Part shown: one piece after another, positions 1 to 64,000 of the stretch
How positions within the stretch are numbered: position 1 is the stretch's first letter
Layout of the letters: each line of letters begins with the position of its first letter
DNA from: Desulfosporosinus acididurans
GTDB lineage: Bacteria; Bacillota; Desulfitobacteriia; Desulfitobacteriales; Desulfitobacteriaceae
Length of the DNA: 64,000 nucleotides
Direction of reading: 5' to 3'
Assembly (NCBI RefSeq): GCF_001029285.1
Contig: NZ_LDZY01000017.1
Location: forward strand, 1-64,000
Program-made: the position numbers and the translations under genes
Notes under the pieces: model-generated
Told to the model about the DNA's origin: nothing
What the model saw: only the letters and a program-made list of their open reading frames with translations
Databases searched by the model: none

Positions 1-171
1 ATAAATCCTTACATCCAGGTTAGTGGATTCTTTCAGCCGTTTTGGTGCTCAACTATGATAACATTAATTGGCTCATTATGTCTAGTGGTATATTTATCCA
101 TATCGATGTGTGATTAACAATTTATTGTACGATCAGGACAGTAGACTAGCAAAACCTTGTTAGAAGAACAA
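1..171. other. window edge, no supported gene
   Basis: The first 171 bases lie downstream of the minus-strand acetyltransferase relic. Short open stretches exist on both strands, but none has a ribosome site plus a recognisable product. I see nothing I can support here. Confidence 0.4.
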
Positions 172-739
172 TTACCTGGACTTAAATTCATCAATTAATA
201 TTGAATAATACAATCTATCTACATATTGACTATCCATATAAAAAAAGTCTCGTAATGTTCCCTCATAAATAAACCCACATTTTTCAATAACTTTACGAGA
301 AGGAATATTTGTAGACTTATGACATATTTGTACCTTATGTAAATTCATTTTGCTAAACCCAAATTGAATAACGGCTTTTGTAGCTTCAGTAGCAAGCCCC
401 TTTCTCTGAAAGTTTCTCCCAATACGGTATTCAATTTCTGCAAGATGATTATTGTTATCTACCAAAAAATATGCAATCTGCCCTATACATTCATCGGTTT
501 CCTTTAATAGTATAGCCCATTCTGTAATAATTATCATTTTTCATAGAAACTGATATATATTTTATCCAACAATTCATTTTTACATCCTGCTTGGTTGTGT
601 AAACTGGTTCGGAGTACATTGACTGAATTTCAGGATCACTGACCCAATAGTTTAACATGTCTTCGCTGTCTGAATATTTAAATTTCCTCAAAATTAATCT
701 ATCTGTTTCAATCTGCCTAGTACCAACATGTGCTAACAT
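172..739 (-). pseudogene. GNAT acetyltransferase (RimJ/RimL type), frameshifted
   Basis: Two overlapping minus-strand frames are halves of one GNAT N-acetyltransferase, a family that moves acetyl from acetyl-CoA to an amine. The first half (739 to about 520) starts with ATG after AGAGAAGGA and carries the typical opening (ETDRLILRKF, then a DPEIQSMY stretch). The second half (about 520 to 172) carries the acetyl-CoA region (RIGRNFQRKGLATEA) and the ending (KVIEKCGFIYEGTLR). The family pattern is restored by joining NDNYYR from the first frame to WAILLKETDE from the second, which needs a skip of one base near 515-525. Either the gene is inactivated by an indel or the assembly has an error there. 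The substrate is unknown. Confidence 0.75.
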
Positions 740-896
740 AAAATTAAATCCTTCTCTCTATGTAAATAACCTCTTGCTTCCAAAAAAATCTAATATATAT
801 TATTTAGCGGATTCAATGACACAATTACGTTGAGTTTTAGGCGCAAGCGCGTGCAGGAGTAGCGGACGCGATTTGGTATCTCGATCTTCATAGTAA

Positions 897-1226
897 CTAG
901 AGCTCATTATATTTTTTATTAGATCCATAGGCTTTCTCAATAGGATACTTTTCTTCGTTCTTCTTTATTTTATCGATAATAGCTTGTTCAGGATTAATGT
1001 TTAATTCATTTGACAACAGTAAAGCATATATCAATACATCTGCTAATTCTTCTTGAATTCTTTCGAAATTAACTGTTACGCTCTCATCACTAGTTTTCCA
1101 TTGAAAATTTTCGAGTAGTTCACTGGCCTCTATGCTTAATGATATCGCTAGATCCTTTGGATTATGGAACTGCCTCCAATTTCGAGAATCTCTAAACTCA
1201 ACAATCTTTTGAATTAATTCATCCAT
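897..1226 (-). CDS. MazG-like nucleotide pyrophosphohydrolase
   Basis: The 109-residue protein matches the all-alpha NTP pyrophosphohydrolase family related to MazG and RS21-C6, house-cleaning enzymes that cut noncanonical dNTPs to the monophosphate. Visible signatures are the EASELLENFQW helix and the downstream EELADVLIYALLL helix, which supply the E-x-x-E and E-x-x-D magnesium ligands. ATG at 1226 is preferred because GGTGAGG precedes it; a GTG four codons earlier is possible. It stands alone. The exact nucleotide substrate cannot be read from sequence. Confidence 0.8.
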   Translation of the reverse strand: MDELIQKIVEFRDSRNWRQFHNPKDLAISLSIEASELLENFQWKTSDESVTVNFERIQEELADVLIYALLLSNELNINPEQAIIDKIKKNEEKYPIEKAYGSNKKYNEL

Positions 1227-1417
1227 TATCCTCACCACGCATCTGCAATATAATCATTGAGGACTTGGCGCTATACAACCTACCAATTCCTCTATCTTTG
1301 AATTAGAAGCTATGGTCACTTCAGAAGACTACACACTCAAGAATCCGTATTTGACCACCAGTTACCCTTTATAATTAGGTGTTGTTTCCTATTGTACTTA
1401 GGTACTTAGCAAGTCTA

Positions 1418-2224
1418 CTAAATTAAATCACCTCTCCAGCTCTTTAAAGCTTCTCGTACTGAACGAGCCATCTCAGTTGAAAACTGTGCACCAGTTTTCC
1501 TAGCGTACATCCATTGTCCGAAGTTCTTTGCTCCAAAAGGATTCCCCGGAGAAAAAGCACTTTCCCGAATAGCTAACATTTCAGCTAGTTCTTCTGGAGT
1601 TAATTGATGATATTGCTCTGCGAAAGCAATGAATTTGCGCTCAAAACGTGGCCTAGGGGCCAATCGAGCTCCTTCGGGATAATACCCGAAACAGAGCATA
1701 CCAACTGGAAATACCCATTCAGGTAAGTTCAATAACTCGCGATGTTTCTCATAGTTTTCCATTATATCCCCAATATAGCAAGAACCAATCCCCCGGCTCT
1801 CGGCGGCAATAACTGCATTTTGCGCTGCAATAAGAGCATCTGAACATGCTAATAATAAGTCTGCTTCATCAGGGCCGCGGAATTCCAGGCCATGATCTGT
1901 ACAAAACATTTTAACATTGGAACTCTGGTAATAGTCAAACCAGCGTTGGTAATCCGCAACAAAAACAATTATCAAGGGAGCCTTGGCTATGAAAGGCTGA
2001 TGATCACAAGTCTCGCTTAAAATCTGCTTTTTATTGGCATCGGTAATCAATATCATGGAATAAAGCATCATATTCCCGGCTGTAGGTGCTCTCATAGCTC
2101 CCTCTATAATCCAATCCACATCTTCTTGCTTAAGGGGTTGATCAGCAAACTTCCTAAGAGAAATTCGCTTTCTTAGTAATTCCGTTATTGTTTGGTTATT
2201 ATCTTGCGTCAACCTCAAACCCAC
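1418..2224 (-). CDS. nitroreductase family flavoprotein
   Basis: The 268-residue protein has the FMN-dependent nitroreductase opening (LLRKRISLRKFADQPL, then AMRAPTAGNMMLYSM). The RxSxRxF and AP(T/S)AGN segments bind FMN phosphate and isoalloxazine. A GIGSCYIGDI segment and a C-terminal RPRFERKF stretch also fit the family. These enzymes reduce nitro groups, quinones or flavins with NAD(P)H in the cytoplasm. The start is uncertain among GTG 2224 and nearby TTG codons. The downstream hydrolase at 2248 lies upstream in the direction of transcription with a 23-base gap, so the two may be co-transcribed. Confidence 0.82.
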   Translation of the reverse strand: MGLRLTQDNNQTITELLRKRISLRKFADQPLKQEDVDWIIEGAMRAPTAGNMMLYSMILITDANKKQILSETCDHQPFIAKAPLIIVFVADYQRWFDYYQSSNVKMFCTDHGLEFRGPDEADLLLACSDALIAAQNAVIAAESRGIGSCYIGDIMENYEKHRELLNLPEWVFPVGMLCFGYYPEGARLAPRPRFERKFIAFAEQYHQLTPEELAEMLAIRESAFSPGNPFGAKNFGQWMYARKTGAQFSTEMARSVREALKSWRGDLI

Positions 2225-2247
2225 CTTTTCTCATACATTATTTCTCC

Positions 2248-2868
2248 TCAGGTAGCCGCGCCTGTATCTCTTCGAGCTGTCATAAATTCATTTACTAATG
2301 TCTGTGCTGCTTTTTGCGATTGCTTATTAAAGTTCTTCGAAAAAAGATCACTAAAACCATGCTTGCCGTTCAAGACATAGACATTGACAGACTTCTTTTC
2401 TCTTAAAACACTTATCAATTCCGAAACATTAAAAGACTTTTCCTCTTTTGCGAAAATAAGCAGTGTTGGGCATCTAGGCGTTATATTTAGATAATCCCTG
2501 ATTCGAGAACCATAGTAGCAAATTACCCCGTCGACAGAATTTTCGTTCTCACTGCAAAACCATGCTGCTGTTGCCCCAACGCTGAATCCTAAAAGGAATA
2601 TCTTTTTGTATTCTGTTCTTGCTTTCGTAAGTATTCTTCCAACTTCATGAACCATCTGAGAAAAGCCAACTTTATTAACGAAGTATTTGTAAGCTTCTTC
2701 TTCTCTATCGTAATCGAAATAAACCTCAGGCTTTATAAAATTCGGACATATAACATCGTATCCAGCTTCTGAATAATGTTCGCAAACCCATTTAATATAC
2801 GGATTAATTCCATATATTTCATGTAAAACGATTATGACAGATTCTTTACCTCTAATATAATCCTGCAT
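2248..2868 (-). CDS. dienelactone-hydrolase-like alpha/beta hydrolase
   Basis: The 206-residue protein has a hydrolase fold. The strand VIIVLHEIYG carries the conserved Glu of dienelactone hydrolases, a GFSVGA elbow follows, and HGF near the end could supply the histidine. Classical dienelactone hydrolases have Cys at the nucleophile; here the elbow reads G-F-S-V-G, so the nucleophile would be Ser. ATG 2868 has GGAGA seven bases upstream and is preferred to the TTG two codons earlier. The substrate is unknown. The gene precedes the nitroreductase by 23 bases. Confidence 0.72.
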   Translation of the reverse strand: MQDYIRGKESVIIVLHEIYGINPYIKWVCEHYSEAGYDVICPNFIKPEVYFDYDREEEAYKYFVNKVGFSQMVHEVGRILTKARTEYKKIFLLGFSVGATAAWFCSENENSVDGVICYYGSRIRDYLNITPRCPTLLIFAKEEKSFNVSELISVLREKKSVNVYVLNGKHGFSDLFSKNFNKQSQKAAQTLVNEFMTARRDTGAAT

Positions 2869-3009
2869 GCACAATTCTCCAACCTATTTAACATTTATGG
2901 GCCATTTCAAATCCTGTTCGCACCTTAAGTTAAGCAATAGTAGATGGTTATATATCTGAAGAAACAGTCATAATTGGATTAGCGATGACTACTAATCTTT
3001 TTCATATAT

Positions 3010-3369
3010 TTATAGCGGACAAGTGATTTCAATGTCATTGCCCTCGCTATCTGTAAATTCTAAAACTTCATTCTTGCCAATAATAGTTAAGGGAAAAATA
3101 ATTGGACAATTAAGTTCTTCTAACCGCTTTTGAATCAGGTTGATGTCATTAACTTCAAAACTTGGTAAACAGTTGTTCCCCCACGTTTTCTTTTCATTCA
3201 TCTTCTGGTTCGCAAATGACCCGTATCTAAAACCACCTATATTAAAAACGCTGTATATTTCATTTCTCTCTGTAACCTTTTGCCCTAATAATTTTTCGTA
3301 AAAGTCAATTGCTCTTTCCATATCTTTCACACAGAAATATAAAGAAGAAATTCGAAATGCCAAATTCAC
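3010..3369 (-). CDS. VOC (glyoxalase-like) family protein
   Basis: The 119-residue protein shows the vicinal-oxygen-chelate pattern: SSLYFCVKDMERAIDFYEKLLGQKV at the start, FTDSEGNDIEI at the end. The family includes glyoxalase I, dioxygenases and fosfomycin or bleomycin resistance proteins. The final Glu of EI is a usual metal ligand, but the other ligands are not obvious, so activity is unassigned. A GTG start follows GAGGTG. It is a single gene. Confidence 0.78.
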   Translation of the reverse strand: MNLAFRISSLYFCVKDMERAIDFYEKLLGQKVTERNEIYSVFNIGGFRYGSFANQKMNEKKTWGNNCLPSFEVNDINLIQKRLEELNCPIIFPLTIIGKNEVLEFTDSEGNDIEITCPL

Positions 3370-3667
3370 AATTTTATTTCACCTCGTAATGATTTACAAA
3401 TTTAGTTTTCTATTTTAGTTCAACATCAAACTTATGATCGTTGTGCAGAACATAGTCATGAGTTGTTCACCAACTACGCCTTTTGGGGATTATCATCGAT
3501 TTCAATCCAGTTAAGAATGATTATGAAAAGAGCTGTCATTAACTATGATTCAATACTGTCGAGGAATTGCTTACATATTTTACATTATTTAATATCGATA
3601 AAATGATAGTGATGTAAGCAAAATATACTTTGTTGACTGTTATTGAGTAAAAGGGGGATTACTCGAA
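3370..3667. other. intergenic, no feature recognised
   Basis: About 300 AT-rich bases lie between a leftward and a rightward gene and should hold both promoters. I could not pick a convincing -35/-10 pair and see no structured RNA. Confidence 0.4.
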
Positions 3668-4210
3668 GTGCTGAATATTTTAACAATCTTATTTATAAAA
3701 ATAAAAGAATTTAAGAAATTACAAGACTCAATTTCAATTGGATTATTGAGCGGTTTAATTGGAACTATGTTCATGGATATTTCAAATTTCCTAATATTTA
3801 AAGCAGGCAAATCTGAGACCTTATATGGTTACATAGCAGCCGCTTTATTTGTTCCTCCCTACAGAACAAAACAAAAGAAGAATTTTGTTTTGGGTGAATT
3901 GGCCCATTTTGGAATTGGATCAATTTGGGGAATTCCGTTATTTTATATTCTTAAGAAAACTGGTAAAGATCATTATTTAATTAAAGGCATTCTCATATCA
4001 ATGCTTTCCCTTGGCAGTCTTATAGGTGGTATAAAAAGTGGTATCCTAAAAAAATTTAGATTAACAAAAACGTATTACTCGGCATTATGGAACCATTTAG
4101 TTTATGGATTAGTATCCGCCCAAGCTATGGTTTGGCTAGCAGACCCAATAGTTTTTGAAGCTTTCAACAGAAAACTTAAAGAAGCTGGTAGAGACGAAAT
4201 CACCCATTAA
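3668..4210 (+). CDS. unknown integral membrane protein
   Basis: The 180-residue protein has about four hydrophobic segments: SIGLLSGLIGTMFMDISNFLI, a stretch around FGIGSIWGIPLFYIL, GILISMLSLGSLIGG, and VYGLVSAQAMVWLA near the end. It starts at GTG 3668 behind a GGGGGA site. I do not recognise the family. The acidic and histidine residues inside the membrane segments (FMDISN, ELAHFGIG, WNHLVYG) could be functional, but no role can be assigned. Confidence 0.6.
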   Translation: MLNILTILFIKIKEFKKLQDSISIGLLSGLIGTMFMDISNFLIFKAGKSETLYGYIAAALFVPPYRTKQKKNFVLGELAHFGIGSIWGIPLFYILKKTGKDHYLIKGILISMLSLGSLIGGIKSGILKKFRLTKTYYSALWNHLVYGLVSAQAMVWLADPIVFEAFNRKLKEAGRDEITH

Positions 4211-4316
4211 TTAAGAGGATCTTTATTTTGAAGATTACTTACTAAGTCAAATACATTATCTGTCTTATTTTGCCCCAAAAAACGCTCATATAGGTAGGTA
4301 AGAAATTTTTTAAGAC

Positions 4317-5219
4317 TTAGATTCTCATTTCGGTCTTAAACACAATTACAGCCTTTCCTCCAACTTTAACTTGTTTCGGTTTTCCGTTATTCAATTTCAC
4401 AGTCACTTCAACAACGCCACTCCGACCTATTGCTTCTCCTTGTTCTGCTTTGAAGGAAAAGACAGAATCATTATGTTTTACTAAACCATGTTCCACTAAA
4501 TATGCACCAAGGGGACCATTGGCATTTCCTATCACTGGGTCTTCATTAATACCTATGGCTGGTGCAAACATTCTTCCATGTGTTAAAATTTCTTTTTCGC
4601 TTGAATCCATTGTAAAAACAAAATAGCCATTGCAATTGATTACTTTACTAATGTCGGCTAATGCCAGCATGTTTGGTGCTAAGGAATTCAATTTATCTTT
4701 AGTTTGAATTCCGATAATAACTTTGGAATGTCCAGTAGATACAATTTGAATTGGACATCTCTTATCTAATTCTTCTTCATTAATTTCCAAAGCCTTAAGT
4801 ATATGTTCTCTTTCTCGCCTACCGAGAGGCGGATAAAATTCGACATTTCCTTGAGTCATTACAACAGAGTAGTCATTCCCAACTCTATTTATTTCAACTG
4901 GTAAAATTCCGATTTTAATTTTATGTATCACGGTCGTAGAATCCAGGTTATATTCTAGAGCCCTAATGTAATGGGCTGCGATAGTGGCATGTCCACAAAC
5001 CGGAACTTCAACTTTTGGAGTAAAATATCTAAGCCTCACATCATGATCATCACTGTCAGGCGACAAGATAAATGCTGTTTCTGAATTATTCAGTTCTCTG
5101 GCAATTTGCAACATTTCTTTTTCTGAAAGATCATCTGCGTTTAAGACAACTCCAGCAGGATTACCTTTGAATTTTTCCGTAGTAAATGAGTCAACCTGAT
5201 AAATCTTTAGCGTTTTCAC
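4317..5219 (-). CDS. PhzF family isomerase-like protein
   Basis: The 300-residue protein begins with the PhzF signature (YQVDSFTTEKFKGNPAGVVL) and repeats the fold in the second half (ARDFAPAIGINEDPVIGNA in variant form as GRMFAPAIGINEDPVIG). The conserved catalytic Glu lies in NNSETAFIL, and CGHATIAAHY is a hallmark. PhzF relatives catalyse isomerisations such as in phenazine synthesis, but most genomic copies have unknown substrates and no phz genes are nearby. GTG 5219 is chosen as start because GGTGGAGGGG precedes it; the longer frame upstream lacks a site. Confidence 0.85.
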   Translation of the reverse strand: MKTLKIYQVDSFTTEKFKGNPAGVVLNADDLSEKEMLQIARELNNSETAFILSPDSDDHDVRLRYFTPKVEVPVCGHATIAAHYIRALEYNLDSTTVIHKIKIGILPVEINRVGNDYSVVMTQGNVEFYPPLGRREREHILKALEINEEELDKRCPIQIVSTGHSKVIIGIQTKDKLNSLAPNMLALADISKVINCNGYFVFTMDSSEKEILTHGRMFAPAIGINEDPVIGNANGPLGAYLVEHGLVKHNDSVFSFKAEQGEAIGRSGVVEVTVKLNNGKPKQVKVGGKAVIVFKTEMRI

Positions 5220-5279
5220 CCGTTTTCCCCTCCACCTATTTAACTTAGTCTCAGTGCATGGGATCTCCATAAAATTTGT

Positions 5280-5984
5280 TCATTTTGCTTTATGAATGAC
5301 AGCAATGCCACAGCTTAATATGAACAGGAAGAATAATACTTCCATAATCACCAATGTGCGGGATCCTATCGTCAGCGGTAGAATATCCCCAAAAGACCCA
5401 ACAGAAATATTAGTAGCACTAAAATAAATAAAGGAAAAATATTGATAAAAAATATTACTACCTAAATATTTAGAACTAAAGGATCCGGGGTTAATACGAT
5501 ACACATAAAAATACATAGATGAAAATAGCAATATAGCCGTAATAGCTCCAACAATTATCGTACTAAGTGTAAGCCAAAATTGCGGCATAACTAAAAAGAG
5601 GTTTCCAATAATATATAGGGAAATGCTTGCTGTTGCAATCAAAGTATAAATATTTACTAAAAATACAGCTTTTTGTGATGCGATTTTTTCATTAGCGCAA
5701 CTGCTTTTATTCGTACAATTTACTTCTGAACGTTCAAACACCTCATGCTCTGCCATCCCCTTATCTAAAGTGCACGATGAATCTAAAATAGTCACACTGA
5801 ATCCTAAAATACTTGCCCCCGCAATACCTATAATAGCTGGGGTTAAGAAACATCCATTGGGCCATAATAGTCTTGACCAATCTATCACAGCTGTTGTGGT
5901 TATTGTTTTTTTAGGGTATCCGTGGCTAAAATACATAGTATTTGGTTTAGCATAATAGCAATTCAAATGTGAGGATTTCGTCAT
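5280..5984 (-). CDS. two-TM ion-channel-like membrane protein
   Basis: The 234-residue protein has several membrane helices (about residues 45-70, 105-125, 135-160 and 205-230). Between the last two is a pore-loop-like segment, YFSATNISVGSFGDILPLT, followed by GSRTLVIMEVLFF. This resembles the K+ channel pore and inner helix (T-x-G-[YF]-G-D), but the filter reads SVGSFGD instead of TVGYGD, so selectivity may differ or be lost. The ATG follows GGAAGG. A Cys-rich loop (SCTLDK, NCTNKSSC) sits between the early helices. The call is at superfamily level only. Confidence 0.55.
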   Translation of the reverse strand: MTKSSHLNCYYAKPNTMYFSHGYPKKTITTTAVIDWSRLLWPNGCFLTPAIIGIAGASILGFSVTILDSSCTLDKGMAEHEVFERSEVNCTNKSSCANEKIASQKAVFLVNIYTLIATASISLYIIGNLFLVMPQFWLTLSTIIVGAITAILLFSSMYFYVYRINPGSFSSKYLGSNIFYQYFSFIYFSATNISVGSFGDILPLTIGSRTLVIMEVLFFLFILSCGIAVIHKAK

Positions 5985-6225
5985 AATTTATCCTTCCAAA
6001 ATGTTTGTTTATGCTCTATTATATTAAAGTACTTGTCAATATTTTCCATTTATTTTACTTAATTTTTAGCTTCCCAAACTCCAACTCTCCCGGCCAGACG
6101 ACTTCCATTTACAGACTCCGTAATATGTTCCCCACATTCCAAGCATTACTTTGTCCATTTCTAGCAAGCAAATAGTTCATTATCTTAACTTATCACCTTT
6201 ATTGATTACTGTCTCTTCTAATTCT

Positions 6226-6990
6226 CTATATTTTATCGTTAATCCACATTCTGATTAAGTCGTTGAATTTATCAGATGCAGTCCATGGATACGTATGGTC
6301 AGCCCCATTTATTATTATACCTCTTGATCTAGGAAGGGCCTCCACAATATCGGCTGCAGATTGCTTCATAGCTTTTGGTTCTTTTTCCCCAGCTAATATT
6401 AGAGTCGGGACGTTGGCATGTTTTAGTTCGAAAATAGGAATCTTTCCGAATTGATATAGTTGGTCGTATAACCTGTATAGCGAATCTGCAGTTAATCTTC
6501 TAAAATCGGCCATACAATTATCGATTGAGACTTTATCAAGAAACTTAAACTGCTTTACTATAAACGATTGCATCGCTTTATTTCTCAACATAGCTGCCGA
6601 GAGTTTATAGATAAATGGCGTATGGACAAGACTTAATAGATACATTGGTCTAGATAATGCACTGGCTACGACAGCATGATCCACTAAATCCGGTCGTCTG
6701 GCGAGGAGTTCGATTACTACTTTGCCTCCAAGAGAATGACCAACTACATGAGCTTTACGATGATTCGTTGTGTTTTCGATGAGTTCCGCTATGCGATCAG
6801 CACAATCTCTTAAATTAAACGGCCCTTCATTTATGCTTTTCCCGTGTTCTGGTAAATCAGGTACAAGACAATGGTAATCGCTAAAATGCTCAACCTGCTT
6901 ATGCCAAATCCATCCGCTTATTCCGCCGCCATGAATAAATACAATCGAAGGCATGCTTCTATTTCCGGTCTCTTCAAAATACATCGTCAT
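6226..6990 (-). CDS. alpha/beta hydrolase
   Basis: The 254-residue protein has the oxyanion strand motif IVFIHGGGISGW, the nucleophile elbow GHSLGG (Ser near residue 93), a late acid (LILAGEKEP) and a histidine in GADHTYPW. That is a complete triad for the hydrolase superfamily of esterases, lipases and peptidases. It has no signal peptide, so it is cytoplasmic. The substrate is unknown and it stands alone. Confidence 0.82.
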   Translation of the reverse strand: MTMYFEETGNRSMPSIVFIHGGGISGWIWHKQVEHFSDYHCLVPDLPEHGKSINEGPFNLRDCADRIAELIENTTNHRKAHVVGHSLGGKVVIELLARRPDLVDHAVVASALSRPMYLLSLVHTPFIYKLSAAMLRNKAMQSFIVKQFKFLDKVSIDNCMADFRRLTADSLYRLYDQLYQFGKIPIFELKHANVPTLILAGEKEPKAMKQSAADIVEALPRSRGIIINGADHTYPWTASDKFNDLIRMWINDKI

Positions 6991-7157
6991 CCCAATACCC
7001 TTCTGAGATAGTTAATACTATTTTATACCCCGCTTGCAATACAGATATCCCATTTTGGAAAGATTATTCCAATGAGCTGAGAAATACTTGTAGTCGTTTG
7101 GGAGACTTTGCAACAAATGTTTTCATTGATCCTGCCAAAATTCCGTAACCACAAAAA

Positions 7158-7212
7158 ACAAAACAAAAAGGCCGTAATCGAACAGAGTTATTCTGTACGT
7201 TTACGGCCTTAA
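7158..7212 (-). terminator. rho-independent terminator of the cadA unit
   Basis: On the minus strand a 10-bp perfect stem (AAGGCCGTAA at 7201-7210 read in reverse, with its partner at 7168-7177) is followed by TTTTTGTTTTG. It lies 40 bases after the ATPase stop. Confidence 0.85.
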
Positions 7213-7246
7213 AATCGACGCGATACGTTTGTCTCCTGTCAAAAAA

Positions 7247-9526
7247 CTATGACATATCGTTTAACGGATTGCCTCGCAAAGAAGTAGAATATCCACCACC
7301 CTCCGCCATTTGACCGGGAATTGAATATCTAATAATACGTGTTGCATTGAGAATAGCAAGTACGGCAACTCCCACATCGGCAAAAACAGCCTCCCACATA
7401 TTAACTGCACCAAACATCCCAAGTATTATAAATACTAACTTAATAATTAAGGCGAAAGCAATGTTTTGCCAAATAATCTTCTTGGTATATTGTGCTATAT
7501 CAATGGCATCAATAAGTTTACCAGGTTGGTCTTCCATCAAAACCACATCGGCTGCTTCAATCGCTGCATCAGATCCCAGACCGCCCATGGCAACGCCGAT
7601 GTCGGCGCGTGTTAAAACGGGAGCATCGTTAATCCCATCACCGACAAAAACAACTTTACCTTTACCGGACTGTTTCAAATAGCTTTCTAGCCAGGCTACT
7701 TTATGCTCAGGAAGCAAATCGGAATGATGCTCGCTAATTTGCAAATCATCTGCAATCGCCTGTGCCGCTTTTTCCTGATCACCTGTTAACATGACAGTCT
7801 TTATCCCGGCAGTATTTAGGCGGGCAATCGTTTCGCGCGACCCAACTTTAACCCGGTCAGCTATCAAAATATAACCTGCGTATGCTCCATCGATAGCGAG
7901 ATGGACCAAGGTTCCCGCTTCTTTATTTTCAATTGAAGGAACTTCAATTCCCGCTTGCTTAATAAGTTCTTCCTTTCCCGCTAAGACATATTGACCTTTG
8001 ATCGTTGCTTGAATCCCCTGGCCGCTGATTTCTTGATATTGATCGAGCTCATCGGCCTTAAGAATCTTCCCGAATTTTTCGCGAATAGACTTCGCTATGG
8101 GATGATTCGAATGAATTTCCGCTTTAGCCGCCAATTCGAGCAAGGTATTTTCCGTGAAACCTTGAACCGGGGCAATTTTCACTACCTGGAAGACTCCTTC
8201 CGTTAAAGTTCCTGTTTTGTCAAACAAAACAGTCCTTACATTGGTTAAAGCTTCGAGATAATTTGCTCCTTTAACTAAAATTCCCTGCCTGGAGGCCCCC
8301 CCAATTCCTCCGAAATAACCCAGAGGGACAGAAATGACGAGAGCACAAGGACACGAGATTACTAAAATCGTCATGGCCCGATATAGCCATTCACTGAAAA
8401 CTCCACCCATGAAGAGCGGCGGAATTAAAGCTATCCCTAAAGCGACGGCCACAACACCGGGGGTATAATACCTAGCGAACGTCGTAATAAATTTCTCTGT
8501 ATTTGCTTTACGTGAACTAGCGTTCTCTACCAAATCTAATATCTTTTGCACGGAGGAATCGGCGAATTCGTGCATAACTTTAACCGTCAAGACACCGGAG
8601 TTGTTGATCATACCGGCCAGAACCGTATCCCCGACGTTCACCTTACGCGGAACAGACTCCCCTGTTAATGCTGAAGTATCCACAAATGAGCTTCCGTGTA
8701 AAATCTCACCATCGAGCGGAACTTTCTCTCCTGGGCGGACTAGAATCTGCTGACCGACTAAGACATCTTCAGGATCGACTTTGGTGACGTCAAGTTGATT
8801 AAGCAAATTAGCATAGTCGGGACGAATATTAACCAAAGCCTTAATGGAACGGCGGGAACGGTCAGCCGCTCGGTTCTCTATAAGTTCACCGACAGAATAA
8901 AAAAGCATAACACCGACAGCTTCCGAAAGTTGGTGAATGGCTATTGCCCCAACTGTGGCCAGGGCCATCAAGAAATTCTCATCAAAGATCGCACCCCGGA
9001 TAATATTTCTTACAGCCTTCTCCAATACTTCGAAACCGACAAGTAAATAGGCACTCAAGTATATTGCATATTCCAGAACTTCCAAATTACTGTTATGCCA
9101 ATGGGAACCAAACACCAATCCAATCACCAAAAGAACTGCCGCAACTAGGATTGTAAGCAGCTGCTTGCGATCTAAATGGTCCTCGTTATCATTTTTAGTA
9201 TCTTCAAGAGCCCTTTTTTCTTTGATTGCTGCCAATTTGACACCTGGTTCAATCCCCCGCATTATTTCTTGGGCTTGATCAATGAGCATCGGAGGAAGGA
9301 AAACTGTCTTTGCAGCGTAATTAATGGTTGTTTCCCCAAAACCGGGCGTAGAACTCAATATTCGTTCCATCTTGGCGGCACAGTTTGGGCAAAACTCACC
9401 TTCAATTCGATATTTAAATCGCTCCTGATTGTTATGACTCTGGGTATATTTATGATCAGTATTAAGATTATTCTCGTGGTCATGATTATGCCCTTGGCCG
9501 CATTTTGGCGCTATTTTCTCTGTCAT
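7247..9526 (-). CDS. cadA: heavy-metal P1B-type ATPase (Cd/Zn/Pb efflux)
   Basis: The 759-residue cation pump has an N-terminal His-rich stretch, then a ferredoxin-like metal domain with FCPNCAAKME (CxxC). The membrane motif ISCPCALVIS is the metal-conducting CPC of Zn/Cd/Pb exporters. The catalytic DKTGTLT Asp, the TGES-type actuator (ALTGESVP), an HP motif (SNHPIAKSI) and the hinge GDGINDAP are all present. It should expel divalent soft metals at ATP cost. ATG 9526 is chosen for its GAGGGGG site; the longer frame adds 15 residues with no site. A CadC-like regulator lies just upstream, and a promoter with overlapping inverted repeat sits in between. Confidence 0.92.
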   Translation of the reverse strand: MTEKIAPKCGQGHNHDHENNLNTDHKYTQSHNNQERFKYRIEGEFCPNCAAKMERILSSTPGFGETTINYAAKTVFLPPMLIDQAQEIMRGIEPGVKLAAIKEKRALEDTKNDNEDHLDRKQLLTILVAAVLLVIGLVFGSHWHNSNLEVLEYAIYLSAYLLVGFEVLEKAVRNIIRGAIFDENFLMALATVGAIAIHQLSEAVGVMLFYSVGELIENRAADRSRRSIKALVNIRPDYANLLNQLDVTKVDPEDVLVGQQILVRPGEKVPLDGEILHGSSFVDTSALTGESVPRKVNVGDTVLAGMINNSGVLTVKVMHEFADSSVQKILDLVENASSRKANTEKFITTFARYYTPGVVAVALGIALIPPLFMGGVFSEWLYRAMTILVISCPCALVISVPLGYFGGIGGASRQGILVKGANYLEALTNVRTVLFDKTGTLTEGVFQVVKIAPVQGFTENTLLELAAKAEIHSNHPIAKSIREKFGKILKADELDQYQEISGQGIQATIKGQYVLAGKEELIKQAGIEVPSIENKEAGTLVHLAIDGAYAGYILIADRVKVGSRETIARLNTAGIKTVMLTGDQEKAAQAIADDLQISEHHSDLLPEHKVAWLESYLKQSGKGKVVFVGDGINDAPVLTRADIGVAMGGLGSDAAIEAADVVLMEDQPGKLIDAIDIAQYTKKIIWQNIAFALIIKLVFIILGMFGAVNMWEAVFADVGVAVLAILNATRIIRYSIPGQMAEGGGYSTSLRGNPLNDMS

Positions 9527-9575
9527 CACTTTTTTCCCCCTCTCGTCGTCATAACTCCTATGTCTATTCATACCA

Positions 9576-9628
9576 ACATATGTTTAATTGTTCATATGTA
9601 TTGTAACAAATATGCTCATTACATACAA
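9576..9628 (-). promoter_or_regulatory. cadA promoter with overlapping inverted-repeat operator
   Basis: On the minus strand, -35 TTGTAT (9623-9628) and -10 TACAAT (9600-9605) are 17 bases apart. Immediately after the -10 is a 7-bp perfect inverted repeat, ACATATG / CATATGT (9576-9582 and 9593-9599, 10-base spacer), covering the likely start of transcription. This placement suits repression by the adjacent ArsR/SmtB-type protein, which leaves DNA when it binds metal. Confidence 0.65.
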
Positions 9629-9637
9629 TAAGATTTT

Positions 9638-10045
9638 TTACCTATTTGTATGCTCGTTAATATGTTCAAGCCCTTGATTATACAAACTTAAAACGTGTTC
9701 ATCGTCCAAAGCATAATAAACCATTTTTCCCTCACGCCGATATTTTACCAGCTTATTGCCGCGCAGAACACGTAATTGGTGAGAAGTTGCAGATTGACTT
9801 AGGTTTAATAGTTCTGCCAAATCGCACACGCATAATTCAGCTTTGGCAAGAGCATCGATTATTCTCACTCGCGTCGGATCAGCCAAAGTTTTAAATAATT
9901 CGGCTAAATCATCAGCTTTTTCATAAAGGATAAGTTTATTATCAAAATTATTAATCACCTCTGGGTGTACGCATACAGTTTCACAGATGGGACTATCGTT
10001 TTCTCGTACAATAGTGTTAGAATCAAAATCTTTATCTGAATTCAA
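9638..10045 (-). CDS. cadC: ArsR/SmtB family metal-sensing repressor, CadC-like
   Basis: The 135-residue winged-helix repressor has LADPTRVRIIDAL and the recognition helix LNLSQSATSHQLRVL. Metal-sensing features match CadC: an N-terminal C21-x3-C25-x-H27 and a C72-x-C74 pair in ELCVCDL, the alpha-3N site for Cd/Pb/Zn thiolate binding. A TTG start follows GAGGAG. It precedes cadA by 111 bases that contain a separate promoter and inverted repeat, so it probably represses cadA and perhaps itself. Confidence 0.88.
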   Translation of the reverse strand: MNSDKDFDSNTIVRENDSPICETVCVHPEVINNFDNKLILYEKADDLAELFKTLADPTRVRIIDALAKAELCVCDLAELLNLSQSATSHQLRVLRGNKLVKYRREGKMVYYALDDEHVLSLYNQGLEHINEHTNR

Positions 10046-10616
10046 ACGTTTTCACTCCTCAAGCAATGCCTTTTATTTAATTATAGCAAATTTATACTTC
10101 TTCATTAAGAGAGCATGTTTGGATATTCCGGATAAACAATTTTTCTATCGGATATTTTTGTAAAAATATATTAAGCCAATCAACGAATTTATCGTCTTAT
10201 AAATATAAAATCAACCTTCGCAATTTGTCCATTAGGTAAAACGGGTTTCCTGGAAGGAAGTTGGTCAATCATGATTAATGCAAGTGAGAGTCCATAGATG
10301 ACCGTAAGCGGCACCCCATAATATGTTGGGTTGGCTATTAACCATCTCAACTATTTTTCAACTAACTTCTAAAATGAACATCGGTAGGCTTCTGTGGCCA
10401 CAGTTGCCGATCTGCTTTTAAGAATATCAATTGTTTAGAGTAACAATTTAGGATGAAAATTAACGATAAGGAATATTCCAATATCCATCCCGAAACAACT
10501 CCGTTAATTGTAAATATATAGAGTTAAAACCAACAACCCACTAATGATATCAGAGTTGTTACTATGGTATCCTTTATCATGTTCTCGCAAGAACAAATTC
10601 ATTCTTGGAGGTTAAC
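10046..10616. other. long intergenic region with a short open frame and a palindrome
   Basis: This region separates cadC from the NlpC gene. It holds a possible gene remnant at 10189-10350 (listed separately) and an extended imperfect palindrome at about 10379-10412 centred on CTGTGGCCACAG with outer arms ATCGG/CCGAT. I found no known riboswitch pattern. Confidence 0.4.
10189..10350 (-). CDS. possible 53-residue membrane peptide or gene remnant
   Basis: A TTG-initiated frame encodes about 53 residues with a hydrophobic core (YGVPLTVIYGLSLALIMID) and a tail QLPSRKPVLPNGQ. It has no clear ribosome site and a stop codon directly precedes the TTG. It reads like the end of a larger membrane protein. 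I do not recognise it; it could be a decayed gene or chance. Confidence 0.25.
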   Translation of the reverse strand: MRWLIANPTYYGVPLTVIYGLSLALIMIDQLPSRKPVLPNGQIAKVDFIFIRR

Positions 10617-11081
10617 ATGGTGAAGAAATTTACAACATTAATTATAGCAGTCTTAATCGGAGTTTTATCTTATGTTCCAGTAGCAAGTGCTTCTACTAAT
10701 TCAACTCGTTCCGCAGAAGTCCAGAAGGTTATCGCGAAATCTGAAAGTTATATTGGTACCAAATACGTTTTTGGTGGGACAAGCTATCAAGGTATTGATT
10801 GTTCCGGCCTAACAATGGATGCTTTCAAGGCAGTAGGCATCAATCTTCCGCGAACAAGTACCTATCAGTATAAAGTTGGAACTTTTACCCCAGCCAGCCG
10901 TCTTATACCAGGTGATTTAGTATTCTTTAGTTTTAATTCACGCCATACTGTAACTCATGTTGGAATTTATCTCGGTAACGGAAAATTCATTAATGCCACT
11001 AGTCACAAAGGCGTTACAATAAGCAGCTTTAACTCATACTGGTGGAAAGCATATGTTGGTGCCAAAAGAGTAATAAAGTAA
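10617..11081 (+). CDS. secreted NlpC/P60 peptidoglycan hydrolase
   Basis: The 154-residue protein has a signal peptide (MVKKF, hydrophobic core, cleavage after ASA). An NlpC/P60 domain follows, with catalytic Cys in GIDCSGLTMDAF and His in THVGIYLGNG; FINATSHKGV may hold the third polar residue. These enzymes cut D-Glu/DAP stem-peptide bonds in the wall. ATG 10617 sits behind GGAGG at 10607-10611. There is no SH3 or LysM wall-binding domain, so it is a minimal single-domain version. A strong terminator follows. Confidence 0.88.
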   Translation: MVKKFTTLIIAVLIGVLSYVPVASASTNSTRSAEVQKVIAKSESYIGTKYVFGGTSYQGIDCSGLTMDAFKAVGINLPRTSTYQYKVGTFTPASRLIPGDLVFFSFNSRHTVTHVGIYLGNGKFINATSHKGVTISSFNSYWWKAYVGAKRVIK

Positions 11082-11096
11082 ACCATGAAAAAGACT

Positions 11097-11126
11097 AAAA
11101 GCCGCCCTTGCAGTGGGGCGGCTTTT
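11097..11126 (+). terminator. terminator after the NlpC/P60 gene
   Basis: The 10-bp stem AAAAGCCGCC / GGCGGCTTTT begins 16 bases after the stop. A near copy occurs at 46497-46528. Confidence 0.8.
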
Positions 11127-11278
11127 AATGTGATTATTGTCAACTTCATTCAATCAAAATTGCAGCGAGAGGCAAAATTTATGAGCTTTTTCTCCCAATG
11201 TTATTAATAATTCACATTCTGTGAGAACCTTCGAAAGGTTTCATAAGTGTTTGCACATGAGCCAATCTACCGCCGAGT

Positions 11279-11998
11279 TTACTTTAACTCTATAGGTTCA
11301 TCGAAAATATGCTTCGCCTGAGATTCAGTAATAACACCATAATCAACCATACATTGAATAACCTGATTTTGTCGCTCACGAGCAAGCCCCATATTGATAA
11401 ATGGGTCATATACGCTTGGTGCATTGGGCAGTCCAGCAAGCATAGTAAGTTCTCCATCGTTTAATTGTGAAGGAGCTTTAGCAAAGTAAGTCTCTGCCGC
11501 TTGATACAGTCCATTAGCCCCATGTCCAAAGTAAATGACATTGGCATACAGTTCAAACGTTTCTTGCTTACTCAGCGTGTCATAGATACCAATAGCGTAA
11601 ACACTTTCCCGTAATTTCCATTTCAATGATTTTTTGATATCACTCAAGAGAGTATTATGAATTAACTGCTGCGTGATTGTGGACCCACCTTGTAGAGGCT
11701 GTTTGGCACTTAAATCCACCAATATTGCACGTAGAATTCCTCTGAAATCGATACCCTGATTTGTAAAGAAGCTCCGATCTTCAGTTGAGATCACAGCGTT
11801 CCTATACATTTCCGGTATTTCATTGTAAGTTAGATAACGGGTATGATGAACTTTTACTTGACTAACTACAATACTTCGCACCTGGTCAGATATTCGGTAA
11901 TCATAGGTAAAGTAAAACTTTAAACCAAACCAGCCAATACATAAAACCACGAACATGAAAATAAAAAGTCTAAACAAACCTTTAATGAATCGTTTCAC
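11279..11998 (-). CDS. monofunctional peptidoglycan glycosyltransferase (GT51)
   Basis: The 239-residue protein has one N-terminal membrane anchor (residues about 8-28) and a GT51 domain that polymerises lipid II into glycan strands outside the membrane. Diagnostic motifs are STEDRSFFTNQGID (catalytic Glu) and GGSTITQQL, with the second Glu in KWKLRESVYA. There is no transpeptidase domain, which makes it an MtgA-like enzyme. A GTG start follows GGAGG. Confidence 0.88.
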   Translation of the reverse strand: MKRFIKGLFRLFIFMFVVLCIGWFGLKFYFTYDYRISDQVRSIVVSQVKVHHTRYLTYNEIPEMYRNAVISTEDRSFFTNQGIDFRGILRAILVDLSAKQPLQGGSTITQQLIHNTLLSDIKKSLKWKLRESVYAIGIYDTLSKQETFELYANVIYFGHGANGLYQAAETYFAKAPSQLNDGELTMLAGLPNAPSVYDPFINMGLARERQNQVIQCMVDYGVITESQAKHIFDEPIELK

Positions 11999-12150
11999 GA
12001 ATTCCTCCGCTAAGCTTTATTTGAAAGTGGGGCCCATTAAGGAAACTTTACTCTCCAACTTCAGTAATAGCTTCCTTATGAGAGACAACTTAAAAACGAT
12101 TTCAAATATTATCTGTTATTATACGAAGATTAATCCGGTAAAAAATGTAA

Positions 12151-13557
12151 TTACTTCAATTTACCCTCTCCCGATTCAATTGGAATTCGAATGGTTACCA
12201 TACCCCCACCAGTCTCTGAAGAGTTTTCTGCCAATAGTCTTCCCTTATGCTGCACAGCAATGGAATTGGCAATAAATAACCCCATTCCATAATGGGCTTT
12301 TGACGAACGGCTTTTATCGCCCATATAAAACTGCTGTGTGGCATTTTTAAGGGCATCCTCCGAAAAACCATTACCAGAATCAACGACGCAGAATTGAACA
12401 GTATCGCCTGCAAAGCCAACATCGAAAACGATTGTCCCACCTTGCGGCGAAAAATCTACAGCATTGGCAGCAATATTCAAAATTGCCCGTTGCAGCAAAT
12501 CGGAATCTGCGTGCAAGCTTTGCGGAAGATTTCTGGTTTTAAAATCAAGAGACAACCTCTTGACCGCCATTAGTGCAGAAATCTGCTTATGGATTTTCGT
12601 AATAAAAGTACCTGTGTCAAGAATTTCTTTATGTAGAGAAAATCCCATTTCAGCCTTGGAAATTTCGATCAGCGTTCTGACGTATTGTTCCATCTGACGA
12701 GCACTGTCTATAATGTAGCCAGTGTAACTCTTCTGCTCTTCTGTCTGGTTTGTTTCAGACAGCAAATCTACATTTCCGCGAATAATGGTGATCGGCGTCT
12801 TAATATCATGCGCAAGTGCCGAGATTTGTTCCCGTCGGGTCTGCTCCTGATCCCACTGCTTTTGCAAAGACTCTTTTAGAGCTTCTTTCATTTTGTCTAT
12901 GGAATACAGCACATTGTCGATTTCATAGATTCCGCTCGATTCAACAGAAAAATTCAGATCATGATTCTGAATTTTTTCCGTTGCCTTTTCCAAACTGTGC
13001 AGTTTTTTCGTCAGTTTTCTTCCGAAGGAGGATGCTAGCAAAAAAACTTCCAATAGGAATCCGAGACCCAATACAAGTTCAAAAAGGATTTCCGGGGAGG
13101 GCAAAAACTGACGCAAAACCGGCGAGCTGAACTGCGCAAGCAGCGTATACCGGACAATGCAAATCTCATTTCGGCGGGGAATAGGTAAATAGTAATATAT
13201 AAAATCTCGGTCCCGTCCTTGCTTCTGCGTCAAATCCCATGCCATTGCAGCATCTTTTTTATTAAAATTTCCCGAAACGAACCTGCCTTGCCGTGTAAAA
13301 ACTCCATAGCTGCATGTTTCCGGTATCATATCCGGTGTGACAGTATTGCTGCTTGCAATCTTTTCTTTCATGACGGATAGCTGCACTTCCCCGTAGTTGG
13401 CCGGCAAAATAACGCTATTTGTCAGAAGTAGGTCGAAGATTGCGAAGAGCGAAACGACAAACAGAATTGTTCCAAGGCAAAAAACAGCTAGATACCCTGT
13501 GAAAAGTCGGCGCAGTTTTTGAGGTTGACGCCGATGTTCGTTATTTCTCAGCGCCAT
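12151..13557 (-). CDS. sensor histidine kinase of the peptide-immunity operon
   Basis: The 468-residue kinase has a first membrane helix near residue 25-45, an extracytoplasmic loop of about 110 residues, a second helix near 155-175, then HAMP. HisKA is ALAHDIKTPITII (phospho-His), followed by N box ILNIAANAVDFSP, G1 DSGNGFS and G2 YGMGLFIANSIA. The class is VanS/CprK-like. Its start overlaps the regulator stop by 10 bases. Together with the regulator and the ABC genes upstream it probably detects antimicrobial peptides or cell-envelope stress; the ligand is not readable. Confidence 0.85.
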   Translation of the reverse strand: MALRNNEHRRQPQKLRRLFTGYLAVFCLGTILFVVSLFAIFDLLLTNSVILPANYGEVQLSVMKEKIASSNTVTPDMIPETCSYGVFTRQGRFVSGNFNKKDAAMAWDLTQKQGRDRDFIYYYLPIPRRNEICIVRYTLLAQFSSPVLRQFLPSPEILFELVLGLGFLLEVFLLASSFGRKLTKKLHSLEKATEKIQNHDLNFSVESSGIYEIDNVLYSIDKMKEALKESLQKQWDQEQTRREQISALAHDIKTPITIIRGNVDLLSETNQTEEQKSYTGYIIDSARQMEQYVRTLIEISKAEMGFSLHKEILDTGTFITKIHKQISALMAVKRLSLDFKTRNLPQSLHADSDLLQRAILNIAANAVDFSPQGGTIVFDVGFAGDTVQFCVVDSGNGFSEDALKNATQQFYMGDKSRSSKAHYGMGLFIANSIAVQHKGRLLAENSSETGGGMVTIRIPIESGEGKLK

Positions 13558-14207
13558 CGGTAACCAATCCCCCAAATGGTCTCAATCGGCGATACCTTCT
13601 CGGAGGAGAATTTGGCGCGGATATTCTTGATATGTTCCACGACAGCACTGCTTTCACCGACAGCATCGAAGCCGAAAACAGTCTCATAGATCTTTTCTTT
13701 GGAAAAAACCTGTCCTCGGTTGCAGGCGAGAAATTCACAAATATCATATTCACCCTTCGTTAACGGAACAGATTGATCATCAACCATCACTGTTTTACCA
13801 GACAGATCAAAAGAAATGGCGTCCAGGCAAAGCATATTATGCTTGGGTCGGCTTTCCCGCCGCAGATGGGCGCTAATGCGCGCCCGGAGTTCCCCGGCAC
13901 CGAAAGGCTTCAGCAGGTAATCATCGGCACCCTCACTAAGCCCCGTCATAACATCACCTTCCATCGACTTTGCTGTAAGAAACAGAATAGGGCAATCCAC
14001 CCTTTCCCGTATCCGCCGGCAAAGCACAAATCCATCAACACCCGGCATCATCACATCAAGAAGGATTAAATTGAATCGTCCCAACTGCAAATCAAATATC
14101 TTTTTAGGCTCATTGACAGTAACGACAGTATGTCCATCTTTGCACAGAATGTTCCTAAGCAGAACAAGAACCCCTTGATCATCGTCAACCGTCAATATAT
14201 TAGCCAT
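13548..14207 (-). CDS. OmpR-type response regulator
   Basis: The 219-residue regulator has an N-terminal receiver domain (acidic DDD near residue 8, phospho-Asp in LLDVMMPGVDG, Lys in LFLTAKS) and a C-terminal winged helix (LTKGEYDICEFLACNRGQVFSKEKIYE). It is translated just before the kinase, with overlap. The tandem 11-base direct repeats upstream of the ATPase gene (16509-16530) fit the spacing such regulators bind, which suggests autoregulation of the operon. Confidence 0.88.
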   Translation of the reverse strand: MANILTVDDDQGVLVLLRNILCKDGHTVVTVNEPKKIFDLQLGRFNLILLDVMMPGVDGFVLCRRIRERVDCPILFLTAKSMEGDVMTGLSEGADDYLLKPFGAGELRARISAHLRRESRPKHNMLCLDAISFDLSGKTVMVDDQSVPLTKGEYDICEFLACNRGQVFSKEKIYETVFGFDAVGESSAVVEHIKNIRAKFSSEKVSPIETIWGIGYRWR

Positions 14208-14273
14208 AAAACCATCCCCATTCTTCTAAAGTATAGCGATTCTCTTGTTTGTAAGCAACAGAGACAAAAGCAG

Positions 14274-15026
14274 CTATTCCTCTGCTCTCTTCCCTTCCCA
14301 GCTCAAAAACCAGATAATAGAGAAAACAAATATCAATAGGGTTTCAAGGACACATAGCACAATACCTGTCCGTAAGCCGCAGGCCGTCGGCATAGATCCG
14401 CCAAAATTGGTTATACCGAAAACCTTTAAAAAATGAAGGACCCAAGCACAGGGAATGAACATCCATTTTCCGTCACCAAGGCCCGTAATCAGCAGAGCAG
14501 ACAACAGACTTTCCACAATACCGATACTAATGGAAACTCCTTTATTGAAGCGGAAGCTTAAAAATAGATGCAGGAAATACAGAAAAATATTACTGCTAAA
14601 CAAAATTGCAGCTCCGGATAAATAAAATTCCGGTCCAATCGGTACGTGATGCAGGATAACGGCAAATCCTGCTTCAAAACCAAGAGCGGCGAGCAACACA
14701 GCGCCAGACCCGAGCAACAGGAGCAAGGCAGACAAGCTCAGAAAGGGCCGCAGCTTGGATGGATTCGTTAACAGTTGCTGATAATTACCTGCTTCCGTCT
14801 CCTGATCGCCAATCATAGAGCAGACAATAGCGATAAGCGTCGGAAATGAGAGAGCGATTGCCCCCAGACAGTCGAGCGCATTCAACCCGGGAGACTGCTT
14901 GGAGAAGGCGAAGATTAGAAGCAAAATAGAGATTCCGACAATTGGAATAAGAAAATGAATCCATAATACAGGCCTTCTTTTGATTTTGATAAAATCAGCC
15001 TGCAGGCAGTGAATAAACTCTATCAT
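14274..15026 (-). CDS. ABC-2 type permease, lantibiotic-immunity MutG/EpiG class
   Basis: The 250-residue protein has six predicted membrane helices and the family opening LQADFIKIKRRPVLWIHFLIP. The GDQETEAGNYQQLLTNPSKLR stretch after the second helix is typical of the permeases in LanFEG, BcrAB and CprABC transporters. With the other permease and the ATPase it should form an exporter that removes cationic peptides or bacitracin-like drugs from the membrane. It starts one base after the previous gene's stop. Confidence 0.82.
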   Translation of the reverse strand: MIEFIHCLQADFIKIKRRPVLWIHFLIPIVGISILLLIFAFSKQSPGLNALDCLGAIALSFPTLIAIVCSMIGDQETEAGNYQQLLTNPSKLRPFLSLSALLLLLGSGAVLLAALGFEAGFAVILHHVPIGPEFYLSGAAILFSSNIFLYFLHLFLSFRFNKGVSISIGIVESLLSALLITGLGDGKWMFIPCAWVLHFLKVFGITNFGGSMPTACGLRTGIVLCVLETLLIFVFSIIWFLSWEGKRAEE

Positions 15027-15764
15027 TTATTTTGCCTCCAGTCTGCGGTATGGTAAGGCGGTAAGCACGGACAAAACTATGAATAAAACCAAAGTAATGA
15101 GAACGCCTGACACTATTACGCTGAATGAAAGCAGCGGATCGTTTGCCGGAACCGTTAATCCGTTTGGCAGTACATGAATAACAGGGCACATCAGCCGTGT
15201 CGGAATTGCAAAAGGTATCCACCAATATATACTTTTGGCCGCAAATATAACGCCTAAAATATTTCCCACAAGGTTTATAAAGATAGCAGCAAAAGAGCCC
15301 AATCTATCCGCGATAAGCATACAAAAGGGTATTTGCCATAAGAAGGTAACAAACAGCAGAAGACTTGCTGTGCCACTTTGAGCCAGAGTGAAAAAGCTTC
15401 CAAATATATGCCCGCCAATTGTTACGCCAATGAAGAAAACCACACATGATATACCATAGAGCAGGATGCAGGCCCCAACCTTTCCCAACCAGATTCTCCT
15501 TGGCTCAATAGCAAGACTCATAATTCCACGGTAATTCAGCTTCTTTTTATCCTTTTGCACGATACCGGCACAGATGAGGGAAAGCATACCGGGCAGCAGC
15601 ATCGTGTACCACCAATTAAAACTGCCGGACTGAAAAAATGTCCCTGCTCCCAATAGAGCACAAAGCAGCATTGTGACAATAGGCGCTAAGAAGGCAGCCC
15701 TTTTAGTGAACGTGCGTTTTAGTTTTTGATATTCACTGGAAATAAGCCTGAACACTTGCCTCAC
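15027..15764 (-). CDS. ABC-2 type permease, MutE/EpiE class
   Basis: The 245-residue protein has six helices and the opening LISSEYQKLKRTFTKRAAFLAP. A QKDKKKLNYRGIMSLAIEPRRIWLGK-like loop is characteristic of the LanE permeases. It overlaps the ATPase gene by four bases (ATGA type), so translation is coupled. It is a partner of the permease at 14274. Confidence 0.82.
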   Translation of the reverse strand: MRQVFRLISSEYQKLKRTFTKRAAFLAPIVTMLLCALLGAGTFFQSGSFNWWYTMLLPGMLSLICAGIVQKDKKKLNYRGIMSLAIEPRRIWLGKVGACILLYGISCVVFFIGVTIGGHIFGSFFTLAQSGTASLLLFVTFLWQIPFCMLIADRLGSFAAIFINLVGNILGVIFAAKSIYWWIPFAIPTRLMCPVIHVLPNGLTVPANDPLLSFSVIVSGVLITLVLFIVLSVLTALPYRRLEAK

Positions 15765-16465
15765 CCCACTTTCCGATTCATCGCGACGACTTGCATAAAC
15801 AATTCTTCGAGATTCTGTCCGGGATTAACAACGTCCTGATAGCCTAAAACGCCGTTGGCAATGATGCCGATGTGGTCAACGATCTGCTCAACTTCGGACA
15901 AAATGTGGCTGGAGAGAATCACGGTAATACCCTGTCGGGGAAATGACTTGATCAGTTCCCTCAATTCATGAATACCTATGGGATCAAGACCGTTGGTCGG
16001 CTCGTCCAGGATCAATAATTTCGGATGATTCAAAAGGGCAAGAGCAATACCAAGGCGCTGCTTCATACCCATGGAGAATTGTCCCGCGCGTTTTTTCCCC
16101 GTGTCCTTTAGATCAACAATGGCGAGCACTTCGCTGATACGGGATTCAGGAAGGCCCAATAACGTCGTCCTGACTTTCAGGTTTTCATAAGCCGTCAGAT
16201 TTTCATACAGGGGCGGAGATTCGATCAAGCAGCCAATATCGTTAAGATCTTTTCTCCGCCACCGATGCCCTTCAAAAAGTATCTGACCGGATGTCGGGCG
16301 GAGCATACCTGTGATCATTTTCAGCGTTGTTGACTTACCAGCACCATTTGGCCCAAGCAGGCCGTAGATTGAGTTTTCTGCGATAGACAGCGAAATATTG
16401 GTTACCACGTTCTGCCCTTTAAATGTTTTGCAAAGATCTTTGGTCTGTAAAATGGTGTTTCCCAT
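15761..16465 (-). CDS. ABC transporter ATPase, bacitracin/lantibiotic immunity type
   Basis: The 234-residue nucleotide-binding subunit has Walker A LLGPNGAGKST, signature QFSMGMKQRLGIA, Walker B LLILDEPTNGLDP and switch His in VILSSH. It is of the BcrA/LanF/CprA type. It is first gene of the ATPase-permease-permease-regulator-kinase operon. ATG 16465 is chosen as start because the AAGGG site would abut the earlier ATG codons at 16474 and 16471. Confidence 0.88.
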   Translation of the reverse strand: MGNTILQTKDLCKTFKGQNVVTNISLSIAENSIYGLLGPNGAGKSTTLKMITGMLRPTSGQILFEGHRWRRKDLNDIGCLIESPPLYENLTAYENLKVRTTLLGLPESRISEVLAIVDLKDTGKKRAGQFSMGMKQRLGIALALLNHPKLLILDEPTNGLDPIGIHELRELIKSFPRQGITVILSSHILSEVEQIVDHIGIIANGVLGYQDVVNPGQNLEELFMQVVAMNRKVG

Positions 16466-16508
16466 TTTCATCATCCCTTCATTTGTTTGTTAACATTATA
16501 AAAGGCAA

Positions 16509-16530
16509 TTATAAGGATTTTATAAGGAAT
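16509..16530 (-). promoter_or_regulatory. tandem 11-base direct repeats upstream of the ABC operon
   Basis: TTATAAGGA occurs at 16509-16517 and again at 16520-16528, exactly 11 bases apart, 44-56 bases before the ATPase start. OmpR-type regulators bind direct repeats of this period. The repeats also form AT-rich -10-like sequence, so the match is suggestive only. Confidence 0.4.
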
Positions 16531-16621
16531 TGTTTTATCCTCATAGAAACTGAATTAATATACGTTGACATTGCAATTTCGCAATTGAATAAAACGATGG
16601 GTTGTTTCTTCAATCGCGAAC

Positions 16622-16655
16622 AAAATCCCTCCCACCATTACGGCAAGAGGGATTT
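16622..16655 (-). terminator. hairpin downstream of the MFS gene
   Basis: AAATCCCTC and GAGGGATTT form a 9-bp stem; on the minus strand it is followed by TTTTG. It lies about 120 bases after the MFS stop with a repeat relic in between. Confidence 0.5.
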
Positions 16656-16657
16656 AA

Positions 16658-16713
16658 GTTATCCGGTTTTTAAGACTTCCACTTAAGTGAGGGTGGGTCC
16701 TCCTTCGCCGCTA
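16658..16713 (+). repeat. dispersed hairpin repeat, copy A (partial)
   Basis: This is the left end of the ~180-bp repeat: TTATCC-GTTTTTAAGAC, the ACTT hairpin, GTGGGTCC, then CTCCTTCGCCGCTA. The right two thirds are missing. It lies in the 310-base gap between the MFS gene and the ABC operon. Confidence 0.7.
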
Positions 16714-16776
16714 TCCACAAATAAGCCTTGATCTCTAAAGCGTTCACATGATCTAATTGAGCCCTTTACTCTAAAG

Positions 16777-18021
16777 TTAAGGATTAGTCTTCGCTTTATC
16801 ATAGTTGCCAAAAACCCATTGATAAAGCCCGGCATTAATCAATTGCAAGCCCGCAGTTAAGATCAAAGGTAATGCCAAAAGACCTGTTTCAAACATGTAT
16901 CCTGATATGGCAGGACCAACAGCTGATGGCAGCCGCATAGACAAGGCATTGATACTTGTAGCCAGACCTCTTCGCTTATCACGGGTCAGACTGGCACTTA
17001 AGGCTGATCTGCTGCCTTGTGTACCACGATTAATAGCGTTTCTAATCACATAGATAAATGAAGCTAAACTAAAATTCGGCATAAAGGGCAGTGCCACCAT
17101 TAACATAGACCCAATTACTCTCATCCAGGTGACAGACTTTACCATGCCGTACTTGTCCGCCATAAATCCATTGATTACTGAAAATATTCCTGTCAACAGA
17201 AATGACAGCGAAAGAGTTACACCAATTGCTTCTGTACCAACATGATATCTTAGACTGAACCAATACGCCATCATTGGTCCGGTTAACCCGACCGCAATAC
17301 CATTGATTGTGTTTACCAGGGCAAATTTAAGCATGGCCATATTTTCCTGACGACGTATATTAGTTTCACTGGTTGGGATGACTTTTTCATTTTTAATTTC
17401 CGTTTTTACCGGACTATCGGAATCATCTTTTATTTCTTCAGTATTCAGTAAAACAACGGTACATATTAGAGAGAACACCGCCACCAGGATAAAAATCGGC
17501 CGGTAGGCCAACAGCGGACTGCTTACGTGCATCAAGCCAGGCAAACCGCCGATGGCTGCCCCCAGAGCCATCCCTATAAAACCGATCGCATTATTCAGGC
17601 TAAATACTTTTCCGCGCTGGGACTGTTTTACACAGCGAGCCAGCCAAGCCTGTTCGGCTGGACTGAAAGGACCTGCGGCACCACTTTGACCCCGACCAAA
17701 CCCTACAACTACTATGGCTAAAACAAGTACAATCGCTTTAGTAGTAAAACAAGAGGCAACGGCTGCTACCATGGTCATTAACTCAAATATCAGCAAAAAC
17801 GGTTTTCTTCCTAACTTATCACTGATAATACCAACTAACAAGATCAGGATTGCTCCGAACAAGCCGGCAGCTGATGTTACCCCGCCGATCATAGTACCAC
17901 TCCAATGAAGTGCTGCTAAATAAAGGGTAATATCTACAACCATCGCTCCTTGCCCAATACTGCGTAATCCCCTAATAAGCATTAATCTCTTTGCTACACT
18001 GTGAATTTCAGTACCAAACAT
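16777..18021 (-). CDS. MFS transporter (probable drug efflux)
   Basis: The 414-residue protein has about twelve membrane helices. The MFS loop motif after helix 2 is GIISDKLGRKPFLL, and a second-half version is FMADKYGMVKS. A charged loop (EEIKDDSDSPVKTEIK) splits the halves. It lies 51 bases after the MarR regulator on the same strand, so it is likely the pump that regulator controls. The substrate is unknown. Confidence 0.82.
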   Translation of the reverse strand: MFGTEIHSVAKRLMLIRGLRSIGQGAMVVDITLYLAALHWSGTMIGGVTSAAGLFGAILILLVGIISDKLGRKPFLLIFELMTMVAAVASCFTTKAIVLVLAIVVVGFGRGQSGAAGPFSPAEQAWLARCVKQSQRGKVFSLNNAIGFIGMALGAAIGGLPGLMHVSSPLLAYRPIFILVAVFSLICTVVLLNTEEIKDDSDSPVKTEIKNEKVIPTSETNIRRQENMAMLKFALVNTINGIAVGLTGPMMAYWFSLRYHVGTEAIGVTLSLSFLLTGIFSVINGFMADKYGMVKSVTWMRVIGSMLMVALPFMPNFSLASFIYVIRNAINRGTQGSRSALSASLTRDKRRGLATSINALSMRLPSAVGPAISGYMFETGLLALPLILTAGLQLINAGLYQWVFGNYDKAKTNP

Positions 18022-18072
18022 ATATAAACTCCTCTTACTTTATATTTCCTTACCGCAATGATATCGAAAAAG

Positions 18073-18519
18073 TCAACTATCATCTCTCAAAGATTTAACG
18101 TACTTTTGTACATTTTCCTCGATTTTCTGCAGTAAGTTAGTTATCTCTTCTCTTTCTGGATCCTCAAAATTCTTAATCATTATTTCTGTTATGTCATGTA
18201 AACCGCTTTTAATTGAGGGCATCAATTTCTCCCCTTTTTCTGTTAAACAGGATCTAATGATTTGTTTATCGTCTTCATCTCTATCGGTATGAATATAGCC
18301 CAGCGCCTCAAGCTTTTTTATAGCTCTGTGGGTATTGGCACGGTCTATTTTAACTCGTTCACTTAAATCCTTTTGATTAATACCAGGGTTTAAAGCGATA
18401 TTTATTAGAATAGTATGCTGCCCACAACCAATACCATATTGTTCAAACTGTTTATTAATGAGAATGCTTTGATAACGGTATATTGACGCGATATATCTAC
18501 CTATTGAATGTTTTTCCAT
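18073..18519 (-). CDS. MarR family regulator
   Basis: The 148-residue winged-helix regulator shows the MarR layout: helix GQHTILINIALNPGINQKDLSERV, recognition helix IDRANTHRAIKKLEALGYI, and wing HTDRDEDDKQIIRSCLTEKG. It starts the MFS operon. Its own promoter is embedded in two interlocking inverted repeats, so autorepression released by a ligand is likely. Confidence 0.88.
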   Translation of the reverse strand: MEKHSIGRYIASIYRYQSILINKQFEQYGIGCGQHTILINIALNPGINQKDLSERVKIDRANTHRAIKKLEALGYIHTDRDEDDKQIIRSCLTEKGEKLMPSIKSGLHDITEIMIKNFEDPEREEITNLLQKIEENVQKYVKSLRDDS

Positions 18520-18538
18520 GATATAATTCCTTTCTAAA

Positions 18539-18601
18539 TTAATTGCTATCGCAACTAATTATAGCGAATGTTAGTTGCGATAGCAATTAACATTCGCTAT
18601 A
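18539..18601 (-). promoter_or_regulatory. marR-MFS promoter inside two interleaved palindromes
   Basis: Minus-strand -35 TTGCTA (18581-18586) and a perfect -10 TATAAT (18558-18563) are 17 bases apart. A 20-bp perfect inverted repeat (18539-18558 with 18571-18590) carries two TTGC-N4-GCAA cores, one over the -35 and one just after the -10. A second 14-bp perfect inverted repeat (18560-18573 with 18588-18601, TATAGCGAATGTTA) interlocks with it. TTGC-N4-GCAA is a common MarR-type half-site layout. Confidence 0.75.
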
Positions 18602-18689
18602 ATTTTCTCATTTACAACAATATGTTCATTCCAAGCCCGTTAAACCTGTATAAAAATAGTTACTATTGTTTCACAAAGAAATGACAATG

Positions 18690-18729
18690 AAAAACACCCT
18701 CCTTGCCAATTCTGTTGACAGGAGAGTGC
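18690..18729 (-). terminator. terminator of the assT-trx operon
   Basis: On the minus strand CACTCTCCT pairs with AGGAGGGTG (one G-T) around a 16-base loop, followed by TTTTTC. It lies about 60 bases after the reductase stop. Confidence 0.7.
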
Positions 18730-18740
18730 TTGATTTTAAA

Positions 18741-18789
18741 GTCTTCAGTCTTCAGTCTTTACTCGTTACTCTTTAGTCTTTAGTCTTTA
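18741..18789. repeat. seven tandem heptanucleotide units at the 3' end of trxB
   Basis: Seven consecutive 7-base units read GTCTTCA, GTCTTCA, GTCTTTA, CTCGTTA, CTCTTTA, GTCTTTA, GTCTTTA. The last unit includes the stop codon of the reductase (minus strand TAA at 18789-18787). The tract begins just past the terminator hairpin. Confidence 0.75.
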
Positions 18790-20010
18790 GCATAACTGGG
18801 ATTTTAGGTCTTCTTTTGCTGCTGAACAATCCAAACGCATAACTACCTGGCCTTTATCTAATACCATAACTGAGGGCGCCTTTTCGATAGCGTATTTATG
18901 TGCTAGATTTTTCTTGGTGGTCATATCAACTTTTACGATCTTATACCGTTCCATAAGTTCTTTGTTTACATTTTCCAATAGAGTCGAAAATTCCAAGCTC
19001 TCGTTATCTAAAGCATTGAAGAAGAGTAGAAGAACTTGCTTATCACTTTCCAAGACGTTCGAATTAAAAGCTTTCATTTCTTCGATATAGCGCTCAGCGG
19101 CAACAGCTGCAGCGGCTCCATCCCCGGCAGCTGAAACCACTTGTCTCAGATATTTAACCCGATTGTCTCCAACCGCATAAACCCCTTCAAGGTTTGTTTC
19201 CATTAATTCATTAACCGGGATATACCCTCTTCTGTCCATCTCAATGCCGCTTTCCTTAAGAAAGTGGGTCGAAGGTACCATACCCACAAAGAAAAAGACA
19301 CCCTGACAAGAAAGTTCAGTTGAACCACCGGTTTTTAAGTTCTTAATCTTAACCCCTTCAACATTATCTTGACCCAAAACTTCTTCTAGCGTGGAATTCC
19401 AGATAAATTCCATTTTTCCATTTTGAAATGCTCTTTCTGCACTCACTTTATTGCAGTCAAGAATACCTTCGTCATGGAGCACGATCACGGTAACCTTGCG
19501 AGCGAATTTAGTAATGTACATGCCTTCTTCAATAGCCTGATCCCCACTGCCGACAACAACAACACCTTCACCTTCGAAGAACTCGGCATCACACGTGGCG
19601 CAGTATGCGACTCCGCTGCCGCGGAGGCGTTTTTCACCAGGGATATCTAAAAGTCTCGGTTCACTGCCGCAGGCGATGATAATTGCCTTGGCCGAAAATA
19701 CTTTGCCCTTTTTCGTGGTGATGATCTTATCTTCCTGTGAGAAATCCGTTCTTACGACTTGATCACGCAGAAGTTCTACGCCAAAGGATTCGACGTGCTT
19801 TTTAAAGTCCTTCATGAGATCTTCTCCGCTGACTTGTCCATATCCGGGATAGTTAACAATTTCCCGCGTGGTATTTACCAACCCGCCAACGGTACCTTTA
19901 TTGATAACCAGGGTTTTAAGTTTGGCTCTTCCGCCATAAATTGCCGCTGTTAGCCCTGCAGGTCCTCCACCGATTATAATTAAATCATAGGAGTTTTCCA
20001 CGTCTTCCAA
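18787..20010 (-). CDS. trxB: thioredoxin reductase fused to a cysteine-less thioredoxin-fold domain
   Basis: In this 407-residue protein residues 1 to about 312 are a bacterial thioredoxin reductase: FAD motif IIGGGPAGLTAA, redox pair CATC at 137-140, NADPH motif VVGSGDQAIEEG, and VYAVGDNR. The last ~90 residues have a thioredoxin-like order of elements (QVLLLFFNALDNES, YKIVKVDMTT, then the cis-Pro loop KAPSVMVLDKGQVV). The WCGPC site is replaced by LDNES, so this domain cannot do thiol exchange and may serve docking. It is the last gene of the SLC13-assT-trx set, 205 bases after the thioredoxin gene, a gap filled by repeat copy B. Confidence 0.85.
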   Translation of the reverse strand: MEDVENSYDLIIIGGGPAGLTAAIYGGRAKLKTLVINKGTVGGLVNTTREIVNYPGYGQVSGEDLMKDFKKHVESFGVELLRDQVVRTDFSQEDKIITTKKGKVFSAKAIIIACGSEPRLLDIPGEKRLRGSGVAYCATCDAEFFEGEGVVVVGSGDQAIEEGMYITKFARKVTVIVLHDEGILDCNKVSAERAFQNGKMEFIWNSTLEEVLGQDNVEGVKIKNLKTGGSTELSCQGVFFFVGMVPSTHFLKESGIEMDRRGYIPVNELMETNLEGVYAVGDNRVKYLRQVVSAAGDGAAAAVAAERYIEEMKAFNSNVLESDKQVLLLFFNALDNESLEFSTLLENVNKELMERYKIVKVDMTTKKNLAHKYAIEKAPSVMVLDKGQVVMRLDCSAAKEDLKSQLC

Positions 20011-20032
20011 TCCTTCTCTCTTATTTGCTATG

Positions 20033-20217
20033 TTTATCCAGTTTTTAGGGTCCCCACTTCTGTAAGTGATGGTGAGTCCTTCGTTAACTTCAGATGGGAT
20101 AGATTCCTCCTTCGCCGCTAAGTATTCCTATTGGGAACGGCGGCTCGGCAATAATGTCCACTGGACATTATTGTATCTGAAGCCCTTATGTTCAGCTTTA
20201 GCGTAAGCGAGTTCACT
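20033..20217 (+). repeat. dispersed hairpin repeat, copy B (full length)
   Basis: The ~185-bp element runs from TTATCCAGTTTTTA to GAGTTCACT. It contains the left hairpin, a GC hairpin (CCGCT...GGCGG), a perfect 11-bp arm palindrome around AATAATGTCCA and the right hairpin. Its right end touches the stop codon of the thioredoxin gene (20216-20218). It fills the gap between thioredoxin and its reductase. Confidence 0.88.
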
Positions 20218-20536
20218 AAAGAAACTCTTCAATCTTCTCTTCTATTTCCTCATCATCCACATTCCCCGTGAGTTTACCTTGGTATTCCCCATCTTTAAAA
20301 AATAGAATCTGAGGAACTCCTTTGAGTGACAGAGATTGATATAATGGCTTATCCTCCTCAACATCAACATGGTAAAATCCAAACTTACCTTCATATTGGG
20401 GCTGTAACTCTTCAACTTTGGGAACGACTTCCTTACATACATGACAGGTTTTTCTAGAGAAAACGACTAGACAAGCTTCACCTGCATCATAAATCTTTTC
20501 TTCGAAACTATTAGCATTTAATTTTGGTAATGACAT
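20216..20536 (-). CDS. thioredoxin
   Basis: The 106-residue thioredoxin-fold protein has active site TCHVCKEV (CHVC instead of CGPC), HVDVEEDKPLY, and cis-Pro loop LKGVPQILFFKDGE. CHVC suggests a redox potential different from standard thioredoxin. ATG 20536 sits behind GAGGAGGA. It follows the sulfotransferase by 41 bases and precedes the reductase-fusion gene, so the three probably form a dedicated redox pair for the sulfotransferase or for sulfur chemistry. Confidence 0.88.
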   Translation of the reverse strand: MSLPKLNANSFEEKIYDAGEACLVVFSRKTCHVCKEVVPKVEELQPQYEGKFGFYHVDVEEDKPLYQSLSLKGVPQILFFKDGEYQGKLTGNVDDEEIEEKIEEFL

Positions 20537-20577
20537 CGTTATCCTCCTCGACAAATAAGAGCAAATACACAGATATG

Positions 20578-22461
20578 TTATGCTTGGATTGTAACACCTG
20601 TTTCATAAACTTTTTCGTCAGCAATTAGTTTTACTTGATACTTGCCAGATAATCCTGTTTTGTTAATAAATGTATCAACATTCCGAGGATCTGCTTTCTG
20701 AAATGTTCCTACACACATGGCTTTGAAGTCTTGAGCCACCGTATTAATCGGGTATCTTAAGGTGTCTCCGCTTTCATGCACTAAAAGAATCTGAGCTATA
20801 TCGCCACTTTCATAGATCCCATTGAAATTAAAACGATCTTCTTCTTCAATAATCTTTGCTTCATAATGGTCCGGAACAAATTCTCCCGTTTCACTGGCTT
20901 TTATTTTCATCCGCGTGGTTTGCGTCTTAATTAGTTGTCCGAGTTTCTGGCCTGCGCCGAGCTCTGCGATTTCATTCGCATAATAAAGAGGAAGTTTCTC
21001 GGCTCGATAGCAGTTAGCCGGAACCTGTAATTCATAAACCAACTCATCATTTAAAAGCTCACACGTAATAGAATTGAAGGTATAAACATTGTCCTTGAAT
21101 TCGGGAAGTCTAGCTTTTCTAACCGCTAGAATTCCTTCACTTGTTACACCGTTCTCATAGCCGATACCCCCGGAGTGAACCATATAATGACCTTCATTAT
21201 AATATTCAACATTACAGATATAAGGAGAGAAAAAGTCGGCACCGCGTTCTTTTCCATATTGCCAAATTTGCTCAATCGTCATTTTATCTGTGTCAATCCG
21301 GTAGCGTACTCCACGAGAAAAGTTATCCTTATTTGCACGGTAGTTTTCTTTATTCTTAGCCCGGAAATGCCCATTATCAAAAACCATGATGTCACCATCC
21401 GGCAAGACAACACAGGCATGCTGCTCATACTGCCAATCGAAATCTCCATCACCCACAGGAGTGAAGAAATAGTTTTCCACCATGTCCTGAGGCCAACCTT
21501 CTGGATCTCCAATAATCCAATTCAAGTTGCCTGTCTCATAGTCAAGATTAATAATGGCATCCTGGTGCCGCCCAGAAAGAGTCAGGGTATTAGTCTTTTT
21601 GTCATACCAGACTGCATTGTTATGGAACCAATCATGCTCATCTTGACTGCCTGAACCAGCCACATCTTGAGGTAATATTGTTTTGAAGTCCCATGTTTTG
21701 AGGATTTCACCGGTTTTATGATCAAGAAGCACACAAGTATCTTCTACCGTTCCAGAATAGAAATCAAAGGTGAGCACTAAAATATTGCCATCCTCCATCA
21801 CAAACTGGTCATGATGATATCCGCTGGGCAATACATATTCTTTGAAAATTTTACCGCTGAAAGCCATTTCATATAAACCACTCGTAAAATAAGGCATTTT
21901 TACCAGGCGCTCAGTGCCAGCCAAAAGATGCCCGTTCGGCATACGCTTTAAATCAAAGTTAAAGTTCGTATTAGAATACCAACGTATATCACCGGCGTAA
22001 TCATAACCGGCAGGCTTTGAACGCATAGCTGTCGTAAGGAGCATAATGTTATTGCCCATATATTCCGGCGTTGTTTTAATAGATGTAGCAACTGCAACAT
22101 CAGAGGGTAATGGATCAGTTTTAATTTGAATCGTATTTCTTTCGGAATTAGAAAGAATAATATCAATAGTATTTTCATAGTCCGCATAAAGGCCATATAC
22201 AGGAAGAATGTGTTTTGTTGTACAAGGGAATGTATGGCGAATATCCCCTGGATGTTTCTTTCCTTTCACAACAATGGTCGTTTCACAAGCCACCGGTGTA
22301 TTAAATAGAAGCATAACAGTTAAGGGAGCAATTTCATAAGGGTTTAGAACGATCAAGGGATTGTCCAGTGTATAATTACCCGTTTCAAACTTATCAAGAA
22401 AGGCCTTTTCAAGTTCATTTTGTCTTGTAATAATGTGGGGTATCCGTTCGTATTTAACCAT
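20578..22461 (-). CDS. assT: aryl-sulfate sulfotransferase (AssT type), cytoplasmic
   Basis: This 627-residue PAPS-independent arylsulfotransferase belongs to a family that moves sulfate from one phenolic ester to another phenol through a histidine intermediate. Family segments include GYHHDQFVMEDGNILVL, HDWFHNNAVWYD, LSGRHQDAIINLD, WIIGDPEGWP and EQHACVVLPDGDIMVFDNG. It has no signal peptide, unlike the periplasmic enterobacterial AssT with its dedicated DsbL. ATG 22461 follows GAGGAGA. It lies between an SLC13 transporter and a thioredoxin/thioredoxin reductase pair, which together suggest uptake of sulfate esters or export of sulfate plus redox upkeep of the enzyme. Confidence 0.9.
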   Translation of the reverse strand: MVKYERIPHIITRQNELEKAFLDKFETGNYTLDNPLIVLNPYEIAPLTVMLLFNTPVACETTIVVKGKKHPGDIRHTFPCTTKHILPVYGLYADYENTIDIILSNSERNTIQIKTDPLPSDVAVATSIKTTPEYMGNNIMLLTTAMRSKPAGYDYAGDIRWYSNTNFNFDLKRMPNGHLLAGTERLVKMPYFTSGLYEMAFSGKIFKEYVLPSGYHHDQFVMEDGNILVLTFDFYSGTVEDTCVLLDHKTGEILKTWDFKTILPQDVAGSGSQDEHDWFHNNAVWYDKKTNTLTLSGRHQDAIINLDYETGNLNWIIGDPEGWPQDMVENYFFTPVGDGDFDWQYEQHACVVLPDGDIMVFDNGHFRAKNKENYRANKDNFSRGVRYRIDTDKMTIEQIWQYGKERGADFFSPYICNVEYYNEGHYMVHSGGIGYENGVTSEGILAVRKARLPEFKDNVYTFNSITCELLNDELVYELQVPANCYRAEKLPLYYANEIAELGAGQKLGQLIKTQTTRMKIKASETGEFVPDHYEAKIIEEEDRFNFNGIYESGDIAQILLVHESGDTLRYPINTVAQDFKAMCVGTFQKADPRNVDTFINKTGLSGKYQVKLIADEKVYETGVTIQA

Positions 22462-22511
22462 ATTTATTCTCCTCATTAATTAAATATCTGTTTTACACAA
22501 ATGTCTCAGTC

Positions 22512-23942
22512 TTAAAACTCGCTCGTTAAAACAAACCTATTAGCTTCCAGAAAGGCACAGCAATCAGAATAATAAATAATATTAAAAACTAGTTTAATGC
22601 TAAACGCTTTCATTAGGTTTTTTAGTGATAAGTAGCCATAACTGTATGCGAGAAGAACCAGAGCATATTCATACGGGAAAATTACTTGTTCCATACTTTG
22701 ATTCCAGACATAAAGAACAGGCACTGGATTTAATCCGGCATGTTGAGCTAATCTAACAATTGGCTCAGTTAATGTCGCCAAAGCTGCTAAAGGTGTCAAC
22801 AAAAATTTAATGATAATTCCAAACACCCATACTGATGTTAAAGTATATAATTTTGAGCCACTCATAATAGGTGTAAGTAAGTCGGCTAAGAACTTACTGC
22901 CTCCAACACTACTGGCAACTGCGCCAATAGTCAGTGTTGCTGTAACGAAAATAATTATCGGGAAGTTAAGTTTCTTTAGTGAATCAGGTTTTGCCAAACC
23001 AACACCTGGTAAGTAAATGACTCCAACAAACAATGGGAACAACCAGCCAATTTGAACCTTATGATAGGGTTCGGTCAAAATCGCAATAACGATAAGAGCC
23101 AAAATCACAATCATTTTCTTTTCAGCAAGAGATAATTTGCCCAACTTCTTTTTCTCTTCTAGGAAATATGCTTTTGAATTAATATTCCGCTCTGATTTAA
23201 AAAGCAAATCTAAAATGACAGCACAGAGAAAACACCAAATTAAGGTTATTAAGCCGTTATTAATTAGATAGGACGTCCAACTACTGCTTACTCCTAATTT
23301 GGCTGCTGATTGATAAGCCATCATTGTCTGAGTTGTTGAAGTGAAGAAAATATAACCAGGATTCAAGGCAGAAAAAATACCGGCGAGCATAATACCCGAA
23401 CTAGACTTTCCGCCGTTCTCAAGCTCTAATGCTTTACAAATACTGTAACTAATCGTGGCAAATAAGAGAACTCTAGCTGTTAAATCAGTAATTGGTAAAG
23501 ATAATATTACCCCGGCAATAGTCAGGCCATAAATGATACCACGATAAGATCCCCCCGTGATTAAGATACACCAACAGGCTACTCTTTTTAGCAGTCCAGT
23601 CTCTTCCGCAATACTTGTGAGAATCATCCCACTTAATACTATCCAAGGGATATAGTTAGACCATGCACTAAATACAACATTTACAGGTGCTAAACCAAGC
23701 AGCATGTACAATACCGGTAAAATCAGTGAAACGATTAAGTTTGGGACAATTTCAAAAGCCCATAAAAAGATAGCCCCAAGAGAAAGAGCAAAGAATTGTT
23801 TTACATGACTAGTAAAGTGTGCCGTTGTAGGAATAAAAAGAATTAGTACTGGTAAACCGAGGGATATAATCCAGTATAAAATGCTTCGATTGAATTGGGT
23901 TACCTCTTCTTGATTTCTTAATTGAGCGTTATTATTACTCAT
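22512..23942 (-). CDS. SLC13/DASS family anion symporter, frameshifted at the C-terminus
   Basis: The 476-residue protein has about twelve membrane helices in the divalent-anion symporter pattern (NLIVSLILPVLYMLLG; SNYIPWIVLSGMILTSIAEETGL; late ATLTEPIVRLAQHAGLNP). The family carries sulfate, dicarboxylates or related anions with Na+. The last ~17 codons look out of frame: as written the end is IIYYSDCCAFLEANRF, but the frame one base over gives IILIAVPFWKLIGLF and a stop at 22526. This indicates a 1-base indel near 22567-22580. ATG 23942 follows GGAGG. It is first gene of the assT operon. Confidence 0.82.
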   Translation of the reverse strand: MSNNNAQLRNQEEVTQFNRSILYWIISLGLPVLILFIPTTAHFTSHVKQFFALSLGAIFLWAFEIVPNLIVSLILPVLYMLLGLAPVNVVFSAWSNYIPWIVLSGMILTSIAEETGLLKRVACWCILITGGSYRGIIYGLTIAGVILSLPITDLTARVLLFATISYSICKALELENGGKSSSGIMLAGIFSALNPGYIFFTSTTQTMMAYQSAAKLGVSSSWTSYLINNGLITLIWCFLCAVILDLLFKSERNINSKAYFLEEKKKLGKLSLAEKKMIVILALIVIAILTEPYHKVQIGWLFPLFVGVIYLPGVGLAKPDSLKKLNFPIIIFVTATLTIGAVASSVGGSKFLADLLTPIMSGSKLYTLTSVWVFGIIIKFLLTPLAALATLTEPIVRLAQHAGLNPVPVLYVWNQSMEQVIFPYEYALVLLAYSYGYLSLKNLMKAFSIKLVFNIIYYSDCCAFLEANRFVLTSEF

Positions 23943-24032
23943 ACAAAACCTCCAATTATTTCTTTGACTCATATATTTATGACACCTGTTTATCCGCCTT
24001 CGCATACCAGCTCCCTTTTATGAATTAAATAG

Positions 24033-24050
24033 TTCTTGTGATTACAATAA
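24033..24050 (-). promoter_or_regulatory. putative Crp/Fnr operator upstream of the assT operon
   Basis: The 18-bp near-palindrome TTCTTGTGATTACAATAA (plus strand) lies about 90 bases before the SLC13 start. It matches the site at 33822-33839 at 17 of 18 positions. The Crp/Fnr regulator gene lies next to it. Confidence 0.6.
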
Positions 24051-24181
24051 CATCAAGAATTATTTTCTTACTGTTGTTGAGGCTACAATAATACAATATA
24101 AAAATTTTATTGCAGTTTTCTTAAACGATTTGTAGCCATTTTTAAATTTCGTTGAGTAATTTTAACCATTTTTCAACATAG

Positions 24182-24222
24182 AAAAGACCTAGACTTTTGC
24201 GTTAGCATAAATTCAAGGTCTT
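24182..24222 (-). terminator. hairpin between the Crp/Fnr gene and the assT operon
   Basis: AAAAGACCT and AGGTCTTTT form a 9-bp stem with a 23-base loop; on the minus strand TTTTCTATG follows. It separates the regulator's transcript from the operon. Confidence 0.6.
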
Positions 24223-24294
24223 TTAAGGATTTTCCATATAAATGATTTTCAAACTAAATAATAAGCTTAAATTTTACTGAGCTTTATGTTTAGC

Positions 24295-24972
24295 CTATGT
24301 ATTTTGTTCCCTTTCAATTAATTCTAATAAAGTTGAAGGATTGCTGACAACAATTCGTTTTCTTTTTATATCATGTTCAATAATCCCATCATTTTTTAAA
24401 GCAACCAATAGTTTATTTACTGTAACTCTATGAAGGCCAAGCAGATCTGCCAAATCTTGTTGGGATATGTTGGCGGTATTGCCGGGTCTAGTCTGCGACA
24501 TGAAATATAACATTCTATACAATCGCATTTTCGGTGAATTTAAACTCAAATCATAAATTTGTCGTGTAAGAGTTTGAATTTTGCTTGCCATTCGAGTTAG
24601 CATATCAACCATTATTTCAGAATTATGTAATATTATTTCCATAACTACCTTACGGTCAAAAGCATACACGATTGAATCTCTTTCACAAGTGATTAACATA
24701 CTACATTCCCTTCCTAGGAAAAAAGGTGCTTCTCCAAAAGTATTTCCACTTTCAATGTACCATACAGATTTTTTTTCGCCCTCAAAATTGAGATAACTCA
24801 TCTTAATTTGGCCTTCATCTAAATAATACAGTTCATCAACGATCTGTCCATTCCAAAGTATTGTATCATTCTTTTCATACTGTCTTTTTGTAGCAAATCC
24901 TAAGACCTTTTTCCAAGAGAACATTGTATTTGTAACCCAGGGTGACCAAAAGTTAGAAATATCACTTTCCAT
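24295..24972 (-). CDS. Crp/Fnr family transcriptional regulator
   Basis: The 225-residue protein has an N-terminal cyclic-nucleotide-binding-type beta-barrel (KNDTILWNGQIVDELYYLDEGQIKM; ESGNTFGEAPFFLG) and a C-terminal Crp-type helix-turn-helix (ISQQDLADLLGLHRVTVNKLLVALKNDGII). It has no Fe-S cysteine set, so it is not a classical FNR. It resembles the effector-sensing CprK/PrdR-type clostridial regulators. ATG 24972 follows AAGGAG. It lies directly upstream of the SLC13-assT operon, so it probably activates it in response to an aromatic sulfate ester or its phenol. Confidence 0.85.
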   Translation of the reverse strand: MESDISNFWSPWVTNTMFSWKKVLGFATKRQYEKNDTILWNGQIVDELYYLDEGQIKMSYLNFEGEKKSVWYIESGNTFGEAPFFLGRECSMLITCERDSIVYAFDRKVVMEIILHNSEIMVDMLTRMASKIQTLTRQIYDLSLNSPKMRLYRMLYFMSQTRPGNTANISQQDLADLLGLHRVTVNKLLVALKNDGIIEHDIKRKRIVVSNPSTLLELIEREQNT

Positions 24973-25264
24973 TACAATTCTCCTTAATATTTGTAATATA
25001 GGAATAGCTGTCGCCATAAAAATTCTAAATTGTTATATTTGAATTATAGCAGTTCGGACTACAGTTTTGAAGATTTATAAGTGTTATTATTACATTTATG
25101 AGTATACAATTAGGTAGTTAATAGATAGAAGATTAATGTCGTTATCGGATAAGAATAAACAGGACCTGAAAATTAAATTTAGATTCTTCGGGCGATTTAC
25201 GTAATCTCCAACTATATTCTATTCTAAAATTATATACTATTTGTGAAGAATGGTGGTAAAACAA

Positions 25265-26101
25265 ATGCAAATAAAATATCTTAACCAATTTATTGAAATC
25301 ATGCCAGCGTTAAATGAAGTTATGCAGGAGGATATCACGATAGTTGTAATTGATACTAAAAATATGACTGTCATGGCTTATGCACCTGGTAAACTTGACA
25401 GAAAGGTAAAAGTTGGAGATCCAATTGAAAAAACTAAGACTCATGATTATGTAATCAGAAACAAAAAACAAGTATTTACGAAAATCCCCAAAACATCCTT
25501 TGGTGTTACAGCCAAAGGGCTTCTTACTCCAGTTTGCGATGAAAACGGGGAGGTCTGTGCTTTAATAAATATAATGCAAAATATCGAAAAGGAGACTAAA
25601 ATTGAGGAAAGAATATCTATGATTTTCTCATCCTTGGAGCAACTTAACGCTGGTATAGAGGAAGTTGCTTCGAGTTCACAGGAAATATCAAGTTTTATTA
25701 AGGAAATTGATGATTTCACTTCGCAAACAGTAGAAAAACTAAAGAACATCGACCAAACAATTAGTGATATAAAAAACATCTCTAAGAATTCGAATCTTCT
25801 GGCTTTGAATGCATCTATAGAAGCGGCAAGAGCAGGAGATTCAGGAAAAGGATTCAGTGTTGTAGCTAAAGAAATGGGTAAACTTTCGGAATTGAGTAAA
25901 GAATCAGCAGAAGAGGTAGCAGAATCTCTTCTGAAAATCAGAAGTGCAATTGAATTTATTGATGAGAAGATGAAAATCACAAGCCTTTCAGCTGGAAACC
26001 AAGCTGCCGCAACTGAGGAGATGGCAGCTACTAGTGATGAAATTGTTTCAGTCTCAAAACAGCTCCATGAATTTGTAAAAGTTGAAAGATTCAATGCGTA
26101 A
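25265..26101 (+). CDS. soluble methyl-accepting chemotaxis-type protein
   Basis: The 278-residue protein has no membrane helix. Residues 1 to about 110 form a small sensory domain (MQEDITIVVIDTKNMTVMAYAPG ... FGVTAKGLLTPVCDENGEV). Then comes the signalling coiled coil with the hairpin tip region ISKNSNLLALNASIEAARAGDSGKGFSVVAKEM. Such soluble receptors act on CheA from the cytoplasm. The start is uncertain: ATG 25265 or 25250. It diverges from the Crp/Fnr gene, sharing a 280-base upstream region. The signal is unknown. Confidence 0.8.
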   Translation: MQIKYLNQFIEIMPALNEVMQEDITIVVIDTKNMTVMAYAPGKLDRKVKVGDPIEKTKTHDYVIRNKKQVFTKIPKTSFGVTAKGLLTPVCDENGEVCALINIMQNIEKETKIEERISMIFSSLEQLNAGIEEVASSSQEISSFIKEIDDFTSQTVEKLKNIDQTISDIKNISKNSNLLALNASIEAARAGDSGKGFSVVAKEMGKLSELSKESAEEVAESLLKIRSAIEFIDEKMKITSLSAGNQAAATEEMAATSDEIVSVSKQLHEFVKVERFNA

Positions 26102-26152
26102 TGAATAACCTCTCAAATATTAGACTTATATCATAATTTTAAAAAAGTCATT

Positions 26153-26322
26153 GGGACCTCCACTTCTATAAGTTGGGGTGGGTCCTGCGTTAACTTAGGG
26201 TTGGGTAGAGTCCTCCTTCGCCGCTAAGTATTCTTATTGGGAAAGGCGGCTCGGCAATAATGTCCACTGGACATTATTGTATCTGAAGCCCCGATGTTCA
26301 GCTTTGGCTGAACGAGTTCACT
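26153..26322 (+). repeat. dispersed hairpin repeat, copy C (near full length)
   Basis: It has the same internal hairpins and the same right end (GCTGAACGAGTTCACTGGCT) as the other copies; the left end is slightly diverged. It starts about 50 bases after the chemoreceptor stop and separates that gene from its presumed terminator. Confidence 0.85.
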
Positions 26323-26394
26323 GGCTGTTGCTATTCATTGAGAAATATAAGCGTAAAATTTAGTTTAAAAAGATAGTTATATTGAGAGATTCTT

Positions 26395-26430
26395 AAGAGA
26401 CCTGGAACCTTGCTAAAGTCCAGGTCTCTT
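26395..26430 (+). terminator. hairpin downstream of the chemoreceptor gene
   Basis: The 12-bp perfect stem AAGAGACCTGGA / TCCAGGTCTCTT has a 12-base loop. The U-run is short. It is probably the terminator of the 25265 gene, displaced by insertion of repeat C. Confidence 0.55.
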
Positions 26431-26741
26431 AGATTCGTATTCAACAGTTTTCGCCCGATCTAGGCATCAATACATCTCTACAAAGCAGTACCTATTATTT
26501 ATTAATTAATTAATTAACTTACATACATACATTACTTTATGATTTTTTCATATAACGGTTAGCCGTCGATATTCACAAGTTATTAGATTCACTGATAATC
26601 TGCCGGACTTTTTTAATATGACATTTCTTCTTTGTTCTCAGCTAATTTTAAGCTAGGATTACTATAATCTTTCTAACGCAGCCAAGATCTCATAACATTT
26701 GGCTTTTCAAAGAATTAAAATTATGATAAGGGGCGACAACA

Positions 26742-26993
26742 ATGAGTTATCAATCGGCCATCAGAACGACAATTTTAGGAGCACTTACGGATATTTGCGG
26801 AACAGATCAAATTGAGAGCAACCCCAACCTAGATCTCTTTGCTAATAACCTCTTAGACTCTTTTGGCTTAGTTGAATTGATGCTAACGATTCATGAACAA
26901 CTGAACATCGATATTGCACCGACAGAAGTAGACAGAGAAATGTGGTCGACTCCGGAGCGGATTATACAATATCTTGAGGGGAAAATGAAATGA
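26742..26993 (+). CDS. dltC: D-alanyl carrier protein DltC
   Basis: The 83-residue carrier protein has the phosphopantetheine site in LLDSFGLVELML (Ser about residue 38). It carries D-Ala as a thioester for transfer to teichoic acid. It comes first in this operon, whereas most Firmicutes have dltA first. Its TGA overlaps the dltD ATG. Confidence 0.9.
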   Translation: MSYQSAIRTTILGALTDICGTDQIESNPNLDLFANNLLDSFGLVELMLTIHEQLNIDIAPTEVDREMWSTPERIIQYLEGKMK

Positions 26994-28195
26994 TCCGTAG
27001 ACGTCTGCTGCCAATGGTTTTGGCGCTTCTCCTTTGTTTTTTGAGCATACTTGCACTTGGACCACTCTCTCAATGGTGGGTAAGCAGCTATATCAAACCA
27101 GGGGTAATTGAAACTGCAAGTGAAAATCTGATCCCCTCTCTTTTCGGAGGAACTCTTTTACAAAGTATGGCTTTAAAGGATCCACACGTAGTCCCGATGT
27201 ATGGTTCTTCTGAATTTGGACATGGAGGCCCATATAATCCGACAAAGCTCTTCGCTGGCCGGCCTACCGGATGGACACCCTATCTTGTTGGACATGCAGG
27301 TTCATTAGATTTGATTCAAGCGCTTTATGCAGGAGCCCAAAATCTAAAAGGTAAAAAAATTGTTCTTTCACTTTCGGCCCAATGGTTTAGCGGTAATGGA
27401 ATCTCTCAGAATACCTTCGCTGCTAATTTTTCGGCCTTACAAGCATATGAAATGATTTTCAACCCTACTTTGTCTCGTCAAACTAAAACGTCTCTGGCAC
27501 GACGCCTTATTCAATTTGACGAGGTAAAGAAATCATATCCGATTTTAGATGGGCTGCTTAAATACTACGGTCAAAGAGATATAGGTTCAAATATAATGGA
27601 ATTTGTCTACTGGCCAGCAGCCAGGGTTGAAATGTCCGCTTTAGAAATCCAAGACGCCGTAAAAACATATCAAGTCATTCACCATCTTCCGGCTAAGGAA
27701 ATAGCCAAAAATTCAAGCGGCTCTATTCAGAGAGTTTTGCCAGCCTGGTCCAAAATGCTGCAGAAAGCTTCCGCCGATGTCCAAAAAAATGAAACCAATA
27801 ATCCCTTTGGAATCGGTAATAAATTTTATCAACAAAAGATCAAGAACCCACAAAAATTCAAAAACTCTGCAACTAAGAGCCATTTTTATCCTTCTCCGGA
27901 ATATTCAGATCTTAATTTATTAATGAAGGTTTTAAAGGATGAAGGAGCAGATCCAATATTTTTGATTCAGCCTGTAAATGGCCCATGGTATGATTTTACC
28001 GGTTTTCCCAAAGAACAACGTCAGAAGTATTATAATCAAGTTCGAGAGATGGCGGATCACTACCGATTTTCTCTAGCGGATTTCTCTACTCACGAGTATG
28101 ACAAATATTTCATGGATGATCCATCACATCCCAGTGAGAAAGGATGGGTTGAATTCGATGAAACTTTGGATCAGTTCGTTCATCAAAAACCCTAA
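26990..28195 (+). CDS. dltD: D-alanyl transfer protein DltD
   Basis: The 401-residue protein has one N-terminal membrane helix (LLPMVLALLLCFLSILALG) and an extracytoplasmic SGNH-like domain. Visible are YGSSEFGHGG near residue 70 (catalytic Ser), SAQWFSGNGIS, and a final DPSHPSEKGW with Asp/His. DltD completes D-Ala transfer to lipoteichoic acid outside the membrane. The start overlaps dltC by four bases. Confidence 0.9.
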   Translation: MIRRRLLPMVLALLLCFLSILALGPLSQWWVSSYIKPGVIETASENLIPSLFGGTLLQSMALKDPHVVPMYGSSEFGHGGPYNPTKLFAGRPTGWTPYLVGHAGSLDLIQALYAGAQNLKGKKIVLSLSAQWFSGNGISQNTFAANFSALQAYEMIFNPTLSRQTKTSLARRLIQFDEVKKSYPILDGLLKYYGQRDIGSNIMEFVYWPAARVEMSALEIQDAVKTYQVIHHLPAKEIAKNSSGSIQRVLPAWSKMLQKASADVQKNETNNPFGIGNKFYQQKIKNPQKFKNSATKSHFYPSPEYSDLNLLMKVLKDEGADPIFLIQPVNGPWYDFTGFPKEQRQKYYNQVREMADHYRFSLADFSTHEYDKYFMDDPSHPSEKGWVEFDETLDQFVHQKP

Positions 28196-28310
28196 GACAA
28201 TGTTTTGCGCCCGTGTAGTTTATTACTACCTAATAATAATGGGGCTTTTCCTTCTCTATTTGGTCCAGAAACAGCATACCCCGCCTCCATTCATATACAA
28301 CGGTTTTTAA
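28158..28310 (+). CDS. dltX: DltX membrane peptide
   Basis: The 50-residue single-pass protein has a basic N-terminus, one helix (YYYLIIMGLFLLYLV) and the C-terminal motif PPFIYNGF, which matches the conserved FIYNEF ending of DltX, a small subunit of the D-alanylation machine. It overlaps the 3' end of dltD by 38 bases in another frame. It lies just before dltA, as dltX normally does. ATG 28158 gives the usual ~50-residue length; ATG 28200 would give 36. Confidence 0.75.
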   Translation: MKLWISSFIKNPKTMFCARVVYYYLIIMGLFLLYLVQKQHTPPPFIYNGF

Positions 28311-28405
28311 CCACAATTTTCAGGACTGCTTTTAGTTCGATAGAAATTAAGATTTACAGTGTTAGAAACTTCTTTCGCTTAAATATAGTTCAAGAGGGTG
28401 GTTTT

Positions 28406-30007
28406 ATGCTTTTGCAGCAAATCGATCAGTGGGCTAAATCAGCTCCGCTGCGCTTAGCGCATAGATATAAAGAACAAGTTTTAACCTATGCGGATCTAAA
28501 AACCTATTCTGATGTTTTGGCCTATTGGCTTTTTCAGAAGGCAACTCGCAATTCAGGAACGAAAAGACCTATTATCATTTACGGACACAAAGAAAGCGAA
28601 ATGCTTGTGTTCTTTTTAGCCTGCATTAAAGCGGGGCATCCCTATATTCCCATCGATAAGTCGATTCCCACCGATCGTATACTCAAAATTATAGAATCTT
28701 CCGGTGCAGAACTTATTCTCTCCCCTACAACTTTACCACAGAAAATGAAGGTAAAAAGCCTCATTTACCTAGATAACCTTCACCTTCCAGCGATTTTCGA
28801 TTTAGCACCTCAAAATGCTAAACCGCAATCGGAGTGGCAAATCGGTATCGATGATGTATGGTATATCATTTTCACTTCCGGAAGCACCGGAGAACCAAAA
28901 GGTGTGCAAATTACCCAACGTTCGTTAGAAAGCTTTGTTGCTTGGGTAAATCGCGACTATCTACCAGAACAGCAAAAGGAGATTTTTCTCAATCAAGCCC
29001 CTTTTTCCTTTGATTTATCCGTTTTGGATTTATACATGTCCTTAAGCAATGGTGGTACTTTGTGGAGTGTGGATCAGGAGCAAATCAGTAACCCTAAGGA
29101 TCTATTTTATTCTTTACACGAATCACAAATAAGTTATTGGATTTCCACACCTTCCTTTGCCGAGATATGCCTCATGGATCCGAATTTCACTGAAGAGCTT
29201 TTGCCCAAGCTGCGTTACTTTCTCTTTTGTGGAGAAGTTCTTCCCAACAATGTCGCCTTGCGCCTCTTAGAACGCTTTCCGCAAGCCAAGGTCATAAACC
29301 TCTATGGCCCAACGGAGTGCACCGTGGCAGTAACGGGTGTAAATATTACTGCGGAAATCCTTAAACGTCCCGGGCCACTCCCTGTAGGACAGAGTTCTGC
29401 AGATTGTCAAATCTTAATATGTGATCCCGATGCTCTAGACAAAGTGAACTCCGCCGTAAGTTCTCAAGAACACCTCCAAAGCTTACTCAAACCTGGGGAA
29501 AGCGGCGAAATTGTCATCTCAGGGCCCAACGTTAGTATAGGCTATCTTAACCATTCCGAGCTGACAAAACGTGTTTTTTTTAAGTGGACGAAAAATGGAA
29601 TCTCCCAACAAGCTTATCGTACCGGCGACATCGGCTATTGGCTCAACGGAAAACTATATTACACAGGTCGGCGGGATTTTCAAATAAAACTGCACGGCTA
29701 TCGGATTGAATTAGGCGAAATTGAAGAACAGTTACGAAAGTTACCTGAAGTTGAAAATGCTGTTGTAATTCCAATTGTACGCCGGAACAAAAATGCTGCT
29801 CTCCAAGCATTTGTCAAACTAAGCAATAATTTTAAAGGTTTTACTAAAGAACCGGAATCGATTAAGCAAGAAATGGGGCAGCAAATACGCTTAAAATTAG
29901 GGCAGATATTGCCAGCCTATATGCTGCCACAACGCTACAGCTTCATTGAAAGTATCCCCCTGACAATGAATGGCAAAGTTGACCGTAAAGCACTTCAAGG
30001 AGGCTAA
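28406..30007 (+). CDS. dltA: D-alanine-D-alanyl carrier protein ligase DltA
   Basis: The 533-residue adenylating enzyme has A3 FTSGSTGEPKGVQIT, A5 YGPTECTVAV, A7 YRTGDIG, A8 GRRDFQIKLHGYRIELGEIE and A10 NGKVDRKAL. It charges DltC with D-Ala using ATP. ATG 28406 has AGAGGGTGG ahead; the longer frame has no site and overlaps dltX. Confidence 0.92.
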   Translation: MLLQQIDQWAKSAPLRLAHRYKEQVLTYADLKTYSDVLAYWLFQKATRNSGTKRPIIIYGHKESEMLVFFLACIKAGHPYIPIDKSIPTDRILKIIESSGAELILSPTTLPQKMKVKSLIYLDNLHLPAIFDLAPQNAKPQSEWQIGIDDVWYIIFTSGSTGEPKGVQITQRSLESFVAWVNRDYLPEQQKEIFLNQAPFSFDLSVLDLYMSLSNGGTLWSVDQEQISNPKDLFYSLHESQISYWISTPSFAEICLMDPNFTEELLPKLRYFLFCGEVLPNNVALRLLERFPQAKVINLYGPTECTVAVTGVNITAEILKRPGPLPVGQSSADCQILICDPDALDKVNSAVSSQEHLQSLLKPGESGEIVISGPNVSIGYLNHSELTKRVFFKWTKNGISQQAYRTGDIGYWLNGKLYYTGRRDFQIKLHGYRIELGEIEEQLRKLPEVENAVVIPIVRRNKNAALQAFVKLSNNFKGFTKEPESIKQEMGQQIRLKLGQILPAYMLPQRYSFIESIPLTMNGKVDRKALQGG

Positions 30008-30008
30008 A

Positions 30009-31373
30009 ATGATTCCATATGATAACTTCTCGTTTTTCTTATGGCTGCTCATACCTGTTATTCCAGCAATAATTATAGGCTTAGCCCAAGCATCTCCCAA
30101 AACCCGATCGCTGTGGATCATGCATTCGTCAATTGGTATGTTATATTTAATTTTGAAACCTCAAGCCTTTTTTGTTCAAGCCGTCATCTATTTTATCTGG
30201 GAATACCTTGTTATTTGGTTTTATCTACGTTATCGTCAATCAGAAAAGGCTAAAAACAGCTCTTTAATCTTTTATCTTGCTGTTGCAGGAAGCTTATTGC
30301 CGTTAATATTGGTTAAATTATCGCCATTTTTTGTTCCAAACGTTGGCGCAACAACAGCTGCGTTTTCTGGAGCAAAGTCCTTAGCAACTCAAAATTTAAA
30401 TCATATTACGCAAGGAGTCCAAAAACTATCTAAAACACTTACTAATACACAAATCACTGCAAGTTCACAGATGCTTAGTCAATTCTCAAAAAGCATAGGA
30501 CAATCTGCATCTAAGCCAAGTCAAATGACATCCCCCGAGAATACCGTTCTTGGTTTTTTAGGAATATCCTATGTGAGCTTTAGAATCATTGGAACGCTAA
30601 TTGAAATCAGAGATGGTTTAATCAAGGAGGTTAATCTGGGAAATTTCATTAGCTACGTTTTATTTTTCCCTACTCTTGCCTCAGGGCCCATTGACCGCTA
30701 CCGCAGGTTTCTCTCGGATCTTCAAAGAACAATAACTCGGCAAGAGTATCTCATTCATTTTACCGAAGGTTTAGAATACATATTGCGTGGTTTTCTATAT
30801 AAGTTTATCTTGGCTTATTTGATTAACCAATATATGATCATACCATTAAATCATATTCATAGTTTGTGGGCGACATTTCGTTATATGTATACTTACAGCG
30901 CTTATCTTTTCTTTGATTTTGCCGGTTACAGCGCCTTTGCTATCGGAGTGAGCCGCTTTTTCTGCGTAAAAACACCTGAAAACTTTAAAGTCCCTTTTTG
31001 GTCCAAAAATATTAAAGACTTCTGGAACCGTTGGCATATCTCTTTGTCAATGTGGTTCAGAGACTATATCTATATGCGCTTCGTTCTCGACAGTGCCAAA
31101 AAGAAACGTTTTAACAGTCGCTACACTACTTCCGCTCTTGGTTACCTCTTGCTTTTTCTTATAATGGGAATTTGGCATGGAATCGAGTGGCATTACATTG
31201 TCTATGGTCTCTATATGGCTTTTCTCATGATCGTCTTTGAGTATCTGGAACGTTTCAATAAAAAAAAGCATTTTTGGGGGGATGGGAAAGCTTGGGACAT
31301 GCTGGCCCGATTGATTACCCTCCAGTTTACTTGTTTTGGCTTGCTAATTTTCTCCGGACGCTTGCTTAAATAA
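30009..31373 (+). CDS. dltB: D-alanyl transfer acyltransferase DltB with a 70-residue insertion
   Basis: The 454-residue MBOAT membrane acyltransferase has PTLASGPIDRYRRF, then SKNIKDFWNRWHISLSMWFRDY and the active-site region MGIWHGIEWHYIVYG. It moves D-Ala from DltC across or at the membrane. Residues about 110-178 form an Ala/Ser/Thr/Gln-rich, low-complexity insert between VKLSPFF and LGFLGISYVSFR that ordinary DltB lacks. It starts one base after the dltA stop behind GGAGG. Confidence 0.9.
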   Translation: MIPYDNFSFFLWLLIPVIPAIIIGLAQASPKTRSLWIMHSSIGMLYLILKPQAFFVQAVIYFIWEYLVIWFYLRYRQSEKAKNSSLIFYLAVAGSLLPLILVKLSPFFVPNVGATTAAFSGAKSLATQNLNHITQGVQKLSKTLTNTQITASSQMLSQFSKSIGQSASKPSQMTSPENTVLGFLGISYVSFRIIGTLIEIRDGLIKEVNLGNFISYVLFFPTLASGPIDRYRRFLSDLQRTITRQEYLIHFTEGLEYILRGFLYKFILAYLINQYMIIPLNHIHSLWATFRYMYTYSAYLFFDFAGYSAFAIGVSRFFCVKTPENFKVPFWSKNIKDFWNRWHISLSMWFRDYIYMRFVLDSAKKKRFNSRYTTSALGYLLLFLIMGIWHGIEWHYIVYGLYMAFLMIVFEYLERFNKKKHFWGDGKAWDMLARLITLQFTCFGLLIFSGRLLK

Positions 31374-31435
31374 TCCAGCATTTATCATAGCGACTATTTC
31401 TTCTTGAGCTCACTATTCCCGATTAACCTTGTATA

Positions 31436-31910
31436 TTAGGATTTTTCGATATCATATCCGAAAACGTCAGCTGAGTTGTTTAAAAGATCTTTAGACAAAT
31501 CACAAGTCCCCCCAGCTTTTTCACTGTATCCGCCGCCTGCGCGCACAAACATGTTAATCGACCAGACTTCTCCGGTAACAGCGTCAATTTTAGAGGAATA
31601 AATGGTTTTACCATCTGCCGACGTAAAACTGCCAAACCATGTATCCCGTTCCTTAATAGGGAACAACTGCATCACAGAGGTATAGCCGCTCAAATCACTT
31701 CCGGTTATTTCTACAATTTTTGCCGCAATTTTATCAGCGGCCTGCTCTTTTGTTATGTCTTTAGCAGATGGTGTATAAACTTTACTAACTTCTGCTGCTT
31801 TTTTGGCATCCATTCCCTTGGTTTCAATAGGGGCCGAGTCCGTAATAGAAAACACACGCCGTGAATTCGTTAATAGGATGTTCGTCCTCCACAATAAGTA
31901 TCCTTGCCAT
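31436..31910 (-). pseudogene. fused gene remnants: response-regulator start joined to a PepSY-domain C-terminus
   Basis: At 31910 a good start (GAGGTG then ATG) opens MARILIVEDEHPINEF, the first strand and acidic pocket of a receiver domain, but the match stops at about 31865. From about 31858 another frame encodes a PepSY-like region (KDITKEQAADKIAAKI ... WFGSFTSADGKTIYSSKIDAVTGEVWSI) ending at 31436. The two parts are in different frames and from different gene families, so this is a deletion junction. The PepSY part lacks a signal peptide. A translated product of the 31894 frame is possible but unlikely to be native. Confidence 0.65.
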
Positions 31911-32031
31911 ATATATCACCTCATTTTGATTGTATTATAAATCTATTATAATGTTGTAAAGGAATGGACTGGTTGGGTCACTTACTTTTTCGAGAAGTTA
32001 GGGAGGTACTCCTTTTTTGTCTTAGATGTAA

Positions 32032-32062
32032 AAAGTCTCCCTCGGAATATGAGGGAGACTTT
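32032..32062 (-). terminator. terminator of the GltS-like operon
   Basis: The 12-bp perfect stem AAAGTCTCCCTC / GAGGGAGACTTT has a 7-base loop; on the minus strand it runs into TTTTTACATC. It lies 90 bases after the carrier stop. Confidence 0.85.
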
Positions 32063-32151
32063 AGCAACAAAATTGGCAATGAATTATTGATCCCGGTAAA
32101 GACTACCATGATTCTATATTCTTTGATATTTTCTATTGCCACGAAAAAAAG

Positions 32152-33279
32152 CTAAAGGAATAACTTAATAATGTATGGATTAAACACCGAAATAAGCCAT
32201 GCACCCACTGGGGGGACAATGTATAAAACTATTGGAATAGCCCCTTCCTGTTCTCCAATACATTGAAGGGTAGACATAGTACTTGCTGGCATTCCTAAAC
32301 TAAAACCGATTAACCCTGAAGCTACATAGGCGGCTAAGGCGTTTCTTTTGTAATAACGGAAAACAAAATAAAAACTGAAAAACATCAGTATACAAGCCTG
32401 GAGGGCAAAAATTAAAATAGCGGCAGGATTAAGTTTCGCAAGCGCGGTGAGGTCCATCGACATGAAAGATATAATTAAAAGCATGGATAAAGAAAAATTG
32501 CCAATAATATTTACCTTCGGTGATTGAATCGAAGATTTGCCTGTTAATTCAAACAACTGTCGGATAATAAGCCCTGCAAGAAAAGCCCCCCCTGCCGGGT
32601 TTATCCACTTGCCAAACCCCAATTGTGTAGGGAGCAGACCCAGACATATAGTCAATAAAAAAATCAAAAGATGTTGTAAGAATTCGTAAGGCTTAAACTC
32701 AATTGGTGTTATATTAGGCGATTCCAATTGGGTTCGCTTCTTTAATAAAATAAAAAGGCAGCCCCCTAAGAGCGTACCAAAAATGTTTCCAAACACCGAA
32801 TAGCCATTAAACAGTCCAAGATAAGCATGCCCTCTTGATATTAGACTGGGAACCCCTTGGAGTATAGAAGCATCCCCCATCAAGCCCATTGATCCAAATA
32901 TGACCGTTTGAAATGGATTGTAGCCGACAGCCTTACTAACCAATAAACTAACGACATTCTGAAATAATGCTACAAAAATAACAATTCCCAAAAATAGGAT
33001 TTGACCTTTGTAACCTTTTTTTAAAAAAGTACGATCTGTTCTTAGTCCAATTGAAGCAAAGAATCCGGCAACAAACACCGGGAGCATAGAATAATCCAAA
33101 TTATATTTAACATGTCCAATACTTTTAAAGCAAAGAAAGAGGCCAGAAGCCAAAATACCTCCAATAAACGGAGCTGGGATGTACAACTTTCTTAACCAAA
33201 TTATCTTACTCTGAAGGTAATAACCGAATAGCAAAAAAAGGCCTGCCGCTGTTATCGTTTGCATTGAGTTAAAATTCAT
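32152..33279 (-). CDS. GltS-like sodium/glutamate symporter family protein
   Basis: The 375-residue protein has about ten to twelve membrane helices. Two inverted halves each carry a Gly-rich stretch: FGSMGLMGDASILQGVPSL and ASGLIGFSLGMPASTMSTLQ. PAPFIGGILASGLF is a GltS-like element. The family exchanges glutamate or related dicarboxylates with Na+. Ligand is not certain here. It follows the cysteine protein by 12 bases, so it is the second gene of that operon. Confidence 0.7.
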   Translation of the reverse strand: MNFNSMQTITAAGLFLLFGYYLQSKIIWLRKLYIPAPFIGGILASGLFLCFKSIGHVKYNLDYSMLPVFVAGFFASIGLRTDRTFLKKGYKGQILFLGIVIFVALFQNVVSLLVSKAVGYNPFQTVIFGSMGLMGDASILQGVPSLISRGHAYLGLFNGYSVFGNIFGTLLGGCLFILLKKRTQLESPNITPIEFKPYEFLQHLLIFLLTICLGLLPTQLGFGKWINPAGGAFLAGLIIRQLFELTGKSSIQSPKVNIIGNFSLSMLLIISFMSMDLTALAKLNPAAILIFALQACILMFFSFYFVFRYYKRNALAAYVASGLIGFSLGMPASTMSTLQCIGEQEGAIPIVLYIVPPVGAWLISVFNPYIIKLFL

Positions 33280-33291
33280 AAGACTAAACTC

Positions 33292-33765
33292 CTATATGTT
33301 AACAGATTTAATTGTATTAATTAACTCTTCATCATCCAACAATTTATCTGTTATCCAAGCCGCAACTTCTCCGGTTATTTTTACACAGTGAGCTTTGCGT
33401 TCAGGAGAATCAAAGACTAAATCTTTTGTAATGACTCGACAGCAAGTGCTTCTATATAACTTTTTAATATGATCATGAAGATCAGCAGCAATAGGAAGCA
33501 TTTTGCTATTCATTGGATTGCCATGATCTCGGCCGTAAGCCATACCTAAGGCCATTACACCACCACTTATGGCTCCACAAACACAACCCGATTTTCCGAT
33601 CCCGATCGGAAAGCCTGAAGCCAATCTGCTAATTGAAGGATCAAAAGGCCAGCCAAGCAACTCATTGAGAGTATGGATCACAGATTCAGAACAAAAAAAC
33701 TCACCTCTCTGGAAGTATCCTTCCGCCTTTGTCCTTACATCATTAATAACTTTTTCTCTTTCCAT
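33292..33765 (-). CDS. C_GCAxxG_C_C family redox protein
   Basis: The 157-residue protein has the conserved cysteine pattern of this clostridial family: Cys in FFCSESV, SGCVCGAISGGVMALG, STCCRVITKD and KAHCVKITG. These proteins are thought to be redox active, but their function is not settled. It lies first in an operon with the GltS-like carrier and has the 18-bp Crp/Fnr-like site 57 bases upstream. ATG follows GGAGG. Confidence 0.85.
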   Translation of the reverse strand: MEREKVINDVRTKAEGYFQRGEFFCSESVIHTLNELLGWPFDPSISRLASGFPIGIGKSGCVCGAISGGVMALGMAYGRDHGNPMNSKMLPIAADLHDHIKKLYRSTCCRVITKDLVFDSPERKAHCVKITGEVAAWITDKLLDDEELINTIKSVNI

Positions 33766-33821
33766 ATACTGCCTCCATCAATAATTAAGTAGTTATGCGC
33801 ACAAATCACTATTATATTATA

Positions 33822-33839
33822 TTATTGTAATCACAATAA
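33822..33839 (-). promoter_or_regulatory. 18-bp palindrome, same site as upstream of assT
   Basis: TTATTGTAATCACAATAA has 7-bp perfect arms and a 4-base centre. It differs at one of 18 positions from the site at 24033-24050. It lies 57 bases before the start codon of 33765. Confidence 0.6.
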
Positions 33840-33857
33840 CTCAATTACCTTTTTAAC

Positions 33858-33903
33858 AAAAAAACCACTGTTTTCACTTTTATCGTGATACAGAGGTTTT
33901 TTT
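33858..33903 (-). terminator. terminator of the pentapeptide-repeat gene
   Basis: A stem of A-rich AAAAAAACC-CTGT with ACAG-GGTTTTTTT lies about 100 bases after the 34004 stop on the minus strand, followed by TTTTTTTG. Confidence 0.7.
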
Positions 33904-34003
33904 AAAAAACTAAAAGCTTTGAGTTATTACCACAATATACCACTTCTCGACTGAGGATATCTCCTCTCGAAACATGGAAATAATCAACTCCTTAAATTAA
34001 GGG

Positions 34004-34606
34004 TTATATAATTTTTACCCCTAAAATTTGTACTATATCAACTGCTTGCAAGGCGTTTATCTTTGCACCCTTGAGCTCACTGAACGTATCGGATAACGTA
34101 ATACCCTCGATTAAACAATTTGATAGGTCAATTCCTTTTAGTGAAGTTTTAAAGAAATCTGTTCTCTGAAAATCAACCGCTTTGAGGTTAACCTTTTTGA
34201 ACTTTACCTCTGAAAGAAATGCTTCTTGAAAGTTACAATCACTAATCGTACAGTTTTCCCATACTGATAATGTGCAATTTGTGTAACGGAAGGAAGAATT
34301 AGATAACACTGCTTCTTTAAAATGGCTTTGGTTAAAATTGCTTCCACTGCCTTTACATTCTGATATTTGCGCTTTCTTCCAATAGCTATCTTCAAAATTA
34401 CAATTTGAGAAATCGGAATTCATAAAATCTGAATCATAAAAGCTAGTACGTGAAAAATTGCAATTAATAAATTGACACTTGACAAACTCTACCGACTCAA
34501 ATTCAATCTTTGAAATATCAACATCTGTGAGAACATCATTGACAAAACTTACATTCTTAAGATAGTTATCATCTAACCTTGCATCTGAAATCGCTTTTTC
34601 CAACAT
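34004..34606 (-). CDS. pentapeptide repeat protein
   Basis: The 200-residue protein is made almost wholly of pentapeptide units with the A(D/N)LXX pattern, F or L at the centre (CNFSR TSFYD SDFMN SDFSN CNFED; later VDFQR TDFFK TSLKG IDLSN). It should fold into a right-handed quadrilateral beta-helix. Some such proteins (Qnr, MfpA) mimic DNA and protect gyrase, but many have other or unknown roles. There is no membrane segment. The function here is not assignable. Confidence 0.85.
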   Translation of the reverse strand: MLEKAISDARLDDNYLKNVSFVNDVLTDVDISKIEFESVEFVKCQFINCNFSRTSFYDSDFMNSDFSNCNFEDSYWKKAQISECKGSGSNFNQSHFKEAVLSNSSFRYTNCTLSVWENCTISDCNFQEAFLSEVKFKKVNLKAVDFQRTDFFKTSLKGIDLSNCLIEGITLSDTFSELKGAKINALQAVDIVQILGVKII

Positions 34607-34730
34607 AACAATTGCCTCTTATATCTTAATATCCGGAATATGAAATTTATCAAATTTCAATCCGCCTTCCTGCCCATTTCCAAGGAAGCTTCTTTTAACT
34701 GATGACTTGTAAACTCAGCACTTATACATG

Positions 34731-35486
34731 CTAGTTCTTAGTTGCTAAAAGTTCATAACGATAAGTAGTTATATAATCATTTCCAAAAGGATAGTTGACT
34801 TTGCATTCACTTGATAAATTATTAAGCAGCTTAAAGATCTCTTCCCTATTGCTTTGGCTTGTTCCCATCCTGTCAAACCAGACTGGTAACTTATACTCTG
34901 ATTGAAGCAACGATGCATGAACTATTGTCAGCGGCAAATCCTGTAATAATTGGTTCCATAATCGCGGTGAATAAGAATACTGATGAGAACTGTCTCTTAA
35001 TAACTCAATACGATTAATTACCTTCTCAGATTCATCACCATCAACAACTGAGCAATCAAGGATATATAACTTACCTCCAGGCTTCAATACTCTGCACATT
35101 TCACGAAGGGCATTTCGCACATCGGAAAAATGATGTACTGCAAACCTTGAGGCAACAATATCAAATTGCCCGTCGGAAATATTTAAGTTGTGTACATTTT
35201 CTGTCCTAAAAGTTATATTACTTATACCGTCTTGAATTGAAGCAATTTTAGCTTCAGCTAACATTTCCGGGGTAATATCAATTGCTGTCACCTTTTTGGC
35301 AAATTTGGCTAGAGCGATCGCAGTATGACCTGCTCCTGTAGCAACATCCAACACGTCGTCATTAAAGTTAGGATCGATTAGCCCAATCATTCTATCCAAA
35401 TCTTTCGGATTACCGTGGGTAGAACTCAATCGATATTCATATGCTCTTTGCCCAAAATTTTTCTTAACCTCATTCGTATTATCCAT
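34731..35486 (-). CDS. class I SAM-dependent methyltransferase
   Basis: The 251-residue enzyme has the SAM-binding motif I VLDVATGAGHTAIALA, acidic motif II VTAIDITPEM, and post-motif FDIVASRFAVHHFSD, then LREMCRVLKPGGKLYILD. It is UbiE/MenG-like or of the small-molecule type. ATG 35486 is chosen for GGAGG. It is the last gene of a three-gene set with another methyltransferase and an XRE-cupin regulator. The substrate is unknown. Confidence 0.85.
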   Translation of the reverse strand: MDNTNEVKKNFGQRAYEYRLSSTHGNPKDLDRMIGLIDPNFNDDVLDVATGAGHTAIALAKFAKKVTAIDITPEMLAEAKIASIQDGISNITFRTENVHNLNISDGQFDIVASRFAVHHFSDVRNALREMCRVLKPGGKLYILDCSVVDGDESEKVINRIELLRDSSHQYSYSPRLWNQLLQDLPLTIVHASLLQSEYKLPVWFDRMGTSQSNREEIFKLLNNLSSECKVNYPFGNDYITTYRYELLATKN

Positions 35487-35555
35487 AGTAACCTCCATTC
35501 CGCCGCTGACGCAAGCAGCACAAATACTAATGTAATATTAAGTGTAACTTTACTC

Positions 35556-36362
35556 TCACTTGTGAGCAATCAAATAAATGCGATTAAACACAATTGGCAC
35601 CATGCCATCTTCCCTAGCCTGCTCACTGAGGGCTTCTCTAAAAAGCTCTCTGAACTTCTCTACGTAATCCAACGATAACGACACTTGATAATAATCCTGG
35701 TTTAAGTACCCATTTTCTGCTCCTGATTGATAAATCTGAAATGCTTTATTTACACTATAAAGAGTTTCTTCCTGCACAATCTGACAATGACTAACTCTAA
35801 AACCATTACGTTCAAATAGTCTTGCATAGTCCTTAGCGTCTTCCAAGAAAAGCCAAGGACTTCTGTAGTCAGAAAATACCCCACTTGTTACGGGGTTGCT
35901 CCGAATCTTCTCCTCCGCTGCCACAAAGTTGGTACAAAAATTTCTAGTTGCAGGTGCCTGGATACCCATGCGACCACCTTGCTTCAGAGCTTTGAAACAT
36001 CGTTTTAAAACTACATCAGGATCTCTAAACCATTGGAAAGCGGAATTAGAGAAAATTACATCAAATTCTGAACTGAATTCAAAATCAGCAGCATCTCGTA
36101 CAGCAAAAGTTACATTGTCAGATGCTGTTCCGCTTTGGCGGGCTTTCTCAATCATGCCCGGTGCCACATCGATTCCAACCACTCGCCCCTTGGTCATCTT
36201 GGCAATCTCCGTTGATATATTGCCAGGCCCACATCCCAAATCAAGAACATCATCGCCATTTTTAATAGACAATAGATCCAGTAGAACTTTGGAAGCTGAC
36301 TTTTGTACGAGAGCCGTTTTTTCATAAACATCTGCTGCTTTACTAAAATTAATTCTAGACAT
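35556..36362 (-). CDS. class I SAM-dependent methyltransferase (BioC/Tam-like)
   Basis: The 268-residue enzyme has motif I VLDLGCGPGNISTEIA, VVGIDVAPGMIEKAR, FDVIFSNSAFQWFRDPD and LKQGGRMGIQAPA. The NSAFQWF segment is typical of trans-aconitate methyltransferase and BioC. No biotin genes are near, so a small acid or other metabolite is likely. It lies 69 bases ahead of the second methyltransferase and 123 after the regulator. Confidence 0.85.
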   Translation of the reverse strand: MSRINFSKAADVYEKTALVQKSASKVLLDLLSIKNGDDVLDLGCGPGNISTEIAKMTKGRVVGIDVAPGMIEKARQSGTASDNVTFAVRDAADFEFSSEFDVIFSNSAFQWFRDPDVVLKRCFKALKQGGRMGIQAPATRNFCTNFVAAEEKIRSNPVTSGVFSDYRSPWLFLEDAKDYARLFERNGFRVSHCQIVQEETLYSVNKAFQIYQSGAENGYLNQDYYQVSLSLDYVEKFRELFREALSEQAREDGMVPIVFNRIYLIAHK

Positions 36363-36485
36363 TTTATCCCCTCCCTAAATAGTGTTAAGAATGAAACTTT
36401 GTTTACCTGCAGGAAACAAAGCGGGCAAAAATAATGAACTAATTCTCCTTGCAAACAGTATTCAATACTCTTGCAGATTAGCTTA

Positions 36486-37034
36486 TTAGAGGCTGAGAAT
36501 CGAAATATAGGTAACCTTCTCTCCTTGCATCGGGATTGCGCCATGTGGTACATCAGCATAAAAGTACAGCGAATCTCCAGCTTCCACAAAATATTCTTCA
36601 TTTCCATATACATACTTCATTTTACCGGTTAGAACATAAATAAATTCTTGCCCAGGATGGTCATAAAGCTTAAGCTCATGACTAACTTGGTTATCTATTG
36701 TAACTAGTATTGGTTCAAACTTTTGCTGTGGAAAACCCTGCACGAGACTTTCCATCATTTGACCGTCAACTTTACTCATAGGTCTTTGCGATTTCTGATT
36801 CCCTCGCACAATTTCAATATGCCGTGCTTCAGCAGCTCTAAAAAGCTCACTTAAAGAAACATCAAGGGCACGGGTTATTCTCATCAAAGTACTAAGGGGC
36901 GGCGACACCTTATTGTTCTCAATTTTAGACAATAGACTTTTAGTAAAACCAGTACGCTTCGCTAATTCGTCCAATGTCAACTGTTTTTCCAGCCGAACTT
37001 GTTTTAGTTGTTTGCTAATAAATAAATCTTCCAT
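36486..37034 (-). CDS. XRE-cupin transcriptional regulator
   Basis: The 182-residue protein has an N-terminal Cro/C1-type helix-turn-helix (LTLDELAKRTGFTKSLLSKIENNKVSPPLSTLMRI) and a C-terminal cupin (HPGQEFIYVLTGKMKYVYGNEEYFVEAGDSLYFYADVPHG), which binds the small-molecule signal. It heads the methyltransferase genes, so it probably controls them. ATG 37034 is slightly preferred over GTG 37043. Confidence 0.85.
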   Translation of the reverse strand: MEDLFISKQLKQVRLEKQLTLDELAKRTGFTKSLLSKIENNKVSPPLSTLMRITRALDVSLSELFRAAEARHIEIVRGNQKSQRPMSKVDGQMMESLVQGFPQQKFEPILVTIDNQVSHELKLYDHPGQEFIYVLTGKMKYVYGNEEYFVEAGDSLYFYADVPHGAIPMQGEKVTYISILSL

Positions 37035-37404
37035 AACTGTCACTATCCTTAAACGTCTCTAAATCAAGATTCATATGACTATTCCAATTGTTTACTTTAC
37101 AGAAACATTATATCCTTGCAGTCAACTCATTGTCAATACATTATTTCGCATAAGATAATTGACTCTCCTTATAGTCAAACTGCTGCTTGAAATCAGAGAA
37201 AAGAATTCATAAAGTGAACTCGTTCGGCCAAAGCTGAACATCGGGGCTTCAGATACAATAATGTCCAGTGGACATTATTGCAGCCGCCTTTCCCAAAAGG
37301 AATACTTAGCGGCGAAAGAGGACTCTACCCCACTTGAAGTTAACGACGGACCCCCCACTTATAGGAGTGGGGGGGCTTAAACTGGATCAAAAATGTATTT
37401 ACCC
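37035..37404. other. 370-base gap holding repeat copy D
   Basis: It contains a reversed near-full copy of the dispersed repeat and the presumed promoter of the XRE-cupin gene. It has no terminator besides the repeat's own hairpins. Confidence 0.5.
37212..37388 (-). repeat. dispersed hairpin repeat, copy D (full, reversed)
   Basis: It runs in reverse from AGTGAACTCGTTCGGCC to CTTAAACTGGAT. The central palindrome AATAATGTCCA is intact, and so is the end hairpin CCCCCCACTTATAGGAGTGGGG. It lies just beyond the stop of the EamA gene and may serve as its terminator. Confidence 0.88.
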
Positions 37405-38307
37405 TTAATGGCTCAAATGATGGTTTAAAGGATAGGGCTTTTTTAATTTATCTAATTTAAGCAGCAAACCTCCGCATATAATAAGCAACCCTCCAAGCAG
37501 TTGTTCGCTAGTTAGTGTTTCTCCTAAAAGGAAACTAGCTAATAAGGTCGTTATTGCAGGTTCTATAGTGCTTAAGATAGAAGCTCGGCTTGCACCTAAA
37601 AGGGATAGACCTTTTTGATAACAAAAAAGAGGAATGCCTGTACATAACATGGCTGTCCCAAGGCCTACAGTCCAAAGAGCCAACTGGGAGTGACACGAAA
37701 TGACATTGATTGGAGGATAAATAGCAATAGTAGCAAATAAACAAATGATGGTTGTACAAACGGATACGGTAAATGGACTCGACTTTTCGGAAAGATACTG
37801 ACCATTGATATTGTATAGAGCATAAAATAGGGCGGATACAACAGCATAAAAAAGGCCCGACATACTGATTTTTTGCCCAGACATGTTTGTAACATCTATA
37901 ACCAGCAAGCAACCGAAAAAGGCAATAAGCAAAGTTGCTCCCTTAACGAATGATATTTTCTCTTTAAAAATTAAGGCAGACATAAGTACAACCATTAGAG
38001 GGTAAGTATAAAGCAATATATTTGTAATGATGACAGACATATGCTTAATGGATAAAAAATATGTATATGAGCATCCAAAAAAGAGAAAGCCCTGGAGGGC
38101 TAATTGGATAAAAGAAGATTTAGTTATTTTGAAGCCCTTTTTTCTACTGACAAATAGGATAAAAACCATTAAGCTGCTGGCTATGAAAAATCGCGAGAAT
38201 AACATGACATCTATGGTTAGACCCATGTTAAACCCCCATTTTATGAATATGGGTAAAGCACCATAGCCTATAGCAGCTAAAATAATTAACAGATAGCCAT
38301 TTAGCAT
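37405..38307 (-). CDS. EamA/DMT family transporter
   Basis: The 300-residue protein has ten predicted helices in two EamA repeats: the first begins LAAIGYGALPIFIKWG, the second begins GLFYAVVSALFYALYNINGQYLS. A typical late element is SILSTIEPAITTLLASFLLGETLTSEQLLGG. The family exports or imports amino acids, nucleosides or drugs. Ligand is unknown. It is a single gene. Confidence 0.82.
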   Translation of the reverse strand: MLNGYLLIILAAIGYGALPIFIKWGFNMGLTIDVMLFSRFFIASSLMVFILFVSRKKGFKITKSSFIQLALQGFLFFGCSYTYFLSIKHMSVIITNILLYTYPLMVVLMSALIFKEKISFVKGATLLIAFFGCLLVIDVTNMSGQKISMSGLFYAVVSALFYALYNINGQYLSEKSSPFTVSVCTTIICLFATIAIYPPINVISCHSQLALWTVGLGTAMLCTGIPLFCYQKGLSLLGASRASILSTIEPAITTLLASFLLGETLTSEQLLGGLLIICGGLLLKLDKLKKPYPLNHHLSH

Positions 38308-38459
38308 TTCATTGTTTCACTTCTCCCAACACATTTTACACGATACTTAAAATTATAAGTAACGAGCCGACTATTTACCAATACCTAATGATTATATCGG
38401 GTATACACAAAATATTAGTAAGTTTACGTGCAGCAAAAAAGTGAAAACCAGAAATGCTA

Positions 38460-39377
38460 TTATGCTTTCCCACTCAAATAAGACGCAACTTGAATCCCGG
38501 CAATTGCTCCGTCAGAAACGGCTGTAGCTATTTGTCTCACCTGCTTTTTACATATATCGCCCACAGCATAGACACCAGGGATATTAGTTTGCATTCTCTC
38601 ATTTGCAACAATATATCCATTCTCTTTATTAACCGTAGGATACATTAGTGAATTAGGTGTTGACCCGGCATAGATAAACACATAACTATTCGCAGCTTCT
38701 ATGATTTCAGTCTCATTAGTATTTATATCTGTAATCTCCAATTTTTCAATACTCATACTCCCTCTAATATTGGTAAGTCTGGAATGCAGACGAATTTTCA
38801 TATTCAAAGTATTTTCTGCTTTTGATGTAAACTCTATTACGGCTCCTAATTTTTCCTCAAAATGGATGATGTTAACTTGTTTTGCCAACGTTGACAGAAA
38901 CAAGGCTTCTTTTAAAGCACCATCCGAGCCACCCACAACAAAAATTTCCTTTTCCTTATATAGACTTAAATCATCTGACAAATTATAAGCTACTCCTTTA
39001 CCAATAAATTCTTGCTCCCCTGGTATACCAAGAGATCTAGGAGTAGTACCGTTGGCAATAATCACTGATTTGGTTTGGTAAATACTTTTATTTGTTTCAA
39101 TTTCTTTGATCTCCGCTTCAAAATTTACAGCAGTTACTTCCTCGAATTTAAAAACTACCCCTGCTTTAATAGCTTGGTTATACATTCTCGTCGCAAAGGT
39201 CTTACCAGTTTCATTTTCTGTAATCCCAGAATAATGGGTAACGTTTGAGACTTGTCGGATAGTTCCACCCACTTGGTTTTTTTCTATAACCAATGTCTGC
39301 AGCCCTCTGCTAACAGCATAAATCGAGGCGCTAATACCTGCTGGGCCCGCACCTATGATAATCAAATCATAAATCAT
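38460..39377 (-). CDS. thioredoxin-reductase-like flavoprotein lacking the CxxC
   Basis: The 305-residue protein has FAD motif IIGAGPAGISASIYA, pyridine-nucleotide motif FVVGGSDGALKEALFL, and TNIPGVYAVGDIC. The redox site that reads CATC in true reductases reads YNLSDD here, so it cannot reduce thioredoxin by the normal route. It resembles the CxxC-less TrxR-like group, which includes ferredoxin-NADP or ferredoxin-linked flavoproteins. ATG 39377 behind GGGAG is preferred to TTG 39386. The partner is unknown. Confidence 0.8.
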   Translation of the reverse strand: MIYDLIIIGAGPAGISASIYAVSRGLQTLVIEKNQVGGTIRQVSNVTHYSGITENETGKTFATRMYNQAIKAGVVFKFEEVTAVNFEAEIKEIETNKSIYQTKSVIIANGTTPRSLGIPGEQEFIGKGVAYNLSDDLSLYKEKEIFVVGGSDGALKEALFLSTLAKQVNIIHFEEKLGAVIEFTSKAENTLNMKIRLHSRLTNIRGSMSIEKLEITDINTNETEIIEAANSYVFIYAGSTPNSLMYPTVNKENGYIVANERMQTNIPGVYAVGDICKKQVRQIATAVSDGAIAGIQVASYLSGKA

Positions 39378-39551
39378 AGTTTTCAACTCCCTTATTTTTA
39401 CTTATTTTTCGGAATCACCGGCTCGATATTTTTGAATTCGATGTAAAAAATATTAATGATCATTCTTATAAATTAGCTTTACCCCTTAAACTAAAATACT
39501 ATTCTTCCGTAAGAGTAAACCGAAAACACCACCTATGGATTCCGTTGCTGA

Positions 39552-39590
39552 AAAGATGCCGCCCCATTTCAGTATAGGGCGGCATCAGTA
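39552..39590 (-). terminator. terminator of the flavin-binding NimA-like gene
   Basis: The 10-bp stem GATGCCGCCC / GGGCGGCATC has a 12-base loop, and TTTTC follows on the minus strand. It starts about 30 bases after the 39616 stop. Confidence 0.85.
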
Positions 39591-39615
39591 AAATAATTGG
39601 AAGCAGACAAGCTTA

Positions 39616-40104
39616 TCACTCTTTGTATTTTGCAATTTCTTTTGCGGCCTTGCCAGTCATATGCTCGATCTTGACCTCTACCACACAGACTCTACTCCAG
39701 TCTTTCTCGATTTCCTTCTGCCCTTCCTGCATATAGTCCGGGGAATACTTTCCGACAAGACTTTCAAGAGCAGCTCTCCTATCAATATCTTCCGTTAGAA
39801 TCCTAGCTCTGCCAAAAGCGACAACACTGCGAAAATGAGTCGTGAAGGTTTCCTGAATGACCTCATCCTTATCGATGACGCAGAAGGACACCTTATCATT
39901 GCGCTTGATTGCATCGATCTTGTGACCTTCCTTTGCGCAGTGGAAATAAAGATTACCATCTATATAAGCGTAGCTAATCGGAATTCCGTACGGATAGCCG
40001 TCATCGCCCGTTACAGACAACACACCTGCCGAGTGAGCCTTAATAATCTCACTTGTTTCTTCTTCGGACAATAGTTGTTTCTTTCTTCTCATTTCTCTAA
40101 ACAT
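39616..40104 (-). CDS. pyridoxamine 5'-phosphate oxidase-like flavin protein (NimA type)
   Basis: The 162-residue split-barrel flavin protein has FREMRRKKQLLSEEE, GVLSVTGDDGYPYGIPISYAYIDGNLYFH and HKIDAIKRNDKVSFCVI. This order is typical of the NimA-like nitroimidazole reductase group. It would bind FMN or F420 and reduce small nitro or other compounds. ATG 40104 follows GAGGTG. It is a single gene with its own terminator. Confidence 0.82.
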   Translation of the reverse strand: MFREMRRKKQLLSEEETSEIIKAHSAGVLSVTGDDGYPYGIPISYAYIDGNLYFHCAKEGHKIDAIKRNDKVSFCVIDKDEVIQETFTTHFRSVVAFGRARILTEDIDRRAALESLVGKYSPDYMQEGQKEIEKDWSRVCVVEVKIEHMTGKAAKEIAKYKE

Positions 40105-40615
40105 TAAGCACACCTCATTTTCTTCTTGTTTACTTAGATATTACATAGTAGTTATCGTTGTAATCGGCAATAATAGGCAGAAACTCTTCGTTATAAGATT
40201 GGCTACGGCTATCCCAAGTGCCGTATCGATTCTTAAAAATGGAACATCCAGGTTAAACAGTTTCTTGTTCTATATTATGAAAAAAGAGCAGTTAAGTCAT
40301 TTTGTGTTTTACTGTATGGAATGTTATGCAAATATTGTCGTATATTCTATCACACTTTAAGTATCATGTCGAATATTTGTGAAAAAATAAACTTTTTGAT
40401 AATTTGCGCAAAAACAGTTAAAATTTATATATAACTTCTATTCACGAAATTCTTAATTTAATCCTAAAGGGGGGATCCGATCTTTAACTAAGGTATTTCA
40501 TGACGTAGTAAGTGGCAGACCTCCATGTTCGGGGCGAAACGAGAAACTAATCGCAATCGCACTAATATTCTAACTAACTATTTTGAAAAGCTTGATAAGA
40601 AGGAAGGGGTTTTCG
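40105..40615. other. 510-base region with the lctP promoter and a long leader
   Basis: It holds the start region of the NimA-like gene and, for lctP, a promoter at 40396-40424 with a leader of about 185 bases. The leader contains a GC-richer stretch (about 40470-40560) that may fold, but I could not match a known riboswitch. Confidence 0.45.
40396..40424 (+). promoter_or_regulatory. candidate lctP promoter
   Basis: -35 TTGATA (40396-40401) and -10 TAAAAT (40419-40424) have an exact 17-base spacer. Transcription from here would give a leader of roughly 185 bases. Confidence 0.5.
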
Positions 40616-42277
40616 ATGCCTTGGACACAGAATTATTCAGCATTAGCCGGTAGTATTGGTTTTACTTCACTCGCTGTCGCAGTACCTATCCTCTATCTAT
40701 TTTGGGCTTTAGCTGTTAAAAAAATGACGGGTCACATTGCTGGTGTAACCACTCTTATATTAACTATTCTAGATGTTGTTATCGTTTACAAAATGCCCGT
40801 TTCAATGGCGATTTCCGCCAGCATCTTGGGAGTTTTCAACGGACTCTTTCCGATTGCCTGGATTGTTTTTTCGGCTGTATTTCTCTATAATTTGGTCGTT
40901 GAAGCTGGGCAATTCGATGTCATTAAATCATCAATCGCATCACTCTCGGATGACCGTCGACTTCAAACCTTGTTAATTGCTTTTTCCTTTGGTGCCTTCC
41001 TGGAAGGTGCAGCAGGTTTTGGTGCACCGGTTGCTATTGCTGGAGCTATCCTTATAGGTTTAGGGTTTGAACCTCTATATGCTGCCGGCCTCTGCTTAAT
41101 CGCAGATACCGCCCCTGTTGCATTCGGTGGCATTGGCAGCCCAATCATTGCCGCAGGTTCAGTTACAGGAATAAGCGCCAATGTTATTTCCCAAGCAGTT
41201 GGACGCCAATTGCCATTCCTTTCTATTTTAGTTCCAATGTACCTTATCATTGTCTTGGCTGGATGGAAGAAGACCGTTGAAGTGCTTCCAGCTGTTCTTA
41301 TAGCGGGTGGTTCCTTTGCTATAACACAATTTTTCTCCTCTAATTATTTAGGAGCTTATCTTCCAGACATCATCTCTTCTCTTGTATCTCTTGTCTGCAC
41401 AGCAGCTTTCCTCAAAGTTTGGAAGCCAAAAACTATTTGGCGTTTCCCGCATGAAAAAGATACTAAATCAGATACCGCTGTCAAATATACTGGAGCTCAA
41501 ATTTTAAAAGCTTGGACACCGTTTATTATCTTAACCATCTTTGTTGGTATTTGGGGAGTACCTGCTTTCAAAGATTTTGTAGCTAAAGACCTGAGATGGT
41601 TTATCAACATTAAACATTGGCCTGGTCTTGATGGCTTAATTTATAAAGCAGCACCGATTGTTCCCAAACCTACTCTTTATCCTGCGAACTATGAATGGGA
41701 TTTCTTCTCTGCCGCAGGAACAGCTATTCTTTTAGCTGCTATCATTTCTTCCTTTGTCCTCGGACTGAAGCCATCAAAGACAATCAAGGTTTTTGGAGCG
41801 ACATTCAAGCAACTTCTCTATCCGATTATTATGATGGGTTCCGTATTAGGAATCGCTTATCTGGCAAACTACTCTGGAATGTCCTTTACACTTGGTTTAC
41901 TGTTCGCTTCCACCGGAAAAATCTTTCCGTTCCTGTCTCCTATCTTGGGATGGTTGGGTGTATTCTTAACCGGTTCGGACACATCTTCCAACGCCTTGTT
42001 TGGCAAACTGCAAATGACAACTGCTTCGCAGTTAGGCTTAAACCCAGTCCTGGCAGTTTCCGCCAACAGTTCCGGAGGTGTTATGGGTAAAATGATTTCG
42101 CCCCAATCTTTGGCTGTTGCAGCAGCTGGTACCAATCAAGTGGGTAAAGAATCAAGTTTGTTCCGTTTCACCTTTAAACACTCTCTCGGATTTGTGGTGG
42201 TTGTCGGCATAATCATTCTACTTCAGGCCTACGTTTTCCCCGGTATGTTACCCCACGTGACGCTTGCACTTCAATAA
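40616..42277 (+). CDS. lctP: L-lactate permease (LctP/LldP family)
   Basis: The 553-residue protein has about twelve to fourteen membrane helices. Family landmarks are FSFGAFLEGAAGFGAPVAI, PVAFGGIGSPIIAAG and LTGSDTSSNALFGKLQ. It takes up lactate with protons, a usual carbon and electron source for a sulfate reducer or fermenter. ATG 40616 behind GAAGGAAGGGG is preferred to the frame start 11 codons earlier. No lactate dehydrogenase is nearby. Confidence 0.92.
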   Translation: MPWTQNYSALAGSIGFTSLAVAVPILYLFWALAVKKMTGHIAGVTTLILTILDVVIVYKMPVSMAISASILGVFNGLFPIAWIVFSAVFLYNLVVEAGQFDVIKSSIASLSDDRRLQTLLIAFSFGAFLEGAAGFGAPVAIAGAILIGLGFEPLYAAGLCLIADTAPVAFGGIGSPIIAAGSVTGISANVISQAVGRQLPFLSILVPMYLIIVLAGWKKTVEVLPAVLIAGGSFAITQFFSSNYLGAYLPDIISSLVSLVCTAAFLKVWKPKTIWRFPHEKDTKSDTAVKYTGAQILKAWTPFIILTIFVGIWGVPAFKDFVAKDLRWFINIKHWPGLDGLIYKAAPIVPKPTLYPANYEWDFFSAAGTAILLAAIISSFVLGLKPSKTIKVFGATFKQLLYPIIMMGSVLGIAYLANYSGMSFTLGLLFASTGKIFPFLSPILGWLGVFLTGSDTSSNALFGKLQMTTASQLGLNPVLAVSANSSGGVMGKMISPQSLAVAAAGTNQVGKESSLFRFTFKHSLGFVVVVGIIILLQAYVFPGMLPHVTLALQ

Positions 42278-42290
42278 CATTCAATTCGCC

Positions 42291-42328
42291 TAAGAAGACT
42301 GTTCTTTTTGATAGGACAGTCTTCTTTA
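42291..42328 (+). terminator. terminator of lctP
   Basis: AAGAAGACTGT and ACAGTCTTCTT form an 11-bp stem 14 bases after the stop, followed by TAAATTT. Confidence 0.8.
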
Positions 42329-42466
42329 AATTTGATAAAAAGCAAATAAATTACAGGACCATGGTTAAAGCTAGACATTACCCATCATTACTAGTTTTTC
42401 ACCCATTCCGTTAAGGGTGGAGCTTGAAGTTTAGTTTTACTTTATAAATCCAAAAATCAAAAAAGT

Positions 42467-42634
42467 CTAGTTTATAAACTATTTGTAAACTAGGCCGGTT
42501 GCACTACTTATTCCACATGTATCAAGCGCCCAATTACGATACATGCTTCAAAAAATTCCTTGTCATTATAAGATACCTACTGTATAACCACGTGTATTAT
42601 ATCGCAAAAATGTCATGAAATTTGTCGTAAAATT
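42467..42634. repeat. second repeat family, interrupted copy
   Basis: CTAGTTTATAAACTATTTGTAAACTAG then GCCGGTTGC (42467-42502) matches 48542-48577. Its tail, CGCAAAAATGTC-TGAAATTTGTCGTAAAA, comes only after about 95 unrelated bases, whereas in the 48-kb copy hairpin and tail adjoin. Confidence 0.6.
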
Positions 42635-42728
42635 GCACACGCTTTCCATGTCATCATTTGATGAAGCGTGGAATGTAAATTGATAATATTAGTATTTTAT
42701 AATATAATTAATTCAATAAACAACCACC

Positions 42729-42846
42729 TGTGAACTCATTCAGCTAAAGCTGAACATCGGGGCTTCAGAAGGAGGACTCTAACCCACTGAAGTTAACGAG
42801 GGGCCCACCCCCACTTATAGAAGTGGGAACCTTAAAAACTGGATAA
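42729..42846 (-). repeat. dispersed hairpin repeat, copy E (reversed, internally deleted)
   Basis: Both ends are present (TGAACTCATTCAGCTAAAGCTGAAC and CTTAAAAACTGGAT), but the central GC hairpin and the AATAATGTCC palindrome are missing. Its end abuts the ribosome site of the ArsR gene (AAAGGA), so it is the immediate upstream region of that gene. Confidence 0.8.
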
Positions 42847-42858
42847 AGGATGAACATC

Positions 42859-43164
42859 ATGAACCAAATAGAATTAAGTGCCAAAGTTTTAAAGGCGCTT
42901 GGCCATCCTATTCGTTATAAGATTGTCAAATTTTTGCTTGATGAAGCAAAATGCGTCTGTAAACTTACTGAAGATGTAGAATTTAGTCAATCTAACTTAT
43001 CACAGCACTTAAAGATCCTCAAAGAGGCCGGTGTACTCGTCAGCGAGAGAGTTGGTCTCAATGTTCATTACCGTATTAGCAGCGAAAAAGTAAAAGCAAT
43101 TATCGAACTAACGGATGATTTTGCTATTGCCCATATTAAGAGCATTCAAGAATCTATTACTTAA
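42859..43164 (+). CDS. ArsR family regulator
   Basis: The 101-residue winged-helix protein has ALGHPIRYKIVKFLL, a CVC pair in EAKCVCKLTED (alpha-3 metal or thiol site) and recognition helix FSQSNLSQHLKILKEAG. It may sense arsenite-like metalloids, a metal, or a redox signal. ATG 42859 has AAAGGA eight bases ahead. The redox-disulfide protein gene follows 13 bases later. Confidence 0.85.
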   Translation: MNQIELSAKVLKALGHPIRYKIVKFLLDEAKCVCKLTEDVEFSQSNLSQHLKILKEAGVLVSERVGLNVHYRISSEKVKAIIELTDDFAIAHIKSIQESIT

Positions 43165-43177
43165 GGAGGAACTGAAA

Positions 43178-43417
43178 ATGGAGATTAAAATCCTAGGCAG
43201 CGGTTGTGCCAACTGTAAGAAATTAGAGGCTAATGCCAGAGCAGCTATTGCAGAGATGGGAATCGAAGCCTCAATAACAAAAGTTGAGGATATTAAAGAA
43301 GTCATGAAGTATGGCGTCATGAGAACTCCGGGATTTGTGATTAACGAAAAGGTTAAATCCTATGGAAAAGTATTGTCTGCTGCAGAAATTAAGAAGTTAA
43401 TTCAAGCACAAGATTAA
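43178..43417 (+). CDS. thioredoxin-fold redox-active disulfide protein
   Basis: The 79-residue thioredoxin-like protein starts with MEIKILGSGCANCKKLEAN (CANC site) and has cis-Pro segment MRTPGFVINEKV. This small archaeal/bacterial family (MTH895 type) often pairs with an ArsR regulator and a permease; here the permease is absent. AAGGAGG precedes ATG 43178. Confidence 0.85.
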   Translation: MEIKILGSGCANCKKLEANARAAIAEMGIEASITKVEDIKEVMKYGVMRTPGFVINEKVKSYGKVLSAAEIKKLIQAQD

Positions 43418-43459
43418 GCAAAGGTTCCTTGCCTATCATTAACAATAATACTTTACTTT

Positions 43460-43490
43460 AAAACCGCCACCAAGGATGACGGTTTTTTTG
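43460..43490 (+). terminator. terminator of the arsR-redox pair
   Basis: AAAACCG with CGGTTTT plus CA/TG pairs forms a short stem, followed by TTTTTTTG. It lies about 45 bases after the stop. Confidence 0.75.
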
Positions 43491-43504
43491 TTCTTTTGCC
43501 TGGG

Positions 43505-43533
43505 TTAGCTATAGCTGAACGAGTTCTCTGGCT
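43505..43533 (+). repeat. dispersed hairpin repeat, copy H (right end only)
   Basis: Only the right-end hairpin and terminus remain: TTAGCTATAGCTGAACGAG, TTCTCTGGCT, matching copies C and F at that end. Confidence 0.55.
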
Positions 43534-43553
43534 TAAAATCCCCCTTTAACTTT

Positions 43554-45515
43554 CTAGAAATTCAAACCTTCTTGCAAACTTTTCAAAAATACTTGGGCGA
43601 TGTCAGGATCAAACTGTTTTCCGGAATTTGTTTGAATTTCATATAAAGCCTGTTCCTTAGTGAGGGCATCTCTGTAGGGGCGAGTACTTATCATTGCATC
43701 ATAACTATCAGCCAGAGCAATAACTCTTGAAATCCTCGGTATTGATTCTCCTTTTAACCCTTTCGGATAACCGCTCCCATCCCATCGTTCATGATGTGCC
43801 AATATATAATCTGCCAACTCTAACATTTCATATGATGTACTTATTATCCTATAGCCGATAGCGGGATGGCTCTTTATCTGTTCTAACTCAGCTTCAGTTA
43901 ACTTCCCCGGTTTGTTAAGTATACCTTCTTCGATAGCAATTTTTCCTATATCATGAAGCAGACCAGCAACCCTCAGTCTCCTTATTTCAATTTCAGATAG
44001 ACCCATCGCTCTCCCTATATACTGGCATAATTCACTAACTCTTTTGGAATGTTGTTCTTCCCTTGGGTTTTTTTCGTGTAAGGTGTTAATGACAGTGTTA
44101 ATCAGATTATTCCTCGTACCTTCGTTTTCAACAATTTTAACTTTATACATTGAATCCTCAGCACTTTTCAGAACCTTTAATATATCTTCTGCGGCACTCT
44201 TCTTAGTTTCCCACCCAAATGAAATGCTGACTTGTATCGAGTTAACACTCAAAGACCGACAATGTTTTTTTATTCTATTAACAATGTTTTCTGCTTCATC
44301 TTTATTAGTCTTAGGTAAAAGAATTACAAATTCATCGCCCCCCCATCGAGCAATTATATCACCAGTTCGACAAGCGTTTTGAATGGCTATTACAGCTTTC
44401 TGTAAAAGCTCGTCTCCTTTATCATGGCCAAAGGCATCGTTTACGAGCTTTAAACCATTAACATCGCCCATGATAATAGAAATTGGGAGGTTTCTTTTTG
44501 TATCTAGCCGCTTTATCTCCTCTTCGTAGAATCGTCTGTTATAAAGACCTGTTAATACATCATGATAACTTAAATACTGATTTTCTTTGTCTCGCTTCTT
44601 TCGATCAGAGATATCCCTTATAATACTGAGAAGAACCCGTTCAGATCCTAAATAAGCTCCTTGTGTGCTTACTTCGACATCTAATGGCGTGCCATCCTTG
44701 CGATAATGAACAGTTTCCAAAGTTATGCCATTTTTATCAGCTGCTTCCATTTGAGCTATAATAGCTGAAGAATTGTAAAAATGTCTCAAATCAGAAACAT
44801 TTAAGGATGAAAATTCTTCCTGTGTATAACCATATATACTCGTCGCAGTGTTATTGACTTCAAGGATATTTCCTTCCTTATCAAGGAACCATATTGCATC
44901 GTGTGCCTTTTCAGCCAGAATCTCATATTTTTTTAGTCTTTCTAATAATTGATTTCTCTCAGTCATGTCAATCCCTATTCCAGCAAAATACTGTCGATCA
45001 TCAATGCTCACCAAACTAGCTGTTAAGTACATTGGTATTGTAGTGCCGTCCTTTTTTTGCAAATTTGCCTCAGCATCTCCGTAGCCCTCTTTGTTTACCC
45101 TTTCGATACCTTTTATGACCGCAGTTTGACTTTCCAAATCGTTTTGATACCAATCCATTATATGTCTATTATTTAATTCGCAATAAGAATACCCAGTTAT
45201 CTCCTCATGTTTCTTATTCCATCTCACTAACTTGCTATTATCATCGTACAAATAAATCATGCCAGGCGCACTGTCAAATAACGCATCTGTAAAAATTCTC
45301 TCTTTTTTTAGCTTGTCTTCGGCAAGTATCTTTTCTGCTATTTCTTCTTCCAAAATAGCATTTAATTCTTGGAGTTGATAGGTACGCTCCGCTACTTTCG
45401 CCTCTAATTCTTCATTTAATTTGTTGAGATCATCTTCTGCTTTTTGACGTTTGATAATTTCTTCTTCAAGTATCGCATTAATTTCTTCTAACTCTGCATT
45501 AGACTCTTCGAGCAT
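43554..45515 (-). CDS. PAS-PAS-GGDEF-HD-GYP cyclic-di-GMP signalling protein
   Basis: This is a 653-residue protein. It opens with a long coiled coil, in which ELEEINAILEEEI and QELNAILEEEI are near repeats. Two PAS domains follow (about residues 75-190 and 195-310). Then GGDEF: DVLTGLYNRRFYEEE, DVNGLKLVNDAFGH, active loop RWGGDEFVIL. Then HD-GYP: LHDIGKIAI, HHERWDGSGYPKGL. It can in principle both make and break c-di-GMP. It starts two bases after the stop of the PocR gene and may be its continuation. Confidence 0.9.
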   Translation of the reverse strand: MLEESNAELEEINAILEEEIIKRQKAEDDLNKLNEELEAKVAERTYQLQELNAILEEEIAEKILAEDKLKKERIFTDALFDSAPGMIYLYDDNSKLVRWNKKHEEITGYSYCELNNRHIMDWYQNDLESQTAVIKGIERVNKEGYGDAEANLQKKDGTTIPMYLTASLVSIDDRQYFAGIGIDMTERNQLLERLKKYEILAEKAHDAIWFLDKEGNILEVNNTATSIYGYTQEEFSSLNVSDLRHFYNSSAIIAQMEAADKNGITLETVHYRKDGTPLDVEVSTQGAYLGSERVLLSIIRDISDRKKRDKENQYLSYHDVLTGLYNRRFYEEEIKRLDTKRNLPISIIMGDVNGLKLVNDAFGHDKGDELLQKAVIAIQNACRTGDIIARWGGDEFVILLPKTNKDEAENIVNRIKKHCRSLSVNSIQVSISFGWETKKSAAEDILKVLKSAEDSMYKVKIVENEGTRNNLINTVINTLHEKNPREEQHSKRVSELCQYIGRAMGLSEIEIRRLRVAGLLHDIGKIAIEEGILNKPGKLTEAELEQIKSHPAIGYRIISTSYEMLELADYILAHHERWDGSGYPKGLKGESIPRISRVIALADSYDAMISTRPYRDALTKEQALYEIQTNSGKQFDPDIAQVFLKSLQEGLNF

Positions 45516-45516
45516 T

Positions 45517-46170
45517 TTAGTTTGTTGTCATAATTAATTCATCAGTTCTTTTCTTGATCTCGACTTCAAGTTCAATATTAAGATTCTTAATCGTTACTTC
45601 ATTCTTGATCTTGCTATTAATCTCTTGAACCAAAGAAATATTTTTCACTGCATACTTGGAGAGCAGTTGTGCATTTAGATAAAGGTAATCACAGACGTTT
45701 TCGAATTGCTGCTTAGACATGCGTTTGACTTTAGCTAATTTATTACGATATATATCCCGGTCAATATTAAGTTCATCTGCATATTTTAGTAAGTCAGTAA
45801 TTTTAGAATCTTCTTCGAGAACTTGTCCAATCAGCCAGTCAGCAATATGTACTCCATTAACAATAATGCTTGCTCCGCCATCAAGTAGTCCGGCACTTAA
45901 ACATCGCTGAATATTAGGTCCGTCTTCTCTGGGACTCCCGATAACCGAATCTGATTTTTGGCAGTTATATAGACCTTTTTCAGTGTTCCTTATTTCTTTA
46001 CACAAATCGCAAAAACCACTTGGCGCTGTTATAGAAGTCCCATCGGGTTCAGTGATGATAGATGCCACACCTGTAGCCGCTGAAAACAGATCTTGTAGCT
46101 TTTGTATTTCATTGAGATCAAAGAGTTCAGTAAATTGACTTAAGCTTTCAGATGTGAACCGCTCGCTCAT
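45517..46170 (-). CDS. PocR ligand-binding domain protein
   Basis: The 217-residue protein has FNEIQKLQDLFSAATGVASIITEPDGTSITAPSGFCDLC-type PocR opening, then NCQKSDSVIG, CLSAGLLDGGASIIVNG and ADWLIGQVL. The domain senses small diols or hydrocarbon-like ligands in known regulators. Its C-terminal coiled coil (NIELEVEIKKRTDELIMTT) points straight into the coiled coil of the next gene. The stop TAA and the next ATG are one base apart, so the two are coupled or derive from one split protein. ATG 46170 follows GAGGTG. Confidence 0.82.
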   Translation of the reverse strand: MSERFTSESLSQFTELFDLNEIQKLQDLFSAATGVASIITEPDGTSITAPSGFCDLCKEIRNTEKGLYNCQKSDSVIGSPREDGPNIQRCLSAGLLDGGASIIVNGVHIADWLIGQVLEEDSKITDLLKYADELNIDRDIYRNKLAKVKRMSKQQFENVCDYLYLNAQLLSKYAVKNISLVQEINSKIKNEVTIKNLNIELEVEIKKRTDELIMTTN

Positions 46171-46662
46171 CCATAACACCTCTTTCTTTTAGAAAACAAC
46201 CGATGTTTTTTTATTAATAAACTTCGCTTTCCTGCTAGCATGTGATACCCATATCTCATATAATTACACTTTTGTTTATAATACTTTAAAATTTTAAGTT
46301 TTCCAACATGTAATTTTCGAGATATTTCGACATTTATACGTAAATGGTTTTTATTGAAAATTGGCCATGATTATTTCTTAAATAATAGATTATAATGACA
46401 ATAAGCTCATATTTTAATTGATAAACCCATATCAATCTTTCCAGCCATCTAATTTCAGAAGAAATTACGAAGATAAAGCCAAGACATGAGAGAACTAAAA
46501 GCCGCCCTGCTGTAGGACGGCTTTTAATGTTTAAGCAATTTAATCCAAAAATTTAGTAACGCAGAAATCTTAACTGAATACTCTTGATTATAGACCCATA
46601 TTGAAAACCCCTTACTTGTAATATGGATATAGGCAACGCATTTGAAGGAAGGTTGTAATAAT
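46171..46662. other. 490-base gap with an orphan terminator-like hairpin
   Basis: It is AT-rich, with the promoters of the flanking divergent genes. At 46497-46528 it holds a hairpin nearly identical to the NlpC terminator at 11097, with no gene ahead of it on the plus strand. Confidence 0.5.
46497..46528 (+). terminator. orphan terminator-like hairpin
   Basis: AAAAGCCGTCC-type stem (AAAAGCCGCCCT...AGGACGGCTTTT). Flanking bases (GAGAACTAAAAG...TTTTAATGTTTAA) also match the NlpC terminator region. No complete gene is ahead. Confidence 0.5.
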
Positions 46663-46869
46663 TTGGCGGATAATTTAGGGATTCCGTATTTTTTGTGTCC
46701 TAACTGTGGACAGGTTAGTAAATCGAACAAATGGGCTTCTATATCTCGTAGAATGACAACAATCACCGTTTCGTTCAATTATAGGGGGAAACCTAAGAAT
46801 TCAAAGAATGTTGTATGCCCTATGTGCAAAAAGGTGTGTCGTTACCAAGACGTCGTTGAGTGCAAATAG
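46663..46869 (+). CDS. small zinc-ribbon-like protein
   Basis: The 68-residue protein has two CxxC pairs (LCPNCGQV and VCPMCKKVC) that could bind one zinc. TTG 46663 follows AAGGAAGG; a TTG at 46642 is possible. I do not recognise a family. It is convergent with the chemoreceptor gene and lies 18 bases from its stop. Confidence 0.55.
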   Translation: MADNLGIPYFLCPNCGQVSKSNKWASISRRMTTITVSFNYRGKPKNSKNVVCPMCKKVCRYQDVVECK

Positions 46870-46887
46870 CCAAAGGGATTCTCACTA

Positions 46888-48231
46888 CTATTCTAATTTA
46901 AACTTTTCTGTTGATTCTTGCAGTGACCGAGAGGCTGCTTGAAGCTCTTCAGTCAAAGTATTGATTTCCATCATTGCTTTCATTTGTTCTAAACTGCCCG
47001 AAGCCACTTCTTCAGTTTTGAGGGTAGTCTCTTTGATAATGGCACCAACCTGTTCTATTTTCGAAAAAATATCATGAGAATTATCAGCAATATTTCGGGC
47101 GAATTGAGCTACTTCCTTGACTTGACGATTGACTATCTGTGTCGTTTCCATAATCTTATTAAATGTTTTCTGAGCTTCTTCAATTATTTTGACTCCATTA
47201 CGAACAACGTCTTTTTCTGCTGTCATGCTGGCAATAGCCCTGTCAACGTTATGTTTAATATCCAGTATGATCTGCTCAATTTGAACACTGGATTGGTTTG
47301 ATTGCTCCGCCAGTTTGCGGACTTCATCGGCTACAACACTGAAACCACGACCATGTTCCCCTGCTCGTGCGGCTTCAATAGCTGCGTTTAAGGACAATAA
47401 GTTTGTTTGGTCCGATATGGCCTTAATGGTTGCGACAATTGTTTGAATTGAGCTGGATTTTTCACCGAGTTCGGAAATAATGGTACCAGTCTCATCGACA
47501 GTTTGATGAATGTGGAGCATTTGGGCGTTTGTTTCGGTAATCGCTTGATCTCCTTTATTGGCTAAGGTCAGCGCCTGAGTGGAAGCTTGATCCGCAAGAG
47601 ATACACTTTGGTCAATTTGTTCAATTCCGGCAGACATTTTCTCGATCGTGGAAAGAATAGCCTGAAGATTATTATCCTGACTTTGGTTTTGTGATCCTTG
47701 GGCTAACTCATCGATACATTGAGATATTTGCTTTGCAGCACTGGCGGTTACTTCTACGCGTTCTCCCAAAGTTTGAGATGATTCCTGAAACGTTTTTACT
47801 CCATAGGAAATATTTTCAACTAGTGAGCGAAAATTTTCAAGCATTATACCAAGTGACTGGCATAGTTTCCCTATTTCGTCTGTTTTCGTAAGACTACTTA
47901 AAGTTGGTGTCAGATCACCTTTCGCCAGTGTATCGGCAAAATCGACGGCATGTCTTAAGGGTCTTGAAGTTAGAAATGAGATATAAAGTCCGTATAGAAA
48001 TATTAATAGACTGGCGAGAGTTGAAAAGATTAATAAAGTTTCAATATGAGTTACCAATTTGCCTCCCCGTAACGCTAAGTAATAAGCAAAACCGCCGCTT
48101 GAAAGGTTAATTAATGCACTGATTAAAAAGGCAAGAATAAGCTTATGGGAAAGAGTAAGGTTAAACCACCAGCGGATAATTCTGGAATGGCGAAAAAGAT
48201 ATTGGCTCAAACGCTCTAGAAATGATGTCAA
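46888..48231 (-). CDS. membrane methyl-accepting chemotaxis protein
   Basis: The 447-residue chemoreceptor has two close membrane helices (about 30-52 and 60-85) and almost no outer domain. HAMP follows ([20 protein letters not shown]), then the signalling domain with hairpin tip [40 protein letters not shown]. With no sensing loop, it likely senses membrane or cytoplasmic state. A TTG start follows GGAGG. Confidence 0.88.
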
Positions 48232-48541
48232 GGTAACGTCCTCCTCTAATTAAAATTTAAGTAACAATATCAAATGATAGTAAAATTTATAATTCAATCA
48301 TTAAAACGTCTCCAAATTTGGAAAGAACTCTTACCAGTAACCACAATAATATTTTTCGATTCAATAGAACTTCTTCTTCAATTGTTAAATTCCTCTTATT
48401 TAAAACAAAAAGAAGCCGATTTAGCTTCAAGATCGTTACATAACAACGCACGAGTCCACTAATTTTTTCAAACGTTTAACCCACGCTTTTTGAGTGTTCT
48501 TTGAACTGCAGAAATTAATTCGAAAAATCAAGAAATAAGCC

Positions 48542-48609
48542 TAGTTTATAAATAATTCATAAACTAGGCCGGTTGCGCTGCGCAAAAATGTCGCGAAATT
48601 TATCGTAAA
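48542..48609. repeat. second repeat family, uninterrupted copy
   Basis: The palindrome CTAGTTTAT / ATAAACTAG, then GCCGGTTGCGCTGCGCAAAAATGTCGCG and a tail GAAATTTATCGTAAA. It matches the interrupted copy at 42467-42634. It lies 20 bases ahead of repeat copy F. Confidence 0.65.
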
Positions 48610-48628
48610 GAAAGTCATCGCTACTTTG

Positions 48629-48811
48629 TTTATCCAGTTTTTAAGACCCCCACTTCTTAAGTGGGGGTGGGTCCTTTGTTAACTTCAGGTGGGATAGAGT
48701 CCTCCTTCGCCGCTAAGTATTTCTATTGGGAAAGGCGGCTCGGCAATAATGTCCACTGGACATTATTGTATCTGAGGCCCCGATGTTCAGCTTTAGCTGA
48801 ACGAGTTCACT
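48629..48811 (+). repeat. dispersed hairpin repeat, copy F (full, best preserved)
   Basis: It contains left hairpin CCCCCACTT/AAGTGGGGG, GC hairpin CCGCT...GGCGG, palindrome AATAATGTCCA/TGGACATTATT and right hairpin GTTCAGC/GCTGAAC, ending GAGTTCACT. It lies downstream of the DsrE-like gene on the opposite strand. Confidence 0.9.
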
Positions 48812-48824
48812 CACGCACATGAAA

Positions 48825-49271
48825 CTAAAAGTATAATATTTTATCAGCACCGATTAATGCCTGAGCTGCCAGTGGCAGTTTAACCGGCATAATGAAATCT
48901 TCCATTTGGGATGTGTCTTCAAGATTTTGAGAAATACCATCGATAACATTAAATGTAGCACATGAAACAATATTTATCCCTAATTTATCCTTAACGAAAC
49001 GAGCCATTAATTCAAGATTATCTGGAAGTGCATCCTTAGCTACACCATCCAGCTGACTCGCGATTAATTCTTTAAGATCATCTGTTAATTTAAGGGATGC
49101 GAGCATGCCCTTTTTAGACATGTTAACTCCATAAGGTCCATAATATAACGTGACATTTTCAATCTTGGCTATATACTTGGACATGAAAGCTACAACATAA
49201 GAAGCATACTGATTGTATGGCTTATCGATGCCACTGTTAACTATAATTAATAGGTTTTGAATATTTTTCAT
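48825..49271 (-). CDS. DsrE-like family protein
   Basis: The 148-residue protein has the DsrE/F-like fold signals: LLIIVNSGIDKP at the start, a loop VTLYYGPYGVNM, and SCATFNVIDGI with a Cys. Relatives carry sulfur or bind other cofactors; many are annotated as peroxiredoxin-like. It is the last gene of a set with NifX-like and DUF5320-like proteins. ATG follows AAGGAGG. Confidence 0.75.
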   Translation of the reverse strand: MKNIQNLLIIVNSGIDKPYNQYASYVVAFMSKYIAKIENVTLYYGPYGVNMSKKGMLASLKLTDDLKELIASQLDGVAKDALPDNLELMARFVKDKLGINIVSCATFNVIDGISQNLEDTSQMEDFIMPVKLPLAAQALIGADKILYF

Positions 49272-49304
49272 GTTTATCCTCCTTCAAATAATCAGGTCTC
49301 CTCA

Positions 49305-49661
49305 TTAATTTCCACATTCATCATGATGCTGATGTTCGTGACAAACAGCGCCCGTAGATTTAAGCACACCCTGCAAATAGTTTTTTGCAGCGGCTTCAGC
49401 GATTCCTTGTGCACCTGTAATAACCTCAATACCTTTATCATTAAAGATGCTGACGGCGCTGCCTCCCATGCCCCCGGCAATAACAACATTAACTCCCATA
49501 TCGTTTAAGAAATTCGGTAAAAAGCCAGGCCGATGTCCGGGGTTTGGTACGGATTCACTCTTAACTATTTGATTGTTTTCTGTTTCAAAAATATTGAAAC
49601 TCTCGCAATACCCAAAGTGTTCTGTTACCATTCCATTCTTACTTGCCACAGCAATTTTCAT
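49305..49661 (-). CDS. NifX/NifB-type dinitrogenase cofactor-binding family protein
   Basis: The 118-residue protein has MKIAVASKNGMVTEHFGYCESFNIF, GGMGGSAVSIFNDKGIEVITGA and a His/Cys-rich tail CHEHQHHDECGN. It belongs to a family common in anaerobes beside Mrp/NBP35 ATPases and not limited to nitrogen fixation; members bind Fe-Mo or Mo-Cu-S clusters. It lies between the DUF5320-like and DsrE-like genes. Confidence 0.88.
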   Translation of the reverse strand: MKIAVASKNGMVTEHFGYCESFNIFETENNQIVKSESVPNPGHRPGFLPNFLNDMGVNVVIAGGMGGSAVSIFNDKGIEVITGAQGIAEAAAKNYLQGVLKSTGAVCHEHQHHDECGN

Positions 49662-49838
49662 TTTTCTTTTCCTCCATTTTATCTAACATAGTTGTTATAT
49701 TCTCTAGCCAATCACCCTCAAAACGTTCACTCAAACCTTTATCACGTGTTGCGAAGAAGTCACAATTAGTAATCTATCAACTGGGATGGATTGGAATATA
49801 GAGATGCTTAACCGGACAGCCTATACCCGGCTAATCCA

Positions 49839-50054
49839 TCAATAATTGACAGAAGCAGCTGTCGTAAGTGCTCTTCCTAAACCTCGCCTGCAACCCCTTC
49901 CTTGACCTTGAACCTGCCCCTGACATTGAGCTTGTCTCTGACCTACTCCATTACCCCTACGACGTACATTCACATTATCTCCAGAACAAACACTGAAGCC
50001 CTTTCCATTTGCTGCTCCACGTCCCCTTGGACCAGACCCATCCCTACCTGGCAT
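49839..50054 (-). CDS. DUF5320-like Gly/Arg-rich small protein
   Basis: The 71-residue protein starts MPGRDGSGPRGRGAANGKGF, the pattern of DUF5320, with few Cys and a Gln/Gly/Arg-rich tail. The family travels with NifX-like and Mrp-like proteins in anaerobes; no function is proven. GGAGG precedes the ATG. It has a clean promoter just upstream, so it starts the operon. Confidence 0.78.
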   Translation of the reverse strand: MPGRDGSGPRGRGAANGKGFSVCSGDNVNVRRRGNGVGQRQAQCQGQVQGQGRGCRRGLGRALTTAASVNY

Positions 50055-50076
50055 GGCAATTACCTCCTTTTGGTTA

Positions 50077-50129
50077 TTGGCATATGCCCTTTTTAATTTC
50101 TATTATAGTTCTTTTTGAACATATGTCAA
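50077..50129 (-). promoter_or_regulatory. promoter of the DUF5320-NifX-DsrE operon with palindrome
   Basis: Minus-strand TTGACA (50124-50129) and TATAAT (50102-50107) are perfect consensus with a 16-base spacer. A GGCATATGCC palindrome (50079-50088) follows about 14 bases after the -10, at a repressor position. Confidence 0.75.
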
Positions 50130-50276
50130 TTATTATTAAGTTTTTACATTCATAAGTTGTTAGACTAAATTCCTTCTTGAGATTAGCAAATCGCGTTTCT
50201 TAAGCGAAATTAGCCCTTGCTGGGTATATGTCTTCGTTATTCTGGTTTTAAATGTAACTATCGAATGCAATTATAT

Positions 50277-50288
50277 TTGGCATATGTC
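50277..50288 (+). promoter_or_regulatory. second TTGGCATATG motif upstream of the CBS gene
   Basis: TTGGCATATGTC repeats the core found at 50077-50086. It lies 74 bases before the CBS start codon. A shared regulator for both divergent units is an inference. Confidence 0.45.
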
Positions 50289-50361
50289 ACAAACGTTTAG
50301 GAATAGAATAAAAATAAGTATATTCTAAATATTTAATAAATTAGAAGAGGAGGAACTAACT

Positions 50362-50871
50362 ATGCCTGAAACAAAAAAAGTTAAGGACTTAATGGTTCCA
50401 GTTTCATCTTCATCTTCATCTGAATATCCTGTAGTCTATAATACCGATACCTTAAGAGACGCCATAAAAGTTCTTAAAGACTATTCAGGTGAGAGTAAAA
50501 AACATCGGTCCATTATAGTCCTAAAAAGAGAAGGGAATGAGGAGAGGCTTGCCGGTATTTTAACAGTGCGAGATATACTCAATGCCATAAAAGTAAAAAC
50601 ACTGAATAATAATGATACCGCTGAGAATTTTCCAGTGTCTTGGGGAAACTTTTATCGTAAGAGTTCCTTAGGTTATAGCGTTAATACTAAAGTTGCAGAT
50701 GCAATACGTCCACTAGTAACTGAATTTGTTCATTCAGAGCAAAATCTTTCTGATGCAATTCGAATAATGATGACTAAAAAAATCAATATACTGCCAGTCT
50801 TGGAGGGAGGAAAGCCGATAGGAATTATTAGGGCAATTGACATTCTATATTATATTGAAGAATGTTTATAA
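50362..50871 (+). CDS. CBS-domain protein
   Basis: The 169-residue protein has two CBS motifs: MVPVSSSSSSEYPVVYNTDTLRDAIKVLKD with RLAGILTVRDIL, then VADAIRPLVTEF... LSDAIRIMMTKKINILPVLEGGKPIGIIRAIDIL. A CBS pair binds adenosyl ligands and senses energy state. There is no catalytic domain. GAGGAGG precedes the ATG. Confidence 0.88.
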   Translation: MPETKKVKDLMVPVSSSSSSEYPVVYNTDTLRDAIKVLKDYSGESKKHRSIIVLKREGNEERLAGILTVRDILNAIKVKTLNNNDTAENFPVSWGNFYRKSSLGYSVNTKVADAIRPLVTEFVHSEQNLSDAIRIMMTKKINILPVLEGGKPIGIIRAIDILYYIEECL

Positions 50872-51177
50872 TTGATAATCATACTTGAATTCAAAAATCT
50901 GTGATTGAAGCCCCGCTCCTCAACCGAGGATAACCAGCGCAGCCATAAAGGCTGCGCTTTAAGCTGCCCTTTCTTTAAAGCAAGACCTTCATGGCCATGT
51001 TCTAAATGGAAAGTTTTCTACGCATCAAATCTAAACAACCGCCCATAGAACATAGCTAGTAAATTCAATCGACCATTATTGTAAAGAATATTTAGAATAT
51101 TTGGCGTTCGTCATTTGTATTTAATTTGAGCATATGATGATTGTGCGCGTTAAAATAATATACAGGAGGTTGTTTTA
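50872..51177. other. 306-base gap, terminator then unassigned
   Basis: It holds the CBS terminator hairpin (50937-50957); the rest, upstream of the small membrane gene, shows no recognised motif. Confidence 0.45.
50937..50960 (+). terminator. terminator of the CBS gene
   Basis: GCGCAGCC / GGCTGCGC forms an 8-bp stem with a 5-base loop, followed by TTTAAG. The T-run is weak. Confidence 0.6.
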
Positions 51178-51375
51178 ATGTTTTTTGGTTTATTGGGAAT
51201 TATTTGTTACACATTTTCATTCCTAATTGCAGTTTTGATAATAACAACGCCTATAATACTATGTATTGTATTATGCAGTTCATGTTTAAAGGGAACTTTT
51301 ACTAAGAATACTTTTAATTATGCGCCTGCGCCTAAGAATAAATTAAGTAATAAAACAAACTCCATAATAAGTTAG
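51178..51375 (+). CDS. small membrane protein of unknown function
   Basis: The 65-residue protein has one long hydrophobic segment (LGIICYTFSFLIAVLIITTPIIL) with three Cys nearby (CIVLCSSC), then a polar, Asn/Lys-rich tail. CAGGAGG precedes the ATG at good spacing and a strong terminator follows, so the gene is probably real. I do not recognise it. Confidence 0.6.
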   Translation: MFFGLLGIICYTFSFLIAVLIITTPIILCIVLCSSCLKGTFTKNTFNYAPAPKNKLSNKTNSIIS

Positions 51376-51676
51376 GTAAATTACACGATCAATCCTATGT
51401 AAACGATGAATCCCTGAACGAGTGTACAGAGATTCATCGTTTTTTATTATGCCGAGCCTTAAGTCCTCTAGTTAATTGTTTATCTTGTATAATTTTATTT
51501 TCTTATTGAATAATACAAAATGGTCATTTTATTTAATTTGCAAGGAGTGTTATAGTTAAGAAAAGTTAAACTAATATGAATTATTTGAATTGTTTGTAAT
51601 ATAAAATTTAGGCTGACATGTTTCAATATAATTTGCAATTTATACATCACAAAAATTATGTTGAGAGGTGGACTAA
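51376..51676. other. 301-base gap with terminator
   Basis: It has the hairpin at 51401-51447. The remaining AT-rich bases hold the presumed promoter of the 51677 gene. I see no other structure. Confidence 0.4.
51401..51447 (+). terminator. terminator of the small membrane gene
   Basis: AAACGATGAATC / GATTCATCGTTT is a 12-bp perfect stem followed by TTTATT. Confidence 0.85.
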
Positions 51677-52210
51677 ATGGGGAAAAGAAATATAATCATT
51701 GGCGTTACTCCTGTAGAATTCGATAATATGCCAGAGTCATTAATTGGTAAGTTCACGCTTGCGGTTGTAGGGGTTCGAGATTTGTACAACAAAATGACAA
51801 ACGAGTGGGCAGAAGAACACAATATTGATCTTGAAATCAACAACAAGTGTAATATGCAAAAAGCTATATCTATATCTATGACAAAAGACTGTATTTCTTT
51901 AGAGGCTTTAAGTATTTTAATGAGTATCGGCAAAAGACCTGTGTTAATTTCGCTCGCTCAAAAGAGCGGAATACCACACCTAGTATTTCGCGTAAAAAAC
52001 AGGGTACTATTTATGTATAATCTTTTTATTTTTAACACTTTAGAAGACGCTGCAAATATGGCTAAACTCCTTGTTACTCAAGCGAACGACTATTCCAGTG
52101 TTCTAGAAAGGTATTCGTTCGAAGCGACTGGATTAATATCTAATGCGAGTGCATTTTACCGCAAAATAGCTCCTAGTTATGAACCTAGTTCTCAATTCGC
52201 CAATAATTAA
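51677..52210 (+). CDS. protein of unknown function
   Basis: The 177-residue soluble protein has no signal peptide or membrane helix. It opens MGKRNIIIGVTPVEFDNMPE and has a Cys in NNKCNMQK, then a beta/alpha-like region (RPVLISLAQKSGIPHLVFRVKNRVLFMYN). GAGAGGTGG precedes the ATG. I do not recognise a family. It ends where reversed repeat copy G begins, within about 2 bases of the stop. Confidence 0.6.
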   Translation: MGKRNIIIGVTPVEFDNMPESLIGKFTLAVVGVRDLYNKMTNEWAEEHNIDLEINNKCNMQKAISISMTKDCISLEALSILMSIGKRPVLISLAQKSGIPHLVFRVKNRVLFMYNLFIFNTLEDAANMAKLLVTQANDYSSVLERYSFEATGLISNASAFYRKIAPSYEPSSQFANN

Positions 52211-52284
52211 GTGAACTCGTTCAACTAAAGCGAAGGACCCACACCCCCACTTACAAGAAGTGGGGGTCTTAAAAACTGGATAAA
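52210..52284 (-). repeat. dispersed hairpin repeat, copy G (reversed, internally deleted)
   Basis: It has both ends only: AGTGAACTCGTTCAACTAAAGC and the CCCCCACTT...AAGTGGGGG hairpin with CTTAAAAACTGGATAAA. It begins at the last base of the 51677 gene's stop codon. Confidence 0.8.
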
Positions 52285-52397
52285 CTCATCAGGAAAGAGG
52301 ATTATCTAATCGCTTACGAAAGTGAACCATTCGACTAGAGCCTTGAAACCATGTTATTCCTAGATCTTTGGGTTATTCAGTAAGTCCTACTTATTAT

Positions 52398-53759
52398 TCA
52401 CGGTCCTGTTCCTTCGCTATCAATTCTCCAACCACTTTTAGCCGTTTCTTTTTTAAGAATAATAAATCTGGTTTGTTTCCCACTGTTAGAAGTTATCTCT
52501 TGTTTAAATTTAAAATATATGGTTACTGCATACTCCACAGTCCCCTCTGGATTGCCAAGGCCACTTACTTCTTGCAAATTAATAAATTTTGCTGATTTTA
52601 CATTCTGTTCTCCATCTGCATAAGCATTATTAAAACCCTTGTTAAACAGAAGATTATTATCCATGTTTACAGATAGATAATGACATAAATTCTGCCGGGT
52701 CAAACATGAAAACTGCATTTTTTGATCATGGCTGTCTAAAGCATCATAATACTGTTTTATGATATCCTCCGGTTTCATTTTAGACAATTTAAGCTCTAGT
52801 TCATTATTATAATCTATATAGTCACTAATCCAATTATCCCAATCTTTACCAGTAATGTCATTCAAGCTTTTCCGATCGAGTGAGCAGGCAAAGCAATTAT
52901 GCCTACCAGCATCAATATACGCCCCAACGATTTTGTTATCGTACTTCAAAACGATTCCTCGAGCATCCATTCTTGGCTTCATGTAATCAGGCAGCAGCTC
53001 CCTAAGCCTATATATGTCAGCCTTCACTTTCTCCCCTAAATATTTGCTATAATCCAGCCCGATATTTTTAGATAGTTCGTTATTGTATGCCCAGTATATC
53101 TTAACAGGATACTCCCCCGCCTCATGTTTAAGATTAGCTGGGAGTGTTTCATCGATAGTGTTAACTCTATAGTCGACAGTCCAATTATATTTTCCAAACA
53201 ATTGTTCAATCTGATTGTCTATGTTTGTATCAAACTGCCTATATTCTGTAAGATCCCTTATATACCTGAAGAAACTAAAACCAGGGTCATACTTTTGGTG
53301 ATCAATTTCTAAATACCCAACTGCAAATGCCGGGTCATCAAAAGCAAATTTGATTTCCTTTTTGCTCCCATCCCTGCCAACAAGAATCAATCTATTGTTC
53401 TTAGTTGCTATTCCACTCATAGTTTTAATTTTTGACTCATTTGTTACCAATTGACTTTTTCCAATCATTGTTAAAATATCGGATAACATTTTGCAATCTT
53501 TGATTGTAATAGCTTCATTATTGTACATACCATTCGAGCTAAAATTGACATCGATCTCAACCGTATTATTATATATTCCTTCGAAATTAGGCACCACAGA
53601 ATTTTTTATCTCGTTTGCCTTTTTCTGTGCTGTCAGATTTGCAATTGTTTTTTTCTCAATATTTTGGGTTCCTGAGGGATTTTCTACTTGCTTACTTCCA
53701 CAACCAGTTAATAAAACACTAAGCGAAATAACAATAGATAGTGCTATTCTTTTATTCAT
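52398..53759 (-). CDS. lipoprotein with a C-terminal DUF4829-like domain
   Basis: The 453-residue protein has a lipobox signal (ALSIVISLSVLLTGCGSK), so it is a membrane-anchored outer-surface lipoprotein. The middle has no recognised domain. The last ~110 residues (KPEDIIKQYYDALDSHDQKMQFSCL ... EGTVEYAVTIYFKF ... SGWRIDSEG) have the NTF2-like DUF4829 pattern. MNKRIAL at 53759 is the start; the longer frame only adds 38 residues without a site. Confidence 0.75.
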   Translation of the reverse strand: MNKRIALSIVISLSVLLTGCGSKQVENPSGTQNIEKKTIANLTAQKKANEIKNSVVPNFEGIYNNTVEIDVNFSSNGMYNNEAITIKDCKMLSDILTMIGKSQLVTNESKIKTMSGIATKNNRLILVGRDGSKKEIKFAFDDPAFAVGYLEIDHQKYDPGFSFFRYIRDLTEYRQFDTNIDNQIEQLFGKYNWTVDYRVNTIDETLPANLKHEAGEYPVKIYWAYNNELSKNIGLDYSKYLGEKVKADIYRLRELLPDYMKPRMDARGIVLKYDNKIVGAYIDAGRHNCFACSLDRKSLNDITGKDWDNWISDYIDYNNELELKLSKMKPEDIIKQYYDALDSHDQKMQFSCLTRQNLCHYLSVNMDNNLLFNKGFNNAYADGEQNVKSAKFINLQEVSGLGNPEGTVEYAVTIYFKFKQEITSNSGKQTRFIILKKETAKSGWRIDSEGTGP

Positions 53760-53938
53760 ATTCTTATATTCTCCATAAAAAGTTTTGGATTGACTTAATC
53801 TCGGCAGCAATTCAATTGGAAACGCCAAAAACGCTGCGATGGGATTAAAAGAATTCATCACCCTTCCAGGCACTCCAATACGTAATTTTATGTTTTCATA
53901 TTAAGAATGTACGATAGCTTTTATATAACTATTTTAAC

Positions 53939-54097
53939 TTAAGCAACATCTCTCATGCTATAGTATATATTTAATAATAAATCGAGCCTCTGGCTAAGTT
54001 GAATAACTTCAGGGTCGACAAGTGATTTATTTGACCCTAAAGTATTTAATTTTTCTCGTACAATCTCAATAGACTTCAATATTTCAACAGCACTCAT
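53939..54097 (-). CDS. Spo0E-like aspartyl phosphatase
   Basis: The 52-residue protein begins MSAVEILKSIEIVREKLN and holds VIQLSQRLDLLLNIYY; the SQxLD motif with the two helices around it is the signature of Spo0E-family phosphatases, which remove phosphate from Spo0A-P and delay sporulation. It is missed by length-limited gene finders. GGTGAG lies ahead of ATG 54097. Confidence 0.8.
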   Translation of the reverse strand: MSAVEILKSIEIVREKLNTLGSNKSLVDPEVIQLSQRLDLLLNIYYSMRDVA

Positions 54098-54281
54098 TCA
54101 TCGTCTCACCCCATATGGTAATTTTAGACATTATTTTAACGCAATTGCTATTATATTCCAGGTGTTGATTAGAATCAATGAGTTCGACAATATCTGTCAC
54201 CTTAATATATTTAAGAAAAGTCATGAAACGATAAAATAATTTAATCATTTTGTGCTGAAAGGCAGCGCTTGTAGTACGTTA

Positions 54282-54653
54282 TTATAAGCTTGTTTCCTTT
54301 TTTAACCTATATAATGCCCAAGATAAACTGATAACGCACATCATCGAAAGTAAAATCAAGACGAAGATAATATCACGTGCAGCAATATTGCCTTGTAAAA
54401 TCAAAGCTCGTAAAACATTAATTACATAAGTAAACGGATTTATATTAACAGCAATTGACAATTCGCCGGATAAGTTATCTGTAGGAAATAACGCTGTGCT
54501 AAGGAAAAAGATTGGCAGGACAATTGCGTTCATCATTTTTTCGTATATGACTTCATTCGGTAAGCAAAGACTAATAGCATAAGTAAGACTTGCCATAAAA
54601 AACGCTGTCATAAATAGCAACAAAATAATTAGAAGCAATCCCATCTTTGGCAT
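54282..54653 (-). pseudogene. C-terminal fragment of an ABC-2 permease
   Basis: The 123-residue frame has three to four membrane helices and the family end (LPIFFLSTALFPTDNLSGELSIAVNINPFTYVINVLRALIL). The N-terminal half of such a permease (~130 residues) and any ATPase gene are missing. Just upstream is the start of an unrelated AraC-type gene, so this is a deletion remnant. Confidence 0.7.
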
Positions 54654-54667
54654 GCGGTAACTCCCAA

Positions 54668-54739
54668 CACACCCTTTGGCAACTGGGTGTTGTCTTCAAT
54701 ATAATCAATTGCGTTGCTCAAATTTTTTAGCCACTCCAT
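54668..54739 (-). pseudogene. 5' fragment of an AraC-type regulator
   Basis: AAGGAGGTG then ATG 54739 opens MEWLKNLSNAIDYIEDN, the usual first helix of AraC regulators of the GyrI-linked type. After about 20 codons the match is lost and the frame runs into the permease fragment. It is not translatable as a regulator. Confidence 0.55.
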
Positions 54740-54909
54740 TTCTTCACCTCCTTGTAAAAATCATACACCTCCCAGTATATTAAGTCCTCGCTTTTGTTGT
54801 CCTCTTTTGTAAACTTTATCTCAGTAAAGTTGACTGTTCGAATCAAGATCCGAACGAATCCAAGCGTTCTTGAGCTCTCAATTATATTTTGTACTTTCTC
54901 TATTTCCAT
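54727..54909 (-). CDS. short frame of unknown nature, perhaps a fragment
   Basis: The 60-residue frame has a charged C-terminus (EDLIYWEVYDFYKEVKKW). It overlaps the AraC fragment start by 13 bases. No ribosome site is visible at its ATG. It may be the end of a lost gene. Confidence 0.3.
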   Translation of the reverse strand: MEIEKVQNIIESSRTLGFVRILIRTVNFTEIKFTKEDNKSEDLIYWEVYDFYKEVKKWSG

Positions 54910-54972
54910 ATTGTGCCATATAGACCATCTCTAACATACAATGTACTATCTCGTGAAAAGGAGGAAAAGGAA

Positions 54973-55092
54973 ATGGCATTTGGAGGCGCTGGCGGAGCAG
55001 GTGCTTGTGGAACAGGCTTTGGCTATGGAGCAGGAATCGGTATAGTGGTAGTTATTATTCTTCTGCTTATTGCAATGGGGATCGTATTCTAA
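54973..55092 (+). CDS. Gly-rich single-pass membrane micropeptide (YjcZ-like), copy 1
   Basis: The 39-residue peptide has a Gly/Ala-rich head (MAFGGAGGAGACGTGFGYG) and one hydrophobic helix (IGIVVVIILLLIAMGIVF). This layout matches the tiny YjcZ-type sporulation-associated proteins of bacilli and clostridia. GAGGAAAAGG precedes the ATG. The gene is followed by a paralogue 19 bases later. Confidence 0.7.
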   Translation: MAFGGAGGAGACGTGFGYGAGIGIVVVIILLLIAMGIVF

Positions 55093-55111
55093 TTTGAAAG
55101 GAGAAAAATTA

Positions 55112-55261
55112 ATGTACGGAATGGGCTATGGAATGGGTTATGGTGGATATGGCATGGGCGGAGCATGTTGTGCTCCAGTTGGCGGCGGAGGAAGCTGCAT
55201 CGGTGCCGGAATTATTGCCATCGCTATTTTAATTCTTATCGCTTTAGGCGTTATCTTCTAA
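55112..55261 (+). CDS. Gly-rich single-pass membrane micropeptide (YjcZ-like), copy 2
   Basis: The 49-residue peptide has a Met/Gly/Tyr-rich head (MYGMGYGMGYGGYGMGG), two Cys pairs and a helix (GIIAIAILILIALGVIF). It ends almost like copy 1 (A-x-G-V/I-[IV]-F). GAAAGGAG precedes ATG 55112. A terminator follows. Confidence 0.72.
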   Translation: MYGMGYGMGYGGYGMGGACCAPVGGGGSCIGAGIIAIAILILIALGVIF

Positions 55262-55616
55262 TAATTACTATTTTGAGGGCTATCATCTTAATTGATGATA
55301 GCCCGTTCGTTCTTGTTGATGGAGCATTTATCCTATCCTCTTTTGCAAAGAATGAGTTGGGATTCTTTTCTCAAATAACCCCAAAGTTAAAAAGGCCGTA
55401 AACGCGTCATTTCAAACTGAAAACTGAAAACTTAATTCTTATTCCTCATTTTCTATTTTATTCTATGGCAATAGATAATATAATAATCATGTTAATATAT
55501 AGCTAATAAGTTATTGACAAAATAAGACTTATAGCCCGAGTATTAAATAGGTAGGCTTTTGTTACATCAGTGTTAGTTAATCCAACTGATGATAATTTAC
55601 AAAGAAGGTGAGTTAA
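55262..55616. other. 355-base gap with terminator
   Basis: It has the hairpin at 55277-55304. The rest carries the presumed promoter of the activator gene; a TTGACA at about 55515 has no good -10 at standard spacing. Confidence 0.4.
55277..55304 (+). terminator. terminator of the micropeptide pair
   Basis: GGGCTATCATC / GATGATAGCCC is an 11-bp perfect stem with a 6-base loop, followed by GTTCGTTCTTG. Confidence 0.75.
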
Positions 55617-56396
55617 GTGCTCAGCGCGGGTATTGATGTCGGTTCTATGGCAACGAAAGCCGTTATTTTTGATGGAACCATTAGAAGTGCAGCTATAATT
55701 CCCACAGGCTGGAACCCGAAAGAAGCCGGGCGGTCAGTTCTTCTGGAAGCACTCAACATGGCAGGTCTGCGAGAAATGGATATCAATACTATCGTAGGAA
55801 CAGGCTATGGACGTGTTTCCCTTCCCTTCATCGATAAAAAAGTTACTGAAATAACCTGTCACGCTAAAGGGGCGAATTTCCTTTTTCCGCAAACTAGAAC
55901 AGTCATCGACATCGGCGGTCAGGACAGCAAAGTAATCGCAGTCAATGAAGATGGGACAGTTGCTGATTTTATCATGAATGACAAATGTGCTGCCGGGACA
56001 GGACGCTTCTTACAAGTAATGACGGGAATACTTGACATTACATTAGATGAATTAGGTCAACTGGCTTCGAACAGCAAACCAGTAAGCATCAATAGCATGT
56101 GCACGGTTTTTGCTGAGTCAGAGATTATCGGCCTCCTTGCTCAAGAGGTGCCCAAAGAAGCAATTGCTTCCGGAATAGTCCAAACCATTGCAAATAAAAT
56201 GTTGAGTCTCGCTTCAAAAATTCCCTTGCGGGAAGAGGTCACATTCTCTGGCGGAGTTGCTAACAATCCAAAGATATGTAAAATTTTATCCAGCGCATTC
56301 AAGATGAAATTCAATATATCAAGTCAACCACAGATCGTTGGCGCCCTAGGTGCTGCTATAGTTGGTTTTGAAAAATGGAGAAAGGATAATAAATAA
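55617..56396 (+). CDS. 2-hydroxyacyl-CoA dehydratase activator-like ATPase (HgdC/BadF family)
   Basis: The 259-residue protein is an ASKHA-fold ATPase: phosphate 1 SAGIDVGSMATKAVIF, GTGYGR, IDIGGQDSKVI, and NDKCAAGTGRFLQVM. The Cys in NDKCAAGTGRF and another in INSMCTVFAESE are the two that bridge the dimer's [4Fe-4S] cluster in HgdC. It would inject an electron into a 2-hydroxyacyl-CoA dehydratase or reductase, but no such partner lies in the window. A GTG start follows AAGGTGAG. Confidence 0.85.
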   Translation: MLSAGIDVGSMATKAVIFDGTIRSAAIIPTGWNPKEAGRSVLLEALNMAGLREMDINTIVGTGYGRVSLPFIDKKVTEITCHAKGANFLFPQTRTVIDIGGQDSKVIAVNEDGTVADFIMNDKCAAGTGRFLQVMTGILDITLDELGQLASNSKPVSINSMCTVFAESEIIGLLAQEVPKEAIASGIVQTIANKMLSLASKIPLREEVTFSGGVANNPKICKILSSAFKMKFNISSQPQIVGALGAAIVGFEKWRKDNK

Positions 56397-56653
56397 CCTG
56401 GAAGCCGATCTCAGTTCTTTGATCATCTTCAGGAAGGCTCTCAACTAAGTTTGTTATGAATTACAAAAAAATATGTCTCCCCGCACTACTCGAAATGTGT
56501 GAAGAAACATACTTCATTTTTGTTAATAACACAACATATTGCGTTGATACAAACTTGTCTGCACATAAATACCTTAATTGCAATAAAAGCTCGCTATAAA
56601 ACTAATTATTTCAACAATTCAGCCCCAAGATGTAACTTTCTTAGATTAGTGTA

Positions 56654-57133
56654 TTAGTTAAATAATTCTACGGCTTTTCTAGCAATTCTTTCGCCAAATA
56701 TTTTTGCTCGCTCTTTTTGCCCATCATCCCCATCTTTAATGCACACAGCTCCGTAATGGATGAAAGGCTGTCCCTCAGCAACACCTGAGGAGTAGACCAA
56801 CATACCTTTTACTAACATTTCAGCAATCATTGAGAGTTCCGCTACCTCTGCACCACCGCCAACATAATTTGCTGTAGCAAAAACAGCTCCGAGTTTTCCG
56901 CTAACATTTTTAGCTGCGTCTAACCATTGCTTTAATTGCCATGCAAAGGTTCCCGCAATCGTCGGTGATCCAAAGATAACTACTTTGGCTTCGTTCAAGA
57001 ATTCATTGTCAATTTCTTCGATCGACATACTTTTTACATCAACATTATCGATTTTCTTTGCACCTTCAGCTATGAGATCTGCAACCTTTTTGGTATTACC
57101 AGTCTTACTATAATAAACTATAGCTATTCTCAT
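56654..57133 (-). CDS. flavodoxin family protein
   Basis: The 159-residue protein has FMN phosphate loop YYSKTGNTKKVADLI, then VVIFGSPTIAGTFAWQLKQW and a late FATANYVGGGAE. It is a small electron carrier or FMN reductase. GGAGGAGG precedes the ATG. It lies on the minus strand 77 bases after the serine-hydrolase gene. Confidence 0.85.
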   Translation of the reverse strand: MRIAIVYYSKTGNTKKVADLIAEGAKKIDNVDVKSMSIEEIDNEFLNEAKVVIFGSPTIAGTFAWQLKQWLDAAKNVSGKLGAVFATANYVGGGAEVAELSMIAEMLVKGMLVYSSGVAEGQPFIHYGAVCIKDGDDGQKERAKIFGERIARKAVELFN

Positions 57134-57209
57134 AAAATCCTCCTCCTTTTAAACATAATTTTAACACTGTTCCCACCGTTTGGAAATACATTTTTAAGGA
57201 GGTCACACC

Positions 57210-58262
57210 TCAGCTAGTATGCAAGGTATCGTTGTATACAACCTTGGACACTTTGGCGATTATTGTTCTTGCATCGCCAGCTACAATACCACTAGACAAA
57301 ACGCATAAAACATAGGCACCCTTGGGAGTGAATATTATTCCGGCATCGTTCTCCACCTTATCAAGTTCACCTGTTTTATGTGCAACGACTGTTCCAGCAG
57401 GAAGCAAAAGTGGTATTTTGGTGTTATTTTCCTGTCTCTTTAAAATTTCAATCATCATTGGATCATACTTCTCACCGAGACATTCATTCTTATATAGTTT
57501 TGTTAAAATATTGCACAAATCGGCAGCAGAGGTATAGTTTTCTTTTCCTTCACCTTGAGCTTTAAAATCCATCATCTTCCTTTGAAGTACGGTATCAAGG
57601 CAGCCTAATTTTTGAACAGTAGTATTAATTTTGTCCATAGTAATTCGATCGATCAATATATTTGTTGCCGTATTGTCACTTTGCGTTATCATTAAGTAGA
57701 TTAGCTGGTCTATTGTTAAGACAGTACCGTCTTTTCTGCTTGATAAAGAGCCTGTTCCGCCTACTTTCATACTACTGGTAAGCGTTATTTCTTCATTTTC
57801 ATTAATCACCCCTTCATTAATTTGATTATAGGATTCAATCATGACAAATAACTTAATCATACTTGCTGCAGTCATTTTTTGGGGATTTATGACCAAATTA
57901 TTATTAGAAATCGTGTCTTGATAGGATATAGAATATGAACCACGTTCGTTCTGGATAATCTTCTTAATATCCCTTGTCAACTTATCAGTTGTACTCTTAA
58001 CGTTCTTGCCAGTGTTTGAAGTTTGTATATTACTTTTTTCCAGAGTCGATTCATTACCTTCGGAATCATTATCTGGACTGGACTGCTTGCCGGAATCAAC
58101 TGCGAAGTCCGTTAAATCAGATTTACTTGTTGCAGTCGCTTCTTTTTTTGTGACCTCATATGTAAATAATATAACAGTAAATACTAACAACAATAAAACC
58201 ACATATAAGGCAATTTTGATGATGCGATCGAATCTATTGCTATTTCTGGATTTGTTCAACAA
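57210..58262 (-). CDS. membrane-anchored class A beta-lactamase-fold serine hydrolase
   Basis: The ~350-residue protein has one N-terminal helix (IIKIALYVVLLLLVFTVILF), a Ser/Asp-rich linker, then a beta-lactamase fold. Counting from the longer frame start at 58283, S141-MI-K144 supplies SxxK, SDN is at 202-204 and KTG at 303-305, so it should be catalytically competent. The omega-loop Glu of true class A beta-lactamases (ExxLN) is not apparent, which favours a peptidase-like or binding role. The start is uncertain: TTG 58262 suits GGTGG and overlaps the kinase gene by 23 bases, so translation is coupled. Confidence 0.8.
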   Translation of the reverse strand: MLNKSRNSNRFDRIIKIALYVVLLLLVFTVILFTYEVTKKEATATSKSDLTDFAVDSGKQSSPDNDSEGNESTLEKSNIQTSNTGKNVKSTTDKLTRDIKKIIQNERGSYSISYQDTISNNNLVINPQKMTAASMIKLFVMIESYNQINEGVINENEEITLTSSMKVGGTGSLSSRKDGTVLTIDQLIYLMITQSDNTATNILIDRITMDKINTTVQKLGCLDTVLQRKMMDFKAQGEGKENYTSAADLCNILTKLYKNECLGEKYDPMMIEILKRQENNTKIPLLLPAGTVVAHKTGELDKVENDAGIIFTPKGAYVLCVLSSGIVAGDARTIIAKVSKVVYNDTLHTS

Positions 58263-60393
58263 CAGCTCTGGCCACCTTTCCAAATATTTCTGCTGCTGTA
58301 TCCTGGTCTACCTTTTCTCCCATTAAGACTAGGACAACTCGTCCTTTTGGAGTATTAATAATTCCAGCATCATTAAAAACGCCAGTTAAAATACCGGTCT
58401 GATGACTTATCAAGATATTATCAGGCAAGTATTTCGCCATTCCAGTATGATCGTTATTCCCCATAATACTGATAGAATATTCACAATCTTGAGCTGCCAT
58501 AATTCTATTTTCGGCTAGTAAACTTAGCAAAGATCCAATACCCCGAGGCGAACAGTAATTTTCCAATCCTCTATTCATGGCTTGCTGGTCCATGAGCTTT
58601 CTATTCAGTACGATACCATCAATATTTAAGGACCTCATCGTATTGTTGATCCTTTCCAGACCTCCAAGTTCATCAATCAGTAAATTTGCCGCGGTATTAT
58701 CAGAATAGCGCATCATTAATTCGAGCAATTGTTTAACGGATAGGCTTCTACCGCTATCTTGTCGAGTAAGTTTTCCTGTACCTCCGGCAATTCCTTGAAC
58801 GGTAATTGGTTTATCCAAGTTCAAATTACCATTAAAATGCTCAATAAGTACTGTGGTCATGATTGGTATATAAACTAACCCCCCTGCAACTTTTGAGTCA
58901 TTAGCTTCGCTATTCGCATATTCTTCCTTAGTCGTATTGTCACGGAGGTACATGAAATATGAACCTTTGGAGTCTTGACGTACGATGTTTTCTAATACAG
59001 AAAATACAATTCTATTACTTACTTGTTTATCTGTAATTTTTGGTGTAGAAATAGGTTGATTCCCGCTTTCAGACACGATTGATTGATTGTGATTAACCTG
59101 AGTATTGTTAGCTTGAATATTTCCCTGATAAGAGTCAACTATTCGATCAGCCGGTTTGGGCCTGTTGAATTTGATTATTCCATAAATCGTGGCAGGTATA
59201 ACCAAAATTAATGCAGCTACTAATACAATTATCAGCTTTTGACTGCCGTTAAGACTCGCAGGTCTCGTATTCTGATTGCCTCCACCTTCAGTTTGGCTAT
59301 TCTTGACAGGCGCTTCAATTTTCTGCTCAGACCGGTGACTTTCTAAGTCAATGTTCGTCGCCTTGTCTACCGTATTAGCAGGGCTGGTTCCTATGGAGAG
59401 TGCTTTGTTCAGTTCTGCTTTGAACTCATCGATATTTTGAAAACGATCCTGAGGTTGTATAGCTAAAGCTTTGAAGATAACTAATTCTACAACGGAGGGC
59501 AAGTTTACATCCTGATCCACTAAACTCTCAAGCTTAATACCTTGCATGCGATCAATCGATTCCGGAGGAGTTTTACCACTGAGTAATTTGTAAAAAGTTG
59601 CCGCTAAAGAGTATTCGTCCGTCCAAGAGCCTTGAACGCCTCTAGAAGTATACTGTTCAATCGGCGCATAGCCTGGTTTCAAAAGTACGGATAGGCTCTT
59701 GTTGACATCATTCACGATTTTTCGTGACGCGCCAAAATCCAGGAGCTTGACTTGAAAATTTTTCGTTATATAAATATTATCCGGACTAATGTCCCTGTGC
59801 AGGACTCCCTCAGCATGAACAAGGGAAAGGGCATCAGCAATAGGCATAATATAGGTTAGTGCTTCATCCAAGGGCATGCGACCTTTATTACTATTCTGTA
59901 AAAGCTGACTTAGAGAGATTCCTTCCACATATTCCATCACGATATAGGCAGTACCGTTTTCCTTAAAAAAGTTCATGATTGAGACAATATTAGGATTACT
60001 TTGAAAACGCGCCAGGGTCCTCGCTTCCGCCAGAAACTTTTCCAGGCCATATTCATAATCCTGTCCGTTTTGCCCACTAAAAACAGAAACGGTTTTATTA
60101 CCTAAAGCTCTTGTTCCTAAGCCGTCCGGCAAATACTCTTTGATGGCAACTTTTAGGTGTAATTCCTGATCCCAGCCCAGATATGTAATACCGAAACCTC
60201 CATGCCCTAAAACACGTCCGATCACATAGCGGTTGTTCAGTTCAGTACGCGGCGGTAGATAAAGCGGTGAATCAGACAGTGTACCTTCTACCCAATTACA
60301 ATTCAGGCATTGCTCATTTTGACCACGTAACTGCATACAACCCATGCAAAGATTGTTGGCATCATTAATAAAATCATTATTATTGTCCAACAT
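58240..60393 (-). CDS. Ser/Thr protein kinase with an outer pseudo-beta-lactamase domain
   Basis: The ~717-residue protein runs: N-terminal zinc ribbon (CMGC ... CLNC), eukaryotic-type kinase (GHGGFGITYLG, VAIKEY Lys, HRDISPDN, DFGAS), a linker, one membrane helix (LIIVLVAALILVIPATIYGI, about 386-407), then an outer domain of ~250 residues. The outer domain matches the serine hydrolase of the next gene (RYSDNTAANLLIDELGG; GIINTPKGRVV). In the SxxK position it reads GGLVY, Ser to Gly and Lys to Tyr, and KTG reads QTG. It is a sensor-like pseudoenzyme in place of PASTA repeats. ATG 60393 is chosen for AGGAG spacing. Confidence 0.88.
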   Translation of the reverse strand: MLDNNNDFINDANNLCMGCMQLRGQNEQCLNCNWVEGTLSDSPLYLPPRTELNNRYVIGRVLGHGGFGITYLGWDQELHLKVAIKEYLPDGLGTRALGNKTVSVFSGQNGQDYEYGLEKFLAEARTLARFQSNPNIVSIMNFFKENGTAYIVMEYVEGISLSQLLQNSNKGRMPLDEALTYIMPIADALSLVHAEGVLHRDISPDNIYITKNFQVKLLDFGASRKIVNDVNKSLSVLLKPGYAPIEQYTSRGVQGSWTDEYSLAATFYKLLSGKTPPESIDRMQGIKLESLVDQDVNLPSVVELVIFKALAIQPQDRFQNIDEFKAELNKALSIGTSPANTVDKATNIDLESHRSEQKIEAPVKNSQTEGGGNQNTRPASLNGSQKLIIVLVAALILVIPATIYGIIKFNRPKPADRIVDSYQGNIQANNTQVNHNQSIVSESGNQPISTPKITDKQVSNRIVFSVLENIVRQDSKGSYFMYLRDNTTKEEYANSEANDSKVAGGLVYIPIMTTVLIEHFNGNLNLDKPITVQGIAGGTGKLTRQDSGRSLSVKQLLELMMRYSDNTAANLLIDELGGLERINNTMRSLNIDGIVLNRKLMDQQAMNRGLENYCSPRGIGSLLSLLAENRIMAAQDCEYSISIMGNNDHTGMAKYLPDNILISHQTGILTGVFNDAGIINTPKGRVVLVLMGEKVDQDTAAEIFGKVARAVVEQIQK

Positions 60394-60432
60394 CATTCTC
60401 CTCTCACCCATTTTTCCATGTAGATAAAGCAA

Positions 60433-61194
60433 CTACGCCTTCACTTCAAACATGTTATCTTTCACTGCAAGGAAAAATCGATCGCCACTTTTAAGAATGA
60501 TTGCTTGCCCTTTTCCCAGCCGAACTCCCGAAGCCAGAAAAGTTCCATTAGACGAACAAGTATCTGTTAAGGTAAAACTGTTTTGCCTTGGATCATATTT
60601 TATAATACAATGCATACGGCTTATTGCTTCCGATGGGACAATGATATTACAGGAGAGCGGATCTCTTCCTATAATTAATCCTTTATCATCAATTTGAATC
60701 ATTTGGCCCGCATAATTCCCGGTAACTCCACATAAAATTGGTCGGACATTTTGTCCTTGGGGCATCTGATGTGGACGATTATTGACGACACTGCTGTTTT
60801 TGTTCAAGACCAAGGTTCCCAATAAGACATCATGAAGGGCTTGTTTCCTTTCCGTAAATGCAGCCATCACAAAACCCGCACATAAGGGAACCAAGGATAG
60901 TACTTTCCCGAAATAACGCCCGGTTGCCACTCCAAAGGAAATACGTTGCCCAAACAAATCTGTAACGATAATTCCTAGAGCTAACTTTCCTAATGTAGCT
61001 TGTTTCGCAGAGCTTTCCATAAGAGCAAAGTATAACCACCCAACGATAATGTTCAAGAGCAACAGCAGCTGCCATCCTCCGAGGGCAGTCGCTAACCAAA
61101 ATGGAACCGTTAAGAGGATCAGTATGGTACTATAAATCGCATTATCAATAAAATATGCTAAAAGGCGTTTCCAAAAGTTGGCATTAACTTCCAA
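60433..61194 (-). CDS. RDD-FHA membrane protein
   Basis: In this ~253-residue protein the first half is an RDD domain with about three to four helices (FWKRLLAYFIDNAIYST; TLGKLALGIIVTD). The C-terminal FHA domain has GLIIGRDPLSCNIIVPSEAISRMHCIIKYD and SSNGTFLASG, the phospho-Thr-binding pattern. It could hold phosphorylated partners at the membrane. TTG 61194 with GAGGTG ahead is preferred over GTG 61203. Confidence 0.85.
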   Translation of the reverse strand: MEVNANFWKRLLAYFIDNAIYSTILILLTVPFWLATALGGWQLLLLLNIIVGWLYFALMESSAKQATLGKLALGIIVTDLFGQRISFGVATGRYFGKVLSLVPLCAGFVMAAFTERKQALHDVLLGTLVLNKNSSVVNNRPHQMPQGQNVRPILCGVTGNYAGQMIQIDDKGLIIGRDPLSCNIIVPSEAISRMHCIIKYDPRQNSFTLTDTCSSNGTFLASGVRLGKGQAIILKSGDRFFLAVKDNMFEVKA

Positions 61195-61247
61195 GAAAAT
61201 CACCTCGTCTCTTCATTTTGGAATGTTATTCAATGACTATTAAGAGC

Positions 61248-62021
61248 TTAACACCCAATAATTAGGATAGTGACATTATCCTGATGCTGGATATTCTTAC
61301 GAAGTGTTTTATCTAGCAATTTATCCGCAGCTTGTTGAGGTAAAGCGGACATCTCCTCAGCTATCTCTGCTTCACTTAATGTGCCAAATAATCCATCACT
61401 GCACAAGAGAAGTTTGTACCCTTGTTTAAGAAAAATAGGCTTTTGACAAACGTCGAACCTAAAATTATCACGGACACCAATATAACTGTACAAATAATGA
61501 CGTTGGTCGTTTTTCATAGCCTCTTCTTCTGAGATATATTGTTCGGCTACTAATTTTTCCAAATTCCTGGCAAAGGTGAAATCACTGGTAATTCTAACCA
61601 ATCGGCCTTGACACCAGAGATATATTCTGCTGTCACCGGTTCCAACCCAATATAATAATCCTTCCTTGACCACAGAGGCAATCAAAGTACAACCGGTATC
61701 GACATTAACCTCCAGCCCTAATTTAGCAACTGCTTGGTTGGCGGCGTCGATAGCCTTAGCCAGCCGGCCGGGAACAGAATCCTGAATGTTGGACAATTGA
61801 TAGCTATCCACAAAAGTTTCTATAGCAATCGAAGCAGCTGTTTTCCCCATGTCGTGCCCGCCCATACCGTCAGCCAAAACAGCTAAGATACCATTATCTT
61901 GAATGGATTGTGCATCAAAAAAATCAGAGAAGTAGAAGGCATCCTGCTGTTCTTCCCTAGAACCAATATGCTGCGCATTTCCGGGTGTTAAATAAATTTT
62001 CGGAACGTGATTAACCCGCAA
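61248..62021 (-). CDS. PP2C-family Ser/Thr phosphatase
   Basis: The ~257-residue protein has metal-binding motif VLADGMGGHDMGKTAA, SREEQQDAFYFSD near the start, then LLLCSDGLFGTLSEAEI and HQDNVTILIIG. It removes phosphate from Ser/Thr and presumably opposes the kinase in this operon. TTG 62021 sits eight bases after AAGGAG; GTG 62030 abuts that site. Confidence 0.88.
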   Translation of the reverse strand: MRVNHVPKIYLTPGNAQHIGSREEQQDAFYFSDFFDAQSIQDNGILAVLADGMGGHDMGKTAASIAIETFVDSYQLSNIQDSVPGRLAKAIDAANQAVAKLGLEVNVDTGCTLIASVVKEGLLYWVGTGDSRIYLWCQGRLVRITSDFTFARNLEKLVAEQYISEEEAMKNDQRHYLYSYIGVRDNFRFDVCQKPIFLKQGYKLLLCSDGLFGTLSEAEIAEEMSALPQQAADKLLDKTLRKNIQHQDNVTILIIGC

Positions 62022-62033
62022 CTGAAACACTCC

Positions 62034-63512
62034 TTACATTACAATTCTATACATCATCTCAGGTACCCGAATTAAATCGCCATTCTGCAAGGCACAGCTT
62101 CCCTGCACTGGAGTTCCATTGACATATATCTCTCCCGGTATCTGACTATGGATTACGATCATTTCATCGATAACCGAAAAATGTCCAATAATCTTTTTGT
62201 CGTAACCAACTTGTAATGCACATTCAGGTGCAGATCCAATCAGGGGATTCAGATCAGCTTGGATCTGGATCACTTCACCTTTATTTGGACCCTGCAACAC
62301 TTCCAACCCGATACTGAAGGAAATTCTTCCTTGCGAATTTTGGACAAGCATGGTTGTGTTTCTTGGTTCATTGCCGTCATTAGATTCTGTTTTATTCCGT
62401 TGTGATTCGCCATTAGGCTTTTTAAATAACCACATCATTACAAGGATAAGGAACAAAGTGATGAGAATAAAAGGAAGTAAAATCATCGCCGCGCCAAAAT
62501 AGCTAGTTCTGAGTTCTTGCTTAGGCTTCGCCAGAACTTGGCTGGAGTTGTCTTTATCTGTTAAGGCAGGCACAGCCGTGAATTTGGCGGCTTGCCGGAT
62601 TTCTCCATGGCTGTCTTTAAACGCTACATTAATAACAGCCTGTTGATTAAAGACCTTGAAATTTTCACAGCGTAGATTAATGACCTTGCATTTCTCGATC
62701 GACGATTTAAAATTAGAAAACAACTCTTTTCCGCTCGCGCTGATGAAGTATTGACCACCCGTCTTCTGGGCTATTTGATCCGCAGCGACCTTGAACTCTT
62801 GTTCCAGCGAGTTTTTGTTATTCATGATCAAGGTATAAACAGGCAAGCGGTCAATATCTACATATTTTTGGGCATCTTCACTGCTAAAGCTGTCCCCATC
62901 AACTCCACCGTCAGTAATCAAGACAACTATACGCTGTTCAGGAATATCCTTAGCGGTCCGACCAATCTCAATAGCGTCACGTATCCCAGAATATAGATGT
63001 GTCCCTGTCCCACTACCCACAGAAATGCTATTTTGAATTGTTTTAATAGTGCTTTGTGAAGAATCGCTCACTGCGAAATCCTTGATTGTTTCTAATTTAT
63101 TGCTAACACCAAAGACTGCAAGCTGATCGTTCGGTCCAACAAATTCAAACAATTTTTCCAGCATAACCTTGAGTTGACTTGCCCGGTTTTCACTTCCCAT
63201 AGAAACAGATGTGTCAACAAGTATAAGGTAAGACGTATTTACCGTGCCTCCATTATCGGATTTAACATCCTGAATATCCGTTAATTGGGTAGGAGTATCG
63301 TTAATTTTGATCTTCAAGGCATTTTTAAGCTGGGCATTATCCAGATTGATGTTATCCAAGCGTACAAACAACTTTAAGTCCGGCAATTTCGAGTCGACCT
63401 GTGTAATATTAAAATTAGAGTCGTTGGCAGCCTTAGTAACAGCAGGTTCTAAAAGGATTAGGCTAATTAACAGTACAACAATAAGGCTGCTTACTGCTTT
63501 TTTTAGTCCCAT
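62034..63512 (-). CDS. membrane VWA-FHA protein
   Basis: The 492-residue protein has a signal peptide (AVSSLIVVLLISLILLEP), an outer VWA domain with a complete MIDAS start (ILVDTSVSMGS, later TDGGVDGDSFS), one membrane helix (MILLPFILITLFLILVMMWLF, about 340-360), and an FHA domain inside (NPLIGSAPECALQVGY; EIYVNGTPV). FHA is degenerate in the Ser/Arg core. It may bind an outer ligand by metal and relay to the phospho-network. It overlaps the upstream FHA gene by 10 bases. Confidence 0.85.
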   Translation of the reverse strand: MGLKKAVSSLIVVLLISLILLEPAVTKAANDSNFNITQVDSKLPDLKLFVRLDNINLDNAQLKNALKIKINDTPTQLTDIQDVKSDNGGTVNTSYLILVDTSVSMGSENRASQLKVMLEKLFEFVGPNDQLAVFGVSNKLETIKDFAVSDSSQSTIKTIQNSISVGSGTGTHLYSGIRDAIEIGRTAKDIPEQRIVVLITDGGVDGDSFSSEDAQKYVDIDRLPVYTLIMNNKNSLEQEFKVAADQIAQKTGGQYFISASGKELFSNFKSSIEKCKVINLRCENFKVFNQQAVINVAFKDSHGEIRQAAKFTAVPALTDKDNSSQVLAKPKQELRTSYFGAAMILLPFILITLFLILVMMWLFKKPNGESQRNKTESNDGNEPRNTTMLVQNSQGRISFSIGLEVLQGPNKGEVIQIQADLNPLIGSAPECALQVGYDKKIIGHFSVIDEMIVIHSQIPGEIYVNGTPVQGSCALQNGDLIRVPEMMYRIVM

Positions 63513-64000
63513 TTAAACTCCTCCCCGCAAAACGGGATGAACAGCAAGCGCGACTTACCTATTTCAATCGCATCATACGCATGCAATTCCGTAACCGCCA
63601 AAACCGGTGCGTCATTAATGTAGATAAGATCGCGCCCATCTCCTCCTTGGATAAAGAAGCGATTATGCTTAGGGTCATAAATAATGACAGCGTGTTTTTC
63701 GCGGGAGATTGAATCGTCACCCTTGATGGAGATATTGGTTTGTCCTCGGCCGATTGTATTCTGGCCGCTCATGATCTGATAATCCTGTCCTTTACTAGCG
63801 CCTTCTACACAGACGAGCCAGCCGACGACGGGATCAATCCCAGTCTTCGCTTTAATAATGCCAACTGTTTTCTCTCCGCGACTTGGAGTTCCGTTGGTAT
63901 TAAGCGCCCGGGTAACGGGAATATCGCTTGCCCCATTTGGGACATTTGAAGCTGTATGTTGGGTTTTGGGAATATCATTAACTGGAGAAGGGTTATTGAT
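63503..64000 (-). CDS. FHA-domain protein, 5' end outside the window
   Basis: The frame stays open to the window edge. Visible are a Ser/Thr/Asn/Pro-rich linker, then VGWLVCVEGASKGQDYQ, an FHA start, and NTIGRGQTNISIKGDDSISREKHAVIIYD, the full pThr-binding core (GR, S, H). An internal ATG (63772) would split the FHA domain and is not the start. It is the upstream gene of the phospho-signalling operon. Confidence 0.82.
   Translation of the reverse strand: MNNPSPVNDIPKTQHTASNVPNGASDIPVTRALNTNGTPSRGEKTVGIIKAKTGIDPVVGWLVCVEGASKGQDYQIMSGQNTIGRGQTNISIKGDDSISREKHAVIIYDPKHNRFFIQGGDGRDLIYINDAPVLAVTELHAYDAIEIGKSRLLFIPFCGEEFKWD

Follow-up and report, generated by a model that had tools for sequence, protein, structure and literature searches.

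Can a receptor kinase read the cell wall through a penicillin-recognising domain that has lost its own catalytic residues? How such kinases sense the wall is not settled, and current ideas lean largely on PASTA domains: the PASTA receptor kinases PrkC, PknB and Stk1 are believed to respond to muropeptides or lipid II. A kinase that carries a dead penicillin-recognising outer domain, with a live copy encoded next to it, allows peptidoglycan sensing by a pseudoenzyme to be tested cleanly. Here we analysed such a gene pair in Desulfosporosinus acididurans, which lies in a window (the whole stretch of DNA analysed, 64,000 bases) comprising bases 1-64000 of contig NZ_LDZY01000017.1 (C17) of the 4.64 Mb genome.

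Operon and kinase architecture

A sequence-only reading had described a phospho-signalling operon in this region, and its genes, order, strand and domains were borne out: all genes are present on the minus strand with intergenic gaps of -44 to +46 bases (Table 1). In the order of transcription they encode a trypsin-transmembrane (TM)-FHA protein, a zinc-ribbon FHA protein, a VWA-TM-FHA-like protein, a PP2C phosphatase, an RDD-FHA protein, a kinase-TM-PF13354 fusion and a TM-PF13354 protein; the operon begins outside the window, where the trypsin-TM-FHA gene and the part encoding the N-terminus of the zinc-ribbon FHA protein lie. Pfam matches were strong for the kinase (E=2e-32), the PF13354 domain of the last gene (3e-62), RDD (5e-21), FHA (1e-16), PP2C (5e-12) and VWA (5e-10), as they were for the outer domain of the kinase described below, the exception being the FHA domain of the VWA protein, which is weak by sequence (0.079).

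Table 1. Positions of the operon features in the window, and of one gene beyond it on contig C17
Feature	Position	Strand	Basis
TM-anchored extracytoplasmic PF13354 serine enzyme, 357 aa	57210..58283	-	Pfam, motifs, alignment
Ser/Thr receptor kinase with a fused pseudo-PF13354 ectodomain; 730 aa counted from the listed TTG	58240..60432	-	Pfam, relative's copy
Kinase N-terminal zinc ribbon, CxxC-x9-CxxC, aa 29-45; common to the kinase family	60298..60348	-	Sequence reading, relatives
Kinase domain, aa 69-345; GHGGFG, VAIK98, HRDISPDN and DFG intact	59398..60228	-	Pfam, motifs
Single TM helix, aa 401-419, between kinase domain and outer domain	59176..59232	-	Hydropathy
Outer pseudo-PBP-A/class A beta-lactamase domain, aa 480-730	58243..58995	-	Pfam, alignment, AlphaFold2 model
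RDD (multi-pass membrane)-FHA protein; canonical FHA motifs GR, SRxH, SSNGT	60433..61203	-	Pfam, motifs
PP2C phosphatase; metal motifs DGMGGH, SDG, DN	61248..62030	-	Pfam, sequence reading
VWA-TM-FHA-like protein with an outer VWA domain (aa about 81-278), a TM helix (342-360) and, in the cytoplasm, a degenerate FHA-like domain	62034..63512	-	Pfam, hydropathy, model
Zinc-ribbon (C..GHYFD)-FHA protein; N-terminus beyond the window, to 64105 on C17	63503..64000	-	Sequence
Trypsin-TM-FHA gene, outside the window	C17:64152-65516	-	Contig beyond the window

With a complete set of Hanks-type motifs (Gly loop, VAIK Lys, HRD and DFG), the fused protein is predicted to be an active kinase. As it has a single TM helix, its C-terminal 310 residues should be located outside the cell. 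The true start of the protein may be nearer residue 13 than the listed TTG. The locus also gave PADLOC matches (PD-T4-6, MAD6); these reflect mostly the generic kinase domain, no other component was recognised in the operon, and an assignment as an anti-phage system was rejected.

Among the possible readers of phosphorylation, the RDD, zinc-ribbon and trypsin proteins have the FHA motifs GR and SRxH (or SRExH). The FHA-like domain of the VWA protein lacks the phosphothreonine-binding Arg/Ser and SRxH, and has IGS and GHFS instead. Its predicted structure, of moderate confidence (pLDDT 71), is most similar to GarA/OdhI (Foldseek E about 6e-5), so that despite the loss of these motifs the domain still looks like an FHA domain.

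The dead outer domain and the adjacent enzyme

The outer domain of the kinase matches PF13354 over profile positions 2-212 of 214 (E=1.6e-41). Its AlphaFold2 model (pLDDT 92, pTM 0.91) has PBP-A, LRA-5, 4ewf and 4hes as best solved matches, with Z scores of 33-35, and on this model the fold can be assigned confidently to the PBP-A/class A beta-lactamase type. This agrees with the proposal that the outer domain and the product of the last gene, which is likewise a PF13354 protein, are of one fold.

Alignment also confirmed the motif losses that had been read from the sequence. Where the last gene has SMIK the kinase has GLVY, so that Ser70 is replaced by Gly518 and Lys73 by Tyr521, and KTG has become QTG at residues 678-680 (Lys234 to Gln), with L613 at position 166; retained are S577DN579, the omega-loop RKxMDxxA and the TG of KTG. 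Of the 50 other PF13354 sequences aligned, none that extends over these positions shows such a loss: the 37 with coverage of the SxxK site all have Ser70 and Lys73, and the 44 with coverage of position 234 all have the Lys. The kinase of the only other species with the fusion, a congener, has the same Gly, Tyr, Leu and Gln at positions 70, 73, 166 and 234, and thus neither copy has the Ser70-x-x-Lys73, Glu166 and Lys234-Thr-Gly of a class A beta-lactamase enzyme. The sequence evidence thus supports the reading of the outer domain as a conserved pseudoenzyme that lacks the nucleophile and both catalytic lysines, and so does the same SxxK loss in a relative whose outer domain is 74% identical.

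Comparison of the two kinase copies suggests that the dead domain has been maintained. Identity is 86% in the kinase domain, 74% in the outer domain and 38% in the linker, and the corresponding pN/pS values are 0.12, 0.26 and 0.65, which is modest evidence, from two copies only, for purifying selection on the outer domain. Close to the motifs (within 6 columns), 87% of residues are identical, compared with 70% in other positions (p=0.014), a pattern that matches the one seen in the intact enzyme. Taken together, this near-motif excess and the purifying selection provide modest evidence, in one two-species comparison, that the pocket region, though dead, is retained.

The adjacent enzyme was proposed to be an active paralogue, and this held for its catalytic motifs, S141xxK144, S202DN204 and K303TG305, all of which are intact. 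It did not hold for a beta-lactamase: Met237 aligns with Leu158 of PBP-A (a position marked by the solved L158E mutant) and with Glu166 of class A enzymes, and the protein scores 100.9 bits against the NCBIfam bla_class_A cut-off of 200. SxxK, SDN and KTG in the absence of Glu166 is the PBP-A-like motif set, and PBP-A, in which the omega-loop glutamate typical of class A beta-lactamases is missing, has been reported to process muropeptides as a DD-carboxypeptidase and endopeptidase (PMC11189452). The adjacent enzyme is thus predicted by analogy to be a DD-peptidase/penicillin-binding protein and not a beta-lactamase, and because of the missing Glu166 and the resemblance to PBP-A, processing of muropeptides seems likelier than hydrolysis of beta-lactams. 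The kinase outer domain and the adjacent enzyme are about 31% identical and are not joined in the tree; a simple tandem duplication is unsupported, as the two pairs stand apart on long branches of a poorly resolved tree.

Distribution of the fusion and of the wider module

The fusion was found in D. acididurans and one congener only, i.e. in 2 of the 83 genomes of the class. In the congener (G005, the same assembly as L003; contig JAUZPJ010000162.1) the same fused kinase is followed by the same second gene, with 71-86% identity per domain. Because this independent assembly carries the same pair, we rejected the possibility that the fusion arose from an assembly join. An outer-domain profile search detected no other kinase-PF13354 fusion among 398 genomes of the phylum. 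Several candidates were rejected: a long frame of 625 aa in G316 is not a kinase and has an intact SxxK, long frames in G399, G438 and G389 have no kinase match, and in G460 and G461 a weak PF13354 match nearby is on the opposite strand and is thought to be a D-Ala carboxypeptidase. A contig scan with short exact peptides was also made, which excludes close relatives only. A tblastn search of plasmid records with the kinase gave no match covering 80% of the query, the matches listed being to the kinase part only; among these are Deinococcus genes with a beta-helix protein annotation. The suggestion that the fusion represents a general system is therefore weakened by its rarity, although the linkage to partner genes holds wherever the surroundings are visible.

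The remainder of the operon is far more common. Kinases with the N-terminal CxxC...CxxC have FHA and PP2C genes at the locus in 17 of the 21 genomes with such a kinase, frequently in the order PP2C, trypsin-TM-FHA, PP2C, zinc-ribbon FHA, kinase, X-TM-FHA; two of the genome sets searched share members, G406 and G124 belonging to the same class. In the other four, the kinase is on a short contig (G494, G471), accompanied by FHA only (G406), or on a contig that ends inside the RDD-FHA gene (G005). When a module is defined as a CxxC...CxxC kinase, a zinc-ribbon FHA protein with C..GHYxD, a PP2C and a trypsin-TM-FHA protein at one locus, all four components are present in D. acididurans (G000), and the same set occurs in G241, G360, G466, G477, G475, G460, G461 and others. 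The C-terminal domains of the related kinases comprise DUF5050, MORN, beta-helix, PASTA with RCC1 or Flg_new, ANF_receptor/Peripla_BP_6, SBP_bac_1, DUF6273, Cu_amine_oxidN1 and an internal FHA, and PF13354 is one more plug-in among these interchangeable, mostly outer, domains. The kinase-domain tree places the fused pair among these zinc-ribbon relatives with no well-supported nearest one. No description of the fusion or of the module was found in the open full-text literature, subscription papers and preprints aside. As far as the literature was searched, the claim that no such system had been described holds for the fusion only; the other genes of the operon are one instance of a widespread Bacillota module.

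Possible functions and known systems

We give an even chance to the proposal that the fused protein acts as a receptor kinase and that its dead PBP-A-like ectodomain reversibly binds peptidoglycan stem peptides, with FHA proteins as readers and PP2C for reset. In this relay model the membrane-spanning kinase has its catalytic domain on the cytoplasmic side and the dead domain outside, where the latter would reversibly bind a stem peptide of the D-Ala-D-Ala type or a related wall fragment. Binding would alter dimerisation and, by way of the TM helix, signal occupancy to the kinase. Thr residues of partner proteins would then be phosphorylated by the kinase and recognised by the zinc-ribbon FHA, RDD-FHA and trypsin-TM-FHA proteins, and PP2C would reset the phosphorylation state; the adjacent TM-anchored enzyme would probably trim the same peptides and so set the supply of ligand. 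Gene content, domains, topology (by hydropathy), motif loss, predicted fold, conservation and operon recurrence are observed, and the ligand, the direction of signalling, the phospho-targets and the role of the paralogue are inferred. A sensor role of the outer domain finds support in relatives with recognised ligand-binding folds at the same position (ANF_receptor/Peripla_BP, SBP_bac_1 and PASTA). Also in favour of the model are the FHA and PP2C genes at most loci of this kinase family, the muropeptide activity of PBP-A and, in the structure match list, a class A S70G enzyme with a bound ligand (6pq8, with clavulanic acid). Lys234 normally touches the substrate carboxylate, and its loss could abolish binding of stem peptides; the fusion is moreover known from two species only, and its conservation rests on one comparison. 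The broader statement is that the pseudo-penicillin-binding ectodomain is a non-covalent reader of D-Ala-D-Ala stem peptides with its own intact PBP-A-like editing enzyme, and that many such plug-in sensors serve a widespread and seemingly undescribed Bacillota transmembrane FHA/kinase system; it is tentative, and we rate it at somewhat less than even.

Other explanations have been considered. The dead domain might pair outside the cell with the intact PBP-A-like enzyme, or with another wall enzyme, so that the kinase would sense or regulate an enzyme rather than a small ligand. The kinase and enzyme genes adjoin and overlap by 44 bases in both fusion genomes, the fused kinase has never been observed without the adjacent enzyme, and pseudoenzymes frequently partner their active paralogues. 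However, the low identity of the two domains and their separation in the tree leave an inherited dimer interface unsupported, and conservation is highest near the pocket motifs; we regard this explanation as unlikely, though one to keep in view. It is rather improbable that the outer domain is passive, a wall anchor or spacer with no regulated ligand, and that signalling proceeds via the trypsin-FHA and VWA-FHA proteins. This idea would fit the structural-looking C-terminal domains of some relatives (MORN, beta-helix and Cu_amine_oxidN1), which suggest adhesion or spacing, but it accounts poorly for purifying selection, for the conserved surround of the pocket and for the known ligand-binding folds of other relatives.

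A third explanation is that the pocket reversibly binds intact beta-lactams and that the kinase then triggers a wall-stress response, as a non-covalent counterpart of BlaR1/MecR1. The class A-like fold, the retained SDN and omega-loop, and the presence in the structure match list of 6pq8, a class A S70G enzyme with clavulanic acid bound, would be consistent with this. Yet affinity should be low without Ser70, Lys73 and Lys234, the neighbouring gene encodes a protein that has no Glu166 and falls below the class A cut-off, and no blaI/blaR-like gene was noticed beside the locus, all of which makes beta-lactam sensing very improbable.

Returning to the stem-peptide relay, the kinase resembles the PASTA kinases PrkC, PknB and Stk1 in its cytoplasmic Hanks kinase domain, one TM helix, C-terminal outer domain and cognate PP2C, but differs in having an N-terminal zinc ribbon and a dead PBP-A-like outer domain in place of PASTA repeats: it scores 164.9 bits against the cut-off of 450 for the NCBIfam PASTA kinase model NF033483 and has no PASTA match by Pfam. 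Elsewhere the genome encodes another kinase, of 600 aa, that does have PASTA-like repeats and adjoins a PBP gene, and the fused-kinase system would therefore be additional to PrkC-type sensing and not a replacement for it. With BlaR1 and MecR1 it shares a penicillin-recognising fold as extracellular sensor; however, those proteins have an acylatable Ser/Lys and signal via a metalloprotease, whereas the outer domain lacks this nucleophile pair and its output is a kinase, which places it outside their group. PBP-A of Thermosynechococcus (tll2115) and LRA-5 rank among the solved structures most similar to the outer domain, and neither has Glu166 (Leu158 in PBP-A, Val166 in LRA-5), but PBP-A is a working DD-peptidase (PMC11189452), while the outer domain of the kinase is devoid of Ser70, Lys73 and Lys234. 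The same kinds of phospho-signalling genes occur in one locus in the PpkA-PppA-Fha1 system of type VI secretion (T6SS), and linkages of kinase, PP2C and vWA genes have been reported (eLife 2020; PMC7159879). The Bacillota module is distinct from the GTPase/vWA-MoxR systems of that paper, and it differs from T6SS in that its FHA domains are TM-linked to outer trypsin, VWA or Big_2 domains and that no T6SS genes were seen. The comparison across genomes also points to a broad Bacillota kinase family with variable C-terminal domains and with TM-linked FHA partners.

Start codon and FHA domain in the operon

The kinase with the outer pseudo-domain may have been listed with too early a TTG start; its relative in a congener (locus L003) begins at an ATG that aligns near residues 13-14. 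The VWA protein carries a degenerate FHA domain that has lost both Arg and Ser from its phosphothreonine site and counts as the operon's second pseudo-domain, besides the outer domain of the kinase.

Kinase modules and their neighbours

Two or three kinases of the zinc-ribbon family are adjacent at several loci (L025, L022, L026, L114, L115, L139 and L140), and their C-terminal domains often differ between neighbours, as if sensors had been multiplied inside one module. In one class member (G052, L139), two WXG100 genes adjoin the PP2C/Zn-FHA/PASTA-kinase module, which suggests that type VII secretion is connected with the module in this lineage. In the D. acididurans genome itself, a PBP gene immediately precedes the 600-aa kinase with PASTA-like repeats (L148).

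Relatives outside Bacillota

Related kinases also occur outside Bacillota on large replicons (plasmid records), and in Deinococcus the annotation calls the gene product a right-handed beta-helix protein.

Coordinates and records of the features discussed
Feature	Location	Strand	Remark
Listed TTG start region of the kinase	window 60390-60432	-	compared with relative in L003
Degenerate FHA domain, VWA protein	window 62034-62387	-	phosphothreonine-site residues
Side-by-side family kinases	L025, 9535-10365 and 10517-12241		
PP2C/Zn-FHA/PASTA-kinase module and two WXG100 genes	L139 (G052:C48:20001-40000), 2280-2928 and 4952-13168		
600-aa kinase, PASTA-like repeats	L148 (G000:C12:29047-29811)		repeats read from sequence
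Related kinases, Deinococcus	NZ_OV024759.1 and NZ_CP031159.1		plasmid records
Related kinase, Azospirillum	NZ_CP007794.1		plasmid record
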